Shown here piece after piece: positions 1 through 64,000 of a stretch of DNA of 64,000 nt. The stretch spans positions 4,247,095-4,311,094 of the forward strand of contig NZ_CP076718.1 in NCBI RefSeq assembly GCF_011682235.2. The letters are read 5' to 3'. This DNA is from Rhodocaloribacter litoris. Lineage in GTDB: Bacteria; Bacteroidota; Rhodothermia; Rhodothermales; ISCAR-4553. Within the stretch, counting starts at the first letter, position 1. Each line of letters opens with the position of its first letter. Under the pieces are notes generated by a model that ran no database searches, was not told the origin of the DNA, and saw only the letters and a list, made by a program, of their open reading frames with translations. The position numbers were made by a program, and so were the translations under genes.

Positions 1-1327
1 GGTCCAGCACCCCGTTGCCGTTGACGTCTTCGCCGGGGTCGAGCGTGCCGTTGAGGTTGTTGTCCTCGCCGGCATAGGTGCGCCGGGCCCAGGCGATGTT
101 GTTGGCCAGCAGCGCCCGGCTCTCGGGGGTGTCGACGGGCTTGCCGGCCTGTCCCTGGAAGGCTTCCGGCTTGAGGGCGGCGACGACGGCGTAGGTCACC
201 GTCAGCGTGTCCCCGGGAGCGACACGGGGGAAGGGGCCGATGGGGGTCAGCCCGATCCAGTTGCCGGCGGCGTTCTGCCCGTCGGTGCGCAGCCGCTCGA
301 ACCAGGCCGCCCGTGCCGCCTCGAAGTCGACCGGATTCGGGAAGGCGTCGGGGTTGGGGAAGGGGGTGGCCATGCGCCGGTAGCGTTCCTCGTCGGAAGC
401 CGGGCGGGCGAGTTCGTCGAGGCCGCCCGAGAAAAGCCACCAGCGGGGGTTTACCTGCGGCCGGGGCAGGCCCTCGGCTGCGTAGGCCTCGGCCAGGGCG
501 GGGTGGAAAAAGCGCTTCCGACCGGCCGTGGGGTCCGGCCATTCGGCCCCCAGGAAGACGATGGCGCCGTAGGTGTTGAGGGTCTCTTCATTGCCGCCGG
601 CGTTGAAGGCGTAGGAGGCGTACAGGCTGTCGATGAACCCGTAGCCGCCCTTGTTGAAGAAAGCACTGCCGCTTTCGGTCGTCGTGTTGACGTTGCGCAC
701 GACCAGGTCGTGGTACATACCCACGTAGACGTTGTCCCAGGCCGCCTCGCTGATGTTGATGATCTTCCAGTTGAGGATGACGAAAAACTCGGTGAAAGGG
801 AAGTTCCATGCGAACGTTTCCATCTCCACCTTCATGCCGAGCCGCCCCCGGGGGTCGGGCATCTGGATGGAGGTGCCCGGCAGCACGGCGGCCGTGTCGA
901 CGAAGGCGGCCAGGTAGTCCTGGTGGCTGACGGCGCTGCGGGTGAAGACCTCGGAGGTGGGCAGGGTGGATCGTTCGAGCAGCGGCGTCAGCTGGGCGAA
1001 CTCGTAGCCGGTGGCGCCGGGCCGGTAACCACCGGCCGCCGTGACGGCTCCCGTGCGCACCGTGATCACCCCGTCGCTGCGGACGGCCCCTACCCAGAGC
1101 CCCGACTCGAACAGGTGCTCGACGCCCGAATCGAGCGGGTATTCCATCGACGGCGGGCCGGTGGGGTTGTTGCGCACGTTGGCCCGCCCGATGAAGCCCG
1201 CATTGGTCACCGTCAGCCCGAGGTTGCCCACATCCACCACTGCCTCCTCGAACGAGGCCGTCTGTGCACGACCGTGGAGCGGCAACAGGAACAGCAGGAG
1301 CAGGACCGGAACGGCAAGGTGCTTCAT
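1..1327 (-). CDS. Secreted protein of unknown function, C-terminus beyond window edge
   Basis: The reading frame is open from the window edge to an ATG at 1327; 442 codons are visible. The N-terminus MKHLAVPVLLLLFLLPLHG is a clear Sec signal peptide ending near Ala-Gln (GRAQ/TASF). The rest is soluble and rich in aromatic and Gly residues, with no transmembrane segment. Near the left edge the protein reads NNLNGTLDPGEDVNGNGVLD, two Asp/Asn-rich calcium-binding repeats of the thrombospondin-type-3/EF-hand-like sort usual in large exported proteins of Bacteroidota and Rhodothermota. The C-terminus, where a T9SS sorting domain might lie, is outside the window. It is divergent from the methyltransferase at 1568, with 240 bp between them. 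I do not recognise a catalytic domain, so no function is assigned beyond being exported. Confidence 0.8.
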   Translation of the reverse strand, partial: MKHLAVPVLLLLFLLPLHGRAQTASFEEAVVDVGNLGLTVTNAGFIGRANVRNNPTGPPSMEYPLDSGVEHLFESGLWVGAVRSDGVITVRTGAVTAAGGYRPGATGYEFAQLTPLLERSTLPTSEVFTRSAVSHQDYLAAFVDTAAVLPGTSIQMPDPRGRLGMKVEMETFAWNFPFTEFFVILNWKIINISEAAWDNVYVGMYHDLVVRNVNTTTESGSAFFNKGGYGFIDSLYASYAFNAGGNEETLNTYGAIVFLGAEWPDPTAGRKRFFHPALAEAYAAEGLPRPQVNPRWWLFSGGLDELARPASDEERYRRMATPFPNPDAFPNPVDFEAARAAWFERLRTDGQNAAGNWIGLTPIGPFPRVAPGDTLTVTYAVVAALKPEAFQGQAGKPVDTPESRALLANNIAWARRTYAGEDNNLNGTLDPGEDVNGNGVLD

Positions 1328-1567
1328 ACGAAGAGGGTGAGGCCGGAAAGCTACGGAGGCAACCGATCCCGAAAGCAGGGATCTTACGGGAAAGCTCATA
1401 ATATGCGGCTCGGGTAAATAAAAAGAAACGCCGGTGTGAAGTCCAGTCGAAAAGCCGGTACCGGCTCTGCCCCCGGGAAAGCAGACGCCCCGGGATCTTT
1501 CTGTGCCGGGCCGGGTCCTTGTAGCCCGATTCGGGTCCTTTTCTGGTGCTCTGGGCCAGGGCCTGCC

Positions 1568-2395
1568 ATGTTCCACGTCTGTTCCTGCAAAGTGCTGCGC
1601 CGTGCCTGCCGGTATCTCGCCGTCGCGGTTCTGTTGCTGGCGGTGGGCCAGGGTGGGTGCGGGCCGGCGGGTGAACGACGCTCCGACGGGCCGCGCTACG
1701 AGGTGCGGCGCGAGGCCGGACCGGACGGCACCGGGCGCTACTACATGGGACGGGAGATCGCCCGGCCCCTCACCGACGCCGACGATGCCGGCTGGCTCGA
1801 ACGTGCCGAGCGCGAATCGGTGGAGTTGCCGGACCGGCTCGTGGAAGCGCTCGGGCTCAAACCCACCGATATCGTGGCCGACGTCGGGGCCGGCACCGGC
1901 TACTTCACGTTTCGACTCGGCAAAAAAGTGCCCTACGGAAAGGTCTATGCCGTCGACATCGACCCGGCCATGCTGGACACCATCCGTACCCGCATGGCAG
2001 CACGCGGGGTACGCAACGTGATTCCCGTCCTCGGCGAACCCGACGACCCGCATCTGCCCGCCGGCACGATCGACATCGCGCTCATCGTGGCCGCCTATCA
2101 CGAGTTTTCCCATCCGTACGAGATGATGCAGGCAATCGTGCGGGCCCTCAAGCCCGGTGGGCGCGTTGTCGTCGTCGAATACCGGGGCGAGGACGCCACG
2201 ATCCCTCTGCCGTCCCTGCATCGCATGACCGAGGCGCAACTGCGCCGGGAGATGACGGCGGCCGGCCTGCGCTGGCGCGAAACCCGGGAGATCCTTCCCT
2301 GGCAACACTTCATGGTGTTCGAGAAGCCGCCGACCCCGGGAGAAACCGGTTCCGGCGGGATCGCACCGGGAAACCTCGAAACGGCACGGCGTTAA
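1568..2395 (+). CDS. SAM-dependent methyltransferase, exported lipoprotein form
   Basis: 275 aa from the ATG at 1568. The open frame extends upstream to 1436, but only the 1568 start places a signal peptide at the N-terminus: a basic MFHVCSCKVLRRACRY is followed by a hydrophobic stretch and a lipobox-like VGQGGC. The Rossmann methyltransferase core follows. Motif I is VADVGAGTGYFTFRLG (about residues 100-115), an acidic residue ends strand 2 (AVDIDPAML), and motif IV-like IALIVAAYHEF is present. The fold resembles class I methyltransferases (Methyltransf_11/25), often annotated as predicted periplasmic or lipoprotein methyltransferases. The substrate is unknown. An exported SAM enzyme is odd because SAM is cytosolic, although lipoproteins of this architecture are common in Bacteroidota and Planctomycetes. 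It stands alone, with no obvious operon partner. Confidence 0.8.
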   Translation: MFHVCSCKVLRRACRYLAVAVLLLAVGQGGCGPAGERRSDGPRYEVRREAGPDGTGRYYMGREIARPLTDADDAGWLERAERESVELPDRLVEALGLKPTDIVADVGAGTGYFTFRLGKKVPYGKVYAVDIDPAMLDTIRTRMAARGVRNVIPVLGEPDDPHLPAGTIDIALIVAAYHEFSHPYEMMQAIVRALKPGGRVVVVEYRGEDATIPLPSLHRMTEAQLRREMTAAGLRWRETREILPWQHFMVFEKPPTPGETGSGGIAPGNLETARR

Positions 2396-2521
2396 CAGGG
2401 AAAGCCATTTTTTGCCCGGAAAAGCAGGAGGGAGAAGGGGCAGAGGACACCGGCATGATGATCATCGTGGTGCGGCCGGAAGCGGCCGCGTTTAGCCTCT
2501 CATTACGTTACAGTTATACTT

Positions 2522-3013
2522 ATGAAAACCGATTCGCCCGGCGTGAAAACCGCGCACGTCTTGCTCGTAGAAGATAATGAAATGGATGTCGAGTTGACGT
2601 TGAATGCCTTCCGGGAGGTCGAACAGCGCAGCGCCGAGGCGCTGGGCGGCCGGCCCATCCGGTGCACCGTCTCCGTGGCGGGCAACGGGCAGGAAGCCCT
2701 CGACTACGTCTTTGGCCGTGGGGTCTACGCCGATCGGACCCGGTACCCCGTACCGGACCTGATCCTGCTGGACCTCAAGATGCCCGGGATCGACGGGTGT
2801 GAGGTGCTCCGGCAGATCAAGGAGGCCCCCGAGGCCCACCGCACCCCGGTCGTGATGTTGACTTCGTCGGAGGAGGAGGAAGACCGGATCCGCAGCTACC
2901 GCTACGGCGCCAACAGCTACCTGGTCAAACCCATGTCGTTCGACGCCTTCTCGCGCATGATCAGCACCGTCGTGACCTACTGGTGCGGCCACAACCTGCG
3001 ACCGCCCGGCTAA
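2522..3013 (+). CDS. Rcp1/CheY-type single-domain response regulator
   Basis: 163 aa, one receiver domain and no output domain. The acidic pocket is in VLLVEDNEMDVEL, the phosphoacceptor Asp in LILLDLKMPGIDG, the Thr/Ser switch in VVMLTSSEEEED, and the Lys in YLVKPMSFDAF. The extended loop between strand 2 and helix 3 (GNGQEALDYVFGRGVYADRTRYPVPD) is typical of the Rcp1 subfamily, which pairs with phytochrome-like or hybrid histidine kinases. No kinase lies within the window, so the partner is unknown. It ends 17 bp before the next response regulator and is probably co-transcribed with it; the insertion in that second gene should therefore not disrupt this one. A -7-like TATACTT abuts the ATG, so either the mRNA is nearly leaderless or the GTG at residue 7 is the real start. 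Confidence 0.9.
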   Translation: MKTDSPGVKTAHVLLVEDNEMDVELTLNAFREVEQRSAEALGGRPIRCTVSVAGNGQEALDYVFGRGVYADRTRYPVPDLILLDLKMPGIDGCEVLRQIKEAPEAHRTPVVMLTSSEEEEDRIRSYRYGANSYLVKPMSFDAFSRMISTVVTYWCGHNLRPPG

Positions 3014-3204
3014 AACCGACACAGACCGCCATGGATGCGGCGAGCATTTTTCTGGTAGACGATCATCCCATCGTGCGAGAAGGACTCTTCCGGCTCATCG
3101 ACCGGGAGCCGGATCTGGGGGTCTGCGGGGAGGCGGAAGACGCGGCCGGCGCCCTCGACGGGCTGGCCCGCACCAGCCCGGACGTGGTGGTGGTCGACCT
3201 CTCC

Positions 3205-3214
3205 CTCAAAGGAT
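3205..3214 (+). repeat. Left copy of 10 bp target-site duplication
   Basis: CTCAAAGGAT directly before the left inverted repeat of the insertion sequence. It is identical to 4733-4742 and falls within the receiver domain coding sequence. Confidence 0.95.
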
Positions 3215-4732
3215 CTTACCTTTACCCACAAATCAGGAGGGGTGAAAGACGAGCCAGGCGGAGGCGATATCGGTGAGACGTTGCCAGCCGCGCCAGAGCA
3301 CAGTGACACCCGGAGGCCCATCGCTTTTGCGAGCCAGAAAGCCGCCCAGCCGGGCGATCCACAGGACCACCTGGCCCACCGTGGGCGGCCGGGCAGGCAC
3401 CTGCTGCGTCTTGTGGTGGAAGGCATACAGAGCCCGCCACTCATGCTCGGCCAGCACCAGCGTGCAGGGCACATCAGGCGCATGACGGGCCACCAGGGTC
3501 ATCCAGAAAAGACGCCAGGCTATGATGCTGAACAGGGCCAGATAGGGCATCAGACGCTCCACGCTGGCCAACTGGGCTTTTTCCACACGGCATCCCGATT
3601 TGAGCACCTTGTGATAGACCTCAATCTGCCAGCGCAGGCCGTACCACCGGATCCGCTCCACGGCGTCGGCAAAACGATGCACCGGCACCGTGCTCAAAAG
3701 AAGCCAGCACAAAGGCGGGTCCTCCGCGGGCGGGGCCTCCTCTTGCACCAGCACCGCATAGAGCGGCATATCGCCCATCTTTTTGCGCAGGTGCCGAGGG
3801 GCTTTCAAGCTCACAGGCGCAAAGCGCACCGTGACCGAGGCCTGGCGTTTCGGCTTCCCTTTGCGGGCGGGGACGAGCACCTGCAACTGCCCGCACGCCG
3901 CTTGCCGGCCCATCACCTCCCAGAGCCGCCCCACTTCGGGTGCACAGACGGAGCGGTTCTGGGCGGCTCGCACCAGCAGGTCGGTCTCCAGGGTGCGGGC
4001 CTGGTGAAAAAGCTCAAAAAGGTCGGACTCGCTGTCGCCGATGGTGATGAGCTGGGCCTCGGGGGGAACGACGGCCTGGGTCTGTTGCAGGGCCTGGAGC
4101 CACTTGGAACTTTCCTTCTCTTCGATGGGCAGCTTGCGTCGTTCGTCTGCGGTGCGCTGGTGCATCGTGGGGGGGCGCACCCAGATGGCCTGACCGGCCA
4201 ATCCGAGCGGAAGGCCCTGCTCGGTCATGAGCAGGCTGGTGTGCATGACTATGCCGGACAGGTTCTGCTGCGCGGTGCCGATGGGTCCGAGCCCCTTTGT
4301 ACTGGGATGATGGGTATAGTTCAGGTAGGTCGTATCCTGAATGGCAAAGAGCCGTTTGTGCCCCTGGGCCCGCTCCCGCGTACGGCGATAATGGGGCGCC
4401 CGGATCTTCTCGGCGGTCGTTTTGGCATTGTCGAAGAGCCGGTAGGCGGCCTTGGTGTCGGCCCAATCCGCACAGGCCTGATTGATCGACACCGAAGGCC
4501 TGGCCGCCAGTTTGGCGCCGGTGTCGAGCAGTCGCCGGTCCAGGCGCTTGTCGCCCAGCGCCATGTCGTGCAATTCATGCACAAGCCAGGTGGAGAGTTC
4601 ATCGACCTCAGGGAGGTCTGGGATTGCTTCCGTATCCATCGGGGGGCTCCTCTTCAATGGCTTCGATGGGGTAAAAGGTTATTTGATCAGCATCCTTCTG
4701 CTAATCTCACGGCACTTGTGGGTAAAGGTAAG
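3215..4732. mobile_element. Complete IS4-family (Tn5/IS50-like) insertion sequence, 1518 bp
   Basis: The element is bounded by perfect 17 bp terminal inverted repeats, CTTACCTTTACCCACAA, at 3215-3231 and (inverted) 4716-4732. It is flanked by a 10 bp direct repeat CTCAAAGGAT at 3205-3214 and 4733-4742. It carries one transposase gene on the minus strand that fills nearly all of it. Intact frame, perfect ends and an undecayed target duplication indicate recent transposition. The 10 bp duplication agrees with the 9-12 bp usual for IS4-family elements. No passenger gene is present. Confidence 0.95.
3233..4639 (-). CDS. IS4-family DDE transposase (Tn5-like)
   Basis: 468 aa from the ATG at 4639, which has a strong GAAGAGGAG ribosome site just upstream; a TTG six codons earlier is also open. 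The RNase H-like catalytic core has its first Asp in FAIQDTTYLNY, the second in LITIGDSESDLFEL, and the Glu in the YREK-type motif WQIEVYHKVLKSGCRVEKAQ. The N-terminal region ELHDMALGDKRLDRRLL with NQACADWADTKAAYRLF is the DNA-binding domain typical of Tn5-type transposases. The stop codon lies one base inside the left inverted repeat (3215-3231). Length and motifs match a complete, probably active enzyme that cuts the 17 bp ends and inserts with a 10 bp stagger. Confidence 0.95.
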   Translation of the reverse strand: MDTEAIPDLPEVDELSTWLVHELHDMALGDKRLDRRLLDTGAKLAARPSVSINQACADWADTKAAYRLFDNAKTTAEKIRAPHYRRTRERAQGHKRLFAIQDTTYLNYTHHPSTKGLGPIGTAQQNLSGIVMHTSLLMTEQGLPLGLAGQAIWVRPPTMHQRTADERRKLPIEEKESSKWLQALQQTQAVVPPEAQLITIGDSESDLFELFHQARTLETDLLVRAAQNRSVCAPEVGRLWEVMGRQAACGQLQVLVPARKGKPKRQASVTVRFAPVSLKAPRHLRKKMGDMPLYAVLVQEEAPPAEDPPLCWLLLSTVPVHRFADAVERIRWYGLRWQIEVYHKVLKSGCRVEKAQLASVERLMPYLALFSIIAWRLFWMTLVARHAPDVPCTLVLAEHEWRALYAFHHKTQQVPARPPTVGQVVLWIARLGGFLARKSDGPPGVTVLWRGWQRLTDIASAWLVFHPS

Positions 4733-4742
4733 CTCAAAGGAT
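4733..4742 (+). repeat. Right copy of 10 bp target-site duplication
   Basis: CTCAAAGGAT directly after the right inverted repeat of the insertion sequence. It is the second copy of 3205-3214. Confidence 0.95.
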
Positions 4743-5315
4743 CGAGCGGGCTCGATCTGATCCGGGACATCAAGGCCCGCTGGCCCGGGATGAAGGTGCT
4801 CGTGCTCTCGATGTACGACGAGGCCTATTACGCCGAACGAGCCCTCCGCGCCGGTGCGATGGGATACGTCATGAAACAGGAACCCCCGCGTACCGTCCTC
4901 GATGCGATTCGGCAGGTACGAGCCGGCGAAGTATATGTGAGCCGCTCCGTCGCCAGCCGGGTGTTGCAGGGTATGGCCGGGGCTGCCCGTCCGGCCCCGG
5001 ATGCACTGCTGGAGCGCCTGAGCGACCGGGAATTGCAGGTGTTCCACATGATCGGCGAGGGCCTCAGCTATCCGGAGGTTGCCGCCCGGCTCTCTCTGAG
5101 CGTGAAGACCGTGGAGTCGCACGTCGAACGCATCAAGGAGAAACTGGCCATGAACAGCGGGCGCGAGCTGTTGCTCCGGGCCGTCGAATGGGTACTCCGA
5201 ACCCAGCGGTGAGGGCTCGTTCGACCGGCGTCATCGTGCGCGTTTCACATGGCCCAATATGGTTGCTTTCCCGGGGGGCGCTTTCGCGGGCCCCCATCTC
5301 GGCGACCGCCACGGT

Positions 5316-5347
5316 AAAAGGGCCCCGCGGCTTTGGCTACGGGGCCC
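5316..5347 (-). terminator. Rho-independent terminator for the haem/chelatase operon
   Basis: On the minus strand GGGCCCCG (5347-5340) pairs with CGGGGCCC (5327-5320) around a 12 nt loop and is followed by TTTT. It lies 50 bp past the stop of the CbiX-type gene and between two convergent transcripts. Confidence 0.7.
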
Positions 5348-5396
5348 CGGCGATGTCGGATTGGCGGCTGGAGGCAGGGGCTGACCGCGCGGGGGT

Positions 5397-7115
5397 TCAA
5401 TGCCGGGCGCTGGTGACGGTGTCCCTACCGTCCATCAGGCGGGCGATGCCGTCTTCGATCATGGCTTCGAGCCACCGGGTGAAGGCCGGGTGGGGGGCGA
5501 AGCCCTCGCCGTAGCGGTACGTCAGGCCGTCCAGATACTGCGCCGCGGGGCCGGTGGCGGCCGTGCGGGCGGGCAGGACGATGGCCGTGCCGCCGTCTCG
5601 GGACGCCTCCTCCACCATGGCGCGGATCGTGCGGACGGCCGCCTCGCGCTTGTCGGGCCAGTCTTCCCGCCAGGTGTGGGCCTTCACAGCCCGGAAGTGT
5701 GTGCCCGTCTCGCTCGCCACGAGGGCGTCGATGGTGGCGGCCAGGGTCTCCAGGTCACGGATCCAGGCGGCGTTCGCCGCATCGTCGAAGGTGCCGTGGG
5801 CGAGCAGGATGAGGGTCTCGCGGGCGGGGTCGGTGCTGAGTGCGCGGGCCCGGTCGGCCAGGGCCCGGGCAAAGAGCGGGTGCGTACCCACCCCGCCCAG
5901 CGTGACGAAGCGCAGGTGGCTGGCGATGCGGTCCGGGAAGCCGCGGCCGAACTCGGGGCGCAGCCCCAGAATGTATTCGCCCTGCTCACGGAAGCTCTCC
6001 TCCCGCCCGAAGATGCGGACGACGACGGCCGCCCGCATTCCGGCCGCCTCCAGGCGACGCACGGCCCGCTCGACGACGGCCGGGTCCATCATGGAGAACG
6101 CCTCCTCGATCCGGTACCGGTCGCGCAGCGGAGCGATCCCCGCACGCATCGTCTCGTTCCAGTCGTAGTCGGAGCCGTGCGGCACCACGATGACGCCGAT
6201 CTGATTCCTCGCCAGCGGGCGGTAGGTGTTGGCGGTGCGGACGAGCCAGCGGCGGATGTTCGGGTGGGGCAGCAGGTCCTTTCCGTCAAAGCGGAGGCGG
6301 TCGGTGGCCGGGCCATGTGCGCCGTGCCCGCCGTGGTGTCCGTGGCCGCCCCCGGCCCCCAGCGCTCGGAGCAGGCGGTTCCAGTCGGACATCATCGTCG
6401 TCAGCCGGGGTGCCAGGTTGAAGGGCACGAGGAGGACCGTCCGGTCGGCCGGCACCGTCTCCACGGCGGCGCGGGCCGTCTCCGGGCCGGTGCCGGCTCC
6501 TTCGGCCGCCAGGGCGCCGTCGTACGTCACCACCACGTCGCCGCCGGCCAGCCCGTGACGGGCCACGGCACGCTGCACCATCGTCTGGAGGGCCGTCCGG
6601 ATGGCTCCGGCTCCGGCCGGATCGGCGGCGCCGCCGGCCACGAGCACCAGATGCTCGGCGCCGGGATGCCGGACGAGCGCCGCGACCCGGTCGAACAGGA
6701 TCTCCTCGGCCAGGTAGCTCGCGCCCAGCGGTTCGGCATGGCGCAACGCAACCGCCCTGCCCGGACGTGCGGCCAGGCTGTCGAGCAGGCGCCGGGCCAG
6801 GGCGTAGCGCGCCTCATGCGCCGTCACGAACAGCGGGAGGACGACCACCTCCGCCGGCGCGTGCGCCGCTATCAGGGTGTCCAGCGCCCTTTCCAGGTGG
6901 TACGCCGTGCGACCGGACGTCACGAAGGCCAGGGCCGAGGCCGGCACGTCTTCCCGAAACTCGGCAAACACCTCGCGGATCTCCTCGTTGCCGAGAAAGC
7001 CCCGGTCCGGCGCCAGCACGAGGAACGCCGGCTCGGACTGGCCCAGGGCAGGACCGGCCAGTAGCAAGAGCAGAGTGAACAAGACACCCGGACGGTGGAT
7101 GCGATGGTGCAGCAT
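5397..7115 (-). CDS. Exported multi-lobe CbiX/CbiK-type chelatase
   Basis: 572 aa with a Sec signal peptide (VLFTLLLLLAGPALG, residues 11-25). The mature part seems to hold four class-II chelatase half-domains. Lobe 1 (30-145) has FLVLAPDRGF and VVVLPLFVTAHEAR; lobe 2 (150-250) has LVLVAGGAADP and VLLVPFNLAPRL. Lobe 3 (305-425) has IVVPHGSDYDWNE and lobe 4 (430-560) has LILLAHGTFDDAAN. The catalytic-type His is kept in lobes 3 (H313) and 4 (H440) but not in lobes 1 and 2. A His/Gly-rich linker (256-268) could bind metal. Known CbiX/SirB enzymes insert Co or Fe into sirohydrochlorin in the cytosol, so an exported version is unusual. It is last in the TonB receptor-HmuY operon, suggesting metal or haem handling outside the inner membrane, possibly iron removal from haem. 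That role is inference. Confidence 0.8.
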   Translation of the reverse strand: MLHHRIHRPGVLFTLLLLLAGPALGQSEPAFLVLAPDRGFLGNEEIREVFAEFREDVPASALAFVTSGRTAYHLERALDTLIAAHAPAEVVVLPLFVTAHEARYALARRLLDSLAARPGRAVALRHAEPLGASYLAEEILFDRVAALVRHPGAEHLVLVAGGAADPAGAGAIRTALQTMVQRAVARHGLAGGDVVVTYDGALAAEGAGTGPETARAAVETVPADRTVLLVPFNLAPRLTTMMSDWNRLLRALGAGGGHGHHGGHGAHGPATDRLRFDGKDLLPHPNIRRWLVRTANTYRPLARNQIGVIVVPHGSDYDWNETMRAGIAPLRDRYRIEEAFSMMDPAVVERAVRRLEAAGMRAAVVVRIFGREESFREQGEYILGLRPEFGRGFPDRIASHLRFVTLGGVGTHPLFARALADRARALSTDPARETLILLAHGTFDDAANAAWIRDLETLAATIDALVASETGTHFRAVKAHTWREDWPDKREAAVRTIRAMVEEASRDGGTAIVLPARTAATGPAAQYLDGLTYRYGEGFAPHPAFTRWLEAMIEDGIARLMDGRDTVTSARH

Positions 7116-7208
7116 GGCGGTGGATGCGAAAAGAAGGTTGCAGGGGCAGAGGAAAGGTGGAGGGGCGGGGAGCCTGAGGCGATCGCAGGCTTCGGCCGTG
7201 GGGCGTGG

Positions 7209-7571
7209 TCACGATGGACCGGGCCGGCGGGCCGGTGGGCCGAGCGTCTCCTCGAGCATCTTTTCCAGATCGAGCATGGCGGCGGCGCCGTCGAGCAGGG
7301 CATCGAGTTCCCGCACCTCTTCGGCCGTGAAGGCAAACCCGATCTGCCGGTCCGGCGTGCGCAGGTAGTGACACCGTTCCGCACAGGCAGGGCCGTTCCC
7401 ACTTGCGGAAGCCATCTCCCGGATCAGCCGTGCAAACCGGAACAGGCCCGCGGTATCGTAGGCCAGGATGATCGGCCCGAAGCAGATGTTGACCCACCGG
7501 CACCCACGGCACCGGTAGACGGCGCCGTGGGTAGTCCGGTAGATCGGTTCGAGTGGGTGCGGGCAGGGCAT
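7209..7571 (-). CDS. Small CxxC protein, DUF6686-like
   Basis: 120 aa, soluble, without signal peptide. The N-terminal third has Cys3, a CRGC pair (residues 21-24) and Cys30; the middle has CAERC (62-66). These Cys residues suggest metal binding. GAVYRCRGCRWVNICFGPI followed by a Phe-rich helix and a C-terminal leucine-rich helix (LDALLDGAAAMLDLEKML) resembles the DUF6686 family of Bacteroidota as I remember it, but I could not verify this. It lies between hmuY (28 bp upstream) and the chelatase gene (93 bp downstream) on the same strand, so it is probably part of the haem/iron operon. A cytosolic metal-binding accessory role is a guess from context. Confidence 0.7.
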   Translation of the reverse strand: MPCPHPLEPIYRTTHGAVYRCRGCRWVNICFGPIILAYDTAGLFRFARLIREMASASGNGPACAERCHYLRTPDRQIGFAFTAEEVRELDALLDGAAAMLDLEKMLEETLGPPARRPGPS

Positions 7572-7599
7572 GGGCTCGTCTCGTCAGGGGCGTGGCGGC

Positions 7600-8298
7600 C
7601 TAGTTGGTGCTCAGGTCCCGGGAGCCGTCCGGCTGGAAGACGTACTCGAAGGTGTAGTAGCGGGAGGGGTTGGCTGCCGGGTCGATCGCTCCGGGGTCCG
7701 GGTTGCCTTTGTAGTAGCTCAGGATACGCAGCTTCGCATAGCGCCCGTCGGCCGTGCGGACGACGATCGTGCGTCCGGGGATGGGCGTGACCACGTTGGT
7801 CTGGCTGTCGTAGTTGTACCAGCCGTTGCCCGAGCCGGGGCACACGGCCATCTTCGGCCCGGGCTGCCCGAAGACGGACGGGCACTCGGCCGATCCGTCT
7901 ACGCGGAAGGCGGCGTCTTCGGGGGCGGTGAGCACGTTTTCGAAGACGTCCTCGATGAGGACGGCGGCGCCTTCGCCGGGGCCGCTCGTGCCGCCGTTGA
8001 AGATCAGGTTGGTGCTCTGGAAGCCGATGTCCCAGGCGGTCGAGGCCGAGTCGGCGCGGTTTTCCTCGTCGGAGCCGAGGACGATCCGGTTTTCCCGGAG
8101 GCTGAACAGCGTGTAGCGCCCGGTGCCGGTGGGCCGTCCCGTCTGCGGGTCGATGCGGGTGGCCGGGTCGGCGGGCAGGTCGGCCACGACGGTGGCTTCG
8201 AGCGGCGGCGTTTCCTCGACGTTCGAGGTGCCGTCGCAGCCGGTGAACAGGAGCAGGGCCAGGGGCAGGAGGGCGAAAAGAAGGCGGTTCGTGTTCAT
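7600..8298 (-). CDS. hmuY: HmuY-family haem-binding lipoprotein
   Basis: 232 aa. The N-terminus MNTNRLLFALLPLALLLFTGC is a lipoprotein signal with Cys at 21. The HmuY fold is recognisable: YTLFSLRENRIVLGSDEE and STAWDIGFQSTNLIFNGGTSG in the first half, then a central NGWYNYDSQTNVVTPIPGRTIVVRTADG and AKLRILSYYKGNP, ending in YYTFEYVFQPDG. Porphyromonas HmuY is an outer-membrane lipoprotein that strips haem from host proteins and passes it to the TonB receptor HmuR. This protein is directly downstream of a TonB receptor (42 bp apart), the classical arrangement. Haem ligands vary among family members and cannot be assigned by reading; some homologues bind other tetrapyrroles. Confidence 0.88.
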   Translation of the reverse strand: MNTNRLLFALLPLALLLFTGCDGTSNVEETPPLEATVVADLPADPATRIDPQTGRPTGTGRYTLFSLRENRIVLGSDEENRADSASTAWDIGFQSTNLIFNGGTSGPGEGAAVLIEDVFENVLTAPEDAAFRVDGSAECPSVFGQPGPKMAVCPGSGNGWYNYDSQTNVVTPIPGRTIVVRTADGRYAKLRILSYYKGNPDPGAIDPAANPSRYYTFEYVFQPDGSRDLSTN

Positions 8299-8340
8299 GG
8301 ATCTATGGAAGGTTATAAGGTTATCGGGTCATGGGTGTTG

Positions 8341-10443
8341 TCAAAGGTCGATCTGGAAGCCTGCGTAGAGGCGGCGCCCGGAGAGGGCGGGTATCTGCGC
8401 CGGGCGGGTGACGTCGAACAGGTTGTCGACGCCGGCCTGGAGGCGGAGCCGTTCGAGCGGGCGGGTACGCCAGTCGTAGGTGACGGTGAGGTTCCACAGC
8501 ACATAGCCGTCGACGAACTCGTCGTCCCGGTTGGGGATGGCGTTGCCGTCCACGTCGCGGTAGCCGTAGCGCCCGCGCCAGATGCCGCGCAGGCTCAGGC
8601 CCGGCCCGTCAGAGGCGGGGCGATAGCTCAGGCCGAGCGTCCCGCTGTGCGTCGAGCGGCCGAAGAGCCCGCCGTAGTCGGACCGGCGCAGGCGCACGTC
8701 CCGCCCGGAGGCATCCCGACCGAAGACGCGCCCGTCCTCGATGGCCTCGATGATGTCCCGGTCGTGCGCCTGGAGGAACTGGTAGCTGCCGGTGATCCGC
8801 AGGGCAGGCCAGGGGGTGAAGGTGACCTCGCTCTCCAGGCCGCGCGTGTAGATCCGGTTCAGGTTGAAGTAGCTGTAGACGAAGCTGCCGTTCGTCTTGC
8901 GCGCCACCGGCTGGGTCTCGATCAGGTCGCGCACGTCGTTGTAGAAGACGTTCAGCGAGAGCGAGAGCCGGTCGAAGGGCTCGGCCGTGAGCCCGGCGTT
9001 GAGGGCGGTGGAATGCTCGGCCCGTATGGTGCCGAGGCCGGCCGGGTCGAGGTAGCGCTCCTGGATCTGCCCGGCAGCTTCGAGGGCGGCGAGGCCGTCG
9101 TGTAGCTCGACGGCGCCGAGGACGCTGTAGCCGGCCGTGGGGTTGGTGAAGCTGAGGTAGCGCTGGCGGAAGTCGGGCGCCTTGAACCCTTTGCCGAGCG
9201 AGAGGCGCACGCGCAGCCGTTCCGAGGGGCGGAGGAGCACCGCCAGCTTGGGACTGATGCGGGTGGCGTAGTCGGTGTGGACGTCCAGGCGGGCGCTGGC
9301 GTTCAGTTCGACGAGGCGTGACGGCAGCCATTCGTGCTGAAGGAACGCAAAGGCGGCGCGGGCCTCCGGTCGCTCCGCATAGCGGTCCGCGTCGAGGCGC
9401 TCTTCGATGAGGCCGGCGCCGAGGGTCGTCAGGTGCCGGAGGTCCCAGACGAGGCGGCCCTGGAGTTCGGCCTTGGCGTAGCGCTGGTCGAAGCGGTCCT
9501 GGCTGTAGAGTGTGCCGTCGTCGAGACGGAGGCGGCTCTCGGTCCGGTAGCGGGCCAGGTAGAGGTCGCCTTCGAGCGAGAGGCGCCGGGAGATCCGGGC
9601 GCGTACCGCAGGGTGCAGGCTCCAGTCGGTGCGTTCCTCGAAGCTGCGCGCCCTGGTGGAGGTGGTGCCGGAGGTGAGCGTGAGCGGGCTCTGCTGGTCC
9701 TGGTCGTTGAGGCGGGCGCCGAGGCGGAGGGTGAGGCCGTCCCGGGGCCGGGCCTCGAAGCGCAGGTCGGCGGTGTAGTCGGTGAAGGCCGGTGCGGTCG
9801 GGGCCGTCGTGGAGGCGTCTAGGTCGTACCCGTCGGAGGCATAGCGGTCGAGGAGCAGGCGCAGGCCCAGGTGCTCGTTTCCGGCCTCGGCCGTGGCCTG
9901 CAGGTCAGTGGAGGCGTGGGTGCCGTAGCGGGCGGACAGGTTGCCGCGCAGCGTGCCCTCGGGCGGGCGGGTGATCAGGTTGATGACGCCGGCCAGGGCC
10001 TCGTTGCCGTAGAGGGACGAGGTGGGGCCGCGCACGATCTCGACGCGCTCCAGCCCGGCGACGGCCAGACGCTCGAGGTCGAGCGTCCCGGCGGTGCGCC
10101 CGATGACCGGCTCGCCGTCGATGAGGACGAGCGTATAGTCCGGGTCGAAGCCCTGGATCTGTATGCCGGTGCCGTGGTCGTGCACGAGGGTCAGGCCGGG
10201 CAGCTCGGCCAGGGCGTCGGCCAGGCGCAGGCGGCCGCGCAGGGCCAGGGCCTCTGCCGTGACGACGGACACCGGCACGGCCACGTCTTCGAGCTGGCGC
10301 GGCGCCCGGGTGGCCGTCACCACCACCGGAGCCAGTTCGTACTGCCGGAGCGTGTCGGCGGGAGCGGCCTGGCGGGCCGGAGCCGGGAAGGCCAGGCCGA
10401 GGCCGGCAAGCAGGAACAGCGGCACGTGTAGCAAAGGAGACAT
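8341..10443 (-). CDS. TonB-dependent haem/siderophore receptor (HmuR-like)
   Basis: 700 aa from the ATG at 10443. The longer open frame upstream has no signal peptide, whereas this start gives MSPLLHVPLFLLAGLGLAFPAPA. The plug domain begins ELAPVVVTATRAPRQLEDVAVPVSVV and includes GIQIQGFDPDYTLVLIDGEP, RVEIVRGPTSSLYGNEALAGVINLIT and other classical plug motifs. The rest is a 22-strand barrel, ending in a terminal aromatic-rich strand (RRLYAGFQIDL). It transports a ligand across the outer membrane with TonB-ExbBD energy. As first gene of an operon with hmuY, a CxxC protein and an exported CbiX-type chelatase, its ligand is probably haem or another metallated tetrapyrrole. The promoter is overlapped by a palindrome (10451-10467), so repression by a metal-sensing regulator is likely. 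Confidence 0.92.
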   Translation of the reverse strand: MSPLLHVPLFLLAGLGLAFPAPARQAAPADTLRQYELAPVVVTATRAPRQLEDVAVPVSVVTAEALALRGRLRLADALAELPGLTLVHDHGTGIQIQGFDPDYTLVLIDGEPVIGRTAGTLDLERLAVAGLERVEIVRGPTSSLYGNEALAGVINLITRPPEGTLRGNLSARYGTHASTDLQATAEAGNEHLGLRLLLDRYASDGYDLDASTTAPTAPAFTDYTADLRFEARPRDGLTLRLGARLNDQDQQSPLTLTSGTTSTRARSFEERTDWSLHPAVRARISRRLSLEGDLYLARYRTESRLRLDDGTLYSQDRFDQRYAKAELQGRLVWDLRHLTTLGAGLIEERLDADRYAERPEARAAFAFLQHEWLPSRLVELNASARLDVHTDYATRISPKLAVLLRPSERLRVRLSLGKGFKAPDFRQRYLSFTNPTAGYSVLGAVELHDGLAALEAAGQIQERYLDPAGLGTIRAEHSTALNAGLTAEPFDRLSLSLNVFYNDVRDLIETQPVARKTNGSFVYSYFNLNRIYTRGLESEVTFTPWPALRITGSYQFLQAHDRDIIEAIEDGRVFGRDASGRDVRLRRSDYGGLFGRSTHSGTLGLSYRPASDGPGLSLRGIWRGRYGYRDVDGNAIPNRDDEFVDGYVLWNLTVTYDWRTRPLERLRLQAGVDNLFDVTRPAQIPALSGRRLYAGFQIDL

Positions 10444-10450
10444 AATTTTA

Positions 10451-10467
10451 TTTAGATCAAGTCTAAA
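10451..10467. promoter_or_regulatory. Palindromic operator TTTAGA-N5-TCTAAA upstream of the TonB receptor
   Basis: A perfect 6+6 bp inverted repeat with 5 bp spacer lies 8 bp upstream of the receptor start codon and covers the presumed -7 element. The AT-rich TTAG/CTAA half-sites recall DtxR/IdeR-family operators, though the spacing is shorter than the 19 bp consensus. A related but not identical site is at 18558-18576. Confidence 0.6.
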
Positions 10468-10489
10468 TTGCAGTTCGAAAGTATTCACA
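10458..10489 (-). promoter_or_regulatory. Probable -33/-7 promoter of the haem operon
   Basis: On the minus strand TGTG (10489-10486), a 20 bp spacer, and TAGACTTG (10465-10458) match the Bacteroidota promoter form TTTG-N20-TAnnTTTG at 3 of 4 and 7 of 8 positions. The -7 half lies inside the palindrome. Confidence 0.5.
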
Positions 10490-10707
10490 TGTCCGGTCGC
10501 GGGCAAGTAGGGGGGCATGAAGAAACGTTTAAGACCTCCTGGCGCGCGGGGACCTGCCCAAACGGCTCTCCGGCCCCGGGACATTCCCTTGCCTCGGGGC
10601 GTTGAACCGAACGGCCGCCCGGGCACGTCGAAACGTTGCCGCGTGCGGGGGCCTCCGGCAAACGGTCAATGCGCAATGCTTCGTGCGTCTCCGTGTGCCC
10701 CTTTCGG

Positions 10708-11733
10708 ATGCCGAATTTTTCCATGGTCTCTTCTCCGGTTCGTCGCAAGAAGGTTGGTCTGGCACTGGGCAGCGGTTCGGCCCGTGGATGCGCGCACATC
10801 GGCGTGCTCAAGGCCCTGGACGAGGCCGGCGTCCCCGTCGATTGTGTGGCGGGAACGAGCATCGGGGCGCTGGTCGGCGCCATCTACACGATGGGGGATC
10901 TGGAAGAGCTGGAGGCTTTCCTGCGGGCGCTGGACCGCCGGAAGCTTTTGTCCTATTTCGACTTCGTCTTTCCCCGTTCCGGCCTTCTCGACGGCGAACG
11001 GATCTACGAGCTCATCTCACGCCACGTCACCCATACCCGGCTGGAGGAAGCCCGGATACCGTTCTGTGCCGTCGCATGCGACCTGGCTTCGGGGCGGGAG
11101 GTGCTCTTTCGCACGGGGGATGTGGTGGAGGCCGTTCGGGCCAGCGTTTCCCTGCCAGGCATCCTGACCCCGGTGTGGGTGGACGGCACCTTTCTGGTGG
11201 ACGGAGGGCTGGTGAACCCGGTGCCGGTGGACGTGGTGCGCCGGATGGGCGCCGAGGTGGTCATTGCCGTCGACCTGAACCACGATTTTGCCACCCGCGC
11301 CTGGTCCGGCCGGGGAGTGCCCGAAGACCGGGCCACCGTGCCGGAGCAGGGTTTGCGCGGGGCGGAGACGGACGCGACGGGAACACAGGCCGGTCCGTCG
11401 TGGCCGGGCGAAGCCGGAGCGCGTATTCTCCAGGCCCTCGAACAGCGCTACCAGCATCTCAGCCTCTCCATGCGGCGAAGGCTCAACCGGTGGATCGCCG
11501 ATACGCGCAACGACCCCACCATCTTCGACGTGATCAGCGCCTCGATCGGTATCATGAGCAAGCGCATCACCGAGGCGAACCTGCGCATTCACCCGCCGGA
11601 CGTGCTCGTCCGCCCGGCCGTGGGGCACCTCGGGCTCTTCGACTTCGCACGTGCTGCCGAGGCGATCGAGGAGGGGTATGCCAGGATGGTTGAGGCGATG
11701 CCCGAGGTGCTACGCCGGCTGGAACGAGGCTGA
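10708..11733 (+). CDS. Patatin-like phospholipase / esterase (RssA-type)
   Basis: 341 aa from the ATG at 10708. A second ATG at 10723 gives MVSSPVRRKKVGLALGSG, an equally good family start; neither has a clear ribosome site. The patatin signature is complete: glycine-rich oxyanion loop GLALGSGSARG, nucleophile elbow GTSIGAL (Ser), and the Asp of the dyad in FLVDGGLVNPVP. The domain covers about residues 10-210. The C-terminal 120 residues include SIGIMSKRITEANLRIHPPDVLVRP, as in the RssA/YchK subfamily. Bacterial members hydrolyse acyl esters of membrane lipids; substrate unknown. The stop codon is 7 bp before the TauE-type gene, so the two form an operon. Confidence 0.88.
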   Translation: MPNFSMVSSPVRRKKVGLALGSGSARGCAHIGVLKALDEAGVPVDCVAGTSIGALVGAIYTMGDLEELEAFLRALDRRKLLSYFDFVFPRSGLLDGERIYELISRHVTHTRLEEARIPFCAVACDLASGREVLFRTGDVVEAVRASVSLPGILTPVWVDGTFLVDGGLVNPVPVDVVRRMGAEVVIAVDLNHDFATRAWSGRGVPEDRATVPEQGLRGAETDATGTQAGPSWPGEAGARILQALEQRYQHLSLSMRRRLNRWIADTRNDPTIFDVISASIGIMSKRITEANLRIHPPDVLVRPAVGHLGLFDFARAAEAIEEGYARMVEAMPEVLRRLERG

Positions 11734-11739
11734 GGGGCG

Positions 11740-12504
11740 ATGGCGACGGGAACGCTGCTCTTGCTTGTCGGGCTGGTCACGGCCATTGCCCTGCTCTATG
11801 CGTCCGTGGGGCACGGAGGCGCCTCGGGCTACCTGGCGGTGATGGCACTGCTCGATGTGGCGCCGGCCGAGATGCGCCCGGCGGCGCTGGCGCTCAACAT
11901 CCTGGTGGCCGCCATCGGGACGGCGAAGTTTTACCGACGCGGCTATTTTTCCTGGCGGCTTTTCTGGCCGTTCGCGCTGCTCTCGATGCCCATGGCCTAC
12001 GTGGGCGGAAGGCTCGTTTTGCCGGACGTGGTCTACAGGCCGGTCGTCGGTGCCGTGCTGGTGTGGGCGGCCTACCGGCTTTACCGGCAGACAGGCCGGC
12101 GTGCGCGCTCCGGGACGAGCTGCGACGAGTCAACGCGCCCGTTCATCCTTTCCGTGGCGCTGGCGGCCGGCGCCGGGCTGGGCCTGCTCTCCGGGCTGAC
12201 CGGCGTCGGCGGCGGCATCTTCCTGAGCCCGCTGCTGCTGCTGGCCGGATGGGCCGACGCCCGGGCGACGTCGGCCGTGGCGGCGGCGTTCATTCTGGTC
12301 AACTCGGTGGCGGGGTTGCTGGGGCACCTGGCACAGTACCCCGCGTTGCCGGCATTCCTGCCGTGGCTGGCCGTGGGTGCCCTCGCCGGCGGATGGGCCG
12401 GCGCTGAGCTGGGGAGCCGCCGCTTCTCCGGCACGGGTATCCGCCGTGTGCTGGCCCTGATTCTGCTGGGCGCCGGCGTCAAGATGATCCTGGCGATGGC
12501 ATAG
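11740..12504 (+). CDS. TauE/SafE-family anion exporter
   Basis: 254 aa, almost wholly hydrophobic, with about eight transmembrane helices in two similar halves. Each half begins with the family's glycine-rich motif: VGHGGASGYLAVMAL near residue 25 and LLSGLTGVGGGIFLSPLLLLAG near residue 155. These match TauE/SafE (formerly DUF81) transporters, which are linked to sulfite, sulfonate and sulfoacetate export; the actual substrate cannot be read from sequence. It starts 7 bp after the patatin gene with GAGG overlapping that gene's stop, so translation is probably coupled. Confidence 0.85.
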   Translation: MATGTLLLLVGLVTAIALLYASVGHGGASGYLAVMALLDVAPAEMRPAALALNILVAAIGTAKFYRRGYFSWRLFWPFALLSMPMAYVGGRLVLPDVVYRPVVGAVLVWAAYRLYRQTGRRARSGTSCDESTRPFILSVALAAGAGLGLLSGLTGVGGGIFLSPLLLLAGWADARATSAVAAAFILVNSVAGLLGHLAQYPALPAFLPWLAVGALAGGWAGAELGSRRFSGTGIRRVLALILLGAGVKMILAMA

Positions 12505-12671
12505 GCGGGCTCCACAGGGGCATGGCCAATCCTCGGCCCTGCCGGGATATGGCTACGGGACCAGCGCCATGCTGCTGTTCCCCACCCGGCACCGGTCATT
12601 CGGCCGGACGGGATATCGTTGTCCCGGAACCTTATCTTGTCTGTTCATGCAGGCTTCTTCAATCTGAACGT

Positions 12672-13256
12672 GTGACCCGTCTTCCGAATCTTGATGCCAC
12701 CGGGCTACTCCGGGCCTTCAGCGCCGGCGACCGCAGCGCCCTGGACCGGCTCATGCCGCTGATCTACGAGCAGCTTCGTGATCTGGCTCACCGGCATCTG
12801 CGCCGCGAGCGCTCCGGTCACCTCCTGTCCACCACCGCCCTCGTGCACGAAGCGTACCTGAAGCTGATCGACATCAACCAGGTGGCGTGGCAGGACCGGT
12901 CGCATTTCCTCGCGATGGCCTCGCGAGCCATGCGGCGGCTGCTGGTGGATTATGCCCGGGAGCGCCAGACCCGGAAGCGCGGCGGAGACTACCAGCGGGT
13001 CGATCTGACGGAGGTACGCCTGCTGGCCGACGAGCAGGTAGAAACCGTGCTGGCCCTTGAAGAAGCCCTGCAGCACCTCACCCGGCTCGACCCCCGCAAG
13101 GGTAGCGTTGTCGAGTACCGGTACTTCGGGGGGCTGACCAACGAGGAGATCGCCGCCGCGCTCGGTGTCTCGCTCGCCACCGTCAAGCGCGATCTGACTT
13201 TTGCCCGTGCCTGGCTGGCCCGTGCCCTCGGCGACGACCCGGCCGCCGCGCTCTGA
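12672..13256 (+). CDS. ECF-type sigma factor (TIGR02999-like)
   Basis: 194 aa from the GTG at 12672; the frame is open further upstream but that part does not resemble the family. Region 2 is LIYEQLRDLAHRHLRRERSGHLLSTTALVHEAYLKL with FLAMASRAMRRLLVDYARER. Region 4 is VEYRYFGGLTNEEIAAALGVSLATVKRDLTFARAWLARAL, with a clear helix-turn-helix. The pattern (TTALVHEAYLKL, ARERQTRKRGG) is that of the SigX6/TIGR02999 group, nearly always encoded next to a large Ser/Thr kinase, as here (17 bp upstream of it). It has no anti-sigma factor gene beside it; activity is presumably controlled through the kinase, which is inference. Confidence 0.88.
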   Translation: MTRLPNLDATGLLRAFSAGDRSALDRLMPLIYEQLRDLAHRHLRRERSGHLLSTTALVHEAYLKLIDINQVAWQDRSHFLAMASRAMRRLLVDYARERQTRKRGGDYQRVDLTEVRLLADEQVETVLALEEALQHLTRLDPRKGSVVEYRYFGGLTNEEIAAALGVSLATVKRDLTFARAWLARALGDDPAAAL

Positions 13257-13273
13257 ATTCCCCGGACGACCCC

Positions 13274-16200
13274 ATGCACCGGCAGGACTGGGAACGACTT
13301 ACCCGCCTCTTTGACGAGGCCGCGGCGCTGCCGCCGGACGCCCGCCCGGCGTTCCTGGCCCGGGCCTGCCCGGACGAGGCGCTCCGCCGGGAGCTGGCCG
13401 CCCTCCTGGCCGCCCACGATCGGGCCGACGACGTGCTCCGCCCCGTCGAGCGGCTGGCCGAGGCACCCGCCGGCGGTCCCTTCGCGCCGGGCGAACAGGT
13501 GGGCCCCTACCGGCTGCTCGACGAGATCGGACGGGGCGGCATGGGGGTGGTCTACCGGGCCGAGGACACCCGCCTCGGGCGCCTCGTAGCCCTCAAGGTG
13601 CTCCCGCCCCACCTGCACGCCGCCGTCGCCCTCCGCGAGCGCTTCGTGAACGAGGCCCGCGCCGCCTCTGCGCTCGATCATCCCAACCTGTGCACCCTCT
13701 ACGAGATCGGTATCCATGCCGGCCGGCTCTTTCTCGCGATGGCTTACTACGAGGGGGAAACGTTGCGGGAGAAGCTGGCGCGCGGCCCCCTGCCCGTGCC
13801 CGAAGCGCTGGCTCTGGCCCGGCAGATGGCCGAAGGGCTGGCCGCCGCACACGAACGCGGCATCCTCCACCGGGACGTCAAGCCGGCCAACGTGATCGTC
13901 ACCCCCGAGGGGCGCGTCAAGCTCCTCGACTTCGGGCTGGCCAAGATCGCCGAGGCCACGCAGCAACTGACTACCGAGGGCACGACGCCCGGCACGGCAG
14001 CCTACATGAGCCCGGAGCGCACCCGCGGCGAGCCGGCCGACGCCCGGGCCGACGTCTGGTCGTTCGGGGTGGTGCTCTACGAAATGCTGGCCGGGGAGCG
14101 CCCTTTCCCGGGTGATACGGCCGAGGTGCTCTTCCATGCCATCCGCCACGACGCCCCTCCGCCCCTCACCACCCGGCGGCCGGACGTCCCCGGGGCGCTG
14201 GCGGCGCTGGTGGAACGCCTGCTGGCGAAAGACCCGGCCGGGCGCTCCGCCTCGATGCGGGAGGTGGCCCGGGCCCTGGCGGTCCTCCAGGCCGGCGGCG
14301 ACCGGCGCCCCCGGCGGCGGCGTGCGGCGATCCTGGCGCTCGGGCTGCTCCTGCTGGCAGCAGCGGCCTTCTTCCCCTACTGGCAGCGCGTGCAGGCCGA
14401 CCGTGCCCGCGCCCTCCTGCCCGAGATCGAGCGGCTGGCCGCCGCCGGCGCCTTCGCGGAGGCTTATGCCCTGGCCGAACGCGCCGGGCGCCACCTGGGC
14501 GACGACCCCGCTCTCGCCCGCCTCTGGCCCGGGATCACCGACGTGCTGACCGTCGCCTCCGACCCGCCCGGCGCGCGCGTGACCGTCCAGCGCTTCGACC
14601 CCGTCGGGGCCGCACAGCTGGTCGAGGTGCTGGGCGTGACGCCGCTCGACGGGATGCGCCTCCCCCGGGGCGCCTATCGCCTCCGCCTGGAGAAGGCAGG
14701 CTACGCCCCCCACGAGCGCGTCGTCTCCCGCTTCCTCTTCGCCCCCGTCATCCACGTCGAACACCGGCTCATCCCCACCGACAGCGTCCCCGGGGGGATG
14801 GTGTTCGTCCCCGGCGGGCGGTACCGGCTCCGCGGCTGGGACGTGCCGGATGCGACGCCCGTAGACCTGGACGATTACTTCATCGACCGTTACGAGGTCA
14901 GCAACCGCGCCTTCAAAGCCTTCATCGAGGCCGGAGGCTACCGGGACACGACCTACTGGCGCTTCCCCTTCGTGAAGGACGGGCGAGGCCTCGGCCGGGA
15001 CGAGGCCCTGGCCCATTTCGTCGACCGGACGGGCCTGCCGGGGCCGCGCGGCTGGCAGAACCAGACGTATCCCCCCGGCACGGCCGACCATCCCGTGACG
15101 GGCGTCTCGTGGTACGAGGCCGCCGCCTATGCCGCCTGGGCGGGCAAGCGCCTCCCCACCGTGCACGAGTGGCAGCGGGCGGCGCGCCCCGACACTACCC
15201 ATCCCTACGGCGTCGTCATGCCCTGGGGCGCCATGCTCCCCCGCGAGAACGTGGCCCGGCGGGCCAACTTCAATGGTCATGCGACGGTGCCCGTGGATAC
15301 CCACCCCTTCGGGATGAGTCCCTTCGGAGCCTATCACATGGCCGGCAACGCGCGGGAGTGGGGCGCCAACCCCATGGGCACCGGCTTCGTGGCGGTGGGC
15401 GGGGCCTGGGAGGATCCGCCCTACGCCTTCGCCTATCTGGGCACCTTCGACGGCTTCCACGCCGCGCCGTCCCTCGGCTTCCGCTGTGCCCGCTCGGCCG
15501 ACCCGTCCGCCGCGCCCTCCGTACGCCCCCTGCCCGCGGACCCGCCGGCGCCGGCCTACACCCCGGTCGACGCCGCCACCTTCGAGGGCTTCCGCACCCA
15601 TTACCGCTACGACCCGCGCCCCCTCGACGCCGGGATGATCGACGTGCACGAGACGCCCGACTGGCGCCGGGAGACGGTGACGTTCACGGGGGCTGCCGGC
15701 GAGCGGCTTCTCGCCTACCTTTACCTGCCCCGGCACACGCCGCCGCCTTACCAGACCATCGTCTTCTCTCCTCCTTATCCCATCTACGCCGGGTGGTACA
15801 GCATCGCCGAGGAGGTGGAGCGCTCGCTCCCCGCCCACATCAAAGCCGGGCGGGCCATGCTGGCCGTGGTCCCCTTCGGCGGCCTCGAGCGCCCGGCGCC
15901 GCCGGGCTTCCGCTTCCCGGACCCGCGCACCGTGACCTATCGCAACCTGGCCGTGCAGTGGGCCCTCGAGCACCGCCGGGGCCTCGACTACCTCGCCACC
16001 CGCGACGACATCGACATGGATCGCCTGGCCCACCTCTCCTTTAGCGCCGGCGGCGCCAAGCTGCTGCAACCCGCCCTCGAACCCCGCTACCGGTCGATCC
16101 TGCTCACCGGCGCCGGGCTGCACCCCGGGGACACCCTGAAAGTCTCCGAGGCCAATCCGATCCACTTCCTGCCTCGCTACCCCGCCCCGACGCTGGTGCT

Positions 16201-16378
16201 CCACGGCCGGTACGACGAGATCGACAACCTGGAGGTGCATGTGCGCCCGCTCGTGGCGCTGTTGCCCGAGCCGAAGCGGCTGGTGGTCGTCGAGAGCGGG
16301 CACGTGCCCCCGGCCGACCTGCGCGTCCCCGTCATCGAGGCCTGGCTGGCCGAGACGCTGGGGCCGGTACGCCGGTGA
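13274..16378 (+). CDS. Ser/Thr kinase-PEGA-FGE-sulfatase-hydrolase fusion protein
   Basis: 1034 aa in four parts. Residues 78-340 are a Hanks-type kinase: glycine loop GRGGMGVVY, Lys108 in ALKVL, catalytic HRD at 199-201, DFG at 219-221, and AYMSPERTRG. A transmembrane helix follows at about 351-368. A PEGA-like beta domain (about 425-475, VASDPPGARVTV...GAYRLRLEKAGY) leads to a formylglycine-generating-enzyme/sulfatase-modifying fold (about 490-745; MVFVPGGRYRLRG, HPVTGVSWYEAAAYAAWAGK, LPTVHEWQRA, GNAREWGAN, GFRCARS). Residues about 770-1034 form an alpha/beta hydrolase with LSFSAGGAK (Ser), RYDEID (Asp) and SGHVPP (His). The kinase is predicted cytosolic and the rest exported. The FGE part lacks an evident copper-binding Cys pair, so it probably binds ligand rather than oxidising Cys. 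It forms a unit with the sigma factor 17 bp upstream. Confidence 0.9.
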   Translation: MHRQDWERLTRLFDEAAALPPDARPAFLARACPDEALRRELAALLAAHDRADDVLRPVERLAEAPAGGPFAPGEQVGPYRLLDEIGRGGMGVVYRAEDTRLGRLVALKVLPPHLHAAVALRERFVNEARAASALDHPNLCTLYEIGIHAGRLFLAMAYYEGETLREKLARGPLPVPEALALARQMAEGLAAAHERGILHRDVKPANVIVTPEGRVKLLDFGLAKIAEATQQLTTEGTTPGTAAYMSPERTRGEPADARADVWSFGVVLYEMLAGERPFPGDTAEVLFHAIRHDAPPPLTTRRPDVPGALAALVERLLAKDPAGRSASMREVARALAVLQAGGDRRPRRRRAAILALGLLLLAAAAFFPYWQRVQADRARALLPEIERLAAAGAFAEAYALAERAGRHLGDDPALARLWPGITDVLTVASDPPGARVTVQRFDPVGAAQLVEVLGVTPLDGMRLPRGAYRLRLEKAGYAPHERVVSRFLFAPVIHVEHRLIPTDSVPGGMVFVPGGRYRLRGWDVPDATPVDLDDYFIDRYEVSNRAFKAFIEAGGYRDTTYWRFPFVKDGRGLGRDEALAHFVDRTGLPGPRGWQNQTYPPGTADHPVTGVSWYEAAAYAAWAGKRLPTVHEWQRAARPDTTHPYGVVMPWGAMLPRENVARRANFNGHATVPVDTHPFGMSPFGAYHMAGNAREWGANPMGTGFVAVGGAWEDPPYAFAYLGTFDGFHAAPSLGFRCARSADPSAAPSVRPLPADPPAPAYTPVDAATFEGFRTHYRYDPRPLDAGMIDVHETPDWRRETVTFTGAAGERLLAYLYLPRHTPPPYQTIVFSPPYPIYAGWYSIAEEVERSLPAHIKAGRAMLAVVPFGGLERPAPPGFRFPDPRTVTYRNLAVQWALEHRRGLDYLATRDDIDMDRLAHLSFSAGGAKLLQPALEPRYRSILLTGAGLHPGDTLKVSEANPIHFLPRYPAPTLVLHGRYDEIDNLEVHVRPLVALLPEPKRLVVVESGHVPPADLRVPVIEAWLAETLGPVRR

Positions 16379-16445
16379 GGCTTGCCGATGCATGCGGCCG
16401 CATGAAACGACGAACTTCGTCTACCCTTCCCGGCTTTGCGTCATC

Positions 16446-17003
16446 TCATGGCTGCGGCAGGTTCTGCGGCATCAGCGAGAGGTACGGCGTGGCCGGCTCC
16501 TGGCCCGGTGGGACGGGTGCGGGCATGGGCTCGCCTTTCGGTCCCAGGGCCCTGATGTACCGGTAGAGCGCCCGGGCGTCCCGCTCGCTCATCCGGTTCA
16601 CGTTCATCCAGGGCATCGGCGGGCGGGCCGTCCTCGTGTGGAGCGTGCGGACCCACTCGTCTTCGCTCACCTCCTGCACGCGCAGCCGCAGGTTGGTCGC
16701 GTAGGTGGTGCCCCAGGGACCGCGCCAGCCCATCGCCGAGCCGGCCAGCCACTCGTCCTCGGGGATGCGGCCCTCCTGCTGGAGGTAGCCCGCTGTGTGA
16801 CAGTCGTTACACCCGGCCACGATAGCCAGGTAGCGCCCGGCCTCCACGGCGTCGGCGGCCATGATGTGCGGCGGTGTCCCGGCTTCGGGTTCCTGTTCCG
16901 GTTCGGACCGGCAGCCAAGATGGCCTAGGACCGCCAGCACAAGAAGCGCACGCACCGCACTCCCGGAGGGAAGCTGCGGGGGGATACGAAAATCGGTTTT
17001 CAT
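16446..17003 (-). CDS. Mono-haem cytochrome c lipoprotein
   Basis: 185 aa from the ATG at 17003; an earlier in-frame Met at 17081 would bury the signal peptide. The N-terminus has a hydrophobic segment and lipobox-like LGHLGC. One haem-binding motif, CNDCH, follows GRYLAIVAG, and the candidate distal Met lies in PPMPWMNVNRMSE. The layout (GRYLAIVAGCNDCHT, WRGPWGTTYATNLR, RALYRYIRALGP) is that of cytochrome c family proteins found beside dehydrogenases as electron acceptors. It presumably works at the periplasmic face; the partner is not in the window. It is 75 bp downstream of the T9SS cargo gene and may be co-transcribed with it. Confidence 0.85.
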   Translation of the reverse strand: MKTDFRIPPQLPSGSAVRALLVLAVLGHLGCRSEPEQEPEAGTPPHIMAADAVEAGRYLAIVAGCNDCHTAGYLQQEGRIPEDEWLAGSAMGWRGPWGTTYATNLRLRVQEVSEDEWVRTLHTRTARPPMPWMNVNRMSERDARALYRYIRALGPKGEPMPAPVPPGQEPATPYLSLMPQNLPQP

Positions 17004-17077
17004 CCTGGGTCTTCCGTGGTGTATGGAGTGAGGAAGGGGTTCGGTCGAAGCATGAGGCGTCTTCTGCCCCCGGCGTT

Positions 17078-18361
17078 TCACCGCACCAGCACCATCGCCC
17101 GGATCTGCGTCTGTCCGTTTGCTTCGAGGCGGTAGAAGTAGATTCCACCGGGCTGCCCGGTGGCTTGCCAGGGCACCTCGAACGTGCCGGCCGGATATCG
17201 TCCTTCCAGGAGCGGGGTCACCTCCCGGCCCAGGAGGTCGAAGATGTGGAGGGTCACGTGGGCCGGCTCGTGCAGATGGAAGTGGATATGCGTGGAAGCG
17301 GTGAACGGATTCGGGTAATTCGGTCCGAGCGTGAACCGCGCCGGCAACGCCTCCGCTTCCACCGATGTGGCCGAGGCCATCGGCATCTTGAAAACGACAC
17401 CGATGAGCGAGCTCAGGTAGACGTTATCGTCCGGAGCCGGGTACATGGCCGAGGGCAGCATGAGCCCGGAGAGCAGCGTATCGACCGTACCGCCGGAGAG
17501 GCGCACCAGGCTGCCGGTCTCCGGCAGGAAGCCCCCCTCCAGGTCGAAGCGCGCCATCTGGAGAGCCAGCAACGAGCCATCCGCCGGGTCGACGGCCAGG
17601 TCGGTCACCAGCGTGAGCCCTTCCTGTACCGGCGTCACCTCGCCCGTCATGCTCACCTCGTAGACGCCGGCGAGCCCGTCCAGGAAGGGGAAGCCCGTGA
17701 ACAGGCTCACGTAGAGGCGCCCCTCATGGTAGACGACGCTCGTGGGGACGGGGTCGATCATCGGCGGGCCGACCGGTGTGGGGTTCGGGATCGGGTCGAA
17801 CGTGGCCAGGACGCTCAACGCGCCCGTGGCGCCGTCCATCCGGAAGAGGGCGTTGGCCCCGGCATCGACCAGGAAGAGGTCACCGTCCGGTCCTTCGGCG
17901 AGGTCGTACAGGTTGTTGGCCGGGAAGCCGTTGTCCGTGGCGAAGGCGCCCACATTGGTCACCGTGTCGATGGCGGCCAGGGGGCGGGGCGGGTCCCCGG
18001 GGGTGAAGCCCGTGGTGTCGACGCGGAGCAGGTAACCCTCCGGCGTCACGGTGCCCATCCCGTTGGAGAAATAGAGCCGGCCGTCGATGAACCGGAGGTG
18101 GTAGGTGCCGGCGTTGCCGTCGGCCTCGGGTACCGAGCCCAGCCCGTCGAGGAAGGGGTACACCTGGCCGTCCGGCGTCACCACCGAGATGCGGCCGTCG
18201 TTGTTGCCGGTACCCACCTGAGCCACCCAGAGACGACCCCGGGTATCCATCTCCAACCCGATGGGGGTGAGCAGGTCCGTGGCAAAGGGTTGCCGGGCCT
18301 GTGTTTCCTCCGCCGGGCGGAGTGCCAGGAGGAGCAGGGAAAGGAGGCATAACCGTAACAT
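17078..18361 (-). CDS. ScyD/ScyE-like beta-propeller protein with T9SS sorting domain
   Basis: 427 aa. The signal peptide is MLRLCLLSLLLLALRPAEE. Residues about 25-330 contain repeated propeller-type strands (TPIGLEMDTRGRLWVAQVGTG, GPDGDLFLVDAGANALFRM, LAVDPADGSLLALQM), as in ScyD/ScyE proteins, which adopt an NHL-like propeller. The last about 85 residues are a type A T9SS C-terminal domain: LGPNYPNPFTASTHIHFHL, VTLHIFDLLGREV and GIYFYRLEANGQTQIRAMVLVR. The protein is therefore predicted to cross the outer membrane by the type IX system and be anchored or released. Ligand unknown. It is divergent from the DUF1111 operon and shares its 224 bp regulatory gap. Confidence 0.88.
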   Translation of the reverse strand: MLRLCLLSLLLLALRPAEETQARQPFATDLLTPIGLEMDTRGRLWVAQVGTGNNDGRISVVTPDGQVYPFLDGLGSVPEADGNAGTYHLRFIDGRLYFSNGMGTVTPEGYLLRVDTTGFTPGDPPRPLAAIDTVTNVGAFATDNGFPANNLYDLAEGPDGDLFLVDAGANALFRMDGATGALSVLATFDPIPNPTPVGPPMIDPVPTSVVYHEGRLYVSLFTGFPFLDGLAGVYEVSMTGEVTPVQEGLTLVTDLAVDPADGSLLALQMARFDLEGGFLPETGSLVRLSGGTVDTLLSGLMLPSAMYPAPDDNVYLSSLIGVVFKMPMASATSVEAEALPARFTLGPNYPNPFTASTHIHFHLHEPAHVTLHIFDLLGREVTPLLEGRYPAGTFEVPWQATGQPGGIYFYRLEANGQTQIRAMVLVR

Positions 18362-18520
18362 GGGTCCTTACGGGTTCTGGTGGAAAGCATCAGCCCTTTT
18401 CCCTGTAGGCGGGAAATCCGGTCTGGATGGCTCATCGTTCCGGTCGAAGCGCATCGCCCGCCGAAAAACGGCGGTTTCGCTCCCGGGACGCACGGTCCGG
18501 CCGTGCTGGGTCGATGCGGG

Positions 18521-18576
18521 TTGACTTTTGGATCAAAAAGTTAGATATTCAAAATAGTCTGTTTAGTCTAACCTAA
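18521..18576 (+). promoter_or_regulatory. Promoter with DtxR-like box before the di-haem/Rieske operon
   Basis: TTGACT (18521-18526), 17 bp, GATATT (18544-18549) make a sigma70-like promoter. Just downstream, TCTGTTTAGTCTAACCTAA (18558-18576) has the 19 bp layout of DtxR/IdeR operators: the right half CTAACCTAA is exact, the left half matches at 6 of 9. A repressor here would block transcription. It lies 9 bp before the start codon at 18586. Confidence 0.5.
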
Positions 18577-18585
18577 AAAAAGAGT

Positions 18586-19812
18586 ATGTCTCGGGAAAAA
18601 ACTGCGGTCTGGCTCTGGGCCGGGGTGGTGATCGGGCTCGGGGGCTGCGACGTCTTTCTGCCGGAGGCGCCGCCGTCGGAGACGATCCTGGCCGAGCCCA
18701 TCGAGGGGTTGACGCCGGCCCAGATGGCGGCCCACATCGCCGGCGACGAGGAGTTCGCCCGCGTCTTCGGAGCCGCCGACGGGCTCGGCCCGCTCTTTGT
18801 GGCGGCTTCGTGTGAGGGGTGTCACGTCGGGGACGGCAAGGGACACCCGCTGACGACCCTGACCCGCTTCGGCCGGTATGTGGGCGGCGTGTGGGACCCG
18901 ATGCCGGCTCACGGCGGTCCCCAGCTCCAGCACCGTGCGCTGCCGGGGTACACGCCCGAGGCGATCCCGCCCGGGGCCACGGGCGTCACCCGCCTGATGC
19001 CGCCGGCTGTGACGGGCCTCGGCCTGCTCGAAGCCGTCGAGGATGAGACGCTGCTGGCCCGCGCCGATCCCGACGATGCCGACGGCGACGGCATCTCGGG
19101 CGTGCCCAACTGGATTGAGCCCCCGGACTACCTCAAAAACCTCGACGGGCGCATCGCAAACGGGGGGCGGTATATCGGGCGGTTCGGCAAGAAGGCCGGT
19201 GCCATCGACCTGCTTCACCAGGTCGTGACGGCCTACAAGGAGGACATGGGGGTTACGTCCGATTTTGACATGGAAGAGCTCTTCAACCCGCGCGAGGGGG
19301 CCTTCACGGGAGACCTCGTGCCCGACCCGGAGGTGCCGGCGGAAGTCGTGCGCAACGTGGTCTTCTACATTCGCACGCTGAAGCCGCCGCCGCGCCGCGA
19401 CCGGGACAACCCCGACGTGCAGGCCGGGGAGCGACTCTTCGAGGTCATCGGCTGCGCGGCGTGCCACGTGCCTACGCTGCGTACGGGTCCCTCGGACGTG
19501 GCGGCACTCCACGAAAAAACGTTCCACCCCTATACCGACCTGCTCCTGCACGACATGGGACCCGAGCTCGACGACGGTTACACCGAGGGAACGGCGAAGA
19601 CGTCCGAGTGGCGTACCGCGCCGCTCTGGGGGATCGGCCTTGCCGCCGACTCGCAGGGGGGGCGGGCCTTTTACCTCCACGACGGGCGGGCCGCCACCCT
19701 TGAAGAAGCCATCCGCTTCCACGGGGGCGAAGGGGCCGCCAGCCGGGAGGCCTTCTTCGCATTGTCTCCGGAGGAGCAGCGGCAGGTCCTTCGTTTCCTC
19801 GAATCCCTGTGA
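18586..19812 (+). CDS. Di-haem oxidoreductase-like lipoprotein (DUF1111)
   Basis: 408 aa. Lipoprotein signal with Cys at 21 (GLGGC). Two c-type haem motifs are visible: CEGCH (76-80) and CAACH (about 285-289), with HDMGPEL and a terminal HDGRAATLEEAIRFHGGEG as in DUF1111, formerly called thiol oxidoreductases and structurally close to MauG/di-haem peroxidases. In many Bacteroidota and Proteobacteria such genes occur with imelysin-type iron-uptake proteins; here no imelysin is beside it, but a Rieske protein (2 bp downstream) and a barrel protein are. The DtxR-like box upstream suggests iron control. It is probably a periplasmic or surface redox protein; its donor and acceptor are not known. 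Confidence 0.88.
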   Translation: MSREKTAVWLWAGVVIGLGGCDVFLPEAPPSETILAEPIEGLTPAQMAAHIAGDEEFARVFGAADGLGPLFVAASCEGCHVGDGKGHPLTTLTRFGRYVGGVWDPMPAHGGPQLQHRALPGYTPEAIPPGATGVTRLMPPAVTGLGLLEAVEDETLLARADPDDADGDGISGVPNWIEPPDYLKNLDGRIANGGRYIGRFGKKAGAIDLLHQVVTAYKEDMGVTSDFDMEELFNPREGAFTGDLVPDPEVPAEVVRNVVFYIRTLKPPPRRDRDNPDVQAGERLFEVIGCAACHVPTLRTGPSDVAALHEKTFHPYTDLLLHDMGPELDDGYTEGTAKTSEWRTAPLWGIGLAADSQGGRAFYLHDGRAATLEEAIRFHGGEGAASREAFFALSPEEQRQVLRFLESL

Positions 19813-19814
19813 CC

Positions 19815-20234
19815 ATGCACCGGCGCGATTTCATCAGGTGGCTGGAACGGCTGGCCGCCGGGGTAGCCTGCGCGGGCGGGGGGCTGCTGGCCGGCTGTGC
19901 GGGCAGCCGCTTCGTCCCGGCCCGGCCGGAGGCGGGGCGACTCGTCATCCGAAAGGACGATCTTGCCGGCCGGGCTGTTGTGCTCGTCGATCTGCCGGGA
20001 ACCGGGCGGCCCATCCTGCTCCGCCGAACGGGGCCGGACGCCTTCGTTGCCGTCTGGACGCGCTGCACCCACCGGGGCTGCCAGGTGGAGCCGGCGGGGG
20101 ACCGGCTCGTCTGCCCCTGCCATGGCAGCGAGTACACCCTCGACGGCAAGGTCGTCAAGTCGCCGGCACGGATGGATCTTCGACGCTTCCGGGTGACGAC
20201 CGACGCCGGGCACGTTTACGTCGAAATGAACTGA
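19815..20234 (+). CDS. Rieske [2Fe-2S] protein, membrane-anchored
   Basis: 139 aa from the ATG at 19815, 2 bp after the previous stop. The N-terminus MHRRDFIRWLERLAAG with a hydrophobic run is a Tat-like RR signal ending in a lipobox-like LAGC. The Rieske cluster motifs are CTHRGC and CPCHGSEY, giving the two Cys/two His ligands. The fold ends DLRRFRVTTDAGHVYVEMN. Length matches small stand-alone Rieske proteins (QcrA-like lipoproteins) rather than cytochrome bc subunits, and no cytochrome b gene is adjacent. It probably passes electrons to or from the di-haem protein encoded just upstream. Confidence 0.9.
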   Translation: MHRRDFIRWLERLAAGVACAGGGLLAGCAGSRFVPARPEAGRLVIRKDDLAGRAVVLVDLPGTGRPILLRRTGPDAFVAVWTRCTHRGCQVEPAGDRLVCPCHGSEYTLDGKVVKSPARMDLRRFRVTTDAGHVYVEMN

Positions 20235-20238
20235 AACC

Positions 20239-21429
20239 ATGCCTATCGCTATGCGACACGTGCTTTTGCTCTGGCTCTTGGGCCTGTTGCCTGCCTGTGC
20301 GGCCCGGGCCCAGGTAGACACGACGACCGTGCAGGACGCGCTCTATGACCGCCCGTTCATCGGGGCGATGGCGCAGACCGCCATCGGCGGATACCTCGAA
20401 GGCAACACGAACTACTTCTCCGAAGACGGTATCGCCGAAGGCTTCTCGATGGAGGTGCGCCGCTTCAACGTGTTCCTCTTTTCCGCCATCAGCGAGCGCG
20501 TCCGGCTCATCTCCGAGCTGGAGTTCGAGCACGGGACAGAGGAGATCAACCTGGAGACGGCCCTGCTCGACTTCCGGATCGGCACCGGGCTGGTGTTGCG
20601 GGGTGGGATTCTGTTGCCGCCCATCGGCGCCTTCAACCAGAACCACGATGCGCCGCTCTGGGAGTTCGTCGACCGCCCGCTCGTCTCCACCGAAATCATT
20701 CCGGCGACGCTCTCGGAGCCCGGCTTCGGGGTCTATGGCAAGCTCTTCCGGGGGGCGCTGGCTTTCACCTACGACGTGTACCTGACCAACGGTCTGGGCG
20801 ACGGGGTGTTGCTCAACGGGGAGGGGCGCACGCATCTGCCGAGCGGGAAGCGGGAGGATCTTTTCGCGGAAGACAACAACGGCTCGCCCGCGCTTTCCGG
20901 GCGGCTGGCCGTGCGGGACTACCGGCTGGGAGAGGTGGGCCTCTCGTACTATGGCGGCGTCTACAACACCTACCGGCGGGACGGCGAGGCGATCGACGTG
21001 CGGCGTCGCCTGCACCTGGTCGCCGTCGACCTCGACGGTGAGGTGGGGCCGGTGGCCCTGCGCGGCGAGGTGGCCTGGGCTTTCGTCGACGTGCCCGCAG
21101 CGCTCCGTGAGTTTGCCGGTCACCGGCAGTGGGGCGGTTACCTCGACGTGGTCGTACCCGTGGGCCGGTGGCCCGTGCTCGGCTACGAAGATGCGGTCTT
21201 CAACGCCAACCTCCGGCTCGAACGGGTCGACTTCAACGTGGGCACCTTCGCTTCCACCGGGGCGAAGATCCATGACGAGGTCGAGGCGATCGTGCTCGGG
21301 CTGAGCTTCCGCCCGACGCCGGAGACGGTCTTCCGGGCGAATTACCGCTACCGGTGGGAGCGTGACCGGCTGGGCAATCCCGCCGTGCGCACCGCCGGGT
21401 TTCAGTTCGGCCTGGCCACGTATTTTTGA
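20239..21429 (+). CDS. Outer-membrane beta-barrel (porin-like) protein
   Basis: 396 aa. Signal peptide MRHVLLLWLLGLLPACAARA follows a short MPIA lead; a second ATG at 20251 would also serve. The mature part has alternating amphipathic strands (FSMEVRRFNVFLFSAISERVRLISELEFEHG, LVLRGGILLPPIGAFNQNHD, ETVFRANYRYRWERDRLG) and ends in the aromatic FQFGLATYF typical of barrel C-termini. It resembles porins co-encoded with cytochromes in Rhodothermota. It starts 4 bp after the Rieske stop, so the three genes form one operon: surface barrel, di-haem protein and Rieske. A conduit or substrate-entry role is possible but unproven. Confidence 0.82.
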   Translation: MPIAMRHVLLLWLLGLLPACAARAQVDTTTVQDALYDRPFIGAMAQTAIGGYLEGNTNYFSEDGIAEGFSMEVRRFNVFLFSAISERVRLISELEFEHGTEEINLETALLDFRIGTGLVLRGGILLPPIGAFNQNHDAPLWEFVDRPLVSTEIIPATLSEPGFGVYGKLFRGALAFTYDVYLTNGLGDGVLLNGEGRTHLPSGKREDLFAEDNNGSPALSGRLAVRDYRLGEVGLSYYGGVYNTYRRDGEAIDVRRRLHLVAVDLDGEVGPVALRGEVAWAFVDVPAALREFAGHRQWGGYLDVVVPVGRWPVLGYEDAVFNANLRLERVDFNVGTFASTGAKIHDEVEAIVLGLSFRPTPETVFRANYRYRWERDRLGNPAVRTAGFQFGLATYF

Positions 21430-21481
21430 GGGGGCCGGTGCCGCCATGCCGGCGGGCGGCGCTTTCGGAAGGCCGGGCCGG

Positions 21482-21769
21482 TCACGCCGGTTCGGTGCCT
21501 TCACAGGACCAGCCGTCGACCACCCCGAGGACGATGACGTTGGCCGGGGTGGGAGCGGCCATGAGCTGTTCGACGACGGCGCCTTCGCGGGCCACCAGCA
21601 CATAGTCGCCGATGCCGGCTCCGTAGCCGGGGTCCAGGGCCAGCTGGTCCTTGATGCCCTTCAGCCGTCCCGCCAGGTCGACCGGGTGAACGATCAGCAG
21701 CTTGCTCGGGCGAAACCGTTCGTCCTTGCGGGTCGCCACGACGGTGCCGGTCACTTTGCACAGGTACAT
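21482..21769 (-). CDS. EutN/CcmL-family microcompartment vertex protein (BMC-P)
   Basis: 95 aa from the ATG at 21769. The whole protein is one BMC-P domain: MYLCKVTGTVVATRKDERF at the start, LLIVHPVDL, then DPGYGAGIGDYVLVAREGAVVEQLM and ANVIVLGVVDGW. The family forms pentamers that cap the corners of bacterial microcompartments and carboxysomes. No BMC-H hexamer gene or encapsulated enzyme is in the window; the divergent C39/ATP-grasp/GCS2 operon starts 180 bp away. Either the shell genes lie elsewhere or this is one of the stand-alone EutN-like proteins with another role. Confidence 0.85.
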   Translation of the reverse strand: MYLCKVTGTVVATRKDERFRPSKLLIVHPVDLAGRLKGIKDQLALDPGYGAGIGDYVLVAREGAVVEQLMAAPTPANVIVLGVVDGWSCEGTEPA

Positions 21770-21949
21770 AAGGCGGCTGCTCTCGGAAGTGGAGGGTCCG
21801 GAGACAAGATAAGGCGGCAAAAAATCCGGTGCTGCGGAGGAACTTCGGACGGGGTCCGAGATTGATGCGGCGGACGGCGGGCCCGGCCTCCCGCCCGCCG
21901 CCGGCCGGACCGGGGAGGCCGCCCTTCCCTGCGGTGTGAGCCGTCGCTC

Positions 21950-22654
21950 ATGCTCGACGTCAGAATCCTCGAACAGCCGGACGACGTGACCTGCGGGCCG
22001 ACCAGCCTGCATGCCGTCTACACCTATTTCGGTGTGCACCGGGAGCTCCAGGAGGTCATCCGCTCGGTCAACTACCTCGAAGAAGGCGGTACGCTGGCCG
22101 TCTACCTCGGCCTCGACGCCCTGCGACACGGCTTCACGGCCGACATCCATTCCTACAACCTCAAAATCCTCGATCCCAGCTGGGCGTCCCTGCCCCGCGC
22201 GGCGCTCGTGCAGAAGCTCCGGGACCAGCTCCGCTACAAGCACGGCAAGAAATTCACCGCCGCCACCGAGGCCTACATCGCCTTCCTCGAGGCCGGCGGC
22301 AACCTGCTCTTCGACGACCTGACGCCCGAACTGCTCCGGAGCTACTTCGACCACCGCCTGCCCATCCTGGCCGGTCTCAGCGCCACGTACCTGTACAACT
22401 GCCCGCGCGAGTATACCAGCGAGAAGAAACGCACCGTCTACGACGACCTCCGGGGTGAGCCCGTGGGGCATTTCGTGGTGCTCTGCGGCATGGAAGGGGA
22501 GTCCGTCATCGTGGCCGATCCGTACACCCGCAACCCGATCTCGGGCCAGAATTACTACAAGGTGGAGATGAACCGGCTCCTGAACGCCATCATGCTCGGG
22601 GTGGTCACCTACGACGCGAACCTGTTGATCATCTCGCCCGATACGATTGCATGA
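21950..22654 (+). CDS. C39-like cysteine peptidase
   Basis: 234 aa, no signal peptide and no membrane segment, so cytosolic. Papain-like C39 signature: ILEQPDDVTCGPTSLHAVY with Gln9 and nucleophile Cys15, His in GEPVGHFVVLCGM, and Asp in SVIVADPYTRNP. Members usually cleave double-glycine leader peptides as domains of ABC exporters, but this one is free-standing and close to the peptidase_C39_2 type. The stop overlaps the next start (ATGA), so it is translationally coupled to the RimK-like ligase. Context suggests that it trims or releases a peptide built or modified by the two ligases. Confidence 0.85.
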   Translation: MLDVRILEQPDDVTCGPTSLHAVYTYFGVHRELQEVIRSVNYLEEGGTLAVYLGLDALRHGFTADIHSYNLKILDPSWASLPRAALVQKLRDQLRYKHGKKFTAATEAYIAFLEAGGNLLFDDLTPELLRSYFDHRLPILAGLSATYLYNCPREYTSEKKRTVYDDLRGEPVGHFVVLCGMEGESVIVADPYTRNPISGQNYYKVEMNRLLNAIMLGVVTYDANLLIISPDTIA

Positions 22655-24150
22655 AGAAGCTCATCGTCGTCAACAACCCCCGGGACTGGACGCTGGACGT
22701 GCCGGGGGTGGAGGTGGTGGCCTCCCGGCAGTACCTGACCGACCCGGGCTTTGCCGCCCAGCGGAACGTGCGCGTGTTCAACCTCTGCCGCGACTATAGC
22801 TACCAGTCGAAAGGCTATTACGTCTCGCTCCTGGCCGAGGCCCGCGGGCACAAGGTGATCCCGAGCGTGCGAACCATCCAGGACCTGAAGAACCCGGTCG
22901 TGGTCCGGATCGAGTCCGAAGAGCTGGACGACCTCATCCAGAAGAGCCTGAAACACCTGCGCTCGGACGGGTTCGTCCTGAGCATCTACTTCGGGAAGAA
23001 CGTGGCCCGGCAGTACGACCGGCTCAGCCGGGAGCTCTACAAGCTGTTTCAGGCGCCCCTGCTCCGGGCCCGCTTCACCTACCACCAGGGCATGAAGAAG
23101 TGGCTCCTGCAGAGCATCCGGGCCATCGATCAGAAGGACATCCCGGCCCATCACCTCGACTTCGTCCGGGAGGCCGCCCGCGCCTATTTCGCGCGGAAAC
23201 GCTACGACGGGGCCCGGGCACCTTCGTACCTCTACGACCTGGCGATCCTCGTCAACCCCGACGAGCCGGCCCCGCCGTCGAACGCCCGTGCCCTGCAGCG
23301 CTTCGTCGAGGCGGCCGAAGCGCTGGGCTTCTACGTCGAGTTCATCACCCGGGAGGATTACAGCCGCCTGGCCGAGTTCGACGCCCTCTTCATCCGTGAG
23401 ACGACGTCCGTCAATCACCACACCTACCGCTTCGCCAGCCGGGCGCAGTCCGAAGGGATGGCCGTCATCGACAGCCCGGACGCCATCCTGCGCTGCAACA
23501 ACAAGGTGTACCTGGCCGAGCTGTTCCAGACGGCCCGCCTGCCCGTGCCGAAGACCCTCGTGGTGCATGCGGATAACCGCAAGACCGTCGCGGGGGCGCT
23601 GGGGCTGCCGTGCGTGCTCAAGCTGCCGGACTCGTCCTTCTCGCGCGGGGTGGTCAAGGTCAAGACGCCGGAGGAGCTCCGCACCGAACTCGACCGCATG
23701 CTGGAGGAATCCGAGCTGGTCATCGCGCAGGCCTTCACGCCGACCGACTTCGACTGGCGCATCGGCATCCTCGACGGCCGCCCACTCTACGCCTGCAAAT
23801 ACTTTATGGCGAAGGGGCACTGGCAGATCTACAACTGGAGCGGGCGGAAGGCTGACGTCGAAGGTGGGGCCGAGACGGTGCCCGTCGAGCAGGCACCGCC
23901 GGCCGTGGTGGAGGCGGCCCTGCGCGCCGCCCGCCTCATCGGCGACGGCCTCTTCGGTGTGGACGTGAAGGAGGTCGACGGCCGCCCGCTGCTGATCGAG
24001 GTCAACGAGAATCCCAACATCGACGCGGGGGTGGAGGACGCCGTGCTGAAGGAGGAGCTCTACACCCGTATCATCCAGGCCCTCAAAATCCGCATCGAAA
24101 ACCGACTGGGCATCTCTCGTGTCAACACGTCCCCGCTACGACCTCTTTGA
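22651..24150 (+). CDS. RimK-like ATP-grasp ligase with N-terminal RLAN domain
   Basis: 499 aa. Residues 1-150 match the RimK-like ATP-grasp N-terminal (RLAN) region (VFNLCRDYSYQSKGYYVSLLAEARGHKVIPSVRTIQDL). Residues about 190-480 are the ATP-grasp ligase: PVPKTLVVHADNRK, CVLKLPDSSFSRGVVKV, IAQAFTPTDFDWRIGILDG, and the Mg-binding LLIEVNENPNIDAGVED. RimK adds glutamate residues to ribosomal protein S6; relatives make gamma-glutamyl or other peptide bonds. Four bp overlap with the peptidase gene and 32 bp with the GCS2 gene imply tight co-expression. Substrate unknown. Confidence 0.9.
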   Translation: MKKLIVVNNPRDWTLDVPGVEVVASRQYLTDPGFAAQRNVRVFNLCRDYSYQSKGYYVSLLAEARGHKVIPSVRTIQDLKNPVVVRIESEELDDLIQKSLKHLRSDGFVLSIYFGKNVARQYDRLSRELYKLFQAPLLRARFTYHQGMKKWLLQSIRAIDQKDIPAHHLDFVREAARAYFARKRYDGARAPSYLYDLAILVNPDEPAPPSNARALQRFVEAAEALGFYVEFITREDYSRLAEFDALFIRETTSVNHHTYRFASRAQSEGMAVIDSPDAILRCNNKVYLAELFQTARLPVPKTLVVHADNRKTVAGALGLPCVLKLPDSSFSRGVVKVKTPEELRTELDRMLEESELVIAQAFTPTDFDWRIGILDGRPLYACKYFMAKGHWQIYNWSGRKADVEGGAETVPVEQAPPAVVEAALRAARLIGDGLFGVDVKEVDGRPLLIEVNENPNIDAGVEDAVLKEELYTRIIQALKIRIENRLGISRVNTSPLRPL

Positions 24151-25354
24151 GGTCTTTGGCGTCGAACTCGAATACATGATCGTGGACCGGGCGACGCTGG
24201 CCGTCCGTCCCCTGGCCGACGTACTCATCCACGAAAAGACGGGGCAATACGTCTCCGACGTAGACAACGGCTCCGTGGCGTGGTCGAACGAACTGGTCAA
24301 CCACGTCCTCGAGCTGAAGACGAACGGCCCGGTGCCGTCGCTCGACGGGCTGGCAACCCTGTTTCACGCGAATGTGGTGGAGATCAACGACCGCCTGCGC
24401 CGGCACGAGGCGATGCTGCTGCCCTCGGGCGCGCACCCGCTCATGGATCCGCGTACCGAGACGCACCTCTGGCCGCACGAGTACAACGAAGTCTACAGCC
24501 TCTACAACCGTCTCTTCGACTGCCGGGGACACGGGTGGGCCAACCTGCAGAGCACCCACCTGAATCTGCCGTTTCGAGACGAAGACGGCTTCGGGCGGCT
24601 GCATGCCGCCATCCGGGTCCTGCTGCCCGTCATCCCGGCCCTGAGCGCCAGCACGCCCCTGCTCGACGGGGCGCTCACGGGCTTTGCCGACAGCCGCCTC
24701 GAGACGTACCGGCACAACCAGGACCGCTTTCCCGTCATCACGGGCCGGGTCATCCCCGAGGCCGTCTTCACAAAGGCGGACTACCACCGGCGCATCTACC
24801 GGCCCATCAACGAGGCGCTCCGGCCCTTCGACACCGACGGCGTGCTCGACCATACCTTCGTCAACTCGCGCGGTGCCATCGCCCGCTTTGACCGGAACGC
24901 CATTGAGATCCGGATCATCGACCTGCAGGAGTGCCCGGCCGCTGATCTGGCGATCCTCGCCGGCGTCGTGGCGGTGCTCCGGGCACTGGTGGCGGAGCGG
25001 TGGGTCCCGCTCGCGGCCCTGAAGGCCTGGCACGAGGACGCGCTGGCCGCCATCTTCCTCGACGTCGTTCGCCACGCCGAGCGGGCCGTGATCACGGACC
25101 AGGCCTACCTGCGGCTCTTCGGCCTGGAGGCGTCCGAAGCCACGGCGGGGGCGCTCTGGCAGCACCTTGTCGCGGCGATACAGGACGACCTGTCCGGCGA
25201 CGCCGCCGGGGTGCTGGAACACCTCCTCACGCAGGGGTCGCTTGCTACCCGCATTACCCGCCGCCTGGGCGATGACATCACGCCTGGCCGCATCCGGGAG
25301 GTGTACCACGAACTGGCCGTCTGCCTGGCCGAGAACCGGCTGTTTGAAGCCTGA
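24119..25354 (+). CDS. Glutamate-cysteine ligase-like protein (GCS2 family)
   Basis: 411 aa from a GTG at 24119, within the end of the previous gene. GCS2/YbdK features: LFEVFGVELEYMIVDRATL (metal-binding Glu pair), NELVNHVLELKTNGP, ATLFHANVVEINDRL, and FVNSRGAIARFDRNAIEIRIIDLQECPAADL. GCS2 enzymes form a gamma-glutamyl bond to an amine such as Cys. With the RimK-type ligase and C39 peptidase in one operon it probably contributes one step of a peptide-like metabolite or protein tag. The true substrates are not readable. A hairpin follows 66 bp after the stop. Confidence 0.88.
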   Translation: MSTRPRYDLFEVFGVELEYMIVDRATLAVRPLADVLIHEKTGQYVSDVDNGSVAWSNELVNHVLELKTNGPVPSLDGLATLFHANVVEINDRLRRHEAMLLPSGAHPLMDPRTETHLWPHEYNEVYSLYNRLFDCRGHGWANLQSTHLNLPFRDEDGFGRLHAAIRVLLPVIPALSASTPLLDGALTGFADSRLETYRHNQDRFPVITGRVIPEAVFTKADYHRRIYRPINEALRPFDTDGVLDHTFVNSRGAIARFDRNAIEIRIIDLQECPAADLAILAGVVAVLRALVAERWVPLAALKAWHEDALAAIFLDVVRHAERAVITDQAYLRLFGLEASEATAGALWQHLVAAIQDDLSGDAAGVLEHLLTQGSLATRITRRLGDDITPGRIREVYHELAVCLAENRLFEA

Positions 25355-25420
25355 ACCCTCCGCTGCGGGCGGGTTATGCAGGAACCCGGAACGCTACGTG
25401 GTTCGTGCCTTTGCTCCGTT

Positions 25421-25439
25421 CCCGCACACCGGGTGCGGG
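25421..25439. terminator. GC hairpin after the ligase operon
   Basis: CCCGCAC (25421-25427), 5 nt loop, GTGCGGG (25433-25439). There is no T-tract on the plus strand, so it is at best a weak or factor-assisted terminator. Confidence 0.35.
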
Positions 25440-25444
25440 GTGCG

Positions 25445-25486
25445 TCCGTGGATCCGCCATCCGTATCCGTGGATCCGCCATCCGTA
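25445..25486 (+). repeat. Perfect 21 bp tandem duplication
   Basis: 25445-25465 is repeated exactly at 25466-25486; the unit contains GGATCCGCCATCC. It lies in the 348 bp non-coding gap between the ligase operon and the amino-acid carrier gene. Confidence 0.9.
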
Positions 25487-25575
25487 CAGGTCCATTCCGT
25501 GTGCCGTCGCCGGGTTGGAAGGGGGGCCTCCTCACCCGTTCAACGACCGGCGCACCCGGGGGGAGCGGAAATCGG

Positions 25576-25607
25576 TTTGCCCCGCTGTTACGGGGGCGTT
25601 ATATTTT
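25576..25607 (+). promoter_or_regulatory. Promoter of the Bacteroidota -33/-7 type
   Basis: TTTG (25576-25579), 20 bp spacer, TATATTTT (25600-25607) matches TTTG-N19-21-TAnnTTTG at all but the last base. The carrier gene starts 95 bp downstream. Confidence 0.6.
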
Positions 25608-25702
25608 CGCGCGGCGTACGTCGCAGTGACGGGAGCGCGGGATCCCCGTGCCCCCTGATTTTTTGCTCCCGGTCGCTCCAACCTTCACGTTGATCCGGAT
25701 TC

Positions 25703-27457
25703 ATGGAAACGCTGTCTTCCTTCATCGAACTGGCGAATGGCCTGCTGTCTCCCGTCCTGGTGACCGGGCTGCTGGGTGCGGGGTTGTTCCTGACGTTACG
25801 ACTCGGCTTCATCCAGATCCGCCGGCTCGGGCATGGTTTTGCCGTCACCTCGGGCAAGTACGACGATCCGAATGAGCCGGGCGACGTGTCCCATTTCCAG
25901 GCCCTGACGACGGCGCTCTCGGCCACGGTCGGGATTGGCAACATCGCGGGGGTGGCGCTGGCGATCCACTGGGGTGGGCCGGGAGCGCTCTTCTGGATGT
26001 GGATCACGGCGCTGCTCGGCATGGCGACCAAGTACAGCGAGGTCACGCTTGCGCAGCACTACCGGGAGACGATCGAGGACGGAAAGGCCTGGGAAGGCTC
26101 CGTCGCCGGCGGGCCCATGTACTACATCGAGAAGGGGATCAAGGAACGGTACGGGTGGAACTGGAAGCCTGTGGCCGTCTTTTTCGCCTTCATGCTGATG
26201 ATGACCTCGTTCATGACGGGCAACGCGATCCAGGCCAACACCATCGCCACGGAGATGGCGTCCAACTTCGGCCTGGCCAAGTGGATCACGGGCCTGTGCA
26301 CGGCGACCATCGTCGGGGTGGTCATCATCGGCGGGATCCGGCGGATCGGGGCCGTCACCGGCGTGCTGGCTCCGCTCATGGCGGCGCTCTACGTCACCGG
26401 CGGGCTCCTGATCCTGCTCCTCAACGCGGGGGACGTGCCGGGAACCCTGGCGACGATCATCACCGAGGCCTTCAACCCGTCGGCCGGGGTGGCCGGCACC
26501 GGCATCGGCCTTTTCCTGACGACGATGACCTACGGCGTGCAGCGCGGCCTCTTCTCGAACGAGGCGGGGCAGGGATCGGCTCCCATCGCCCACTCGGCCG
26601 CCAAGACGGACGAGCCCGTCTCGGAGGGGGTTGTGGCCCTGCTCGAACCCTTCATCGACACCATCATCATCTGCACCATCACCGGCCTGGTGATCGTCTC
26701 CACCGGGGTCTTCGACGACAAGGTGCCGACGACCATCTCCCTGGGCGACAACAACGTGTCGTATGTACAGGTCGACGACCGGGGTAACATCACGAGCACG
26801 TCTTCGCCGCGGGAGCTGGCCGTGCAGAACGGCATGCCGGTGGTGACCTCGGGCACCGATCCCCGCCTGGCCTATTTCGACGTGCCGGTGGATACCCTCT
26901 TCATCGACGCTGCGCAGACGCAACCCTTCACGGGCACGATCTTTCCCGGCCGGGCACAGGCCGTAGGGTCCGACGGCACCACGTACGCCGTGCTCTACGG
27001 CAATGCCGTGCGCAACAGCGCCCCGCTCACCTCGCTCGGCTTCCAGCGCGGGCTCGAACCCCTCGGCCTCTCGGAGCTGGGACGCTGGATCGTGCTGCTG
27101 TGCGTGTTCCTCTTTGCCATCTCGACGGCCATCTCCTGGAGCTATTACGGTGACCGCTGCGCCAACTACCTCTGGGGCAAGAAAGCCATCCTGCCCTACA
27201 AGATGGTCTTTCTCGTCATGCACTTCCTCGGGGCCGTCGTGGCGGTGACGACGATCTGGGACCTGGGGGATGTGGCCCTCTCGCTCGTGACGCTGCCGAA
27301 CGTGATCACGCTCGTCCTGCTCTCGGGGCTGCTCAAGCGCGTCACCGACAGCTACTTCCAGCGCAAGCCGTGGCTGGAGAACTACGAGGTCCACCGGCGG
27401 ATCGTGGAGGAGAAGAAGCAGAAAGCCGCCGCGCGCAAGCAGCACGAGCGCATCTAG
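25703..27457 (+). CDS. Sodium:alanine/glycine symporter (AGCS family) with extra loop domain
   Basis: 584 aa, about 11 transmembrane helices. Family motifs are FQALTTALSATVGIGNIAGVALAIHWGGPGALFWMW, GPMYYIEKG, and YGVQRGLFSNEAGQGSAPIAHSAAKT. The protein co-transports Na+ with small neutral amino acids at the inner membrane. It is about 100 residues longer than the usual 450-480 aa: residues about 338-442, between the ITGLVIVSTGVF helix and LTSLGFQRGLEPL, form a hydrophilic segment rich in Asp, Thr and Gly (VPTTISLGDNNVSYVQVDD to AVGSDGTTYAVLYGNAV). This replaces a short loop. It ends in a charged tail (RRIVEEKKQKAAARKQHERI). It is probably transcribed from the promoter at 25576. Confidence 0.9.
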   Translation: METLSSFIELANGLLSPVLVTGLLGAGLFLTLRLGFIQIRRLGHGFAVTSGKYDDPNEPGDVSHFQALTTALSATVGIGNIAGVALAIHWGGPGALFWMWITALLGMATKYSEVTLAQHYRETIEDGKAWEGSVAGGPMYYIEKGIKERYGWNWKPVAVFFAFMLMMTSFMTGNAIQANTIATEMASNFGLAKWITGLCTATIVGVVIIGGIRRIGAVTGVLAPLMAALYVTGGLLILLLNAGDVPGTLATIITEAFNPSAGVAGTGIGLFLTTMTYGVQRGLFSNEAGQGSAPIAHSAAKTDEPVSEGVVALLEPFIDTIIICTITGLVIVSTGVFDDKVPTTISLGDNNVSYVQVDDRGNITSTSSPRELAVQNGMPVVTSGTDPRLAYFDVPVDTLFIDAAQTQPFTGTIFPGRAQAVGSDGTTYAVLYGNAVRNSAPLTSLGFQRGLEPLGLSELGRWIVLLCVFLFAISTAISWSYYGDRCANYLWGKKAILPYKMVFLVMHFLGAVVAVTTIWDLGDVALSLVTLPNVITLVLLSGLLKRVTDSYFQRKPWLENYEVHRRIVEEKKQKAAARKQHERI

Positions 27458-27529
27458 CGCGTCGCGCGTCCAGGACGCGCTGGAGGAGGACGGCTCCGGG
27501 CCGCGTCGTCAACAGACCTGCCGAAGGGC

Positions 27530-28159
27530 ATGAAAAACCTCACCGTTGTCGATCATCCGCTTCTGGCACGGGACGTGACCATCCTGCGTCGCCGGGAAAC
27601 CCCTCACGGTGTCTTCCGGGAGACGCTCTCGAACGCGGCGGCGATTCTGGCCTATGAGGCCCTGCGTGACCTGCGGCTGCGGGCCGTCCCGGTCATGACG
27701 CCGCTGGAAGCGACCGTCGGCGTGGAGGTGGACGAGGAGGTCATCGTTGTGCCGATCCTGCGGGCCGGGCTCGGCATGGTCGACGGGTTCGTTCGCTTCA
27801 TCCCGACCGCCCGCATCGGCCACCTGGGTATGTACCGGGACAAGGAGACGCACCGGCCGGTGGACTATTACAGCAACATTCCCGGCGGGCTGGAGACGGC
27901 CCGCGTGTTCGTCGTCGATCCGATGCTGGCCACGGGTGGGAGCGCCGTCGGCGCCATCAACCATCTGAAGGAGCGGGGAGCCCGGCGCTTCACCTTCGTC
28001 TGCCTCGTGGCGGCCCCCGAAGGGGTCCGTGCCCTCGCCGAAGCCCACCCCGGCGTGCCCGTGCTCGCGGCCGTGCTCGACCGCGAGCTCGACGAACACG
28101 CCTACATCCGCCCCGGGCTGGGCGACGCCGGCGACCGTATCTTCGGGACGTCCGGTTGA
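27530..28159 (+). CDS. upp: Uracil phosphoribosyltransferase
   Basis: 209 aa, the usual family length. The PRPP-binding loop is ARVFVVDPMLATGGSAVGAI; uracil-site residues lie in GDAGDRIFGT. VVPILRAGLGMVDGF is the conserved flexible-loop region and HLGMYRDKETHRPVDYYSNIP the active-site hood. The enzyme converts uracil and PRPP to UMP in pyrimidine salvage. It stands 72 bp after the carrier gene and 76 bp before the antiporter gene, all on the same strand. Confidence 0.97.
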   Translation: MKNLTVVDHPLLARDVTILRRRETPHGVFRETLSNAAAILAYEALRDLRLRAVPVMTPLEATVGVEVDEEVIVVPILRAGLGMVDGFVRFIPTARIGHLGMYRDKETHRPVDYYSNIPGGLETARVFVVDPMLATGGSAVGAINHLKERGARRFTFVCLVAAPEGVRALAEAHPGVPVLAAVLDRELDEHAYIRPGLGDAGDRIFGTSG

Positions 28160-28235
28160 CGGCCGGCCCCCGGGCCGTGCCACCCGGCCCGGTCGTTTCG
28201 GCTTTCGGTACGGGACCTTCGACCTTCGACGCAAC

Positions 28236-30191
28236 ATGCAACGCCTGCTTCTCCTGCTCGTCTTCCTCGGTGTGGCACGGCCGGCCCCGGCACAGGACTA
28301 CACGCTCGAGGTTCCCGGCGTCGTGCTCCGCGACGTTCCGTTCTCGGTCGCCGTGCGCAGCCCCGACGTGCTCTTCGACGAGGTGAGCGCCGTGGCCTAC
28401 CGCCTCTGCCTGGGCGACGCGACTCCGCCGCTCACCTGTCTGGGCGGCGAGGCGGTGCCCCTGGCGTTTCAGCGCGGCGACGACGGGACACGCCGGCTCG
28501 TAGCCGAGGGCCTCACGGTGCCCGGGACCGGGGCGTTCGAGGTCGCCCTGCTGCACAACGGCCTGCCGGCGGCCGTCGCCCGGTCCCGTGCCGTGCCCGG
28601 GTGGCTTTCCATCCTCCCGCCGCTGCTGGCCATCGCCATCGCGCTCGCCTTCAAACGGGTCATCCCGGCCCTCTTCCTGGGCATCTGGGTCGGGGCGTGG
28701 ACGGCCGCCGGCGGCGGAACCGGCTTCTGGAGCGGCCTCCTGGACACGTTCCAGGTCTACGTCGCGGGGGCCCTCGCCGACCCCGACCATGCGGCCATCA
28801 TCCTCTTTTCGCTGATGATCGGGGGGATGGTGGGCATCATCTCCCGCAACGGCGGCATGCAGGGCATCGTCAACCGGATCGTCCGCTGGGCACGGGACGC
28901 CCGGCGCGGGCAACTCGCCACGGCCCTGCTCGGCATCGCCATCTTTTTCGACGACTACGCCAACACGCTCGTCGTCGGCGGTACGATGCGGCCCGTGACG
29001 GACCGCCTGCGCATCTCCCGGGAGAAGCTGGCCTACATCGTCGACTCGACGGCGGCCCCGGTGGCGGCCCTGGCCTTCGTCACCACCTGGATCGGCTTCG
29101 AGGTCGGGCTCATCGGCGACGCGGTCGGTAAGATCGACGGGCTGGACCTTTCGGCCTATTCGATCTTTCTGCACTCGATCCCGTACAGCTTCTACCCGAT
29201 CCTGGCACTGTTCTTCGTCTTCGTGGTGGCGGGAACGAACCGGGAGTTCGGGCCGATGTGGGAGGCGGAGACCCGGGCCCGCACGACCGGACAGGTGCTG
29301 CGGCCGGGGGCCAGCATCGACGAGGAGGCCGCCGAGGGGAAGGACGTGCAGCCGAAGCCGGACAAGCCGCACCGGCTGATCAATGCAGTGCTGCCGATTC
29401 TGGTGCTCGTCGGGGGGGTGCTGGTCGGGCTCTACGTCACCGGCGAGGGGGAACACCTGCGCGACATCATCGGGTCGGCGGATTCGTACAAGGCGCTGAT
29501 GTGGGCCTCGCTGCTGGGCACCCTCACGGCGGCCCTGCTTTCGGTCGGGCAGCGCATTCTCTCGCTGGAGGAAACCATCGAAGCCTGGTATGCCGGGCTG
29601 AAGGCGATGCTCTTCGCCATGATCATCCTGGTGCTGGCCTGGGCGCTTTCGGAGATCACCGAGGTGTTGCACACGGCCGCATACCTGGTCCATCTGCTGG
29701 GGGAAGCCCTGCCGCCGGGGGTGGTGCCTGCGCTCGTCTTCCTGCTGGCCGCCGCGACGGCCTTTGCGACGGGGTCGAGCTGGGGCACCATGGGCATCCT
29801 GCTGCCGCTCGTGGTGCCGCTCGTCTGGGCCATCCTGCAGGCCAACGACATGGCCGACCCGGCCCACTACCACGTTCTCTATTCGACCGTCGCGAGCATC
29901 CTGGCCGGCTCCGTCTGGGGGGATCACTGCTCGCCCATCTCGGACACGACCATCCTCTCGTCGATGGCCTCCGGCTGTGACCATATCGACCACGTGCGGA
30001 CGCAGCTCCCGTATGCCGCGCTCGTGGGGACGACGGGCCTGCTGCTGGGCGAACTGCCCGTCGGCTTCGGCATGCCCTGGTGGGTGGCCCTGCTGCTGGG
30101 CATGGGGGTGCTCGTGGCCGCCATGCGCTTCCTGGGACGCACGGTGCCGGCCGCACCCGTCACGGCGGAACCCTCCACGCCCGTCCCGTGA
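28236..30191 (+). CDS. NhaC-type Na+/H+ antiporter with periplasmic N-terminal domain
   Basis: 651 aa from the ATG at 28236, where MQRLLLLLVFLGVARPAPA is a signal peptide; the frame is open upstream but without one. Residues about 20-110 form a small beta-rich domain (YTLEVPGVVLRDVPFSVAV ... GAFEVALLHNGLPAAV). From about 120 on it is a NhaC/MalK-like permease with about 11 helices (SILPPLLAIAIALAFKRVIPALFLGIWVG, IGIAIFFDDYANTLVVGGTMRP, FATGSSWGTMGILLPLVVPL, SVWGDHCSPISDTTILSSMASG). The family exchanges Na+ for H+ or malate for lactate. The N-terminal exported domain is not in the textbook members and could sense or bind a ligand outside. Confidence 0.88.
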   Translation: MQRLLLLLVFLGVARPAPAQDYTLEVPGVVLRDVPFSVAVRSPDVLFDEVSAVAYRLCLGDATPPLTCLGGEAVPLAFQRGDDGTRRLVAEGLTVPGTGAFEVALLHNGLPAAVARSRAVPGWLSILPPLLAIAIALAFKRVIPALFLGIWVGAWTAAGGGTGFWSGLLDTFQVYVAGALADPDHAAIILFSLMIGGMVGIISRNGGMQGIVNRIVRWARDARRGQLATALLGIAIFFDDYANTLVVGGTMRPVTDRLRISREKLAYIVDSTAAPVAALAFVTTWIGFEVGLIGDAVGKIDGLDLSAYSIFLHSIPYSFYPILALFFVFVVAGTNREFGPMWEAETRARTTGQVLRPGASIDEEAAEGKDVQPKPDKPHRLINAVLPILVLVGGVLVGLYVTGEGEHLRDIIGSADSYKALMWASLLGTLTAALLSVGQRILSLEETIEAWYAGLKAMLFAMIILVLAWALSEITEVLHTAAYLVHLLGEALPPGVVPALVFLLAAATAFATGSSWGTMGILLPLVVPLVWAILQANDMADPAHYHVLYSTVASILAGSVWGDHCSPISDTTILSSMASGCDHIDHVRTQLPYAALVGTTGLLLGELPVGFGMPWWVALLLGMGVLVAAMRFLGRTVPAAPVTAEPSTPVP

Positions 30192-30250
30192 GGGCGCCCG
30201 CGGCGTGCCGACCTCGCAAAAATCCGATAACCCGACATCGACTGAAACCT

Positions 30251-30598
30251 ATGTGGCTGGAAGCGGACAACAGACCCTGGGGACGCTGGGAAGAATACCT
30301 GAATGAGCCGGGGTACCGGGTCAAGCGCATCGTGGTCAATCCCGGGCAGCGGTTGTCCCTGCAGAAGCACCGGCACCGGCAGGAGCACTGGGTGATCGTC
30401 CGGGGCACGGGCCTGTTCACCCTCGACGACACGGTCACCCGCGTGCAGGCCGGCGACCACGTGCACATCCCCGTCGGCGGCGTGCACCGCATCGAGAACG
30501 ACGGCGAGGATTACCTGGTCCTCATCGAGACGCAGCTCGGGCTCTGCCTCGAGGACGACATCGTCCGGCTGGAGGACGATTACGGGCGCGTGGCGTGA
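30251..30598 (+). CDS. Cupin, mannose-6-phosphate isomerase C-terminal type
   Basis: 115 aa from the ATG at 30251. A single cupin: WGRWEEYLNEPGYRVKRIVVNPGQRLSLQKHRHRQEHWVIVRGTG supplies the His/Glu metal ligands of motif 1, and DHVHIPVGGVHRIEND those of motif 2. It matches the C-terminal domain of type II mannose-6-phosphate isomerases/GDP-mannose pyrophosphorylases, which occurs alone in many bacteria. Sugar-phosphate isomerase or lectin-like activity is likely but not proven. A hairpin ends the transcript. Confidence 0.85.
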   Translation: MWLEADNRPWGRWEEYLNEPGYRVKRIVVNPGQRLSLQKHRHRQEHWVIVRGTGLFTLDDTVTRVQAGDHVHIPVGGVHRIENDGEDYLVLIETQLGLCLEDDIVRLEDDYGRVA

Positions 30599-30606
30599 TG
30601 CCGGGA

Positions 30607-30626
30607 CATGCCGGCTCCCCGGCATG
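30607..30626. terminator. Bidirectional hairpin between convergent genes
   Basis: CATGCCGG (30607-30614), loop CTCC, CCGGCATG (30619-30626). It lies between the cupin stop and the stop of the minus-strand DUF72 gene. No T-tract in either direction. Confidence 0.45.
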
Positions 30627-30705
30627 CCCGGGCCCGGTTCAAGACCGGCCAACGCTACTTCCACCGCCGGCGGTCCGGGTCGTTCGCGGTGGGGGCGCGC
30701 CGGGA

Positions 30706-31761
30706 TCATCCGGTGCGGCGCCGCTCCTCCTCTTCGAGCACGCGGTAGGCGATGGCCCGGGCCAGGTCGGGGGCGTTGCCCCAGGCCCGGTTGTTGGCAA
30801 TCAGGTTGAGGACGACGCCCTGCCGGGCGGCCTGGAAGACGAGCGCCGTCGCGTCCAGCACCATGGCGCGGGCCTCCGGCGTCTCGGACAGTTCCGGCAC
30901 CGGGCGGTCGAACGGATGGGCCAGGGCGTACGCTTCGGCGTACTTCACGCGCAGCGGCGTCAGCAGGCGGGCCACGGCGCTGTGGCCGGCGGCGGTGAAC
31001 CGCCCACCGCAGCGCTGCCATTGCTCCCGGATCGGCGGGAGCCACGTCCAGTGGCTGAAGACGAACCCCAGACCGCGCGCGGCCAGCCAGTCGAAATAGG
31101 GCGGGATGAGCAGGTGGGGCGAGCGGAGTTCGAGGTGCAGCGGCACGTCGTCCGGCAGGGCATCGAAGAAGCCGTCGAGCGCGGCGATGTTTTCCATCGG
31201 ATCGGGGCCCTCACGCTGCCGCTGGTATTCCTGCTCGAAGAGAATGCCGGCCAGCCGTTCCCCGAGCACCTCGCGGGCCGGTTCGTGGAACCGGCGGAGG
31301 TAGGCCGCCGCATTCAGGAAGTCGGGATTGGCTTCATAGACCGGCCGCCCGCCACGGCTCCGGCGCAGCGTGCGGGCGAAGAACGCCTGCGGGGCTTTGA
31401 GCAGAAAACGGGCCGTTGCCGGGGCATGTCCGGCGTATTCTTCGAGGACGAACAGGTTGTTCGACGGTGTGCCGTCTTCCTCCCGGAGGGGGCGGTAGAA
31501 GGTGAAATCGAGTTCGAGCACCTCGAAATGCTCGAAGTAGTCCCGGACCGAGGCGACGGGCAGCAGGCGTTCCTCGTAGGTGTCGTCGTCGAGCCGCTTG
31601 CGCCGTGTCTTGATCTTCGCATGGTACGCCTCCGGGTAGATCTGCCCGATCCATCCGGCATAGCGGTCGCTGGCGGTGCCGAAGCGGGCGTTCGGGTGCA
31701 CACCGCGGAAGTCGTAGGCGGCAACCCGGGCGCGGCGTTCGTCGAGGGAGAGGTCGGGCAT
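30706..31761 (-). CDS. DUF72 family protein
   Basis: 351 aa, soluble, no signal. Family motifs RFGTASDRYAGWIGQIYP, FEVLELDFTFYRPL, FLLKAPQAFF, FDWLAARGLGFVFSHWTWLP and LNLIANNRAWGNAPDLA are recognisable; the fold is a TIM barrel. DUF72 proteins are usually about 240-300 aa, so this one is somewhat longer, with an N-terminal lead. The biochemical function is not established; some family members are linked to nucleic-acid or Fe-S contexts, with no clue here. It sits 27 bp after the membrane protein gene at 31789 and is likely co-transcribed with it. Confidence 0.85.
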   Translation of the reverse strand: MPDLSLDERRARVAAYDFRGVHPNARFGTASDRYAGWIGQIYPEAYHAKIKTRRKRLDDDTYEERLLPVASVRDYFEHFEVLELDFTFYRPLREEDGTPSNNLFVLEEYAGHAPATARFLLKAPQAFFARTLRRSRGGRPVYEANPDFLNAAAYLRRFHEPAREVLGERLAGILFEQEYQRQREGPDPMENIAALDGFFDALPDDVPLHLELRSPHLLIPPYFDWLAARGLGFVFSHWTWLPPIREQWQRCGGRFTAAGHSAVARLLTPLRVKYAEAYALAHPFDRPVPELSETPEARAMVLDATALVFQAARQGVVLNLIANNRAWGNAPDLARAIAYRVLEEEERRRTG

Positions 31762-31788
31762 GGCGGGGGCGTGGAAGGTGCCGGGGGC

Positions 31789-32970
31789 TCAGCCGGCGGG
31801 TGGGTCCGCGGGGGGCGCTTCGGCGCCGGTTTTTTCGGCGGCGGGGTGACCGTTGGTGCCGAGGCGGGCCTGGCGCCGGCGAAAGCGGAGGGTTTTGTGC
31901 ACCGTGTGGGTGGTGACGAAGACGCCGAAGAAGAGGAAGATGTAGTAGCCCAGGATGCGCCATACGAGCAGGGTGGGGACCACCATGCCCTTGGCCATGA
32001 GTGGGCCGAGGAAGAGGACGTAGAGGCCTTCGATGCCGCCGGCACCACCCGGTGTGGGCAGGATGAGCGAGCTGAGCGTCAGGGCGGCGGTGCGGAAGAA
32101 GGCCAGCAGCACGTCGACGTCGGGCACGACGCTCCAGACGATGAAGACGATGAGGAAGTACCGGGCCAGCCAGGTGCCGAGGGTCAGCAGGAAGCCGTAC
32201 AGGTAGAAGACGGGCGGCTGGGAGCGAAGGATCCGGGCGCGGCGCTGGTACTGCTGCATCTCGCGCGTGACCCGTTCCCGGAAACGACGCAACCCCTTGA
32301 TGCGGAAGACGAAGCGGGTGAAGCGGTCCAGCAGTTCGGGGCGCACGAGCGTGGCATAGGCGAAGACGGTGGTCCAGAGCATGAAGCCCAGCAGGTAGGT
32401 GACCGTGGTCCAGAAGCCGACACGGCCCAGCGAGGCCGGGATCACCTCGATGAAGACCGTGGCCGTGAGCACGAGCGGCACCGAGAGGGCGAACCAGATC
32501 TGGTCGAGGATCATCACGAAGAGCATCCAGGCCCCCACCTCGCCGACGGCGACGGCCCCGCGGCGGCTGCTCTTGCTGTCCCGGGCGATGTAGAAGGCGG
32601 CCAGGGGGGCGCCGCCGACCAGCGAGGGTGTCATGTTGGAAGCGAAGTCCCAGGCCAGTTGCCCGCGTGTGGCCGCCATGAAGTCGAGCCGTCCGTGGGA
32701 GACGAAGTGCAGGCGCCAGCCGCCGAAGAGCACCCGCAGCACCACCATGGCCAGCGCCAGCCCGATCATGACCGGGTCCAGCGTGTCGAGCATCAGGACG
32801 AAGTCGTCCGGGCTGAAGGTGAAGTACCCGATGACGAGCAGTACCCCGAGGCTCAGCAACAACGGCCAGAGCAGGCTGAGCCAGGAGAAGGGAGGGGGCG
32901 ACGGTACCTGTTCTCCCGCCTGCGCCTCGGGCACCGGGGCCTCCTGAAGCGTGGACGAAGGGTCGGGCAT
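31789..32970 (-). CDS. Lysylphosphatidylglycerol synthase TM-domain (UPF0104) family protein
   Basis: 393 aa from the ATG at 32970. About eight transmembrane helices start with WPLLLSLGVLLVIGYFTF. Recognisable family blocks are QLAWDFASNMTPSLVGGAPLAAFYIAR (the conserved PS-GG segment), and SLILPTPGGAGGIEGLYVLFLGPLM. The soluble aminoacyl-transfer domain of MprF is absent, so this is the flippase-like TM domain alone, as in AglD/UPF0104 proteins. The N-terminal Pro-rich and C-terminal charged tails are probably cytosolic. It may move a lipid-linked substrate; function unproven. It shares its strand with the DUF72 gene downstream. Confidence 0.85.
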   Translation of the reverse strand: MPDPSSTLQEAPVPEAQAGEQVPSPPPFSWLSLLWPLLLSLGVLLVIGYFTFSPDDFVLMLDTLDPVMIGLALAMVVLRVLFGGWRLHFVSHGRLDFMAATRGQLAWDFASNMTPSLVGGAPLAAFYIARDSKSSRRGAVAVGEVGAWMLFVMILDQIWFALSVPLVLTATVFIEVIPASLGRVGFWTTVTYLLGFMLWTTVFAYATLVRPELLDRFTRFVFRIKGLRRFRERVTREMQQYQRRARILRSQPPVFYLYGFLLTLGTWLARYFLIVFIVWSVVPDVDVLLAFFRTAALTLSSLILPTPGGAGGIEGLYVLFLGPLMAKGMVVPTLLVWRILGYYIFLFFGVFVTTHTVHKTLRFRRRQARLGTNGHPAAEKTGAEAPPADPPAG

Positions 32971-33059
32971 GCAGGCTGACGGTTGGTGAAAAGCGAAAAA
33001 TACGGAGGATCGTGCGGGAGTGCCTGGCCCGGCGTGTAAATGAACGGTAAAGCCTGACG

Positions 33060-33572
33060 TCACTCCCGTTCCAGCGCTTCGATGGCCTGCCGGAGTTTCC
33101 GGTAGGTGTCGTGGAGGGCTTCCGGAATCACCTTGACGTCTGCGATGGTGGGCATGAAGTTCGTGTCGGCCCGCCAGCGGGGTACGACGTGCAGGTGCAG
33201 GTGTTGCGGGAGGCCGGCGCCGGCCGCCTCGCCCAGGTTCATGCCGACGTTGTAGCCGTCCGGGCGGAGGGCGTGGTTGAGCCAGCGGATGCAGCGGCCG
33301 AGCGTTTCGGCCAGGGCGGCCTGTTCGGCCGGGGTGAGGTCCTCATAGGCAGCCACCTCGCGGTAGGGCACGATCATGAGATGGCCGTTATTGTAAGGAT
33401 AAAGATTCATGATAACGAACACCAGCTCCCCCCGCCACAGGATCAGGTTCTTCTCGTCCTCGTTCTCGGCGAGGAGCCGGGTGAAAAGGGAAGGGGCGGT
33501 CGCTGCACCGGGCTTCCGCTGTTCCCAGGTTTCCAGATGTTGCGAGCGCCAGGGGCTCCACAGGCGTTTCAT
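33060..33572 (-). CDS. HIT-family nucleotide hydrolase/transferase
   Basis: 170 aa, cytosolic. The histidine-triad motif HLHLHVVPRW is preceded by NVGMNLGEAAGAGLPQ; the N-terminal NLILWRGELVFVIMNLYPYNNGHLMIVPYREVAAYEDL is the classical HIT core. The pattern with MKRLWSPWRSQH at the start is that of the Ap4A phosphorylase/adenylyl hydrolase group. Substrate is a nucleoside polyphosphate or a nucleotide conjugate. The gene stands alone between a minus-strand membrane protein and the divergent PHP gene. Confidence 0.92.
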   Translation of the reverse strand: MKRLWSPWRSQHLETWEQRKPGAATAPSLFTRLLAENEDEKNLILWRGELVFVIMNLYPYNNGHLMIVPYREVAAYEDLTPAEQAALAETLGRCIRWLNHALRPDGYNVGMNLGEAAGAGLPQHLHLHVVPRWRADTNFMPTIADVKVIPEALHDTYRKLRQAIEALERE

Positions 33573-33717
33573 GCGAACCGGCGGGTTGGATGTGAGGACC
33601 GGACCGTGGCGCTAACGCTCCGGGGGGGGCGACGGGTTTCCGGCGGCACACCGGTGGAAAACATCCGGGGCGGCCGGGCGTTCGAGGGACGACGTGTTGG
33701 CCTGCCTCCCGCTGCTC

Positions 33718-34578
33718 ATGGACCTGCGACGTGCCGATCTTCACACGCACACCGTCTGTTCCGACGGGATGCTGGCTCCGGAAGCCCTGGTGTATCTGGC
33801 CCGGGAGCGGGGGCTTGCCGCGCTGGCCGTCACCGACCACGACACGGTCGAAGGCCTCGAGGCCGCGATGGCGGCGGGGCGCCGCCTCGGCGTCGAGGTG
33901 ATCCCGGGGGTCGAGTTGAGCGTGCATGTGCGGGCCGGCACGGCGCATGCATACCGGGAGGTACACCTGCTCGGTTACTTCTTCGATCCGGCGCATCCTG
34001 CCCTGCGGGCCTGTCTGGACACCTACCGCCGGCAACGCCGGGAGCGGGGGTTCCGCATCGTCGAGCGCCTGCACGACCTCGGCGTCCCGCTCCGCCCGGA
34101 GGCCGTGCTGGCCCAGGCCGGCGACGGGGTGATCGGGCGCCCGCACGTGGCCCGCGCCCTCGTCGCCGGCGGCTTCGCCGCCTCCTACGGCGAGGCCTTC
34201 GCGCAGTACCTGGCCGACGAGGCGCCGGCATTCGTTCCCAAACCCCCTTTTCCGTTCGAGGAAGCGCTGGCGCTGTTGCATGAAGCGGGAGGCATCGGCG
34301 TGCTGGCCCACCCCGGCCACTGGACGTCTTCTCATGACCTCCAGTACATGATCCGCGCCGGCCTCGACGGCATCGAGACGGTTCATCCCGCGCACGACGC
34401 CGTCCTCACCCGGTATTACCGCGACGTGGTCCGCGATTTTCTCTTGATAGAGACCGGCGGTTCGGATTATCATGGGCTCCGCGACGAAGAGGCGGAACAC
34501 TTCGGGAAGTTTGGCATCCCGTACGCACGCCTCGAACCGGCGCGCCGCCGCGCCTGCACGGGCATGGCGCAGCCCTGA
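33718..34578 (+). CDS. PHP-domain phosphoesterase
   Basis: 286 aa from the ATG at 33718. A GTG at 33694, four bases after GAGGGA, is also possible and would add eight residues. The polymerase-and-histidinol-phosphatase fold is shown by [43 protein letters not shown] (metal-binding HTH and DHD), [19 protein letters not shown], and GVLAHPGHW with a late GSDYHG. Close to the YciV/RnaAM-like group, which cleaves 3',5'-nucleoside bisphosphates or RNA 5' ends. It begins a cluster with ribH on the same strand. Confidence 0.9.
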
Positions 34579-34616
34579 CGTGTATCAACCCGCGTGCACA
34601 CGCGGCCGACGACCTT

Positions 34617-35081
34617 ATGCCTGAGTACATCGAAGGCCATCTCGTAGCCCGGGACGCCGGCTTTGCCCTGGTGGTGAGCCGGTTCAACGCCTTCATCACG
34701 GAACACTTGCTGGAAGGAGCCCTCGACGCCCTGCGCCGCCACGGAGCGGACATGGACCGTGTGACGGTGGTCCGGTGTCCCGGTTCGTTCGAAGTGCCCC
34801 TGGTGGCCGGGAAACTCGCCGCCTCGGGGAAGTACGAGGCCGTCATCTGCCTGGGGGCGGTCATCCGCGGTGCGACCACGCACTACGACCTGGTGGCCGG
34901 CGAGGTGGCCAAGGGCACGGCGCAGGTGGCCCTGCAGACCGGCGTGCCGGTCATCTTCGGCGTCATCACGACGGACACCATCGAGCAGGCCATCGAACGG
35001 GCCGGGACCAAGGCCGGCAACAAGGGTGCGGAGGCGGCCCTTGCGGCCATCGAGATGGTCAACCTCCTGCGGCAACTCTGA
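34617..35081 (+). CDS. ribH: 6,7-dimethyl-8-ribityllumazine synthase
   Basis: 154 aa, the normal length. Motifs: [21 protein letters not shown] (substrate loop), [67 protein letters not shown]. The catalytic His is in THYD. It joins 5-amino-6-ribitylaminouracil and dihydroxybutanone phosphate in the penultimate step of riboflavin synthesis. No other rib gene is near and no FMN riboswitch is apparent upstream, so it belongs to a dispersed pathway. Confidence 0.97.
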
Positions 35082-35180
35082 ACGTAGCAACGAAGCGGTA
35101 GCCCATCGACGAACGGGTACGATTTCGGGCATTTGATAACGAGAAGAGACGGGCGGTTGCGGCGCAGGCCGTGCCGTCGC

Positions 35181-37565
35181 ATGGGCATGACATTCCTTGC
35201 ACGCTTCTTTTTGTCCCGGTCCCGGTGCCTGCTTCTTCTGGTCTGGGCGATGGGCGCGGGTGCCGTTCAGGCCCAGATGGGTGCCTGGACGGCGCACACG
35301 TCGATGCGGGAGGTGGTGGCTGTGGCGGCTTCGCCGGAGATCGTGTGGGCGGCCACCACGGGCGGCGTCTTCGGCTATGACGTCACCACCGGCGCGTTCG
35401 ACCGTTTCACCCCGGTCGAAGGGCTCAGCAGTATCGAGGCCACCGCCCTTGCCTTCGACGCCGCCCGGTCGCACCTCTGGATCGGTTACCAGGACGGCGT
35501 GATGGACCGGCTCGACGTGCAGACGGGGACGGTGCGCACGATCCGGGACATCGCCCGGGCCGGGCAGTTTCCCAACCGGCGGATCAACCGGATCGTGGTG
35601 CATGGCGACTCGATCTTCGTGGCAACAGCCTTCGGGGTGGTTGTCTACGATCCGGTCCGGGAAGAAGTGCGGGATACCTACAGCCGGCTGGGAACGCTGC
35701 CTCCCACCACCGCGGTCCATGACGTGGCGGTGGCTCCCGTGCCCGGCGGCGGGCCCGGCCTCTGGCTGGGCACGGATCGCGGCATCGCCCACGCCGCGCT
35801 TGCCACGGTCAACCTGCAGGACCCGGCGGCGTGGACGGTCGAGGTGGCCGGCCTGCCCGGCCCCGATCCGGTCGTTCATGCGGTGGCGGGCTTCGAGGGA
35901 CGGCTGTATGCCGGTACCCCCTTCGGCCTGTATCGTCGCCAGCCGGACGGGCGGTATGCGTCCGCCGGGGTCACCGGCCGGGCCGTGACGGATCTGCACG
36001 TCGCCGGCGACCGCCTCTTCGGGGTGGAACGCTTCAACCTCTTCGTCCTGGAGCCCGGCGGGCAGGGGCGGCTGTTGCAGGCCGACGGCTTCACCGAGCC
36101 GACGTCGGTGATGACGGGTCCCGACGGCAACCTCTGGTTCGGCGATGCGCTGGAGGGCCTGGTGGCCGTGGCCACGCCCGACGCCGTCGCCACGAAGCTC
36201 ACCGTCCTGCAACGGCTCGTGCCGGAAGGACCCTTCAACGACCAGTTCGTCGACATGACGTTCGACCGGCAGGGCAACCTGTGGGCCGGCGAGGTCGGCG
36301 CGGGCAACTCGGGCTTCTACCGGCGCAGCCCGGACGGGCGCTGGACGAGCTACCTGGGACGGTTCTTCGGTGAGCTGGCCGGCACGGGCCGCTACACGTC
36401 GGTTCACGCCGATGCGCAGGGGAACGTGTGGGCCGCCTCCGAAGGGGGCGGGCTCGTGCAGGTGACGCCCGAGGGCACGCTCGTCCGCTACGACAGCCGG
36501 AACGCCTCGCTCCTGCCGGCCTCAGGCACGGACAACTTCGTCATCGTGGGCGGCGTCGCCTCCGACCCGGACGGAACGATCTGGGCCACGACCCGCGCCT
36601 CCCCGCGCCCCCTGCATGTGCGCACCCCGGACGGTACCTGGACGGCCCTGCCGCCCTATACGGGGCAGGGACTGACCTTCGCCTCTACCGCCTACGGGCG
36701 CATCTACGTCGATGCGTTCGAGCAGAAATGGATCGTCATCCGGAATGAAAACAACCTGGGGCAGATCCGTGGACTGATGATCCTGGATACGGGCGGCACA
36801 CCCACCGACCCGTCGGACGACGTTTTCCGTTTTCTCGATGAGGAAGGGGGGGCCGGACGCGGTTTGCCCAGCCCGGCGGTCACCGCCGTGGTGGAGGATC
36901 AGGAGGGACTGGTCTGGATCGGCACCGAGGAGGGGCTGGCCTTCATGATCAACACTGGCATCGTCGCGCGCGACCCGAACAACGTCCCCAGCTGGCCCAC
37001 GTGGGCGGATCGTTCCCGGGGCACTTTTACGCTCTTCGGGTTGCGGATCAACGGCCTGGCCGTCGATCCGGCGAACCGGCTCTGGGCGGCCACGAACGAG
37101 GGCGCCTGGCTCATCCGGGCCGCCCCGGAAGGCGGTTATGACCTCGTGGCTCATTTCTCGACGGACAACAGCCCGCTCTTCTCCAACACGGTGCTTTCGG
37201 TGGCCGTCGATGCCCGTACGGGCCAGGTGTACTTCGCCACGGACCGGGGGCTGCTCAGCTACCAGGGAGATGCCGTGGCGCCGGCCGAAAAGCCGGGCGA
37301 CCTGTTCGTCTACCCCAATCCGGTCGTGCTGGCCGACGGCGACACGCCCGATATCATCATCGAGGGGCTGGTGCAGGAGACCGAGGTGCGCATCGTGGCG
37401 CCGCACGGGGCGGTGGTGGCCCGCCTCTCCGCCCGCGGCGGCCGCGTCCGCTGGGACGGGCGCGACCTGGACGGACGCCTGGTGCCCAGCGGGGTCTACC
37501 TCGTCATCGCCGTGGGACAGAACAACGAGGGGACCGCCTACGGTAAGGTGGCCGTCATCCGGTAG
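35181..37565 (+). CDS. porZ: PorZ-like T9SS beta-propeller protein
   Basis: 794 aa from the ATG at 35181; a second ATG six bases later is possible. The signal peptide (LLLLVWAMGAGAVQA) is followed by QMGAWTAHTSMREVVAVAASPEIVWAATTGGVFGYDVTTG, the usual PorZ N-terminus. Two propellers of repeated two-component-regulator-propeller strands follow (LWIGYQDGVMDRLD, VFVATAFGVVVYD, NLWFGDALEGLVAV, LVWIGTEEGLAFM). The last about 85 residues are a T9SS-like C-terminal domain with PGDLFVYPNPVVL and PSGVYLVIAVGQNNEGTAYGKVAVIR. In Porphyromonas PorZ is a surface part of the attachment complex that delivers A-LPS to PorU. The gene supports an active type IX system in this organism. It starts 99 bp after ribH. 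Confidence 0.85.
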   Translation: MGMTFLARFFLSRSRCLLLLVWAMGAGAVQAQMGAWTAHTSMREVVAVAASPEIVWAATTGGVFGYDVTTGAFDRFTPVEGLSSIEATALAFDAARSHLWIGYQDGVMDRLDVQTGTVRTIRDIARAGQFPNRRINRIVVHGDSIFVATAFGVVVYDPVREEVRDTYSRLGTLPPTTAVHDVAVAPVPGGGPGLWLGTDRGIAHAALATVNLQDPAAWTVEVAGLPGPDPVVHAVAGFEGRLYAGTPFGLYRRQPDGRYASAGVTGRAVTDLHVAGDRLFGVERFNLFVLEPGGQGRLLQADGFTEPTSVMTGPDGNLWFGDALEGLVAVATPDAVATKLTVLQRLVPEGPFNDQFVDMTFDRQGNLWAGEVGAGNSGFYRRSPDGRWTSYLGRFFGELAGTGRYTSVHADAQGNVWAASEGGGLVQVTPEGTLVRYDSRNASLLPASGTDNFVIVGGVASDPDGTIWATTRASPRPLHVRTPDGTWTALPPYTGQGLTFASTAYGRIYVDAFEQKWIVIRNENNLGQIRGLMILDTGGTPTDPSDDVFRFLDEEGGAGRGLPSPAVTAVVEDQEGLVWIGTEEGLAFMINTGIVARDPNNVPSWPTWADRSRGTFTLFGLRINGLAVDPANRLWAATNEGAWLIRAAPEGGYDLVAHFSTDNSPLFSNTVLSVAVDARTGQVYFATDRGLLSYQGDAVAPAEKPGDLFVYPNPVVLADGDTPDIIIEGLVQETEVRIVAPHGAVVARLSARGGRVRWDGRDLDGRLVPSGVYLVIAVGQNNEGTAYGKVAVIR

Positions 37566-37691
37566 CGGCCCGCCGCCGGCTTTCAAAAAAACTTGAACCG
37601 GCCTGCCGGAACCCGCTTCCCCGCATTCGGGTTGTTACCACCCTTTTGAGACGGGCTGCAGGCCGTTCCACGTAAAGTTCATCCGGAATGG

Positions 37692-37722
37692 TTTGAAAAG
37701 GACGCCGGATCGTTCTAACTTG
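37692..37722 (+). promoter_or_regulatory. Promoter of the tRNA pair, -33/-7 type
   Basis: TTTG (37692-37695), 20 bp spacer, TAACTTG (37716-37722). The -7 element ends 17 bp before tRNA-His, as expected for a promoter that starts just upstream of the tRNA. It can also be read as sigma70-like TTGAAA-17-TAACTT. Confidence 0.65.
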
Positions 37723-37739
37723 CCTGTCTCACCTGCACG

Positions 37740-37813
37740 GTGACCGTAGCTCAGCCGGTTAGAGCGCCAGGTTGTGGCCCTGGAGGTCGGGGGTTCGAAT
37801 CCCCTCGGTCACC
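37740..37813 (+). tRNA. tRNA-His (GUG)
   Basis: Acceptor GTGACCG/CGGTCAC, D-arm GCTC-GAGC, anticodon stem CCAGG/CCTGG around TTGTGGC with anticodon GTG, T-arm GGGGG TTCGAAT CCCCT, discriminator C. A G at -1 (37739) pairs with C73, the identity element of tRNA-His. CCA is not encoded. Confidence 0.97.
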
Positions 37814-37862
37814 CGTTTTTAACCTTTGTAATACCGTCACACCGGTATTGCAGTAGAAAAAA

Positions 37863-37935
37863 GCCGCGTTCGTCTAGGGGTCTAGGACGCCGGCCTTTCA
37901 CGCCGGTAACACGGGTTCAAATCCCGTACGCGGTA
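37863..37935 (+). tRNA. tRNA-Glu (UUC)
   Basis: Acceptor GCCGCGT/ACGCGGT with a G-T first pair, anticodon stem CCGGC/GCCGG around CTTTCAC with anticodon TTC, T-arm ACGGG TTCAAAT CCCGT, discriminator A. CCA is not encoded. It follows tRNA-His by 49 bp and is presumably from the same transcript. Confidence 0.96.
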
Positions 37936-37939
37936 CCGC

Positions 37940-37978
37940 AAGCCCCGGAGCCTCAGGGTTCCGGGGCTTCTTTGTTTG
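37940..37978 (+). terminator. Rho-independent terminator of the tRNA operon
   Basis: AAGCCCCGGA pairs with TCCGGGGCTT (37940-37949 with 37960-37969), followed by CTTTGTTT. It begins five bases after the tRNA-Glu end. The next 288 bp to 38266 hold nothing I can identify. Confidence 0.88.
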
Positions 37979-38266
37979 CTTATCCCTCGCGTATCGTAAT
38001 GAGACCCGGGAGCCGGCGGAGGGCTGGCTCCGGGGCAGCGGCCGATCGGAAAAAGCCTTCGGAGGGGTCGAAAACGGGCTTTTCCGGGGTGACGGCGTTT
38101 CAGAAAGGGACTGGCATGTCCTTTGGGTAACGGTTCCGGCGAGGCCGGCGCGGGTCGGAGTGATCTTAATGCGCCGGTAACGCGCCGAGGGGTGCCTGCC
38201 CCTATCATACGGCACGGGTAGAGAAGTGCAGGCATTACACATTGAACCGCACAACCCAGGATTTTC

Positions 38267-39460
38267 ATGCTACCTTACAGCCTTTCGAGTGTTCTGCTCA
38301 TCGGTATCGTTGCCTTTGGGATCACCTATCTGTTGATGCCCGCCGTGCGGCGTTTTGCGGTGAATGTGAACTGGGTCGATGCGCCGGACGGGCATCGCAA
38401 GATCCACGTGCAGAGCATCCCGCGTGTCGGCGGCCTGGCCATCTGGTTCGGGCTGGTCGGGGCCGTATTGGTCATCCTGATGACCGGTCGCGGTTTTGAG
38501 GTGGACCGGCTCTCCGGGCATCTGGCGACGCGCTCCATGCTCTGCCTCTTTGCCGGGGCGACGCTGGCCGTGGCAACCGGTCTGCTCGACGACGTCTTTC
38601 AGCTTCGTGCGCGTTACAAGTTGCTCGGGCAGGTACTCAGCGTCGTTCCCGTGCTGTTTTGCCGGGAGCTGGTCGCCGGGGTGGTGGTGTTGTTCGGGGG
38701 AGGCCTGCCGGCGACGTTGCTGGCCTACGTGTTCATCGCCGGCTGGGTCGTTTTCATGATGAACGCCGTCAACCTGATCGACGGGATGGACGGGCTCGCC
38801 GGTGGGGTGGCCCTCATTGCCCTGTTTTTCATGGTGTTGCTGGGAGGGATGACGGGCCCGGTGCTGCTCTTCTGTATCGCCTTCGGGGGAGCCCTCATGG
38901 CGTTTCTGCGCTACAACCTGCCGCCGGCCCGGGTGTTCATGGGCGACACCGGCAGCCTGCTCATCGGCTATCTGCTTGCCATCCTGGCCCTGACTTCGCT
39001 CGCGGCCGATCCGTCCTGGAGCCGGGCCCTGGCCCTGATCGTCGTCCTGGCCCTGCCGGTTCTGGACACGACGATGACCCTCGTGCGGCGCCTGGCCCGC
39101 CGGCGGGATCCGTTCGCGCCGGACCGGGAGCACCTGCACCATCGGGTGCTCGGACGCCTCTTCGGCAGCCAGCCCCGCGCTGTCATGGTCTTCTATCTGC
39201 TGGGGATCGGCCAGGGACTCTATGCCCTGTTCATGGTACGGTGGAGCACCGGCGTCGCCTTCCTGTTGTTCGGCGTGGCCGTCTTGCTGGGACTGCTGTT
39301 GCTCTGGGAGCTTGGTTATTTCGATCCCGGCTCGTACCGGCCGGTCACGCCTGCATCGCCGTCGCTCCGCCCGTCGCGTCGCGTGAAGGAGCGCCGTGAG
39401 GTGATCCGGGCCGAGGGGATCCTGCACAGCCCGCTCGGGCCTCGGCCGCCGGTGCTCTAG
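38267..39460 (+). CDS. WecA/MraY-family undecaprenyl-phosphate sugar-phosphate transferase
   Basis: 397 aa with about 11 transmembrane helices. Motifs: RKIHVQSIPRVGGLAIWFG, ATGLLDDVFQLRARYKLLGQVLS (DDxxQ), MMNAVNLIDGMDGLAGG (NxxNxxDGxDGL), FMGDTGSLLIGY, and DREHLHHRVLGRLFG. The motif set, with HLHHRLL near the end, is that of WecA/TagO rather than MraY. It attaches a HexNAc-1-phosphate to undecaprenyl phosphate, the first step for surface polysaccharides or O-glycans. It is monocistronic in this window, and could supply the lipid-linked glycan used by the O-antigen ligase-family protein at 56166; that link is inference. Confidence 0.92.
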   Translation: MLPYSLSSVLLIGIVAFGITYLLMPAVRRFAVNVNWVDAPDGHRKIHVQSIPRVGGLAIWFGLVGAVLVILMTGRGFEVDRLSGHLATRSMLCLFAGATLAVATGLLDDVFQLRARYKLLGQVLSVVPVLFCRELVAGVVVLFGGGLPATLLAYVFIAGWVVFMMNAVNLIDGMDGLAGGVALIALFFMVLLGGMTGPVLLFCIAFGGALMAFLRYNLPPARVFMGDTGSLLIGYLLAILALTSLAADPSWSRALALIVVLALPVLDTTMTLVRRLARRRDPFAPDREHLHHRVLGRLFGSQPRAVMVFYLLGIGQGLYALFMVRWSTGVAFLLFGVAVLLGLLLLWELGYFDPGSYRPVTPASPSLRPSRRVKERREVIRAEGILHSPLGPRPPVL

Positions 39461-39469
39461 GGCGTACGG

Positions 39470-40681
39470 TCAGTGCGGGGAGGCGGTGGTGCGGGGGGCC
39501 GGGCGCAGCCGGAAAGACCACCACACGCAGCGCAGCAGCAGGAGCAGTATCAGTGGCAGGGTGGCCGGGTGGAAGTCTTGCGGCCGGTCCAGCAGGGCAC
39601 CGGCCAGGGCCACCCCGGTGACGGCGGCGGCCGCAATGAAGTAGCCGCGCAGGCCCCGGAAGTGCCCTCGCCACAGCAGAACCGCCACCGGCAGGTGCAC
39701 CGGCAGGGCCCACAGGAGGTTGGCGTTCCAGCGCGTCACATGGTGCTCGGTGCCCAGCCACATGAAGAGCATGAAGCAGCCCACCAGGCCCGTGGCGGCA
39801 AAGAGGAGCACATCCCAGCGCCCGGCGGTGCCTTCAGGGGCAGGGCGACGGGCCGACCGGAAGGTTCCGGCGAGTCCGGCGGCAAAGAGCGCGGCGAAGC
39901 TCCACAACGGCCAGGCGGGGGCCTTCACCGGAGGGGTGTAATCCGGTACCACCAGGAGCGTGTCCCGGCGTGCGACGAGTGGCCGTGCGGTTTCTCCCTG
40001 CACCACCGTGGCGTGGTCGAACGCCGTCATCAGGTAGTCCGGGAGAAACATCACCTCGTGCGGGGTGGCGGTGCGGTCCGTCGAGGCACCCAGCAGCAGG
40101 TCGATGCCCAGGTCGATCCAGGGACGATCCGCCAAGTAGGGGTCGAGCAGGCGGCGGAAGGAAAGGCCGGGATCGGGCTGGGGGGCGAACCGTAGGGCTG
40201 GTCCCAGGGTGGTCGCCAGCACGTCGCGCAGGCGCGTGGAGCAGTTGTCGAACAGGAAGTCGTAGCGGTAGGTGCGGTTTTCCGGGCGGGCGTTGATCCG
40301 GAGGAAGCGGTAGAGGACGGCCACCTGTTCCTGCGACAGGTTCAACACCTGTTCGATGACCGGGCGACCTTCGAGGCGGCTGCCCCGCAGCGTGGCGGCC
40401 AGCGGCGAGACGGAGAGGAAGTAGTCGAGCCGGCCGTAGGCAAACTTCGGGAGGAAAAGGGGGTCGCGGAAGTCGAACGTGCCGTAGTTGAAGACCGCGT
40501 CGAAGCCCGTGGCGGGGTCGTGCACGCGCAGGGCACTGTGTCCGAAGGCGGCATAGAGGGCCTCGCCCGGCAGGATGGTCAGCAGCGAGACCTGCGTGTG
40601 GGCCGAGACGCTGTCCGGCAGCTGGGCCAGGGCCGGAGCCCCCAGCAGGCCGAGGCAGCAGACGAGCAGGAAACGTCGCAT
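39470..40681 (-). CDS. DUF4105 membrane protein
   Basis: 403 aa from the ATG at 40681; an upstream in-frame start has no signal peptide. Signal peptide MRRFLLVCCLGLLGAPALA, then the DUF4105 domain (about 25-250): VSLLTILPGEALYAAFGHSALRVHDPATGFDAVFNYGTFDF and YRYDFLFDNCSTRLRDVLA, with a conserved GHSA-type His and a Cys in FDNC, suggestive of an NlpC/P60-like fold. Four or five transmembrane helices follow. Such proteins are common in Bacteroidota and the function is unknown; a peptidase-like role at the membrane is possible. It is divergent from nth. Confidence 0.88.
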   Translation of the reverse strand: MRRFLLVCCLGLLGAPALAQLPDSVSAHTQVSLLTILPGEALYAAFGHSALRVHDPATGFDAVFNYGTFDFRDPLFLPKFAYGRLDYFLSVSPLAATLRGSRLEGRPVIEQVLNLSQEQVAVLYRFLRINARPENRTYRYDFLFDNCSTRLRDVLATTLGPALRFAPQPDPGLSFRRLLDPYLADRPWIDLGIDLLLGASTDRTATPHEVMFLPDYLMTAFDHATVVQGETARPLVARRDTLLVVPDYTPPVKAPAWPLWSFAALFAAGLAGTFRSARRPAPEGTAGRWDVLLFAATGLVGCFMLFMWLGTEHHVTRWNANLLWALPVHLPVAVLLWRGHFRGLRGYFIAAAAVTGVALAGALLDRPQDFHPATLPLILLLLLRCVWWSFRLRPAPRTTASPH

Positions 40682-40847
40682 ACGGTCCGTTTCGGGAAGG
40701 AGGGGGAGCGGGCCGCGGCGGTGTACGCCGAAGCCCGGCGAACGTTGCCGCGGTATTGTATGCATTCTTCAAAACGATTCCGAACATTTATCGCTAATTT
40801 CGATTTCGTGGCCGCAGGCTTGTGTTTCAACGAATCATCGTCGGGCT

Positions 40848-41693
40848 GTGAATCGAAAAGCGCGTGCACGGGCGGTTCTGGAGGCGTTGCGGCGGGTGAT
40901 TCCCCGCCCGGAGACGGAACTCCGGCACGAGAACCCGTATCAATTGCTGGTGGCGGTGATCCTCTCGGCCCAGTGCACCGACGAACGGGTCAACCGGGTG
41001 ACGCCGGCCTTCTTCGAGGCTTTCCCGACGCTGGAGGCGCTGGCGGCGGCGGAGCCGGAGGACGTCTATCCGCTGATCCGGTCGATCTCCTACCCGAACA
41101 ACAAGGCGAAGCACCTGGTGGGCATGGCCCGCATGGTGCGGGACGCCTTCGGAGGGGAGATCCCGCGCACGATTCCGGCATTGCAGCGCCTGCCCGGAGT
41201 CGGGCGTAAGACCGCGCAGGTGGTGGCCTCGGTCGCCTTCGACAGCGAGGAGGCCCTGCCGGTGGACACGCACGTCTTCCGGGTGGCACACCGCATCGGG
41301 CTGGTGACGGACGAGGCGGACACGCCGCTGAAGGTCGAGCGCCAGCTCAAGCGCATCCTGCCCCGGAAGGACTGGGGCGAGGCGCACCACCTGCTGATCC
41401 TGCACGGGCGCTACACCTGCACGGCCCGCCGGCCGAAGTGCGAGGCCTGCCCCGTGCCGCCGCATTGCCGGTACTACGAGCGCCTGCAGAAACTGCCGCC
41501 GCCGCTCGACGGCCTCGACCCGGGCCGGGGCGCCTTCTTCTGCAAGACGTGCGCCCGTTACTTCGACGCCCCCGTACGCCATGAGGACCGCTACGGCGTC
41601 GAGCAGATCGCCTGCCCTGCCTGCGGCTCGATGAACGTTTTCGACACGAAGACGGGCCGCACCACGAAGCGCATCAAGGATTACCGCGTCTGA
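40848..41693 (+). CDS. nth: Endonuclease III (Nth) with C-terminal zinc-ribbon extension
   Basis: 281 aa from the GTG at 40848. The helix-hairpin-helix is LPGVGRKTAQVVASVAF with catalytic Lys in GRKTA, the catalytic Asp in PVDTHVFRVAHRIGL, and the 4Fe-4S ligands in CTARRPKCEACPVPPHC (C-x6-C-x2-C-x5-C). The enzyme removes oxidised pyrimidines and cleaves abasic sites. The family is about 210-220 aa; here a 65-residue tail carries a zinc-ribbon-like pattern FFCKTCARYF...IACPACGSMNVFDTKTG with CxxC twice. Start chosen because the upstream frame is not family-like. It is 45 bp before gpmI on the same strand. Confidence 0.93.
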   Translation: MNRKARARAVLEALRRVIPRPETELRHENPYQLLVAVILSAQCTDERVNRVTPAFFEAFPTLEALAAAEPEDVYPLIRSISYPNNKAKHLVGMARMVRDAFGGEIPRTIPALQRLPGVGRKTAQVVASVAFDSEEALPVDTHVFRVAHRIGLVTDEADTPLKVERQLKRILPRKDWGEAHHLLILHGRYTCTARRPKCEACPVPPHCRYYERLQKLPPPLDGLDPGRGAFFCKTCARYFDAPVRHEDRYGVEQIACPACGSMNVFDTKTGRTTKRIKDYRV

Positions 41694-41738
41694 CCACGGG
41701 CCTCCCGCCCACGTCTTCATCCGTAAACCTCACCGAGC

Positions 41739-43352
41739 ATGAAACCCAGCCAGCGACATATCCTGATCATCCTGGACGGCTACGGTATCGCCGAGGACCC
41801 GTCGGTGAGTGCCGTCGATCAGGCGAAGAAGCCGTTCCTCGATCATCTTTTTGCAACCTATCCCCATGCCACGCTCGAGGCATCCGGGCTGGCCGTCGGC
41901 CTGCCGGAGGGACAGATGGGCAACTCCGAGGTCGGCCACATGAACCTGGGCGCCGGGCGCGTGGTCTACCAGGAGATCACCCGCATCGATCAGGCCATCC
42001 GGAACGGCGACTTTTTCGACAACGCGGTGCTGCGGCAGGCTGCCGCCCACGCAAAGGCCCACGGCGGCAAGCTGCACCTGTTCGGGTTGCTCTCCGACGG
42101 CGGCGTGCATTCGCACATCGATCACCTCTTTGCCCTGCTCGAACTGGCCCGCCGGGAAGGACTCGAGCGCGACCAGGTCTGCCTGCACGCCTTCACGGAC
42201 GGGCGCGACACCGACCCGCACGGCGGCCTCGGCTACGTCGAGGCTTTTCTGAAAAAGGCGGAGGAGGTCGGTGTGGGGCGGGTGGCGTCCATCGTCGGGC
42301 GGTACTATGCGATGGACCGGGACCGCCGCTGGCAGCGCACGCGGCTCGCCTACGACCTGATTGTGCACGGCCGGGGAGAGGCGTTCTCGGACCCGCTGGC
42401 CGCCGTCCGGGCCAGCTACGACGAAGGGGTCACCGACGAGTTCATCAAGCCGCGCCGGATCGAGCACGAAGGCGGCCGCAGCACCCGTGTGGAGGACGGC
42501 GATGCCGTCGTCTTCTTCAACTTCCGCGGCGACCGGGCCCGGCAGCTCACCCGCGCCTTCGTGCAGGAGGACTTCGAGGCGTGGGTCCGCGAGGGCAACC
42601 GCGCCCGGGGCATCCCGCCTGACGACCGGGAAAAGGCGCCGTTCCCGGTCGTCCGCTTCAAGAACCTCTACTATGCCACCTTCACCCCGTACGACGAGGA
42701 ACTCGACGTTCCCGTGGCTTTTCCGAAGGTCAACCTGACGAACACCCTGGGCGAGATCATCGCCCGGCGCGGGGGGACGCAGCTCCGGGCCGCCGAGACG
42801 GAGAAGTACCCGCACGTGACGTACTTCTTCAGCGGGGGACGGGAGGAGCCGTTCGAAGGAGAAGATCGGATCCTGGTGCCTTCGCCGAAGGTGCCGACGT
42901 ATGACCTCAAGCCCGAGATGAGTGCGCCGGAGGTGGCCGCACGCGTGGCCGAGGCCCTGGCGCAGGAGCGGTACAACCTGGTCGTGCTCAACTTCGCCAA
43001 CCCCGACATGGTCGGGCACACGGGGGTCTTCGAGGCGGCCGTCAAGGCCGTGGAGGCCGTCGATGCCGGGACGAAGACGGTCGTCGAGGCGGCGCTGGCG
43101 CACGGGTACAGCGTCACCATCCTGGCCGATCACGGCAACGCCGACAAGATGCGCAACCCGGACGGCTCGCCGCACACGGCCCACACGACGGCGCTGGTGC
43201 CCCACCTGATCATCAAGGACGGCTTCACCGGTCCCATCCGTCCCGGCAAGCTGGGAGATGTGGCCCCGACGATCCTGGCCCTCCTGGGTGAACCCGTGCC
43301 GGAGGAGATGACCGGCGAGGTGCTCGTCGAGCCGGCGCCCGAGACGGTCTGA
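41739..43352 (+). CDS. gpmI: 2,3-bisphosphoglycerate-independent phosphoglycerate mutase
   Basis: 537 aa, the normal size. Alkaline-phosphatase-type metal and serine residues are seen in ILIILDGYGIAED, QMGNSEVGHMNLGAGRVVYQEITRID (catalytic Ser) and DGRDTDPHGG, and the late metal sites NFANPDMVGHTG and LADHGNADKM. The central phosphotransferase domain contains YYAMDRDRRW and FNFRGDRARQLT. It interconverts 3- and 2-phosphoglycerate in glycolysis and gluconeogenesis. Convergent with sppA; no clear terminator in between. Confidence 0.97.
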   Translation: MKPSQRHILIILDGYGIAEDPSVSAVDQAKKPFLDHLFATYPHATLEASGLAVGLPEGQMGNSEVGHMNLGAGRVVYQEITRIDQAIRNGDFFDNAVLRQAAAHAKAHGGKLHLFGLLSDGGVHSHIDHLFALLELARREGLERDQVCLHAFTDGRDTDPHGGLGYVEAFLKKAEEVGVGRVASIVGRYYAMDRDRRWQRTRLAYDLIVHGRGEAFSDPLAAVRASYDEGVTDEFIKPRRIEHEGGRSTRVEDGDAVVFFNFRGDRARQLTRAFVQEDFEAWVREGNRARGIPPDDREKAPFPVVRFKNLYYATFTPYDEELDVPVAFPKVNLTNTLGEIIARRGGTQLRAAETEKYPHVTYFFSGGREEPFEGEDRILVPSPKVPTYDLKPEMSAPEVAARVAEALAQERYNLVVLNFANPDMVGHTGVFEAAVKAVEAVDAGTKTVVEAALAHGYSVTILADHGNADKMRNPDGSPHTAHTTALVPHLIIKDGFTGPIRPGKLGDVAPTILALLGEPVPEEMTGEVLVEPAPETV

Positions 43353-43467
43353 GACCCGCTTTCCGGCCGCGTCGGGACGCGTCCCATCGGCCTATCGGCA
43401 GGGGGTGAGGGGCGCATACCCTGGGAAGGGGCCTGCGGCGCGCAAGTGCCTTCCGCGTCTGGAAACG

Positions 43468-45276
43468 TCAGTGCACCGCCAGGTCGAACGGGAGGCGGGC
43501 CTGCACCGTGCCGTGCTCGCGCAGGAGGCGGCCGGCGGTGCGGGCCTGTTCGAGCAGCGCCCGTTCCGGCGAGGTCATCCGGAGGTGGCGCCACAGCGTG
43601 GCGGCCCCGGCGCTGAGCTCGGTGCCTAGCACCTCGATCAGGGTTTTCGGGCGCGGCAGTTCCCGGATCCGGTAGCGGTCCGGTGCCAGTCCGGCCCGTT
43701 CGGCGGCCAGCCCGAGGGCCGTCTCCAGGCCCCCGAGCACGTCGACGAGCCCGTGGTGGAGGGCATCCTGGCCCGTCCACACCCGCCCCCCCGCGGCCGC
43801 TTCGACGGCTTCGACCGCCAGGCCCCGCTCGCGGGCCGCGTGCCGGAGGAAGGCGGCATAGGTGCTGTCGGTGGTGCGTTGCATGCGGCGGCGTTCTGCT
43901 TCCGTGAGCGGGCGGGTGCCCGAGAACATGTCCGCCAGCGGTCCCGTGCGCACGTTGTCGAACGTGATGCCGAGCTTCTCGTCGAAGAAGTCGCCGGTGT
44001 CGAGCAGCAGGCCGAAGACGCCGATGGAGCCGGTGATCGAGAGCGGGTCTGCGACGATGGTGTCCGCCGGCACGGCCATCCAGTAGCCGCCCGAGGCCGC
44101 CACATCGCCCATCGACACCACGACCGGCTTTTCGCGGGCCGTCAGGGCGATGGCGCGGCCCATGGCGTCGGCGGCCGGTGCCAGCCCGCCGGGCGAGTTG
44201 ATGCGCACCACGACCGCCTTCACCCGGTCCGATTCGCGTGCCTGCCGCATCGCCTCGGCGAACGTTTCGGTGCCGAGGGCCTCGCCGCCCAGGAGCGGGT
44301 TGGGGTCGAAGCCGCTCTCGCCCTCGATGATGGCCCCGACCGCATAGACGACCGCGATCTCGTCGTCTCCCCGGGACGGCAGGCCCGCCTCGCCGGCCGG
44401 CACCCGGACGTAGGCCTTCAAATCGATCTGCGGGAACGTCTCGCCTTCACCGAGTCCGAGTCGCCGGGCCAGGGCGTCCTCGATCTGGTCCTCATAGAGC
44501 AGCCCGTCCAGCAGGCCGGCCTCCAGCGCCTGTTCCGTGGAGAAAAGCCCCTGTTCCCGGGCCAGGGCCTGCAGCCGGGCTTCCGGGATGCCCCGCCGTT
44601 CGGAGACGGCCTTCAGGAAAGTCGTTTCGATGCCGGCCAGCAGGGCCCCGAGTTGTTCTTCGCTCTCGGGCGAAAGGTCCGTGCGCTCGAACGGCTCCAC
44701 GGCGCTCTTGTATCGCCCCGCCCGTAGCACCTGGGGTTCGATCCGGAGCCGGTCGAGCAGTTTCTTGAAAAAGGTGGCTTCGAGGTAGAACCCGTTGAAC
44801 TCGAAGAGGCCCTGCGGGGGGGCGAAGACGCTGTCGGCGAGGCAGGCGAGGAAGTAGTCGGCTTCGTCCAGGCCGAAGGCGCCGGCCGAGGCCAGCAGCG
44901 GTTTGCCGCTGCGTTTGAAGGTGCGCAGGGCGTCGGCCAGCTCCTGCCGGCTCGCCCAGGAGGCGGACAGCCGCCCGAAGCGGAGCCAGACCGCCGCGAT
45001 GCGCGGGTCGGCGGCCGCCTTGTGCAGGGCACGCCGGACGTCGTGCAGGTCGAACGGCGGCTCCTCGGTGATGAGCCGGCGCAGCGGGTCTTCCGAGACG
45101 TACTCGGGCAGTCTTCCTTCCAGCGGTACCACCAGGACCGACCCCGTCGTCACGTGCGGCGTGCGGTCCGTGGCGGCCGTGAGGGCGATCAGGAAGAGCA
45201 GGGAGAAAAAGAAGATGATCCCCAGGGCGATCAGGGTTCCCAGGACGCTGGCGAGCAAGGTCGAGAAGAAACGCAT
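43468..45276 (-). CDS. sppA: Signal peptide peptidase SppA, 67K type
   Basis: 602 aa from the ATG at 45276. One N-terminal membrane anchor (TLIALGIIFFFSLLFLIALTA), then two S49 domains. The catalytic Lys is in LRAGRYKSAVEPFERTDLS of the first domain, the nucleophile Ser in VVSMGDVAASGGYWMAVPAD of the second, as in the E. coli enzyme. It is a membrane-bound, periplasm-facing protease which degrades cleaved signal peptides and probably other membrane debris. It has no operon partner. Confidence 0.95.
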   Translation of the reverse strand: MRFFSTLLASVLGTLIALGIIFFFSLLFLIALTAATDRTPHVTTGSVLVVPLEGRLPEYVSEDPLRRLITEEPPFDLHDVRRALHKAAADPRIAAVWLRFGRLSASWASRQELADALRTFKRSGKPLLASAGAFGLDEADYFLACLADSVFAPPQGLFEFNGFYLEATFFKKLLDRLRIEPQVLRAGRYKSAVEPFERTDLSPESEEQLGALLAGIETTFLKAVSERRGIPEARLQALAREQGLFSTEQALEAGLLDGLLYEDQIEDALARRLGLGEGETFPQIDLKAYVRVPAGEAGLPSRGDDEIAVVYAVGAIIEGESGFDPNPLLGGEALGTETFAEAMRQARESDRVKAVVVRINSPGGLAPAADAMGRAIALTAREKPVVVSMGDVAASGGYWMAVPADTIVADPLSITGSIGVFGLLLDTGDFFDEKLGITFDNVRTGPLADMFSGTRPLTEAERRRMQRTTDSTYAAFLRHAARERGLAVEAVEAAAGGRVWTGQDALHHGLVDVLGGLETALGLAAERAGLAPDRYRIRELPRPKTLIEVLGTELSAGAATLWRHLRMTSPERALLEQARTAGRLLREHGTVQARLPFDLAVH

Positions 45277-45473
45277 CGGACGACGATTCGGTGAACGGGC
45301 CGGCAAAGACGGAGGCACGAGGGCCTGCACGGCTAAAGCTAACCTTTTTTCGCGAAAAAGGGGCAGGGGGACATTGAATCCGAAACGAAAGCGCCCGATT
45401 TCAGTCTGACGGCCCGAGTCGGTGCCGCAACCGTGGCACCATGCTTTCGTTCGTAGTACCCGGCACGTACGTC

Positions 45474-45941
45474 ATGGATGTCGTCTTCCAGTATGAGATA
45501 CCCTATCTGCATCCGCTGGTGGTCCATTTTCCGCTGGCGCTCATCCTCGTCGGGGCGCTGACGGTTTTTCTCTGGCTGATCCGGGGCACCGTCTTCTGGC
45601 AGCGGTGTGCGCTTTTTCTGTATTCGCTCGGGATGGCCGGGGCGCTCCTGGCCTATTTCACCGGGGAGGCGATGGAGGAGGCCGTAGAAGGCGCGGCCAT
45701 CGTCGAAGAGCTGGTCGAACTGCACGAGCAGATGGCGCTCTACACGCTTCTCTTCACGGGGCTGACCCTGGCCGGGCTGGTGGGCATGGCGGTCTGGGCA
45801 CATTATCGCCCGATCGCCCGGCCGCAGGGGGACCCGATCCTGCTCCGGGTTCTGCTGGGCCTGCTGGCGCTGCTCTCGGCGGTGCTGGTGGCCTGGACGG
45901 CCCATATCGGCGGGACGATGGTCTGGGGCGTGGCCCGTTGA
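45474..45941 (+). CDS. DUF2231 membrane protein
   Basis: 155 aa from the ATG at 45474; an in-frame ATG at 45441 would add 11 residues. Four transmembrane helices; family motif YLHPLVVHFPLALILVGALTVFLW near the start, and LVELHEQMALYT. The family occurs near cytochromes and metal-related genes, but its function is unknown; the paired His residues suggest haem or metal binding in the membrane. It is divergent from sppA and ends 195 bp before the next gene. Confidence 0.82.
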   Translation: MDVVFQYEIPYLHPLVVHFPLALILVGALTVFLWLIRGTVFWQRCALFLYSLGMAGALLAYFTGEAMEEAVEGAAIVEELVELHEQMALYTLLFTGLTLAGLVGMAVWAHYRPIARPQGDPILLRVLLGLLALLSAVLVAWTAHIGGTMVWGVAR

Positions 45942-46136
45942 GGGCTTCGGCGCGTGCGAAGAACCGTTTCGTGTGTACAAAATCGTGGACGATCCGGCAC
46001 GGCCGGGAACGCCCGAAAACGCGCCTGCGGGGTGTTTCACCCGCGTTTGCGTAATGCCGCAACCGGGTGGCACGGTGTTGGGCGGCAGGCCGGGGTGAAC
46101 CCCGGACACCGCCCCGTGACCAGACCGGAGACGACC

Positions 46137-47315
46137 ATGAACGCATCGATACCTGCTCTGCACGCCACCCGGTTGCTCCCGGCGCTTATCCTGTTGATCG
46201 CCCTGACCGCACCGGCCGACCTGCTTGCCCAGTCCCGTGAGGCAGGGCGGGGACGGACGAGCGGCCGGGAGCGGGTCGAACGCACGGACGACGAGAAGAA
46301 GCGTGGGACCCCCTCGCAGGCGTCGCGGAAGACGACGCCGGAGCGGGAACGCGAAGCCGGCCGGAGGGCATCCCGCACGACGACCGTGCAGCGAGACGCG
46401 CCGGACCGGCGGGTCATCGTGCGGGGCGAACCCGGCCGCCGGGGCGAGCGCGCGCCCGAGGTCCGGCACCATCCACCCGAGGTCCGGCATCACCCGCGCG
46501 GGCACCATCCCCCGAAACACCACGGGCCTGTGGTCGTCGTCCGGCCCCACGTGCAGGTGAACGTTCACTGGCCGTGGACGTACCGCCACAGGCGGCACTG
46601 GCGCCCGCGCTACCGGTATCGCCAGGTGGTCTACGTGGAGGTGCACTGGGGCCGGCGGCACCGCACCAGCCGGATCGACGTGCAGACGTACTACCGCCAG
46701 GAGGTCCGCTACGCCGACGCGCACCATGCCGTCGTCGACCTCTACATCGAGGAGATCGAGCTGTTCAGGGATGGCCGGTACTATGGCCGGGTTCACCACA
46801 TCCCCGCCCGCCTCGGTCATCTCACGGCCCGGATCTACCGCGACGGCCGGGTGGTCTTCGACCGGGACGTCTTCATCGTCGGCGATCCCCATGCCGGATT
46901 CGAGATGATCGCGACGCGGCACCGGGGCGGGTATGTCTTCGACGGTTATTACGGGCCCGGCGAATGGGTCGTGGGGCGGCTCGACCTGCGGCACCAGGCG
47001 GTTCACCTGGTTCATCGAAGCCGCCTCTTCGACCCCTACGACTTTGAAGGCTGGGTGCCGATCTCGCTCCTGCCGGACGACCTCGCCTGGCGCTACGACT
47101 ACGGGGCGGGCGCGATCAGTGCCTACGACGACGATGACGACTATTACGGCTACGAGCAGGTACCCTCGGGCGGGGTCTCGGTCCACGGCGACGTGCATTT
47201 CCGTGTGGAAAAGACGGCCCGTCCCCGGACCCTGCGTGAGGAGAAGCGGGTGACGGCGGCCTTCGGCGCGACGATCCACCTCCGCCGTGAAACCGAGATC
47301 CAGCGCCTGCGCTGA
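46137..47315 (+). CDS. Secreted His/Arg-rich protein of unknown function
   Basis: 392 aa from the ATG at 46137. Signal peptide LLPALILLIALTAPADLLA. After a charged Arg/Glu/Lys-rich low-complexity stretch (about 30-110), a His/Pro/Arg segment (APEVRHHPPEVRHHPRG, HHPPKHHGP, WTYRHRRHWRPRYRYRQ) leads to a folded-looking C-terminal domain with alternating strands (VVDLYIEEIELFRDGRYYG, LTARIYRDGRVVFDRDVF) and a run of five Asp (AYDDDDDYY). I do not recognise the family. The His clusters could bind metal ions. A GC hairpin (47323-47339) follows the stop. Confidence 0.75.
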   Translation: MNASIPALHATRLLPALILLIALTAPADLLAQSREAGRGRTSGRERVERTDDEKKRGTPSQASRKTTPEREREAGRRASRTTTVQRDAPDRRVIVRGEPGRRGERAPEVRHHPPEVRHHPRGHHPPKHHGPVVVVRPHVQVNVHWPWTYRHRRHWRPRYRYRQVVYVEVHWGRRHRTSRIDVQTYYRQEVRYADAHHAVVDLYIEEIELFRDGRYYGRVHHIPARLGHLTARIYRDGRVVFDRDVFIVGDPHAGFEMIATRHRGGYVFDGYYGPGEWVVGRLDLRHQAVHLVHRSRLFDPYDFEGWVPISLLPDDLAWRYDYGAGAISAYDDDDDYYGYEQVPSGGVSVHGDVHFRVEKTARPRTLREEKRVTAAFGATIHLRRETEIQRLR

Positions 47316-47322
47316 GGCCCGG

Positions 47323-47339
47323 CTGCCGGGAGCCGGCAG
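47323..47339 (+). terminator. Hairpin after the His-rich protein gene
   Basis: CTGCCGG (47323-47329), loop GAG, CCGGCAG (47333-47339), starting 8 bp past the stop codon. No T-tract. Confidence 0.4.
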
Positions 47340-47586
47340 GGCGGCGCCCCCCGAGAGGCGGTGCCCTTTGCCGTATCCGCCCGGCCTGCCACGATGAAAC
47401 CCTGTGGTCGAAAGCGGGGTTGGAGGACACGGACGCCGTGCCGCAGATCGGGCCGGCGGCACCGGCGTTTCCTGCCAGACTGGCAGAATCGTCCGCGTCG
47501 CCCGGGCGCAACACCCGGCAAAACAGGGTGTTCACCGCACCGGCAAGGCTTTTGCTGAGCACGGGATATCGTTCCCGCCATCGGAT

Positions 47587-48693
47587 GTGACCGCCGTGCA
47601 TACGACCCACCGGACATATGGTGAAACGCCGTACTCCCTGAACCAGCGGGAGCGGGAGATTCTGCGGCTCGTGGTGCAGAGCTTCGTCCACACGGCGGGG
47701 CCGGTCGGCTCGCGTTTCCTCTCGAAACGGTATCCGCTGGGGTTGAGCCCGGCCTCCATCCGGAACACCATGAGCGATCTGGAAGAGCGCGGTTATCTGG
47801 ATCATCCCTACACCTCGGCGGGGCGCATCCCGACGGAACTGGGGTACCGCGCCTATGTGGACGAGCTGATGGAGACGGTGCCGGTGCCCCCGTCCGTCCG
47901 GCGTTCGCTGAAGCACCGGCTGCGTCCCGCCCGGCAGGATGCGGAGGAGATGTTGCGGATCGGCTCCCGCCTGCTCGGGGAGTTGACCAACCTGCTCGGG
48001 GTGGTGCTCAGCCCGCGCCTCTCGACCGGGGTGCTGGAGCGGCTCGAGATCGTCCCCCTCTCTTCCACGCGGGTCATGTTCGTGCTCAGCGTGCGGGGCG
48101 GGCTCATCCGCACCATGATTTTTCCCATGCAGGCCGGGCATGACATCCGCCGGGAGGAGCTGGTTCGGATCGTCGCGCTGTTGAACGAGCGCCTGGCCGG
48201 GCTGACGCTGGAAGAGATCCGCCGCTCGTGCCGTCCCCGTGTCCGCGACCTGGAGGACACCACCGGCCTCGTCCGCCTGATCCTGGACGAGTCGACCACC
48301 CTCTTCAGCGAGCTGACCGACACCCGCCACGTCGAGTACGGCGGGACGGGGAATATTCTCGCGTTGCCGGAGTTTAAGGAGCCCGCCGACCTGCGTGGGC
48401 TCATCGAGATGCTCGAAGACGAGACGACCCTCGTCTACCTGCTGGAGGAGCCGGACCCGCCGGCCGAGTTCGACGTGGCCCGGGCGCAGGTTCGCATCGG
48501 CAGCGAGAACCGGCGGGCCGCGGTCGGTGGTGAGAAGGTGGAGCGTTTCTCGGTCGTCACCGCCCGGTACAAGCTCGGCGATACCGTCGGCACCATCGGC
48601 GTCATCGGGCCGACGCGGATGGACTATGCCCGCGTAGTGGCGCTGGTCGAGGAGATGGCCCGGCAGATGAGCGGGCCCGCCGAAGTTTCCTGA
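47587..48693 (+). CDS. hrcA: Heat-inducible transcription repressor HrcA
   Basis: 368 aa from the GTG at 47587; a GTG three codons later is also possible. The winged-helix N-terminus is LNQREREILRLVVQSFVHTAGPVGSRFLSKRYPLGLSPASIRNTMSDLEERGYLDHPYTSAGRIPTELGYRAYVD; the dimer and inserted domains follow (VLSPRLSTGVLERLEIVPLSSTRVMFVLSVRGG, IGVIGPTRMDYARVVALVEEMARQM). HrcA represses heat-shock genes by binding CIRCE. No CIRCE element (TTAGCACTC-N9-GAGTGCTAA) is seen in the 271 bp upstream. It is first in a hrcA-grpE-dnaJ operon; dnaK is elsewhere. Confidence 0.95.
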   Translation: MTAVHTTHRTYGETPYSLNQREREILRLVVQSFVHTAGPVGSRFLSKRYPLGLSPASIRNTMSDLEERGYLDHPYTSAGRIPTELGYRAYVDELMETVPVPPSVRRSLKHRLRPARQDAEEMLRIGSRLLGELTNLLGVVLSPRLSTGVLERLEIVPLSSTRVMFVLSVRGGLIRTMIFPMQAGHDIRREELVRIVALLNERLAGLTLEEIRRSCRPRVRDLEDTTGLVRLILDESTTLFSELTDTRHVEYGGTGNILALPEFKEPADLRGLIEMLEDETTLVYLLEEPDPPAEFDVARAQVRIGSENRRAAVGGEKVERFSVVTARYKLGDTVGTIGVIGPTRMDYARVVALVEEMARQMSGPAEVS

Positions 48694-48741
48694 CCGGCCC
48701 GCCGGCCGCTGAGCAAAACCAACCCTTAGAACCTGATCCCG

Positions 48742-49317
48742 ATGAGCAGGGAAACGACCCGTAACGATCTTGCACCGGACCGGGAGCAGCCGCCCGCGGC
48801 GCCGGAGACGGAAGCCGCTGTGGCGGACGGTGCGGCTCCGGACGAACTCGAACGCCTCCGCGCCGAGCTCGAAGCGACACGCGAGCAGCTGCTGCGCAAG
48901 GTGGCCGAGTTTCAGAACTTCCGCCGCCGTACCGAGCAGGAGAAGGCGTTGCTCCTGGAGGTGGGCAAGGCCCATGTGGTGACCTCCCTGCTCGACGTCG
49001 TCGATGACTTCGAGCGGTCGCTGGAGGCCACCCGCCGGCTGGAGCAGGAGAAGAAACAGAGCCGGAAGGCGGCCTACGAGGGATTGAAGGAGGGCGTCGA
49101 GTTGATCTACCGGAAGCTGATGGAGGTGCTTGCGCAGCACGGAGTCGAGCCCATCGAAGCCGCCGGCCGGCCGTTCGACGAGGCCCGGCACGAGGCCGTC
49201 CTGCAGCAGCCGGCGCCGGAGGGAACCCCGTCCGGGGTCGTCTTGCAGGAGCTTCAGAAAGGATACCGGCTCGGGGATCGTGTGCTGCGGCACGCGAAGG
49301 TCGTCGTCTCGTCCTGA
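48742..49317 (+). CDS. grpE: Nucleotide exchange factor GrpE
   Basis: 191 aa. An acidic disordered N-terminus precedes a long coiled coil (LERLRAELEATREQLLRKVAEFQNFRRRTEQEKAL), then the beta domain with the GrpE signature GVEPIEAAGRPFDEARHEAVLQQPAPEGTPSGVVLQELQKGYRLGDRVLRHAKVVVS. It releases ADP from DnaK. It lies 48 bp after hrcA and 39 bp before dnaJ. Confidence 0.96.
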   Translation: MSRETTRNDLAPDREQPPAAPETEAAVADGAAPDELERLRAELEATREQLLRKVAEFQNFRRRTEQEKALLLEVGKAHVVTSLLDVVDDFERSLEATRRLEQEKKQSRKAAYEGLKEGVELIYRKLMEVLAQHGVEPIEAAGRPFDEARHEAVLQQPAPEGTPSGVVLQELQKGYRLGDRVLRHAKVVVSS

Positions 49318-49356
49318 CGACCTGGCCCGATGCAGCGACGCAAACGATCGAACGCA

Positions 49357-50514
49357 ATGCGCGATTACTACGAGATACTGGGTGTCGAGCGAACGGCCAC
49401 CGCCGAAGAGATCAAGCGGGCCTACCGCAAGCTGGCGCTCAAATACCATCCGGACCGCAACCCGGACGACCCGACGGCGGAGGAGCGCTTCAAAGAGGCG
49501 GCCGAGGCCTACGAGGTCCTTTCCAACCCGGAGAAACGCCAGCGCTACGACCGTTTCGGTCATGCCGGTGTGCGGGGCAACGGCAATGCCGGTCCCGGCT
49601 TTCAGGACATCAACGACATCTTCAGTGCCTTCAGCGACATCTTCGGTGGCGGTTCCATCTTCGAGGAGGTCTTCGGTGGAGGGCGTGCCCGGGGACGGGG
49701 GCCGCGCCCGCGCGGGCGCCCCGGCAGCGACTTGCGCATCAAGCTGCCGCTGACCTATGAGGAGATCGCCGAAGGGGTGGAAAAGAAGATCAAGGTCCGG
49801 AAGTACGTCGTCTGTGAGGCGTGTGCCGGGACGGGGGCGGAGGGCCGGGAGCAGGGCTATGTGGTCTGCCCGACGTGTGGCGGCACCGGCGAGATCCGCC
49901 ACGTGACGCGCTCGGTCTTCGGCCAGTTCGTCAACGTGCAGCCGTGCCCGGCCTGCCAGGGAGAGGGCCGCGTCGTGCGGCACCGGTGTGCCGCCTGCGG
50001 CGGGGAGGGCCGCCGGAAGGGTGAGGAGACGATCACCATCAACGTGCCGCCCGGGGTGCTGGAAGGGCATTACCTGACCCTGCGCGGGGCCGGCAATGCC
50101 GGGGTCCGGGGCGGACCGGCGGGCGACCTCCGCGTCGAGATCGAGGAACTGCCGCACGAACACTTCACCCGCGAGGGGCTCGACATCTACTACGAACTCT
50201 ACCTCTCTTTCCCGGATGCCGTGCTGGGTACGGAGGTGGAGGTGCCCACGCTGAAGGGCCGGGCACGGCTTCAGATCGACCCCGGGGTGCAGTCCGGTAA
50301 GATCCTGCGCATGCGCGAGCGCGGCCTGCCCGAGCTGCACGGCGGCCGCGTCGGCGACCAGATGGTTCGCATCCACGTCTGGACGCCTACCTCCCTGACC
50401 GACGAGGAACGGCAGCTCCTCGAGCAGCTTCGCCACTCGCCCTCGTTCGCCCCGCAACCGGAACGCCAGGAGCGCCGGTCTTTCTTCAGCAAGTTCAAAG
50501 ACGTCTTTACCTGA
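49357..50514 (+). CDS. dnaJ: Chaperone DnaJ
   Basis: 385 aa from [10 protein letters not shown] at 49357; an ATG at 49330 would add nine residues. J domain with HPD ([11 protein letters not shown]), a Gly/Phe-rich linker ([18 protein letters not shown]), four zinc repeats [32 protein letters not shown], and the C-terminal substrate-binding domains ([39 protein letters not shown]). It stimulates DnaK ATPase and delivers clients. Last gene of the operon. Confidence 0.97.
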
Positions 50515-50536
50515 GCCGTCCCCGGTTCCGGAAAAT

Positions 50537-51070
50537 ATGCCCGATAAACTCGACGGCGAGGCCCTGCGCGACGTGATGCGGCTGGTCCCGTCTCCCGTGA
50601 CGGTGGTCACCGCACGATCCGGGGAGGAGGTGCGCGGCATTACGATCGGCTCGTTTACCAGCGTGTCGCTCGATCCGCCGCTCGTCTCCTTCAATGTGGG
50701 CCGGGACGCCCGCATGCACGACCTGATCACCCGTGCGGATCGTTTTGCGATTCATGTGCTGCAAGAGGATCAGGCCCATCTCTCCGAGCACTTCGCCCTG
50801 CCGGATCGGGCCGCCGGAGACCAGTTTGACGCCGTGCCGCACCGCCTCGACCCCCACGGCCTGCCGCTTCTCGAGGATGTCCTGGCCGTGCTCGTCTGCC
50901 GTCCCTATGCCGTCCACGAGGCGGGGGATCACGTGATCGTCGTGGGGGAGGTGATGGAGGCGCGTGTGGGCGCATCCGGTCGTCCCGTGCTCTACTGCCG
51001 GCGCGGGTACTACGGCCTCGGCGAGCCGCTGGAGACGGAACTGCTTCTCCCGCGCGAGAGCCTTTCCTGA
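50537..51070 (+). CDS. Flavin reductase-like flavoprotein
   Basis: 177 aa. FMN-binding split-barrel: ALRDVMRLVPSPVTVVTARSGEEVRGITIGSFTSVSLDPPLVSFNVGRDARMHDLITRADRFAIHVLQEDQ is the classical flavin-reductase-like start, with HVIVVGEVMEARVG at the end. It reduces flavin with NAD(P)H for a monooxygenase, or is a stand-alone flavoprotein. It is 22 bp from dnaJ; co-transcription may be incidental. Confidence 0.93.
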   Translation: MPDKLDGEALRDVMRLVPSPVTVVTARSGEEVRGITIGSFTSVSLDPPLVSFNVGRDARMHDLITRADRFAIHVLQEDQAHLSEHFALPDRAAGDQFDAVPHRLDPHGLPLLEDVLAVLVCRPYAVHEAGDHVIVVGEVMEARVGASGRPVLYCRRGYYGLGEPLETELLLPRESLS

Positions 51071-51205
51071 GCCGCGCACGCGGAAAACTTTTCACCCGTC
51101 GCGATCCGAAACCGTGTCGCCGGGGCGCTTTTCTTCCTTCCGCCGCATGGTATCATGTTTGCCCCGGCGCGAAGCAGATGTGCACCGTGGCATAGATGAC
51201 GGGTT

Positions 51206-52222
51206 ATGGGTACCTATGCGGATCGGCGGGAGGCCGGCTTCAGCTTTCTGGGGTTCTGGATCGAGGGGCGTCTCGTCGATGCCGTTCGGGTGCGTCGTGC
51301 CGTGTGGCGCCGGGTGCTGTGGCTCATCGGGCCGCTCGGTGTGCAGCTCGTCCTGTTCAAGCTGATGCAGTACGTGCTGCTGGAGCGGGGCCTGGAGGAG
51401 GGCAGGGCCCCGGGGGTGTCGCTGGGGGCGTTTTTTCTGGAGCAGGCGCCGGTACCGCTGCTGCTCGGCGGGCTGGCCTTCTCTACGGCGGCCCTGTTGA
51501 TGCTCCGCTGGCCCGTGCTCAAGGCGGCGTTCGTACCCCTGGTCGTGCTCATCTTTGCCGGTGTCGCGGCCGTGTTGCGTGCCGCGGTGCCCTTCGACCT
51601 GAGCTGGGTGTCGGCCGGGTACTTTGCCGTCGTCCGGGAAGACCTGCTTTTCTGCCTGCTGGCGATGCTCGGGGTGGCGCTGCTGTTGCACAATGTGCGC
51701 GGGCGGCTGGGACGGTTCCTGGCCGGGACGGTGCATCTGCTGGCGCTGGCGTGCATGTTGCTCGCCAGCCTGGACTTCGGCTATTTCCTGCAGACGGGCA
51801 CCGTGGGTGGCGTCCGGGAACTGTATGCGTTCGTTACCGGAACCCCGCTCGTGACGGAGGCCGGTAGCGACCGGAGCCTGCTCCTGTTGCTGGTGCTCCC
51901 GTTCGTCCTGGCGATGCTGCCGCTCCTGGCCGACCGGCTGTCGGTGCGGCGGCCCCGGCGGGGACGGGGCGGGGTCGCCGTCGTGTTGTTGCCGGTGCTG
52001 CTGCTTCTCTTCTGGCCGCGTACGGCGGTGCGCGGGGAGCTGGTGCCGTTATGCCGGACCCCCGTCGTCCGCCTGCTCGACGACGTAGCCGGGCGCTTCC
52101 CCGAAGGCGCCGGGCCCGAAGAACGCGAAGTCGTAGCGGGCGGGGTCCTCCGGGCAGAGACGCCGGCACTGCGCCGTCAGTTCGAGGACGGCCCGCCAGT
52201 CGTTCTGCCGGCGGGTCAGTAG
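51206..52222 (+). CDS. Membrane protein resembling the N-terminal part of LTA-synthase-type sulfatases; probably truncated
   Basis: 338 aa. Four to five transmembrane helices (LWLIGPLGVQLVLFKLMQYVLL, VPLLLGGLAFSTAALLML, FVPLVVLIFAGVAAVL, CMLLASLDFGYFLQTGTV, SLLLLLVLPFVLAMLPLLA). The layout with LASLDFGYF resembles the membrane half of LtaS-type sulfatase family proteins, but the extracellular phosphoglycerol transferase domain with its Thr nucleophile is missing. The last about 58 residues are antisense to the TIGR02757 gene on the other strand and look non-native (ETPALRRQFEDGPPVVLPAGQ). The 174 bp convergent overlap suggests the gene lost its 3' half in a rearrangement. It may be a pseudogene. 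Confidence 0.6.
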   Translation: MGTYADRREAGFSFLGFWIEGRLVDAVRVRRAVWRRVLWLIGPLGVQLVLFKLMQYVLLERGLEEGRAPGVSLGAFFLEQAPVPLLLGGLAFSTAALLMLRWPVLKAAFVPLVVLIFAGVAAVLRAAVPFDLSWVSAGYFAVVREDLLFCLLAMLGVALLLHNVRGRLGRFLAGTVHLLALACMLLASLDFGYFLQTGTVGGVRELYAFVTGTPLVTEAGSDRSLLLLLVLPFVLAMLPLLADRLSVRRPRRGRGGVAVVLLPVLLLLFWPRTAVRGELVPLCRTPVVRLLDDVAGRFPEGAGPEEREVVAGGVLRAETPALRRQFEDGPPVVLPAGQ

Positions 52223-52858
52223 GCCGAAGGCCCGGGCCTGCCGTCCCGCGTGCACGTCCAGCGGCAGCACGAGCCGGGCGCGGTCGATCCGGGTCCAGAC
52301 GCCCAGGTCGACGGGACCGGGCCGGACCATCCAGCGCAGGTACAGGCTCAGCCGCTTGCAGGCGCTGCCGGTGGACGGGCGCGCGAGGTGTTTCCGCAGC
52401 CGGGCCGGTGTGCCGGGCAGGATCGTCAGGAGCGTCTCGCTGAAGCCTTCCAGCGCCGGACCCACATGCGGCGACGACGGCGGAAGGTGCTGCACGAAGA
52501 GCCGCTCGAGGCTGCCGTATTGCGCGAGCACGGCCTGCAGGCTCCTGGTCAGCCAGAGGGCGTCCACCGGCTGGAACGTGCGGTGCTTGAAGCCGGCCAG
52601 GGCCGGTCCGTCCCGCCCTTCGTCGAAGTGCCGGACGAAGGCGTAGGGGCGGTACCGCATGCGCTCGCAGAGCTCGGCCAGCTTCTTCAGCATCGTCTTG
52701 CGCTGTCCCCAGGCCAGCAGGGCCGCATACAGGCCGATGACCTCACGGTCCCGCGGGTCGTCGAAGCCGTGGGGGATCGACACCGGGTCCGTGGCGATGA
52801 AGGCCGGCTGCTCGTACCGGTGCACCAGGGCTTCGAGGGTGTCCTTGAGGGTCGGCAC
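52049..52858 (-). CDS. TIGR02757 family protein
   Basis: 269 aa, soluble. Family features: FIATDPVSIPHGFDDPRDREVIGLYAALLAWGQRKTMLKKLAELCERM at the start, HRTFQPVDALWLTRSLQAV, ACKRLSLYLRWMVRPGPVDLGVW, and VLPLDVHAGRQARAFGLL, ending DPARYDFAFFGPGAFGE. The family is widely kept in Bacteroidota, with no established function; the helical core resembles DNA-glycosylase-type helix bundles, and HTFQ/DVHA may be catalytic. Full length. Its 3' end overlaps the truncated membrane gene. Confidence 0.85.
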   Translation of the reverse strand: MPTLKDTLEALVHRYEQPAFIATDPVSIPHGFDDPRDREVIGLYAALLAWGQRKTMLKKLAELCERMRYRPYAFVRHFDEGRDGPALAGFKHRTFQPVDALWLTRSLQAVLAQYGSLERLFVQHLPPSSPHVGPALEGFSETLLTILPGTPARLRKHLARPSTGSACKRLSLYLRWMVRPGPVDLGVWTRIDRARLVLPLDVHAGRQARAFGLLTRRQNDWRAVLELTAQCRRLCPEDPARYDFAFFGPGAFGEAPGYVVEQADDGGPA

Positions 52859-52895
52859 GTTGAATCGTTGCAGGAAGAGCCCGGGAAACCTTACT

Positions 52896-53316
52896 AACTG
52901 ATGTTACGCAGTTGAAACCTGTGGGATAGCAGGACTACCCCTCCGTCGCTTCGCGCCACCTCCCCTTCGCAAGGGGAGGATCTGGACGGCTGCATCGTGC
53001 CAATACAAGCCCTTCCCCCTGGCCGCAGGCCCTGCAGGGGGAAGGTCCCCGCAGGGGGGATGGGGGTCATGACCGCTGCGACACCGCCATCGCCCGGCGT
53101 CTACCCCTCCGTCGCTTCGCGCCACCTCCCCTTCGCAAGGGGAGGATCTGGACGGTCGCGTCGTGCCAGCCCGAGCCCTTCCCCCTGGCCGCAGGCCCTG
53201 CAGGGGGAAGGTCCCCGCAGGGGGGATGGGGGTCGCTATCTCCCTGATCGGGGGCCTGTCCCGAAGTGAAGGGAGTGAAACGTGGTCGCTTCGTCGCCTA
53301 CTGTGTAACATCAGTT
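52896..53316. mobile_element. Inverted-repeat-bounded non-coding element, MITE-like, 421 bp
   Basis: AACTGATGTTACGCAG (52896-52911) and CTGTGTAACATCAGTT (53301-53316) are inverted copies with one mismatch in 16. Between them lie two tandem copies of a repeat with hairpins and no credible gene. The right end runs into the last codons of the dehydratase gene (TDVTQ and stop). I see no flanking target duplication. It looks like a non-autonomous element or a repeat island; the whole 440 bp gap 52859-53297 is otherwise non-coding. Confidence 0.55.
52935..53234. repeat. Two tandem copies of a 166 bp hairpin-rich repeat
   Basis: Copy 1 is 52935-53100, copy 2 begins at 53101 and is recognisable to 53234. 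Each contains CCTCCCCTT-CGC-AAGGGGAGG (9 bp stem) and a second stem CCTTCCCCCTG/CAGGGGGAAGG. The same unit recurs at 57772-57953. It resembles dispersed palindromic intergenic repeats, not CRISPR. Confidence 0.9.
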
Positions 53317-54323
53317 GCTAGCGTTCCGGCGCGCCGGTACAGCCGGAGGACGTGGCCGAGATCCACGTTGCCGCCCGAGAGAATCACCCCGACGCGGGCC
53401 TTGCGAACGGGAAGGACGCCTTCGAGGACGGCTGCGGCGGCCAGCGCGCCGGTCGGCTCCACGACGAGCTTCATCCGTTCCCAGAGGAAGAACATCGTGC
53501 GGAGGAGGGCCTCGTCGGAGACGGTGACCATCTCGTCGACGCACCGGAGGACGAGGGGAAAGGTGACCTGGCCGAGCGAGGGGGTGCGGGCCCCGTCGGC
53601 GATGGTGTCCGGGTTGTGGACCGTATGCAGCGTGCCGGTGCGGAAGGAACGCGTGGCGTCGTCGGCTTTTTCCGGCTCGACGCCCACGACCCGGCAGCCG
53701 GGGGCGTGTGCCCGGGCCGCCAGCGCGCTGCCCGAGAGCAGCCCGCCTCCGCCACAGGGGACGAACAGGTAGTCCAGCGGGCCCGTCGCCTCGAAGAGTT
53801 CCTTCGCCGCCGTGCCCTGCCCGGCGATGACGTCCGGGTGGTCGTAGGGCGGGATGACGGGCAGCGCCTCGCGCGCCGCGACCTCGGCGGCCAGGGTCTC
53901 GCGGGTCGTCCGGTGCCGGTCATACGGGATGATCCGGGCGCCGTACCCCTCGGTGGCGGCGCGCTTGATGGCCGGCGCGTCCTCCGGCATGATGACCGTG
54001 ACCGGGACGCCGAGCAGCCGCCCGGCCAGGGCCAGGGCCTGGGCGTGGTTGCCGGACGAATACGTGAGCACCCCCCGGTGCCGCACGCCGGGAGCAAGCC
54101 GCGCCAGGGCGTTGTAGGCCCCGCGAAACTTGAAGGCGCCTGCCCGCTGGAACGGCTCGCACTTGAAGAAGACCGTCGCGCCGGTGCGGGCATCGACGGT
54201 GCGCGAGGTCATCACCGGCGTCCGGTTGGCGACGCCGTCGAGGCGTGCGGCGGCGGCGGCCACGTCGTCGTAGGTGACGGGCAACGCCGTCTCGTGCACC
54301 GGTGCTGCCGTGTGCCGTGTCAT
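53298..54323 (-). CDS. Threonine/serine dehydratase-like PLP enzyme
   Basis: 341 aa. PLP-dependent fold type II: FFKCEPFQRAGAFKFRGAYNAL (Schiff-base Lys in KFRGA), SSGNHAQALALAGRLLGVPVTVIMPEDAP, FVPCGGGGLLSGSALAARA, ending LSGGNVDLGHV. The length without an ACT domain points to the catabolic/biosynthetic-type dehydratase or serine racemase group. It deaminates Thr or Ser to 2-oxoacids. The final codons TDVTQ and the stop are formed by the inverted-repeat end at 53301-53316, so the original C-terminus may have been changed. Confidence 0.93.
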   Translation of the reverse strand: MTRHTAAPVHETALPVTYDDVAAAAARLDGVANRTPVMTSRTVDARTGATVFFKCEPFQRAGAFKFRGAYNALARLAPGVRHRGVLTYSSGNHAQALALAGRLLGVPVTVIMPEDAPAIKRAATEGYGARIIPYDRHRTTRETLAAEVAAREALPVIPPYDHPDVIAGQGTAAKELFEATGPLDYLFVPCGGGGLLSGSALAARAHAPGCRVVGVEPEKADDATRSFRTGTLHTVHNPDTIADGARTPSLGQVTFPLVLRCVDEMVTVSDEALLRTMFFLWERMKLVVEPTGALAAAAVLEGVLPVRKARVGVILSGGNVDLGHVLRLYRRAGTLATDVTQ

Positions 54324-54379
54324 CGTGCGCTATGCGGTCTGGTGGTCGTCCTGTCCTTCCGGGCACCCGGCGGTTCGGC

Positions 54380-54721
54380 TCAGGCGCTCGTCGTGCTCGT
54401 ATCCGTGGGTTCCTGCCCGGCGGCGCCTTCGTCCGGGAGCTGTGCCGGCGGTGCGGCTTCCCGCTCGATGATCACGTCGATGTCCGAGACGAGCGCGGCA
54501 ATCGCCCCGATGGCGGCCAGCACCGGGCTGATGAACAGCGCCGCGGCCGCACCGCCCACCCCCACCGAGAGGGGGAATTCCATCAGCGTGCGCCCGTCTT
54601 TCTTCAGGATGACCCGGCGGGCGTTGCCCTCCTCGATGATGTCGCGCACCTTGTCGACGAGCTGTTTGCCCTCCACCTTGATGCGCTCGATGATGACCTG
54701 GGGTTTTTCTTTCTGCGTCAT
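54380..54721 (-). CDS. DUF4342 domain protein
   Basis: 113 aa from the ATG at 54721, with AGGAGA ten bases upstream; the frame continues upstream but without resemblance. Compact domain: PQVIIERIKVEGKQLVDKVRDIIEEGNARRVILKKDGRTLMEFPLSVGVGGAAAALFISPVLAAIGAIAALVSDIDVIIER. A hydrophobic segment (about 50-75) and an acidic, Pro-rich tail follow. DUF4342 proteins are small, widespread and uncharacterised, with membrane association likely. Stands alone, 56 bp downstream of the dehydratase start. Confidence 0.88.
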   Translation of the reverse strand: MTQKEKPQVIIERIKVEGKQLVDKVRDIIEEGNARRVILKKDGRTLMEFPLSVGVGGAAAALFISPVLAAIGAIAALVSDIDVIIEREAAPPAQLPDEGAAGQEPTDTSTTSA

Positions 54722-55161
54722 GGTTTCTCCTGCTTGAGACGATGCGTGCGGGGGTGCGGCCGGCTGCGGCGCGCACGGGACACCGGAAGATACGACCGTT
54801 TGCGACGGCGGTTCGCCGCACCGTGCACACCGGCGCCCTTCGCGGCAGGGAGCGTCCCGGCCGGCCGGGGTGGCCTTTTCCGGGGTGGGAACGATGCTTG
54901 TCCTGTTTTTACAGCCGGATAGCCGGCGGGCGAAAGAATCGCTTTTTCGGGGATTAAGTTCGAACGCGGCCATCCGATACCGGCAAAGAGTTCCGCCGGG
55001 AAGGAAAAAACGGGCCCGGTAAAAAAACACGCGTTACAACTTAAGTCTTTTCGAAAGCAGGCCGATTGCCCCGGAAAGACCGGAAAAGCGGGTAGCACCC
55101 GGAACGCTTACGAAGCAAACCAACTCCGCACGTATAACCAACCCAACATGGAGGCTCGACT
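54722..55161. other. 440 bp non-coding gap before the pilin genes
   Basis: Contains no convincing gene. The right part is AT-richer than its surroundings and has a ribosome site GGAGG 12 bases before the pilin start at 55162, so it likely holds the pilin promoter and leader. I see no GEMM-type riboswitch. Confidence 0.6.
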
Positions 55162-55587
55162 ATGGGTCAGCAACAACTTCTCCTGCTCGTTCTCGGCATC
55201 GTGATCGTCGGTCTGGCGGTCGTCGTCGGGATCCAGGCGTTCAGCGAGAACCAGAAAAAAGCCAACGCCGACGCGCTCGTCAACGACGCCATCCGCATCG
55301 CCAGCGATGCCCAGGCGTGGAAACTCAAGCCGGCTGCCTTCGGTGGTGGCGCAGATGCTACCAACTGGACTGGACTTACATTCCAGCAACTCGGATACGA
55401 GACTACGGACGATGTGAATACGTATGAAAACCTGAATGGTAAGTTCGTGATGAGTGATCAAACTGAGACCACACTCACAATCACGGCTACGAACACCGAA
55501 ACGGGTAACCAGGTGGTGGTTGAAGTCAGCGGTACCAAGCCGAGTGACATCACGACTACGGTCTCGAACTTGACCTCATCGCCATAA
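55162..55587 (+). CDS. Pilin-like protein with MGQQQ N-terminus, copy 1
   Basis: 141 aa with GGAGG upstream. It begins MGQQQLLLLVLGIVIVGLAVVVGIQAFSEN: a Gly at position 2, three Gln, then a hydrophobic helix of about 22 residues and a soluble Thr/Asn-rich domain ending TTTVSNLTSSP. Type IV pilins have a short leader cut after Gly, then a hydrophobic N-terminus; here the leader would be just MG. There is no N-methyl Phe and no classical FTLIE. The soluble part has a lower GC content than the rest of the window. Position before a pilC/pilB/pilT-like cluster supports a major-subunit role; no experimental identity is implied. Confidence 0.75.
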   Translation: MGQQQLLLLVLGIVIVGLAVVVGIQAFSENQKKANADALVNDAIRIASDAQAWKLKPAAFGGGADATNWTGLTFQQLGYETTDDVNTYENLNGKFVMSDQTETTLTITATNTETGNQVVVEVSGTKPSDITTTVSNLTSSP

Positions 55588-55609
55588 TCTTTTCCTAAGT
55601 TATATATTA

Positions 55610-55654
55610 AGCGGCACCCCTGGTTGTGGGCCTGGCCCCGGCAGGGGTGCCGCT
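55610..55654 (+). terminator. Strong hairpin between the two pilin-like genes
   Basis: AGCGGCACCCCT (55610-55621) and AGGGGTGCCGCT (55643-55654), a perfect 12 bp stem with a 21 nt loop. No T-tract follows. It lies 22 bp after the first pilin stop and probably limits read-through or stabilises the 3' end of its mRNA. Confidence 0.7.
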
Positions 55655-55702
55655 GTCCGTTAGGAGCAAGGCTATTCGTGTACCAGAGGCCGGTCGAAAC
55701 GT

Positions 55703-56113
55703 ATGGGACAGCAACAATTACTCCTTCTGGTGATCGGAATCATCGTCGTCGCCGTCGCCGTGCTGGCCGGTTTCCACGCCATGGAGACGAGCTACCGGCA
55801 GCGCATCGCCGACACGCTGGTAGACCGGAACCTGACCATTGCCAGCGACGCGGTTTTCTGGAAGACCAAGCGTGATCCCTTCTGGGGCGGCAATGCCGAG
55901 TACACGGGGCTGGCCTCGGACGGCATGCAAAAGCTTTTCCTCGGCGAGGAGACCCTGCACGGCACGTTCAAGATCACCGAGGCCACGGCCAACACGCTGG
56001 TCATCACCGCCGTCGCCAAAGCCTATCCCGAGATCGGCGTGCGCACGTACGTCAACGGCTATTCGATCGATTCGACCGTCGTGCGCTACGACGGCTCCAT
56101 CACGCTGGAGTGA
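55703..56113 (+). CDS. Pilin-like protein with MGQQQ N-terminus, copy 2
   Basis: 136 aa, paralogous to the gene at 55162 in the first about 25 residues (MGQQQLLLLVIGIIVVAVAV) and in the IASDAxxWKxK motif (IASDAVFWKTKRDPFWGG against IASDAQAWKLKPAAFGGG). The remainder differs (ANTLVITAVAKAYPEIGVRTYVNGYSID). The hydrophobic helix spans about 5-24. Diversified soluble domains on a kept N-terminal helix are typical of major and minor pilins. It ends 52 bp before the O-antigen-ligase-type gene. Confidence 0.78.
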   Translation: MGQQQLLLLVIGIIVVAVAVLAGFHAMETSYRQRIADTLVDRNLTIASDAVFWKTKRDPFWGGNAEYTGLASDGMQKLFLGEETLHGTFKITEATANTLVITAVAKAYPEIGVRTYVNGYSIDSTVVRYDGSITLE

Positions 56114-56165
56114 ACAGCGCGGCGAGGCCCGGTAGCGCCCGTCCATCTTGTGTTTACGTCTCGCC

Positions 56166-57704
56166 ATGCAACGTACGCTCGCGATTCCCCATGCCGTTTC
56201 CCGGGCAGGACAGTCGTCCGTGGCGCTGTGGTTCGGGGTGGCTGTCGCGGCGCTCTATGTGGTGTTCATGCCGGTCATCAACCCGCTGGCCGGCTTTGAA
56301 CGTTTATCTCCCTTTGATGCAAAGCGGATCGTCCAGGTGGGCCTGCTGGTGCTGCAGGCCCTGGTCGTGGTCTTTGCCGGTGCGGTGAGGCGTGCGTGGT
56401 TCGAGCAGTATGTGCTGCTTCCGCGAGCGGCGCGGTGGGCGCTGGTTGCGATTCTCGCGCTGGGAATTGCCTCGTCTTTACGGGCCGAAGCGCCGTCTAT
56501 CGCGCTCCTCGAGGTCGGGCATCATGTGCTGCTTTTCGCCCTCATGCTGTCGGTGGCTCTGTGGGTACGCACCACCTCCGGTGTGGATGCCTGGGTGCTG
56601 CCTGTCTGTGTGGCGGCGGCGAGCTTCTATGTGCTGAAGTTTCTGGTCGGCTACGTGCTGGCGCAGGCGGTGCCTGTGTTCGTTCACTGGCCGTCGGCCA
56701 ACGTCGGGTTCGTTCACGTGCGGATGTTCAACCACCTGCAGACGTGGAGCCTGCCTCTGATTGCCGGGGCCGTCGTGATCGGGCGTGTACGTGGGGGCGT
56801 GCCGGTCTGGTCCGGGCGGTTGCTGCTGGCCTGCTGGTGGATGTTGCTCATCGCGTCCGGGGGGCGGGGAAGCAGCCTGGCGCTGGTGCTGGCCCTGGCC
56901 GGGTGTGTGCTGCTCTACGGCCGGCATGCCCGGGCCTGGGTGCGTGAGATCGTTATCGGTCTGGCCGGCGGCATCGTGCTATACGGGGTGCTGTTTATCT
57001 GGCTTGCCGGCAGTGCGCCGGGGTTGCCGGAGCGTGATCTGACCCACGATATGGGGCGGTTCACCTTCTGGCGCTATGCCCTGGAACGCTGGCAGGCCTC
57101 TCCCTGGCTCGGGGCCGGGCCAATGCATTATGCGCGTTTTGCAGGCTTTCCCTGGCAGCATGGCAGCCCGCACAATGTCTATCTGAAATGGCTCTGCGAG
57201 TGGGGGCTTCCGGCCGCCGGCCTCATGATCGGCCTCGGCGTATGGGGGCTGGCAGCCTGGATACGAAAGACGCGGCAGAGCCTGCGGGCCGGCATGCGTT
57301 CCGGCGATGCCGTGCTGCGTGTGGCGCTGACCGGTTCGGTGGTTGCTGCCTGTGTGCACGGAGGGTTCAGCGCGGTCGCCGGTGCTCCCCTGAGCCAGAT
57401 GTGCCTGGTGCTCATTGCCGGGTGGATGCTGGGCCTGCATGGCCGGCAGGTACTCCCGCAACCCGTGGGCACGTCGAAACGACGGTTGCGGATGGCCGTG
57501 GGACTCGCCGTGTTCCTTCTGGCCGCTACCCATGTCGCCGGGCAGGCGACGGTGGGGATACGGCAGGCCGAGGCCGGCATCGCGAGGTACCGGGAGTTGA
57601 TGCCCGGGCACCCCCTGAAGCCCCGGTACTGGGGACAGGGCCTGTTCCTGATGCCGGAGCCGTCTGCTCCAGACGAATCTTCTCGGGTCGCTTCGCATCG
57701 TTGA
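56166..57704 (+). CDS. O-antigen ligase/PglL-type family membrane protein
   Basis: 512 aa from the ATG at 56166; one upstream Met is out of the family pattern. About 11 transmembrane helices. The Wzy/WaaL-type loop is seen in SPWLGAGPMHYARFAGFPWQHGSPHNVYLKWLCEWG, with the conserved HN pair, and ALERWQ. The family includes O-antigen ligases and the PilO/TfpO/PglL oligosaccharyltransferases that glycosylate pilins. Because it follows two pilin-like genes by 52 bp, a pilin-modifying role is likely; ligation to lipid A is the alternative. Substrate and acceptor site cannot be read. Confidence 0.8.
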   Translation: MQRTLAIPHAVSRAGQSSVALWFGVAVAALYVVFMPVINPLAGFERLSPFDAKRIVQVGLLVLQALVVVFAGAVRRAWFEQYVLLPRAARWALVAILALGIASSLRAEAPSIALLEVGHHVLLFALMLSVALWVRTTSGVDAWVLPVCVAAASFYVLKFLVGYVLAQAVPVFVHWPSANVGFVHVRMFNHLQTWSLPLIAGAVVIGRVRGGVPVWSGRLLLACWWMLLIASGGRGSSLALVLALAGCVLLYGRHARAWVREIVIGLAGGIVLYGVLFIWLAGSAPGLPERDLTHDMGRFTFWRYALERWQASPWLGAGPMHYARFAGFPWQHGSPHNVYLKWLCEWGLPAAGLMIGLGVWGLAAWIRKTRQSLRAGMRSGDAVLRVALTGSVVAACVHGGFSAVAGAPLSQMCLVLIAGWMLGLHGRQVLPQPVGTSKRRLRMAVGLAVFLLAATHVAGQATVGIRQAEAGIARYRELMPGHPLKPRYWGQGLFLMPEPSAPDESSRVASHR

Positions 57705-57771
57705 GGCCGGTGCGGTGGCCTCCGTCACGGAGGTTGTCTCGACGGATCTCGACCCTAACTCTTCGGGGCGA

Positions 57772-57953
57772 CACCTCCCTTCGCAAGGGGAGGATCTGGA
57801 CGGCCGCGTCGTGCCAGCCCGAGCCCTTCCCCCTGGCCGCAGGCCCTGCAGGGGGAAGGTCCCCGCAGGGGGGATGGGGGTCATGACCGCCGTGACACCG
57901 CCATCGCCCGGCGTCTACCCCTCCGTCGCTTCGCGCCACCTCCCCTTCGCAAG
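57772..57953. repeat. Third and partial fourth copies of the 166 bp hairpin repeat
   Basis: 57772-57914 corresponds to the repeat unit from the CACCTCCC stem on (one base shorter), then a new unit begins at 57915 and is broken at 57953 by the inverted-repeat element. Sequence identity to 52935-53234 is high by eye. Confidence 0.85.
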
Positions 57954-58177
57954 GTTGACAAGGGTAGGTATAGCGGAGGTCATTTTTATTGAGGGTATAG
58001 CTGCCCTTAGCGAACGGCCCACTGTAGCCGCGGATCTGGACGCGTTGCGCGTCCCGCCGGCCCGGGCTCTCCGGTGGGCCGGGGGACGCGCCCATAAAGG
58101 GTGCGGCTACATTGCGCTGCACAACGACGCCTTCAGCAGCATGGACCAACGCTATATGAAAACCTACCCCTGTCAAC
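57954..58177. mobile_element. MITE-like element of 224 bp between pilin and motor genes
   Basis: Terminal inverted repeats GTTGACAAGGGTAGGTAT (57954-57971) and, inverted, GTTGACAGGGGTAGGTTT (58160-58177) agree at 16 of 18 positions. An internal TATAGCGnnGGTC also mirrors near both ends. It interrupts a hairpin repeat copy and has no gene. No clear target duplication was found. It sits 106 bp upstream of the PilC-type start. Confidence 0.65.
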
Positions 58178-58283
58178 TGCTTGACCGGGGGTTGTGCGCT
58201 GTGTTCCGTCGCGGGACGGGCTAAAGTTGGTTCGGATCGGGTCGATCCCGTACGTGTCCCTTTCTTCCGGATTCAAATCGACT

Positions 58284-59648
58284 ATGGCAGCCGTACGGGA
58301 ATACAAGTTTGTCGGGATCAGTCATGCGGGGCAGCCGGTGCAGGGAACCGTGTTTGCCCCGTCTCGCCGGGCCGCGCAGAAAAAAGTCCAGACCCTGGCC
58401 GAAAAGCATGGCTTTCGTCCCCGGGACGTTCAGCAACGGCAGGTGTACCTTTACAAAGTCCGGCACCCGAACGGCAAGGTAGTGACGGGGGAGCAGAAGG
58501 CCTTCTCCGCGCAGGAGATCGAGACGGCCCTGCGCAAGATGGGGCTGGAGGTGCTCAAGGTTGAGAAGAAGCTCCTCAACTTTCAGCGTAAGCCACCCCG
58601 CCAGGACATGATCATGTTCGTGCGCCTGGCGGCCAACCTGCTCAAAGAGAAACTGCCCTTCGACGAGGTCCTCAACCTGCTCGTCAACGACGTCTCCTCG
58701 CGGAGCCTGAAGCAGGTCATCCGGGACCTGAACGCCGACCTCAAGGGCGGGATGGAGGCGCAGCAGGCCTTCATGAAGCACCAGCACATGCTGGGCAAGT
58801 TCACGGCCTACATGCTCGGCATCGCCTCCCGAAGCGGTAACATGGCCGAGATCTATGAGTCGACGGCCCGTTTCCTCGAGCGCCAGAACGAGTTCAAGAA
58901 GAGCGTCCGCAGCGCCATGGTCACGCCGACCATCACCATCCTGGTGCTGATCGCCGCCTTCATCTGGTACGTCTGGTACATTTTCCCGCAGACGGCCGGG
59001 CTGTTCAGCAACTTCGGCATCGAGCTGCCTCCCATGACGGCGGCCACGTTGCGTTTCTCCGAATGGATGGACCGTAACTACCTCTGGCTGATATTGCTCT
59101 TCTCCGGCACGTTCGGCGGGTTCCTGGCATTCGCCCGGACCCCGAAGGGACGGTTTCACCTTCACCGGTTGCTGATTCGCATACCCGGCATCGGTGAACT
59201 GCTCCACAAACTCAACATCGAAATTTTCTGCCGGGTCTTCGGGGTGCTCTACTCCGGCAGCGGCGACAACATCAACGTCATCAAGATCGCCGCCGAGGCC
59301 TGTGGCAACGCCTACATGGAGCACCGCATCAAGACGATCACGGTCCCGATGATGGTGGCGCAGGGGGCGGACCTGGTGCGCTCGATGGAGGCCAGCGGTG
59401 TCTTCACCCAGATGGCGCTGGCCCGCTTCCGCAGCGGGGCCGAAACGGGGAACGTGCGTGCCAGCGCCCTCCAGATGGCCGACTATTACGAGAAGGAAAC
59501 GACCCTGAAGCTGCGCTCGACCGTCGAGACGATCCAGACCGTGGTGGCGATCATCATCACCATTGCCATCATGTTCCTGACGATCATCTCGTCCGAGATC
59601 GCCCTGATCCAGCCTTCGAGCACGGACATCATGCGGCTGAAGAAGTAG
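58284..59648 (+). CDS. PilC/GspF-type inner-membrane platform protein
   Basis: 454 aa from the ATG at 58284. Two T2SSF domains: about 105-230 (MFVRLAANLLKEKLPFDEVLNLLVNDVSSRSLKQVIRDLNADLKGG) and about 320-440 (IEIFCRVFGVLYSGSGDNINVIKIAAEACGN). Transmembrane helices are near 218-240 (TPTITILVLIAAFIWYVWYIFP), 255-290 and at the C-terminus (VVAIIITIAIMFLTIIS). The N-terminal about 95 residues have the usual YKFVGISHAGQPVQGTVFAPSRRAA type extension. It anchors the assembly ATPase in the inner membrane. It starts the motor part of the cluster, 51 bp before the PilB-type gene. Confidence 0.92.
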   Translation: MAAVREYKFVGISHAGQPVQGTVFAPSRRAAQKKVQTLAEKHGFRPRDVQQRQVYLYKVRHPNGKVVTGEQKAFSAQEIETALRKMGLEVLKVEKKLLNFQRKPPRQDMIMFVRLAANLLKEKLPFDEVLNLLVNDVSSRSLKQVIRDLNADLKGGMEAQQAFMKHQHMLGKFTAYMLGIASRSGNMAEIYESTARFLERQNEFKKSVRSAMVTPTITILVLIAAFIWYVWYIFPQTAGLFSNFGIELPPMTAATLRFSEWMDRNYLWLILLFSGTFGGFLAFARTPKGRFHLHRLLIRIPGIGELLHKLNIEIFCRVFGVLYSGSGDNINVIKIAAEACGNAYMEHRIKTITVPMMVAQGADLVRSMEASGVFTQMALARFRSGAETGNVRASALQMADYYEKETTLKLRSTVETIQTVVAIIITIAIMFLTIISSEIALIQPSSTDIMRLKK

Positions 59649-59699
59649 CCGGGCCGGTTTCGAAAAAAGACGTTTATCCACCATCGACCTGCCTGAGCC

Positions 59700-61874
59700 A
59701 TGGTTCCCGGCGCTTTTGAGAACGGTTCGGATGCCGGTGCGGGCCCGGCCGGGGGCCGGGGGCATCGGTCCGGGGATCGTCCCTCCCGGGGTCCCGCGGA
59801 GGCCGCCCACGGGCCGGAGGAGGACGAGGCGCGCTTTCTGGCCGCCGTCTGGGAGGAGGTCCTGGCGGAACTCTCGGCGCAGGCGCCCCGGGACGAGTCG
59901 CCCCTTTCCGGGGAGGAGGGGGCGGAAGCGCCGGAGCCGCCGGAGGCCGGCGGCGACGGGCAGGCCCCGGGACCGCCGGAGCCGCCGGCGGTCGAGGTGA
60001 AGACGCCGTCGGAGGAGCCGCCCGGCGTGCCGGAGGCCCCGGAAACGATGGAAGCGGCGTTGCAACAGCTCCCGCCGGCCGGGCGGAAGGACCGGGTCGT
60101 CGCCTCGCTGATCCTGAAGCGGCAGGTCTCCCCGAAACAGGTTGCCGAAGCCGTGGCGAAGCAGCGGCAGGCCGGGGAGAAGGAACTGCTCTGGCGCCTG
60201 CTCGCGCAGGTCCCCGGGGTGGACCGGGAGCAGGTCTATGAAGAAGCCGCACGTGTCTACGCCTTCCCGGTCGCCGAGATCGACGAGGACCGCCCGGACC
60301 GGGAGTTCGTGCTGCTCATCATGGAGACGGTGGCCGAAGACCGGCGCCCCGAGCTCGTCCAGCTGCGGTTGCTCCCCTACGAATACGACATCGACCCGCA
60401 AAACGGGGCGGCACGGCTCATCTTCGTCACCCACGATCCCGCCCGGCCCGAGGTGCACCGCACCCTGCAGCAACTCAACCTGGGCCGCTTCGAGCTGCGC
60501 TATGCCGCCGAGTCGAAAATCGAGCGGATCATTGCCGAGGTCTTCCCGAAAAAGAACGAGTTTCTGGAGAAGATTCGGGAGAAGAAGGTTGCCTTCGACC
60601 TGGGGATGAGCTACGAGGACCGGCAGAACGAGCTGATCGACGAGGAGGCCCTCGAAGCCGAAATCAGCCGCTCCTCCCTCATCAACCTCTTCGAGGCCGC
60701 CCTCGTCGATGCCGTCCGCCAGGGCGCCTCGGACATCCACGTCTTTCCCAATCCCGGCCGGCAGATCGAGATCCACTTCCGCATCGACGGCCGGTTGAAG
60801 CGTTGGTACGTCGAGGACAAGGTGCACCCGGAGTCTTTCCTGGCCGTCGTCAAGGACAACGCCGCGGGCGTCGACCGCTTCGAGCGGGACATGGCTCAGG
60901 ACGGCTTCATCCAGCGCTGGATCGACGGCGCCCTCATCCGCTTCCGCGTCTCCGTCCTCCCGATCGCCTCCGCCGCCCAGGAAATCCGCGCCGAAAGCAT
61001 CGTCATCCGCGTCCTCGACGACCGCAAGGTCCTCACCGACCTGCGCGAACTCGGCATGCTGGACGACGCGCTCGAACGGTTCCAGCGAGCCATCCGGCAA
61101 CCCTACGGCATGGTCATCCTGACCGGCCCGACCGGCTCGGGCAAGAGCACCACGCTCGTGGCGGCCCTCCACCAGGTCATCAGCCCCGACGTCAACGTGC
61201 TGACGGTCGAGGACCCCGTCGAGTACATCATCAAGGGCGTGCGGCAGGTCAAGCTCAATCACAAGCTCGACCTGGAGGGGGCGCTGCGGGCCATTCTGCG
61301 GCACGACCCGGACATCGTCATGGTGGGGGAGATGCGCGACCGGGCCACGGCCGAGCTGGCGATCAAGCTGGCCAACACGGGGCACCTGACGTTTTCGACG
61401 CTGCACACGAACGACGCCCCGAGTGCGGTCAGCCGGCTCTACAAGATGGGGGTGGAGCCGTTTCTGATCGCGTACGCGATCAACCTGGTCGTGGCGCAGC
61501 GGCTCATCCGCAAGCTCTGCCCCGCCTGCAAGACGGCGGACACGGACCCCGACCCGGTGCTGCTTCACATGCTGGGGTTCACCGACGAGGAGATCGCGGC
61601 GACGACCTTCTACCGGCCGGGGAACGACCCGCAGTGTCATACCTGCCAGGGACATGGCTACAAGGGCCGCCGGGCCATTTGCGAGACGCTGTACTTCACA
61701 CGGGAGATCCGGCACCTGATCGCCGAAGCCGGAGACAAGATCGACGAGGAGGCGCTCCGGGACCGGGCCGTCGCGGACGGCATGCTGACGCTGCAGGACG
61801 CCGCCCGTGTGCTCGTCAGGATGGGCGACACGTCGGTCGAGGAGATGATGCGCGTGACGGCGACGGAAGCGTGA
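59700..61874 (+). CDS. PilB/GspE-type assembly ATPase
   Basis: 724 aa. Residues 1-115 are acidic and Pro-rich, unlike the usual short lead. About 120-320 is the N-terminal GSPII_E domain (VAEAVAKQRQAGEKELLWRLLAQVP). The ATPase follows: Walker A GPTGSGKSTTLVA near residue 476, Asp box LTVEDPVEYIIKGVRQVKLN, Walker B DPDIVMVGEMRD near 537, His box and arginine fingers ANTGHLTFSTLHTNDAPSAVSRL. Two CxxC zinc pairs, CPAC (about 607) and CHTC (about 646), are as in PilB/GspE. It powers filament extension from the platform encoded upstream. Confidence 0.93.
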   Translation: MVPGAFENGSDAGAGPAGGRGHRSGDRPSRGPAEAAHGPEEDEARFLAAVWEEVLAELSAQAPRDESPLSGEEGAEAPEPPEAGGDGQAPGPPEPPAVEVKTPSEEPPGVPEAPETMEAALQQLPPAGRKDRVVASLILKRQVSPKQVAEAVAKQRQAGEKELLWRLLAQVPGVDREQVYEEAARVYAFPVAEIDEDRPDREFVLLIMETVAEDRRPELVQLRLLPYEYDIDPQNGAARLIFVTHDPARPEVHRTLQQLNLGRFELRYAAESKIERIIAEVFPKKNEFLEKIREKKVAFDLGMSYEDRQNELIDEEALEAEISRSSLINLFEAALVDAVRQGASDIHVFPNPGRQIEIHFRIDGRLKRWYVEDKVHPESFLAVVKDNAAGVDRFERDMAQDGFIQRWIDGALIRFRVSVLPIASAAQEIRAESIVIRVLDDRKVLTDLRELGMLDDALERFQRAIRQPYGMVILTGPTGSGKSTTLVAALHQVISPDVNVLTVEDPVEYIIKGVRQVKLNHKLDLEGALRAILRHDPDIVMVGEMRDRATAELAIKLANTGHLTFSTLHTNDAPSAVSRLYKMGVEPFLIAYAINLVVAQRLIRKLCPACKTADTDPDPVLLHMLGFTDEEIAATTFYRPGNDPQCHTCQGHGYKGRRAICETLYFTREIRHLIAEAGDKIDEEALRDRAVADGMLTLQDAARVLVRMGDTSVEEMMRVTATEA

Positions 61875-62252
61875 GGCGCGTTTCGGATGGCGGGGCCGGG
61901 GCCTGTTGTTGAGAGAAGGACCGGCTTGAGCGGTCCGGGGCGGGGCCGCCCGTCTCAGGTCCGGCACACAGATCCGGAGGGCGTCATGCCGGGCGGGTAC
62001 GACCCGTGCGACCCCGGGCACGGAGCGCCTGCGCGGCGGAGAGGCGCGTCCCGTGTGTGTTGCCTTGCCGCCCGGCCCGGTGCCCCTTCCGGCCCGTCCC
62101 ATCGACGCGCGGCGCACCCCGGCGACGATACTCACCGGTCCGGCTTAAGGGGTCTCCGGGGCGGCCGATATGCTGAATAGGCCGCGCAGCCCCGGTATCG
62201 GGGCGGCCTCGATGACGGAGTACCCACCAGCTTGAACGGCAGGATTTTTCGG
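61875..62252. other. 378 bp gap with two hairpins before the PilT-like gene
   Basis: No credible gene. Near its right end are hairpins GCGGCC/GGCCGC (62161-62185) and GCCCCG-GTAT-CGGGGC (62189-62204), 49 bases before the next start. They could be an attenuator or mRNA-processing site; no T-tract follows. Confidence 0.5.
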
Positions 62253-63608
62253 ATGGATACGAAACGGAGCGAGTTGTTGGGCCGGCAGCAGCGTGCCGTG
62301 CCGCGGGCACCGGAGGCGGACGGGCCGGCTGTGCGGGATCGCCTGCGGGCGGTACGGCCGGCGGCGGTGGTGGACCGGCCCGAGGTGCCGCCGCTGCCCG
62401 AGATCTGCCGCACCGTGGCCGACTCGATTCCCTACTCGCTCTACGGCGAGGAACGGCTCCATTTCCTGGCCGACCAGGTGCGCGTCCTGCCCGACCGGGA
62501 GAAGACCGCCCTGCGCCTGCATGTCGAGTTCTTCGTCCGCCACATGCTGGAGGTGGGCGCCAGCGACATCGACGCCGGCGGGCCGGCCTGCAACGGCTTC
62601 ATCTGGTACCGCGTCGACGGCGACAAGCGGCCCGACGAGCGGATGGGGCGCTATCACGTCGACGAGACCAACGTCCTCTTTCTGAACCTGCTCACCGAGC
62701 GGCAGCGCGAGGTGCTCTTCGAGGAAGGCGCCGTCGACTTCTCGTTTCAGCTCCCGGTCGAGGGCCGGGACGGGCGGCCGCGGCGCTTCCGTGCCACGCT
62801 CTACTACGATATGGAGCACCTCGGCCTCAACATGCGCGCCATCAGCGACGAGTTGCGGTCCCTGCGCTCCCTGGGTTTCCACCCGATCATCGAGCACGGC
62901 GTCATGTTCCGCCACGTGCGCGACGGCCTCACCCTCGTCACCGGCGTCACCGGCTCCGGTAAGAGCACCACGCTCGACGCCATCGTCGATGCCAACAACA
63001 AGGACTTTCCCGGCCATATCGTCATCATCGGTAAGCCCATCGAGTACATGCACGTCTCCAAGATGTGCATCGTGCGGCATCGTGAAGTGGGCAACGACGT
63101 GCGCACCTTCAAGGACGGCATCGTGCAGGCCCTGCGCCAGGACCCCGACATCGTGGTCATCGGCGAGATGCGTGACCCGGAGACGATCTCGGCCGCCCTC
63201 GAGATCACGGACTCCGGGCACAAGGTCTTCTCCACGCTGCACACCTCCTCGGCCGTCGAAAGCATCGACCGTATCATCGGCGAGTATCCGCCGGAGGAGC
63301 AGAACCGCGTCCGCAACCGCCTGGCCGACGTGCTGCGGTGCGTCGTCTCGCAGAAGCTCTGCCCGAAGGTCGGCGGCGGGCGGGTGCTGGCCAAGGAGGT
63401 GCTCTGGATGACCCCCTCGGTCCGGGCCGCCATCAAGAACGAGAACACCAACGAGATCTACCAGATGATGTGGGAAGGCGGCAACCAGGGACAGATCACC
63501 CTGGAGCAGGATCTCTTCCGCCTGATGCGGCAGGGGCTCATCACCGCCGAAACCGCCATGAACTATGCCAACAACAAGCGGCGCCTGCAACAACTGATGG
63601 GCAGTTGA
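62253..63608 (+). CDS. PilT/GspE-family ATPase, second motor
   Basis: 451 aa from the ATG at 62253; a TTG seven codons earlier is less likely. A PAS-like N-terminal region (about 60-200) precedes Walker A GVTGSGKSTTLDAIVDA (about 231), Walker B DPDIVVIGEMRDPETISAALEITDSGHKVFSTLHTSSAVESIDRI. Zinc pairs of PilB are absent, and the length is nearer to PilT (about 340-380) with an N-terminal extension. It could be a retraction motor. MTPSVRAAIKNENTNEIYQMM at the C-terminus is PilT-like. It ends 75 bp before the last gene. Confidence 0.9.
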   Translation: MDTKRSELLGRQQRAVPRAPEADGPAVRDRLRAVRPAAVVDRPEVPPLPEICRTVADSIPYSLYGEERLHFLADQVRVLPDREKTALRLHVEFFVRHMLEVGASDIDAGGPACNGFIWYRVDGDKRPDERMGRYHVDETNVLFLNLLTERQREVLFEEGAVDFSFQLPVEGRDGRPRRFRATLYYDMEHLGLNMRAISDELRSLRSLGFHPIIEHGVMFRHVRDGLTLVTGVTGSGKSTTLDAIVDANNKDFPGHIVIIGKPIEYMHVSKMCIVRHREVGNDVRTFKDGIVQALRQDPDIVVIGEMRDPETISAALEITDSGHKVFSTLHTSSAVESIDRIIGEYPPEEQNRVRNRLADVLRCVVSQKLCPKVGGGRVLAKEVLWMTPSVRAAIKNENTNEIYQMMWEGGNQGQITLEQDLFRLMRQGLITAETAMNYANNKRRLQQLMGS

Positions 63609-63683
63609 CCCCGTGAGGTGGCCGGTACCACCACGAACCGTTGAAAACCAGCAAGACGGCACGTATTACGCCGCAACCTTCTC

Positions 63684-64000
63684 ATGAAAAAGTACGGAAC
63701 GAAACAATATGTGCTGGGCGTGGCGGCCAACAGCAAAACCGTCGACGCCGTGCTGCTCCGGGAGGGGCCCGAGGGGCCCGTCGTGGTGCGCACGTTTCGA
63801 CGGCACCGGAACGCCACCTATATGACGGCCGACCTGGCCGACACCCCGGCCGCCGTCCAGGAAACGGGTAGCGGAGACTTTACCATCCAGTTCGGTGAAG
63901 GCGGCGGTGCATCCGACCTGTTTCTGGCCTCCGAGTTTGAAGGGCTCGAGGCCGGCGGGCAGGGAGGCGAGGGCCTGCCGGGCGCCGAGTCCGCGGTTTC
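63684..64000 (+). CDS. N-terminal part of a PilM-like protein (truncated by window edge)
   Basis: 105 codons visible from the ATG at 63684, with no stop before the edge. It begins MKKYGTKQYVLGVAANSKTVDAVLLREGPEGPVVVRTFRRHRNA; the pattern LGVAANSKTVDAVLL is like the first strands of an actin-like ATPase fold such as PilM. The following Gly/Asp-rich stretch (TGSGDFTIQFGEGGGASDLFLASEFEGLEAGG) seems to be an insertion or linker. The PilM assignment rests on position and the first 30 residues only. Confidence 0.5.
   Translation, partial: MKKYGTKQYVLGVAANSKTVDAVLLREGPEGPVVVRTFRRHRNATYMTADLADTPAAVQETGSGDFTIQFGEGGGASDLFLASEFEGLEAGGQGGEGLPGAESAV

Follow-up and report, generated by a model that had tools for sequence, protein, structure and literature searches.

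The window, a 64,000-nucleotide stretch of Rhodocaloribacter litoris DNA, carries a four-gene operon that closes with an exported protein of 572 amino acids, here named CHEL, which has the fold of a class II chelatase. We see an even chance that this is an iron-regulated haem acquisition operon in which CHEL acts as a periplasmic haem-handling member of the chelatase fold, perhaps removing iron. The CHEL family is widespread and apparently undescribed in the literature that we found, and we know of no chelatase activity for any of its members.

The genes for a TonB-dependent receptor, an HmuY-family lipoprotein, a small DUF6686-like CxxC protein and CHEL form a single tight run on the minus strand, and the preliminary description had placed all four correctly (Table 1). 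From the receptor to CHEL the intergenic gaps are about 42, 28 and 93 nt.

Table 1. Features of the operon and of the CHEL protein, in positions of the window.
Feature	Position	Strand	Basis or remarks
Operator ATTTAGA-N5-TCTAAAT	10450..10468	.	Perfect 7+7 inverted repeat, 7-25 nt upstream of the TonB start codon
TonB-dependent outer-membrane receptor, operon gene 1	8341..10443	-	PF07715 (Plug) + PF00593 (TonB barrel)
HmuY-family lipoprotein	7600..8298	-	PF14064, 1.8e-12; lipobox C21
Small DUF6686-like CxxC protein, no signal peptide	7209..7571	-	DUF6686, 4e-4, below cutoff
CHEL, exported four-lobe chelatase fold, 572 aa	5397..7115	-	CbiX PF01903; AlphaFold2; Foldseek; family searches
Signal peptide, residues 1-25	7041..7115	-	Hydrophobic GVLFTLLLLLA, then ALG|QS cut
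Lobe 1, residues 30-147	6675..7028	-	DSSP of model; D37-R38-G39-F40 replaces HG motif
Lobe 2, residues 154-251	6363..6656	-	DSSP of model; HG motif lost
His-rich linker HGHHGGHGAH, residues 258-267	6315..6344	-	Between lobes 2 and 3
Lobe 3, residues 306-426	5838..6200	-	HGSD..WN motif; invariant H313, M342
Lobe 4, residues 433-569	5409..5819	-	AHG motif with invariant H440; WREDW motif

An AlphaFold2 model of CHEL (pLDDT 88.3, pTM 0.87) consists of four beta-alpha units with the boundaries listed in Table 1, and profile comparison of the lobes with each other matched lobe 1 to lobe 3 (98.5%) and lobe 2 to lobe 4 (97.1%). Model and profiles agree on the four chelatase lobes that had been suspected at the outset, and judged by this pairing CHEL is a duplicated two-lobe class II chelatase unit. 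The site survives in the C-terminal pair (lobes 3 and 4), the N-terminal pair having become degenerate. Membership of the class II chelatase superfamily follows from the two-lobe beta-alpha cleft fold and from profile similarity to CbiX and SirB. The Pfam family CbiX (PF01903) matched residues 42-140 at 4.8e-5, scoring 24 bits where the cutoff is 22, and reached 17.7 bits, under the cutoff, in a genome-scale search. SirB matched the N half at 3e-7, CfbA matched at 1e-5, and lobe 3 was aligned to CfbA (6m25) at 1.3e-6. With the full model as query the best Foldseek match was periplasmic CbiK (2xvz, 4.4e-5); CbiK (1qgo), ferrochelatases and SirB were also found, and FetB (9b86), which we take to be the same protein as IhtB, stood at rank 21. 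The C half modelled on its own (pLDDT 91.9, pTM 0.89) superimposed on SirB (5zt7) with a TM-score of 0.70 by target (TMt) and 0.63 by query (TMq), and its top Foldseek match was DR2241 of Deinococcus radiodurans (2jh3).

The export proposed earlier is supported by the sequence and is a family feature, since 54 of 62 CHEL relatives have a strong hydrophobic leader. CHEL lacks a lipobox Cys and its cut site is of the signal peptidase I type. The relatives occur as four-lobe or two-lobe forms; the four-lobe form is one lineage, found also in Nitrosomonadaceae, Thermomonas and Nitrospirota. One CHEL clade is leaderless and without a good operator.

The histidine of the HG motif is kept only in lobe 3 (H313) and lobe 4 (H440). 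The preliminary description was right on this point, which holds across the family: neither histidine changes in any relative that has residues at those positions. In lobe 1 the invariant D37 stands where the HG histidine would be, and D37, R38, G39, F40, G42 and N43 are present in all 27 aligned long forms; the HG of lobe 2 is still found in one Nitrospirota relative (L031, 4607-6397). The second metal-binding histidine of CbiX, SirB and CfbA is absent from every lobe, the equivalent of His75 being F375 in lobe 3 and, as read from secondary structure, P523 in lobe 4, while that of Glu42 in lobe 3 is Met342. No lobe of CHEL therefore holds the two metal ligands of the His9 and His75 type. As a statement about the enzyme the earlier label "CbiX-type" does not apply, because the site of CbiX, SirB and CfbA requires a pair of histidines from a single lobe, the second of which is missing everywhere; for the same reason demetallation of haem by CHEL is put forward here as a hypothesis. 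R483, E/D484 and D485 are conserved in the family. The His-rich linker that had been thought able to bind metal is real and is modelled with low confidence (pLDDT <50 at 259-265), but only in the window does it separate lobes 2 and 3. In most relatives a His/Met-rich loop joins lobes 3 and 4, at the place of the His-rich loop of CfbA. The idea that the exact linker position has a conserved role was rejected, as a linker at that place was seen only in the window.

Within the window's phylum CHEL adjoins a TonB-HmuY pair at 17 of the sampled loci, spread over several families, so that the gene does travel with hmuY. HmuY was present in 32 of 39 genomes with CHEL and in 100 of 355 others (Fisher 6.5e-11, the genomes not being phylogenetically independent). 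In 11 sampled TonB-HmuY loci HemS and Peripla_BP_2 replace CHEL and in one CobN/HmuS does so. HmuS/CobN adjoins TonB-HmuY in locus L150 and TonB in L131; in other loci it thus occupies a comparable position in the operon, which supports the suggestion that CHEL plays a part equivalent to that of HmuS. Since related TonB-HmuY pairs carry either HemS with a haem-type ABC transporter or HmuS, the cargo of the system is probably haem, and the haem and iron context originally assigned to the operon is supported. CHEL is found in a TonB-HmuY context and not among tetrapyrrole synthesis genes, which sets it apart from cytosolic enzymes of sirohaem, B12 or F430 synthesis. The gene order TonB-HmuY-CHEL-HemS occurs in L174. 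L086 encodes an extra CbiX protein of 203 aa. We considered whether it might be the detached N half of CHEL, but it did not match the N-half profile significantly and is a separate exported single-lobe CbiX. The genome of the window encodes two HemH proteins, and searches of it found no CobN (PF02514), HemS, haem oxygenase (PF01126), DUF2470, second CbiX or FeoB; FeoB_N matches in proteins of 217-476 aa were read as ordinary GTPases and rejected as FeoB.

The main rival explanation gives CHEL no catalytic role: it would carry or store haem in the periplasm, with H313 and H440 as opposed ligands in the chelatase cleft, and pass it on to cytochrome assembly or an inner-membrane transporter. Two constant HG-type histidines combined with loss of the second metal histidine are more in keeping with axial ligation of haem than with metal insertion, and a haem-type binding protein, Peripla_BP_2, fills the same operon place in several relatives. 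In L057, however, CHEL immediately follows HemS and a Peripla_BP_2 gene is also present, which would make a carrier superfluous; moreover, the window operon contains no haem ABC transporter, and the conserved acidic residues D485 and E/D484 and the His/Met-rich loop look as though free metal were handled. We regard a pure carrier as possible but rather unlikely.

Allowing up to two mismatches, the 64-kb window has a single TTTAGAN5TCTAAA site where 0.15 would be expected, and only four sites with at most one mismatch exist genome-wide. Apart from the one at the operon, these stand ahead of genes for an ABC solute-binding protein, a TonB receptor and a DUF4856 protein. Because the palindrome stands before iron-uptake-type genes elsewhere in the genome it is probably an iron operator, and control of the operon by iron is, on this sequence evidence, probable. 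In the window's phylum, 33 of 38 loci have a site matching at least 11 of the 12 positions ahead of an hmu operon or a solo CHEL gene. The operator is present twice in L080, ahead of CHEL and ahead of TonB-HmuY, and in L124 it lies before an ABC solute-binding protein that is accompanied by a probable permease. Upstream of CHEL, Nitrospirota and Thermomonas gave Fur-box-like matches of 17/19 and 15/19, the good boxes being those of some Thermomonas relatives and of one Nitrospirota MAG (L031, L054). For most CHEL genes of proteobacteria a classical Fur box was rejected, as the matches were mostly not above chance.

An exported chelatase has precedent in IhtB/FetB, periplasmic CbiK and HmuS. 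IhtB/FetB of Porphyromonas gingivalis, a CbiK-like haem-binding lipoprotein proposed to extract iron from haem (PMC10913741), shares with CHEL an exported class II chelatase fold and a place in a TonB haem/iron uptake locus. It differs in being a two-lobe CbiK-type lipoprotein with an ABC transporter in its operon and reportedly without regulation by PgFur, whereas CHEL is CbiX/SirB/CfbA-like, four-lobed and not a lipoprotein, and lies with HmuY under a putative iron operator. HmuS, the CobN-type protein of Bacteroides and Porphyromonas hmu operons, is likewise a chelatase-like partner of TonB-HmuY outside the cytoplasm; it has been assigned to the periplasm and tied to iron removal from haem (PMC10100974), but it has an unrelated class I fold and about 1450 aa. 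CbiK-P of Desulfovibrio vulgaris (2xvx/2xvz) is an exported class II chelatase too, with two lobes, crystallised with cobalt (2xvz) and not known beside HmuY. By sequence profile the nearest proteins are CfbA/CbiX-S and SirB, the position of the His-rich loop included. These are cytosolic biosynthetic enzymes with His9 and His75 (His10 and His76 in SirB), while CHEL keeps only the His9 equivalents, one each in lobes 3 and 4. DR2241 resembles CHEL as a multi-domain protein with chelatase-like domains, but judging by its PDB title its extra parts are other domains and not a second chelatase unit.

Metal insertion, the usual activity of class II chelatases, suggests that CHEL might instead insert or exchange metal in a periplasmic porphyrin, e.g. 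Mn or Zn for Fe, without supplying iron, a role that has been proposed for FetB of P. gingivalis. A review (PMC13402209) reports Mn-protoporphyrin synthesis by FetB, a structural neighbour of CHEL (9b86). We consider this improbable: the histidine pair for insertion is incomplete, and both the operator common to iron-uptake-type genes and the alternative neighbours HemS and HmuS point to iron acquisition.

With an HmuY lipoprotein adjacent to a TonB receptor the operon has the composition of an HmuY-TonB haem uptake locus. The best NCBIfam match of the receptor was TonB-hemin (4.9e-44, below its cutoff), nearly equalled by TonB-B12 (1.2e-42), and relatives of the receptor adjoin HemS and Peripla_BP_2 in other loci. 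The receptor also has some likeness to B12 and siderophore receptors. The PF14064 match of the HmuY protein is above the Pfam cutoff, and its relatives in the PDB are 8b6a (9.4e-13), 8b61 and 3h8t (HmuY). Among 74 relatives the lipobox Cys21 is kept in 73; no His is conserved, nor any Met besides the start, and Trp and Tyr are conserved instead. Known HmuY proteins are described as differing among themselves in haem-binding properties (PMC12106395). In the CxxC protein C21 is found in 17 of 17 relatives and C24 in 16 of 17, and haem loci that carry CHEL or HemS repeatedly include the protein (L055, L057, L063-067, L143, L146, L149, L154). The near-equal haem and B12 scores, the HmuY without conserved His or Met and the proteobacterial CHEL copies without HmuY count against the haem acquisition reading. 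A cargo such as a corrinoid or ferric chelate, with CHEL as its periplasmic metal chaperone, would suit the receptor, the proteobacterial copies beside other TonB receptors and the CHEL gene of L033 next to a heavy-metal-binding-domain gene and ferritin, but is very unlikely, as the operator points to iron, TonB-HmuY relatives carry HemS, and no cobalamin riboswitch or other known RNA family was matched in the operon region. Two RNA family matches were discarded as chance, far below the gathering scores.

In the role that we propose for the operon, gene context suggests that HmuY and the TonB receptor carry haem across the outer membrane, and CHEL is predicted from its leader to be exported to the periplasm. 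Fold and invariance suggest that haem would lodge in the cleft that lobes 3 and 4 form, and that H313 and H440 would come to it from opposite faces. Hypothetically, CHEL would assist iron in leaving the porphyrin; R483, E/D484, D485, M342 and the flexible His/Met-rich loop may take or hand on the metal, and an inner-membrane iron transporter would take in what is freed. As iron would be removed in the periplasm, CHEL outside the inner membrane would thus match the job done elsewhere by HemS or HmuS. In a tentative proposal, to which we give somewhat less than an even chance, CHEL would be a dechelatase acting on imported haem in the periplasm: a class II chelatase, duplicated, that uses two opposed histidines in place of a pair within one lobe and needs neither oxygen nor ring cleavage.

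Work on the removal of iron from haem outside the cytoplasm in Bacteroidota and relatives has centred on the gut and oral proteins HmuS and IhtB/FetB. The CHEL family offers a soluble, conserved protein from non-pathogens with two pinpointed histidines, and its natural variants (two-lobe, four-lobe and the leaderless clade) suit direct tests of haem binding and iron release. HmuY loci exchange interchangeable haem modules, and a function is suggested for the exported CbiX-like proteins of Nitrosomonas, Nitrosospira and Thermomonas. If the proposal is true, CHEL would add to HemS/haem oxygenase and HmuS a third route, under iron control in the window's phylum and carried also by ammonia oxidisers and other proteobacteria.

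The TonB receptor, the HmuY lipoprotein, a small CxxC protein and CHEL, the exported chelatase-fold protein of the window, are encoded head to tail in this order on one strand. The operon region showed no sigma-70-like promoter. The start codon of the TonB gene is preceded, at a distance of 7 nt, by the perfect inverted repeat ATTTAGA-CTTGA-TCTAAAT. A Tn5/IS4-type element also lies in the window; its inverted ends measure 20 nt, and an 11-bp direct repeat (CTCAAAGGATC) accompanies it. The insertion has apparently split a response-regulator gene of which both halves can be read.

Features of the operon region and of related loci (L-numbers, sampled loci in other genomes; G000, the genome of the window)
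Feature	Location	Strand	Remark
TonB receptor	8341-10443	minus	Pfam Plug + TonB barrel
HmuY lipoprotein	7600-8298	minus	Pfam HmuY 1.8e-12
Small CxxC protein	7209-7571	minus	Pfam DUF6686 match, below cutoff
CHEL, 572 aa	5397-7115	minus	Pfam CbiX, 24 bits vs cutoff 22, residues 42-140
Tn5/IS4-type element	3212-4735
Transposase gene	3233-4657	minus	within the element
Response-regulator halves (apparent)	about 3030-3215; 4743-5212
Ferrochelatase (HemH) genes	G000:C1:426044-426955; 1307302-1308273
DUF6686-like CxxC protein, other loci	L055, L057, L063-067, L143, L146, L149, L154
Tandem CHEL paralogues, Nitrospirota MAG	L031:4607-6397; 7860-9593
CHEL neighbourhood, Latescibacterota MAG	L033:5414-10188
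Second exported CbiX-type protein	L138:7638-8201; L139:6561-7136; L086:8172-8783		about 190-200 aa, single lobe, GHGAP + HSE-DIP motifs
Third exported CbiX-type protein	L141:7397-8305; L132:3540-4745; L133:3606-4598		about 300 aa, likely lipobox Cys
HmuY with tandem domains	L084:5514-6983; also L061		two or three HmuY domains

Structure prediction bore out the four lobes proposed in the preliminary description. The AlphaFold2 model of CHEL (20 homologues; mean pLDDT 88.3, pTM 0.87) contains four beta-alpha lobes (residues 30-147, 154-251, 306-426 and 433-569); the His-rich linker is disordered at 259-265. Foldseek matched the full model to Desulfovibrio periplasmic CbiK, Salmonella CbiK, ferrochelatases, DR2241, SirB and P. 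gingivalis FetB. The C half modelled alone (pLDDT 91.9, pTM 0.89) gave a TM score of 0.70 over the target against SirB, and sequence profiles related the N half to SirB (3e-7) and lobe 3 to CfbA (1.3e-6). When the lobes were compared by profile, the strongest pairs were 1 with 3 (98.5%) and 2 with 4 (97.1%), other pairs being weaker (3 with 4, 73%), which indicates that a two-lobe chelatase was duplicated as one unit.

The metal ligands of CfbA and SirB, His9/10, Glu42/43 and His75/76, all lie in one lobe, and in SirB Arg134 occupies the place of the would-be second His9 (PMC11301274). The catalytic-type His of CHEL is confined to lobes 3 and 4, as had been noted before: the His9 equivalents are H313 and H440, in lobe 1 this place is taken by an invariant Asp (D37), and in lobe 2 the His is usually missing. 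Of two tandem paralogues in a Nitrospirota MAG, one retains HG in lobe 2; the N-terminal unit may thus formerly have carried a His there. In the alignment H313 and H440 are kept in every long (four-lobe) or short (two-lobe) relative having residues at those positions. F375 and P523 stand where His75 would be, an invariant Met342 takes the place of Glu42 in lobe 3, and W319, N320, N448, R483, D485, P515 and G522 are almost invariant. Judged from the alignment, the C-terminal cleft carries one His per side, unlike CbiX-L and CbiK, which have a His pair in the N lobe and the C lobe, respectively (PMC7689651). The opposed H313 and H440 would suit gripping haem from both faces. Most relatives have a His/Met-rich loop after lobe 3, at the position of the CfbA His-rich loop; a His-rich stretch that lies instead between lobe 2 and lobe 3 is peculiar to the window protein.

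A genome search found CHEL in 39 of 394 genomes of the window's phylum, and a scan of bacterial genomes yielded 24 loci, from Nitrosomonas, Nitrosospira, Nitrosovibrio, Thermomonas, other Lysobacteraceae, Methylibium, a Nitrospirota MAG, a Latescibacterota MAG and Bacteroidota. In the Latescibacterota MAG the gene is flanked on one side by a heavy-metal-binding-domain gene and on the other by a ferritin gene, with a TonB receptor piece adjacent. A tree of the C half, to be read cautiously because of its long branches, places the long forms in one lineage that includes a few shortened members, with the other short forms outside.

The check proposed in the preliminary description, whether CHEL travels with hmuY, came out positive: HmuY occurs in 32/39 CHEL genomes vs 100/355 others (Fisher 6.5e-11, ignoring relatedness among these non-independent samples), and CHEL adjoins TonB-HmuY in 17 sampled HmuY neighbourhoods. 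HemS and Peripla_BP_2 take its place in 11 and CobN/HmuS in one, small numbers carry one or the other of two further kinds of exported CbiX-type protein, and many have none of these modules; the sample was partly hand-picked and CHEL-selected with genes called by simple rules, and the counts are not frequencies. The second CbiX-type protein lies beside TonB-HmuY and in one locus (L086) co-occurs with a short CHEL; the third is found near TonB-HmuY, and two of its three loci have it transcribed divergently from the receptor gene. Haem loci repeatedly contain the DUF6686-like CxxC protein, partnered by CHEL or HemS, and some CHEL loci encode HmuY proteins with tandem domains. The cargo is undecidable from the receptor model alone (TonB-hemin 4.9e-44 and TonB-B12 1.2e-42, both below cutoffs), and window-type HmuY has no conserved His. 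Two loci combine the modules, in the orders TonB ... Peripla_BP_2 ... HemS-CHEL-DUF6686-like (L057) and TonB-HmuY-CHEL-HemS (L174). Since HemS/ChuX are haem proteins, the cargo of the window-type receptor and HmuY is most likely haem.

The putative iron operator TTTAGAN5TCTAAA occurs four times (at most one mismatch) in the 4.5-Mb genome. One site belongs to the window operon; the other three lie before the genes of an ABC solute-binding protein, with a probable permease next in line, of a CarboxypepD-domain TonB receptor and of a DUF4856 protein, which we take to be ferric-iron, siderophore and imelysin-like genes. Of 38 loci in the phylum, 33 have a match of at least 11/12, a level seldom attained by shuffled controls, before the hmu-operon TonB gene or directly before a solo CHEL; one locus (L080) has the operator twice, ahead of CHEL and of TonB-HmuY. 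Sites resembling the classical Fur box precede CHEL in the Nitrospirota MAG (L031, 17/19; L054, 15/19) and in one Thermomonas (L049, 15/19). A strong hydrophobic leader is present in 54 of 62 CHEL frames. The other eight are mostly fragments or frameshifts, plus a clade of short paralogues (L083, L085, L088) that forms a natural contrast, having neither leader nor good operator (10/12 in L083, none in the other two). These paralogues are possibly cytosolic with another function; two of their genomes (G278, G293) additionally carry an exported long CHEL.

Precedents exist for exported class II chelatases, both in haem uptake (IhtB/FetB) and in the periplasm (CbiK-P), and for a chelatase-like HmuY partner (HmuS). 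We found no description of the CHEL family in the open-licence literature on HmuY with CbiX or periplasmic chelatases. New are the four-lobe architecture by unit duplication, the opposed-His arrangement, the common operator with its putative role in iron control, and the repeated use of exported CbiX-type proteins as modules in HmuY loci.

The window genome has two ferrochelatase genes, so the cell probably synthesises its own haem. Searches of this genome turned up none of the iron-release systems heme oxygenase (PF01126), DUF2470, HemS and CobN, nor any CbiX besides CHEL. That CHEL is a haem carrier is a serious alternative, since the second metal-ligand His has been lost. On the simplest view, CHEL would bind haem and help iron out, catalysis being hypothetical. 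This parallels the proposal for IhtB (PMC10913741) and the B. thetaiotaomicron model, in which iron is removed in the periplasm and HmuS is required (PMC10100974). Haem would enter the periplasm, where CHEL would bind it and aid iron release, and the released iron would be imported by a putative iron ABC transporter governed by the common operator.

What the first reader, a model, noticed from the sequence alone, without database searches (positions are those of the whole stretch)
21950..25354. C39 peptidase / RimK-like ligase / GCS2 ligase cassette
Three overlapping genes (4 bp and 32 bp overlaps) encode a free cysteine peptidase of the C39 fold and two distinct amide-bond ligases. Such amidoligase neighbourhoods have been predicted in comparative genomics to make or edit peptide-like metabolites or tags, but the product is unknown. 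No precursor peptide, transporter or tailoring enzyme is adjacent.
Basis: partly seen in the sequence, partly recalled or inferred. Interest (0 to 1): 0.65.

Follow-up and report, generated by a model that had tools for sequence, protein, structure and literature searches.

The report
Conserved capped-peptide synthesis gene cassette
Three overlapping genes found together in many distant bacteria look like a small assembly line that joins amino acids into a short glutamate-capped peptide and can cut it again; the product is unknown, but the gene set is real, widespread and ready to be tested.

Summary
In detail: coordinates, overlaps (4 and 32 bp) and families check out. The genes encode a free C39-type cysteine peptidase with intact active site, an RLAN-RimK ATP-grasp ligase and a GCS2 carboxylate-amine ligase. 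In 247 evenly drawn genomes of the phylum this GCS2 occurs in 21, always beside RLAN-RimK; the C39 occurs in 19, all among those 21. The same order recurs in eight phyla.

(1) The usual cassette has a fourth gene, an FGase-family (N-formylglutamate amidohydrolase-like) hydrolase after GCS2; this genome lacks it. (2) RLAN-RimK loci without GCS2 nearly always carry a GNAT acyltransferase, and GCS2 loci never do, so the two look like interchangeable N-acylating ('capping') modules. (3) RLAN-RimK plus GCS2 is the near-invariant core; C39 and FGase are the parts lost.

Best reading: a soluble pathway for a short gamma-glutamyl-capped peptide, edited or recycled by C39 and FGase. It is not a RiPP by any conserved precursor and not a substitute for bacillithiol (BshC is in all 21 cassette genomes). 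Protein modification is the main rival.

The parts
21950..22654 (+). C39-type (papain-fold) cysteine peptidase/transferase, free-standing; Gln9, Cys15, His174, Asp190 invariant
   Evidence: Pfam; alignment of 25 rows; AlphaFold model pLDDT 84.5; fold matches
22651..24150 (+). RLAN-RimK ATP-grasp amide ligase, whole gene
   Evidence: Pfam; alignment of 29 rows; PDB profile search
22726..23172 (+). RLAN domain (residues 26-174)
   Evidence: PF14401 170.3 bits
23500..24027 (+). RimK-type ATP-grasp domain (residues 284-459), with invariant Asp438, Glu450 and Asn452
   Evidence: PF08443; invariant columns
24119..25354 (+). GCS2-family carboxylate-amine (glutamate-cysteine ligase-like) ligase, GTG start; invariant Glu16, Glu18, Glu263, Arg265
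   Evidence: PF04107; alignment of 28 rows; model pLDDT 92.3; fold matches

Best explanation
A cytosolic operon for a short, N-capped, non-ribosomal peptide. RLAN-RimK makes one ATP-dependent amide bond. GCS2 makes a second, most likely by activating the gamma-carboxylate of glutamate and so putting a gamma-glutamyl cap on an amine. This is the same pairing of folds (glutamine-synthetase-like plus ATP-grasp) as in glutathione synthesis. The C39 enzyme attacks an amide of the product through a Cys acyl-enzyme and either hydrolyses it or passes the acyl group on. In most relatives an FGase-type amidohydrolase removes or recycles an acyl-glutamate; this genome does without it. In the sister systems a GNAT domain puts an acyl cap on instead of GCS2. 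Shown: families, conserved catalytic residues, operon and co-occurrence, the GNAT/GCS2 alternation, near-invariant synthetic core with losable hydrolases. Inferred: small-molecule product, gamma-glutamyl cap, order of steps, roles of C39 and FGase.
For: Linkage: cassette-type GCS2 in 21 of 247 phylum genomes, all 21 beside RLAN-RimK; C39 in 19, all within the 21. Tight spacing in the 80 relatives: median gaps 3 bp (n=76), 10 bp (n=79), -4 bp (n=59). Core versus accessory: of 80 loci, GCS2 in 79, C39 in 76, FGase in 59. FGase: in 33 RLAN genomes, 14 have it, every hit at the cassette, 0 of 11 GNAT-type genomes (places compared). GNAT versus GCS2: own GNAT profile in 0 of 102 GCS2 loci and in 12 of 12 GNAT-type loci (the profile was built from 9 of those 12, so only 3 of the 12 are independent hits) and beside 2 of 3 further RLAN loci; Pfam independently finds GNAT in 8 of 9 proteins scanned (the ninth, L042, is the RLAN gene of a locus whose GNAT is in the neighbouring gene). 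GCS2 model matches YbdK (Z 38.4) and plant glutamate-cysteine ligase (Z 34.6) over 351 and 363 residues. C39 model matches C39 peptidases (Z up to 17.0) and, tied with these, the glutathione-acylated phytochelatin-synthase-like Alr0975 (2bu3, Z 16.2). The GNAT of an Azospirillum system scores over the RimI cut-off. No widely conserved small ORF.
Against: No product, substrate or activity is known; nothing here shows gamma-glutamyl chemistry. GCS2 is far from every characterised equivalog (53.7 bits against a cut-off of 176.4 for YbdK, 35.1 against 249 for cyanobacterial GshA). A shared papain fold does not show a shared substrate, and the C39 model's best matches are peptidases. RimI acetylates protein N-termini (recalled), which would also fit a protein target. 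Exceptions to the GNAT/GCS2 rule: L058 has neither GCS2 nor C39 (no GCS2 in its genome) and only a weaker GNAT hit 1.7 kb away on the other strand; the Pseudomonas plasmid locus L127 has none of the partners nearby.
Confidence: 0.5

Rival explanations
1. A protein-modification system: RLAN-RimK adds glutamates or other residues to a protein end or side chain, GCS2 (or GNAT) adds a second mark, and the C39 peptidase takes the tag off, as RimK does for ribosomal protein S6 and as ligase/peptidase pairs do in tagging systems.
For: Nearest solved relatives of the ATP-grasp half are S6-glutamate ligases and LysX. The GNAT counterpart is RimI-like. GCS2 model also resembles the Pup ligase PafA and depupylase Dop, but less well (Z 20-21 against 38).
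Against: No conserved protein gene beyond the four accompanies the cassette across clades. The GCS2 model is much closer to small-molecule gamma-glutamyl ligases. FGase-family enzymes with known activity act on small N-acyl amino acids (recalled).
Confidence: 0.22
2. A low-molecular-weight thiol pathway (glutathione- or phytochelatin-like): GCS2 makes gamma-glutamylcysteine, RLAN-RimK extends it, C39 acts as a phytochelatin-synthase-like transpeptidase.
For: Same fold pairing as GshA plus GshB; C39 model aligns with glutathione-bound Alr0975 (Z 15.2-16.2); GCS2 model aligns with plant glutamate-cysteine ligase (Z 34.6).
Against: BshC, the bacillithiol cysteine-adding enzyme, is in 242 of 247 phylum genomes and in all 21 cassette genomes, so the cassette does not stand in for bacillithiol. 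No Pfam phytochelatin synthase match at E up to 1. Not a glutathione synthase equivalog (24 bits against 299). Cysteine specificity was not tested.
Confidence: 0.1
3. A non-ribosomal natural product line of the closthioamide or butirosin kind, with the papain-fold enzyme as an amide-forming acyltransferase.
For: C39 model matches CtaG of closthioamide biosynthesis (Foldseek E 3e-4; Z 11.4), called a peptidyl transferase in a pathway with an ATP-grasp protein (PMC6772006, passages); BtrH_N is described as close to C39 (PMC10318531, passages).
Against: No carrier protein, exporter or tailoring enzyme is conserved next to the cassette. CtaG ranks well below the C39 peptidases. Presence across eight phyla including rumen Fibrobacter suggests a housekeeping or stress role rather than an antibiotic (inference).
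Confidence: 0.1
4. A RiPP (graspetide-like) cluster whose precursor lies next to the genes and is cut by the C39 peptidase.
For: ATP-grasp plus C39 is a familiar RiPP pair; double-glycine C39 peptidase/transporters head the table of neighbours of graspetide loci (PMC8939145, passages).
Against: 1046 small ORFs (20-100 aa) within 700 bp of the 76 trio-bearing loci were compared: of the 12 largest families shown, the largest held 12 loci (all Pontibacter by the titles) and none spread beyond Pontibacter/Rufibacter/Adhaeribacter relatives or Fibrobacter. Gaps leave little room inside the cassette. The C39 here is not fused to a transporter.
Confidence: 0.03

Closest known systems
RLAN-RimK with GNAT and DUF3335 (C39-like) proteins, e.g. 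Azospirillum L128 and genomes G044, G002, G050; the DUF3335-GNAT fusion is noted in PMC10318531 (passages), which cites Iyer et al. 2009 (not held; not read)
   Same: Same RLAN-RimK ligase and a papain-fold C39-like partner next to it
   Different: N-acyl step is a GNAT domain; no GCS2 and no FGase; C39 is the DUF3335 type fused to GNAT
Legionella adelaidensis RimK - glutamate-cysteine ligase family - N-formylglutamate amidohydrolase cluster (annotated record)
   Same: Same RLAN-RimK and GCS2 in the same order; GCS2 is 41% identical to the window's
   Different: Has FGase; a C39 gene is not seen, but the RimK gene starts 41 bases from the record's start, so its absence says nothing
Glutathione biosynthesis (GshA plus GshB)
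   Same: A GCS-fold ligase paired with an ATP-grasp ligase; GCS2 model superposes on plant glutamate-cysteine ligase
   Different: Far below the cut-offs of the GshA, YbdK and glutathione synthase models; extra RLAN domain and C39/FGase partners
N-acetylglutaminylglutamine amide (NAGGN) synthesis: GNAT plus ATP-grasp (recalled; NCBIfam TIGR03103 name seen)
   Same: GNAT-capped dipeptide made with an ATP-grasp enzyme and accompanied by a peptidase gene (recalled); the logic of the GNAT-RLAN-RimK fusions is alike
   Different: RLAN-RimK scores 16.1 bits against a cut-off of 569; GCS2 instead of GNAT here; no amidotransferase gene in the cassette
Closthioamide CtaD/CtaG and butirosin BtrH (PMC6772006 and PMC10318531, passages only)
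   Same: Papain-fold enzyme used for acyl or peptidyl transfer alongside ATP-grasp amide chemistry
   Different: Those work on carrier-bound substrates; no carrier protein is conserved here

Membership tests
RLAN-RimK ATP-grasp ligases (PF14401 + PF08443) | Both domains over their gathering scores in one chain | tested here: met
   170.3 (cut-off 25) and 25.5 (cut-off 21)
Ribosomal protein S6 glutamate ligase RimK | Over the NCBIfam equivalog cut-off (331) | tested here: not met
   22 bits
GCS2 superfamily (PF04107) | Over gathering score 21 and GCS fold | tested here: met
   88.8 bits; Z 38.4 to YbdK and 34.6 to plant GCL
YbdK / cyanobacterial GshA models | Over TIGR02050 (176.4) or TIGR02048 (249) cut-off | tested here: not met
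   53.7 and 35.1 bits
Gamma-glutamyl ligase | ATP-dependent use of the gamma-carboxylate of L-glutamate | not testable with these tools
   Fold and invariant Glu16/Glu18/Glu263/Arg265 only
C39 peptidases (PF03412/PF13529) | Gathering scores and Gln-Cys-His-Asp active site | tested here: met
   27.5 and 26.2 bits; Q9 C15 H174 D190 invariant in 25 rows
Double-glycine leader peptidases of ABC transporters | Fusion to an ABC transporter | tested here: not met
   234-aa stand-alone protein
Phytochelatin synthase (PF05023) | Sequence match to the family | tested here: not met
   No PF05023 among Pfam matches with E up to 1; only fold similarity
Four-gene cassette C39 / RLAN-RimK / GCS2 / FGase | All four genes in order | tested here: not met
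   Three of four; no FGase in the genome by Pfam PF05013 or own profile. The three-gene form is also in relatives G021 and G008
Graspetide or other RiPP cluster | Conserved precursor gene next to the ligase | tested here: not met
   No small-ORF family spread across clades; a distant precursor was not sought
NAGGN synthetase (TIGR03103) | Over cut-off 569 | tested here: not met
   16.1 bits
Known anti-phage defence proteins (PADLOC) | Match to a PADLOC model | tested here: not met
   0 families at E up to 0.01 for the three proteins and one FGase

The most novel reading that the evidence does not exclude
RLAN-RimK is the constant peptide synthetase of a large, unrecognised family of capped-peptide pathways in which the N-acylating module is swapped between two unrelated enzymes, GNAT (acyl-CoA) and GCS2 (glutamyl phosphate). 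The GCS2 branch, here, makes a gamma-glutamyl-capped peptide that no one has isolated, with a C39 enzyme and an FGase as dedicated decapping or recycling enzymes.
Probability: 0.35. Interest if true: 0.75.

Novelty: new variant of a known kind. Interest (0 to 1): 0.52.

Why it matters
A two-ligase core kept together across eight phyla, with two optional hydrolases and a swappable capping enzyme, points to a real metabolite or modification that is missing from current maps of bacterial chemistry. The GNAT/GCS2 swap makes a sharp prediction (same peptide core, acyl cap versus gamma-glutamyl cap) that a single mass-spectrometry comparison can test. Named carriers such as Pontibacter and Rufibacter strains are candidates for the experiment.

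Tried and rejected
RiPP reading: rejected, no small ORF family spread across clades (my notebook entry says 'no small ORF family crosses genus', which is too strong: some families join near genera such as Rufibacter and Sabulibacter). Thiol replacing bacillithiol: rejected, BshC is in all 21 cassette genomes; a second thiol is not excluded. Defence system: no PADLOC match. Phage-borne: no match to RLAN-RimK in 50,697 phage records. Riboswitch or other RNA in 20200-26500: no Rfam match at E up to 1. Operon with AgcS: a weak promoter-like and terminator-like pattern lies between (25577-25605 and 25580-25595; counts near those of shuffles), and AgcS is absent from all 80 relative loci. Recent foreign origin by composition: GC of the three genes 0.63-0.67 against 0.677 for the window, third-position GC like the neighbours, so not evident; distribution is patchy though (trio in 3 of 60 relatives: G000, G021, G008). 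The number of GCS2/GNAT swaps is not settled: in the tree (51 rows) GNAT fusions need two changes, one GNAT-fusion clade sitting among GCS2-type rows, but that place is not strongly supported (82/90). In the same tree L058 was labelled GCS2-type by default although it has no GCS2, and L131 was labelled solo before one search showed a GNAT beside it. In the structure searches the CtaG and PafA/Dop matches were lower than the C39-peptidase and YbdK matches and were not used for naming.

Literature: Iyer et al. 2009 (10.1039/b917682a, PMC3268129), which I recall as the source of the RLAN domain and of amidoligase neighbourhood predictions, is not held, so what it already says about this cassette is unknown to me. 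Searches that found no paper on the cassette: (open-licence PubMed Central papers only; I read passages of PMC4431377, PMC6772006, PMC8939145 and PMC10318531, and otherwise search listings).

Rows dropped before counts: the 80 loci are the best of 562; L041, L045 and L046 were too short for the tree; 115 rows were thinned to 51; L126 has only a partial C39 but was counted as having it; L065 has a truncated FGase, counted (60 of 80) and not (59 of 80); in 5 of those 59 the FGase lies 1.3-4.7 kb from GCS2.
Full report
Observation. Pfam names them C39 peptidase, RLAN-RimK ATP-grasp and GCS2, each over its cut-off. NCBIfam puts none of them in a characterised equivalog; the best ATP-grasp hits are the RimK/LysX group and the best GCS2 hit is the YbdK group, all far under cut-off. 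The window lies in a complete 4.5 Mb genome. The next gene downstream is an amino-acid symporter (AgcS), contrary to 'no transporter adjacent', but it is not found in any of 80 relative loci.

Is it a unit? A scan of named genomes returned the 80 nearest RLAN-RimK loci of 562 confirmed. 76 of the 80 hold C39, RLAN-RimK and GCS2 in that order on one strand; 58 of these also hold an FGase. Median gaps are 3, 10 and -4 bp. Rows of the tree come from eight phyla: Bacteroidota, Fibrobacterota, Ignavibacteriota, Spirochaetota, Thermodesulfobacteriota, Nitrospirota, Pseudomonadota and Omnitrophota. Because those 80 were picked for closeness, I also searched 247 genomes drawn evenly from the window's phylum: RLAN in 30, cassette-type GCS2 in 21, all among the 30 and all beside RLAN, C39 in 19, all among the 21. 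The two without C39 (G240, G265) keep RLAN-RimK, GCS2 and FGase.

A fourth gene. The commonest further neighbour is an FGase-family protein (PF05013, 78.6 bits in L107), usually starting at the end of GCS2. An annotated Legionella adelaidensis record shows RimK, glutamate-cysteine ligase family and N-formylglutamate amidohydrolase in a row. In 33 RLAN-bearing genomes FGase occurs in 14, always at the cassette and never in the 11 GNAT-type genomes. The window's genome has none, nor do G021 and G008, the other two with the trio among the 60 relatives.

Two ways to cap. RLAN-RimK genes without GCS2 have a GNAT instead: fused in front of RLAN (eight genomes: G005, G038, G111, G137, G188, G202, G227, G258) or fused to a DUF3335 C39-like domain encoded next to RLAN (G044, G002, G050, and Azospirillum L128). 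A GNAT profile built from nine of these loci finds a GNAT in 12 of 12 such loci (3 of them not used in building it) and in 0 of 102 GCS2 loci, the window among them. Of three further loci without GCS2, two have a GNAT next to RLAN (L130, L131) and one, on a Pseudomonas plasmid (L127), has none nearby. L058, a Fibrobacterota draft genome, has neither C39 in its locus nor GCS2 anywhere and only a weaker GNAT hit 1.7 kb off on the other strand; it is an exception to tell. The tree needs two changes to place the GNAT fusions, with one fusion clade among GCS2-type rows, weakly supported.

Active sites and folds. C39: Gln9, Cys15, His174 and Asp190 are invariant in 25 rows. The AlphaFold model (pLDDT 84.5) aligns with C39 peptidases (Z up to 17.0, 2.1 A over 133 residues) and, tied with these, with the phytochelatin-synthase-like Alr0975 carrying a glutathione-derived acyl group (2bu3, Z 16.2, 2.6 A over 155) and pseudomurein endoisopeptidase PeiR (Z 16.2); CtaG lies lower (Z 11.4). 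GCS2: model pLDDT 92.3, Z 38.4 to YbdK (2.7 A over 351) and 34.6 to plant glutamate-cysteine ligase (3.0 A over 363); the paired glutamates of the GxExE motif and the ExR...D motif align with YbdK. RLAN-RimK: profile matches S6-glutamate ligases and LysX in its C-terminal half; the RLAN half matched nothing solved at E up to 1e-5 in that search.

Mechanism. The near-invariant part is the pair of ligases: of 80 loci GCS2 is in 79, C39 in 76 and FGase in 59. I read this as synthesis by the ligases and editing, transfer or recycling by the two hydrolases. Because GCS2 and GNAT replace each other and both enzyme kinds acylate amines (established for the families; recalled), the simplest account is N-capping of a peptide: by a gamma-glutamyl group here, by an acyl group in the GNAT branch. 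The GNAT of the Azospirillum system scores over the RimI cut-off, which fits a peptide alpha-amine as acceptor but would also fit a protein. Confidence in the small-molecule reading is 0.5; that the genes form one functional unit I hold as near certain.

What it is not. It is not a stand-in for bacillithiol: BshC is in 242 of 247 genomes and in all 21 with the cassette. It is not a RiPP cluster by any widely conserved neighbouring precursor. It has no PADLOC match, no phage homologue and no Rfam element nearby.

Novelty. Searches of the held open-licence library found no paper on this gene set. The 2009 survey of amidoligases that probably treats RLAN is not held; PMC10318531 (passages) mentions DUF3335-GNAT fusions and cites it. 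I therefore rate this a new variant of a known kind of predicted peptide-ligase neighbourhood rather than a new category.

Noticed in passing
window 21485-21769 (-): A EutN/CcmL bacterial-microcompartment vertex gene (PF03319, 64.2 bits) sits back to back with the cassette; the genome's only two BMC shell hits lie about 18 kb beyond the window's end (C1:4328812 and 4329277).
   Followed up: partly
window 25703-27457 (+): The AgcS symporter is 584 aa long; its Pfam match spans residues 57-555 for 376 profile positions, so it carries roughly 120 extra residues inside the domain.
   Followed up: no
L041 6276-8989: In G008 (a one-contig genome) both RLAN-RimK and GCS2 are split by frame changes: sequencing error or decay.
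   Followed up: no
L107 12705-13967: An Ignavibacteriales FGase is fused to a C-terminal stretch with weak HD-domain matches (PF13328 20.9 bits, PF01966 17.5, both under cut-off).
   Followed up: no
L079 12461-13960, L092 12863-14215: Four Fibrobacter loci hold an extra gene between GCS2 and FGase (cluster c61) with a phosphatase-like HCTxGxDRTG motif (my reading of the letters) and a lipoprotein-like start.
   Followed up: no
L130 and L129 source records: Records labelled plasmid look chromosomal: Aeromonas caviae pKAM479_3 is 4.94 Mb and the 9 kb Legionella adelaidensis 'plasmid 27' carries fur and dapF.
   Followed up: no
L127 1-5918: On a Pseudomonas aeruginosa plasmid record the lone RLAN-RimK lies near ggt (gamma-glutamyltransferase), asparaginase and a glutamate/aspartate ABC transporter.
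   Followed up: no
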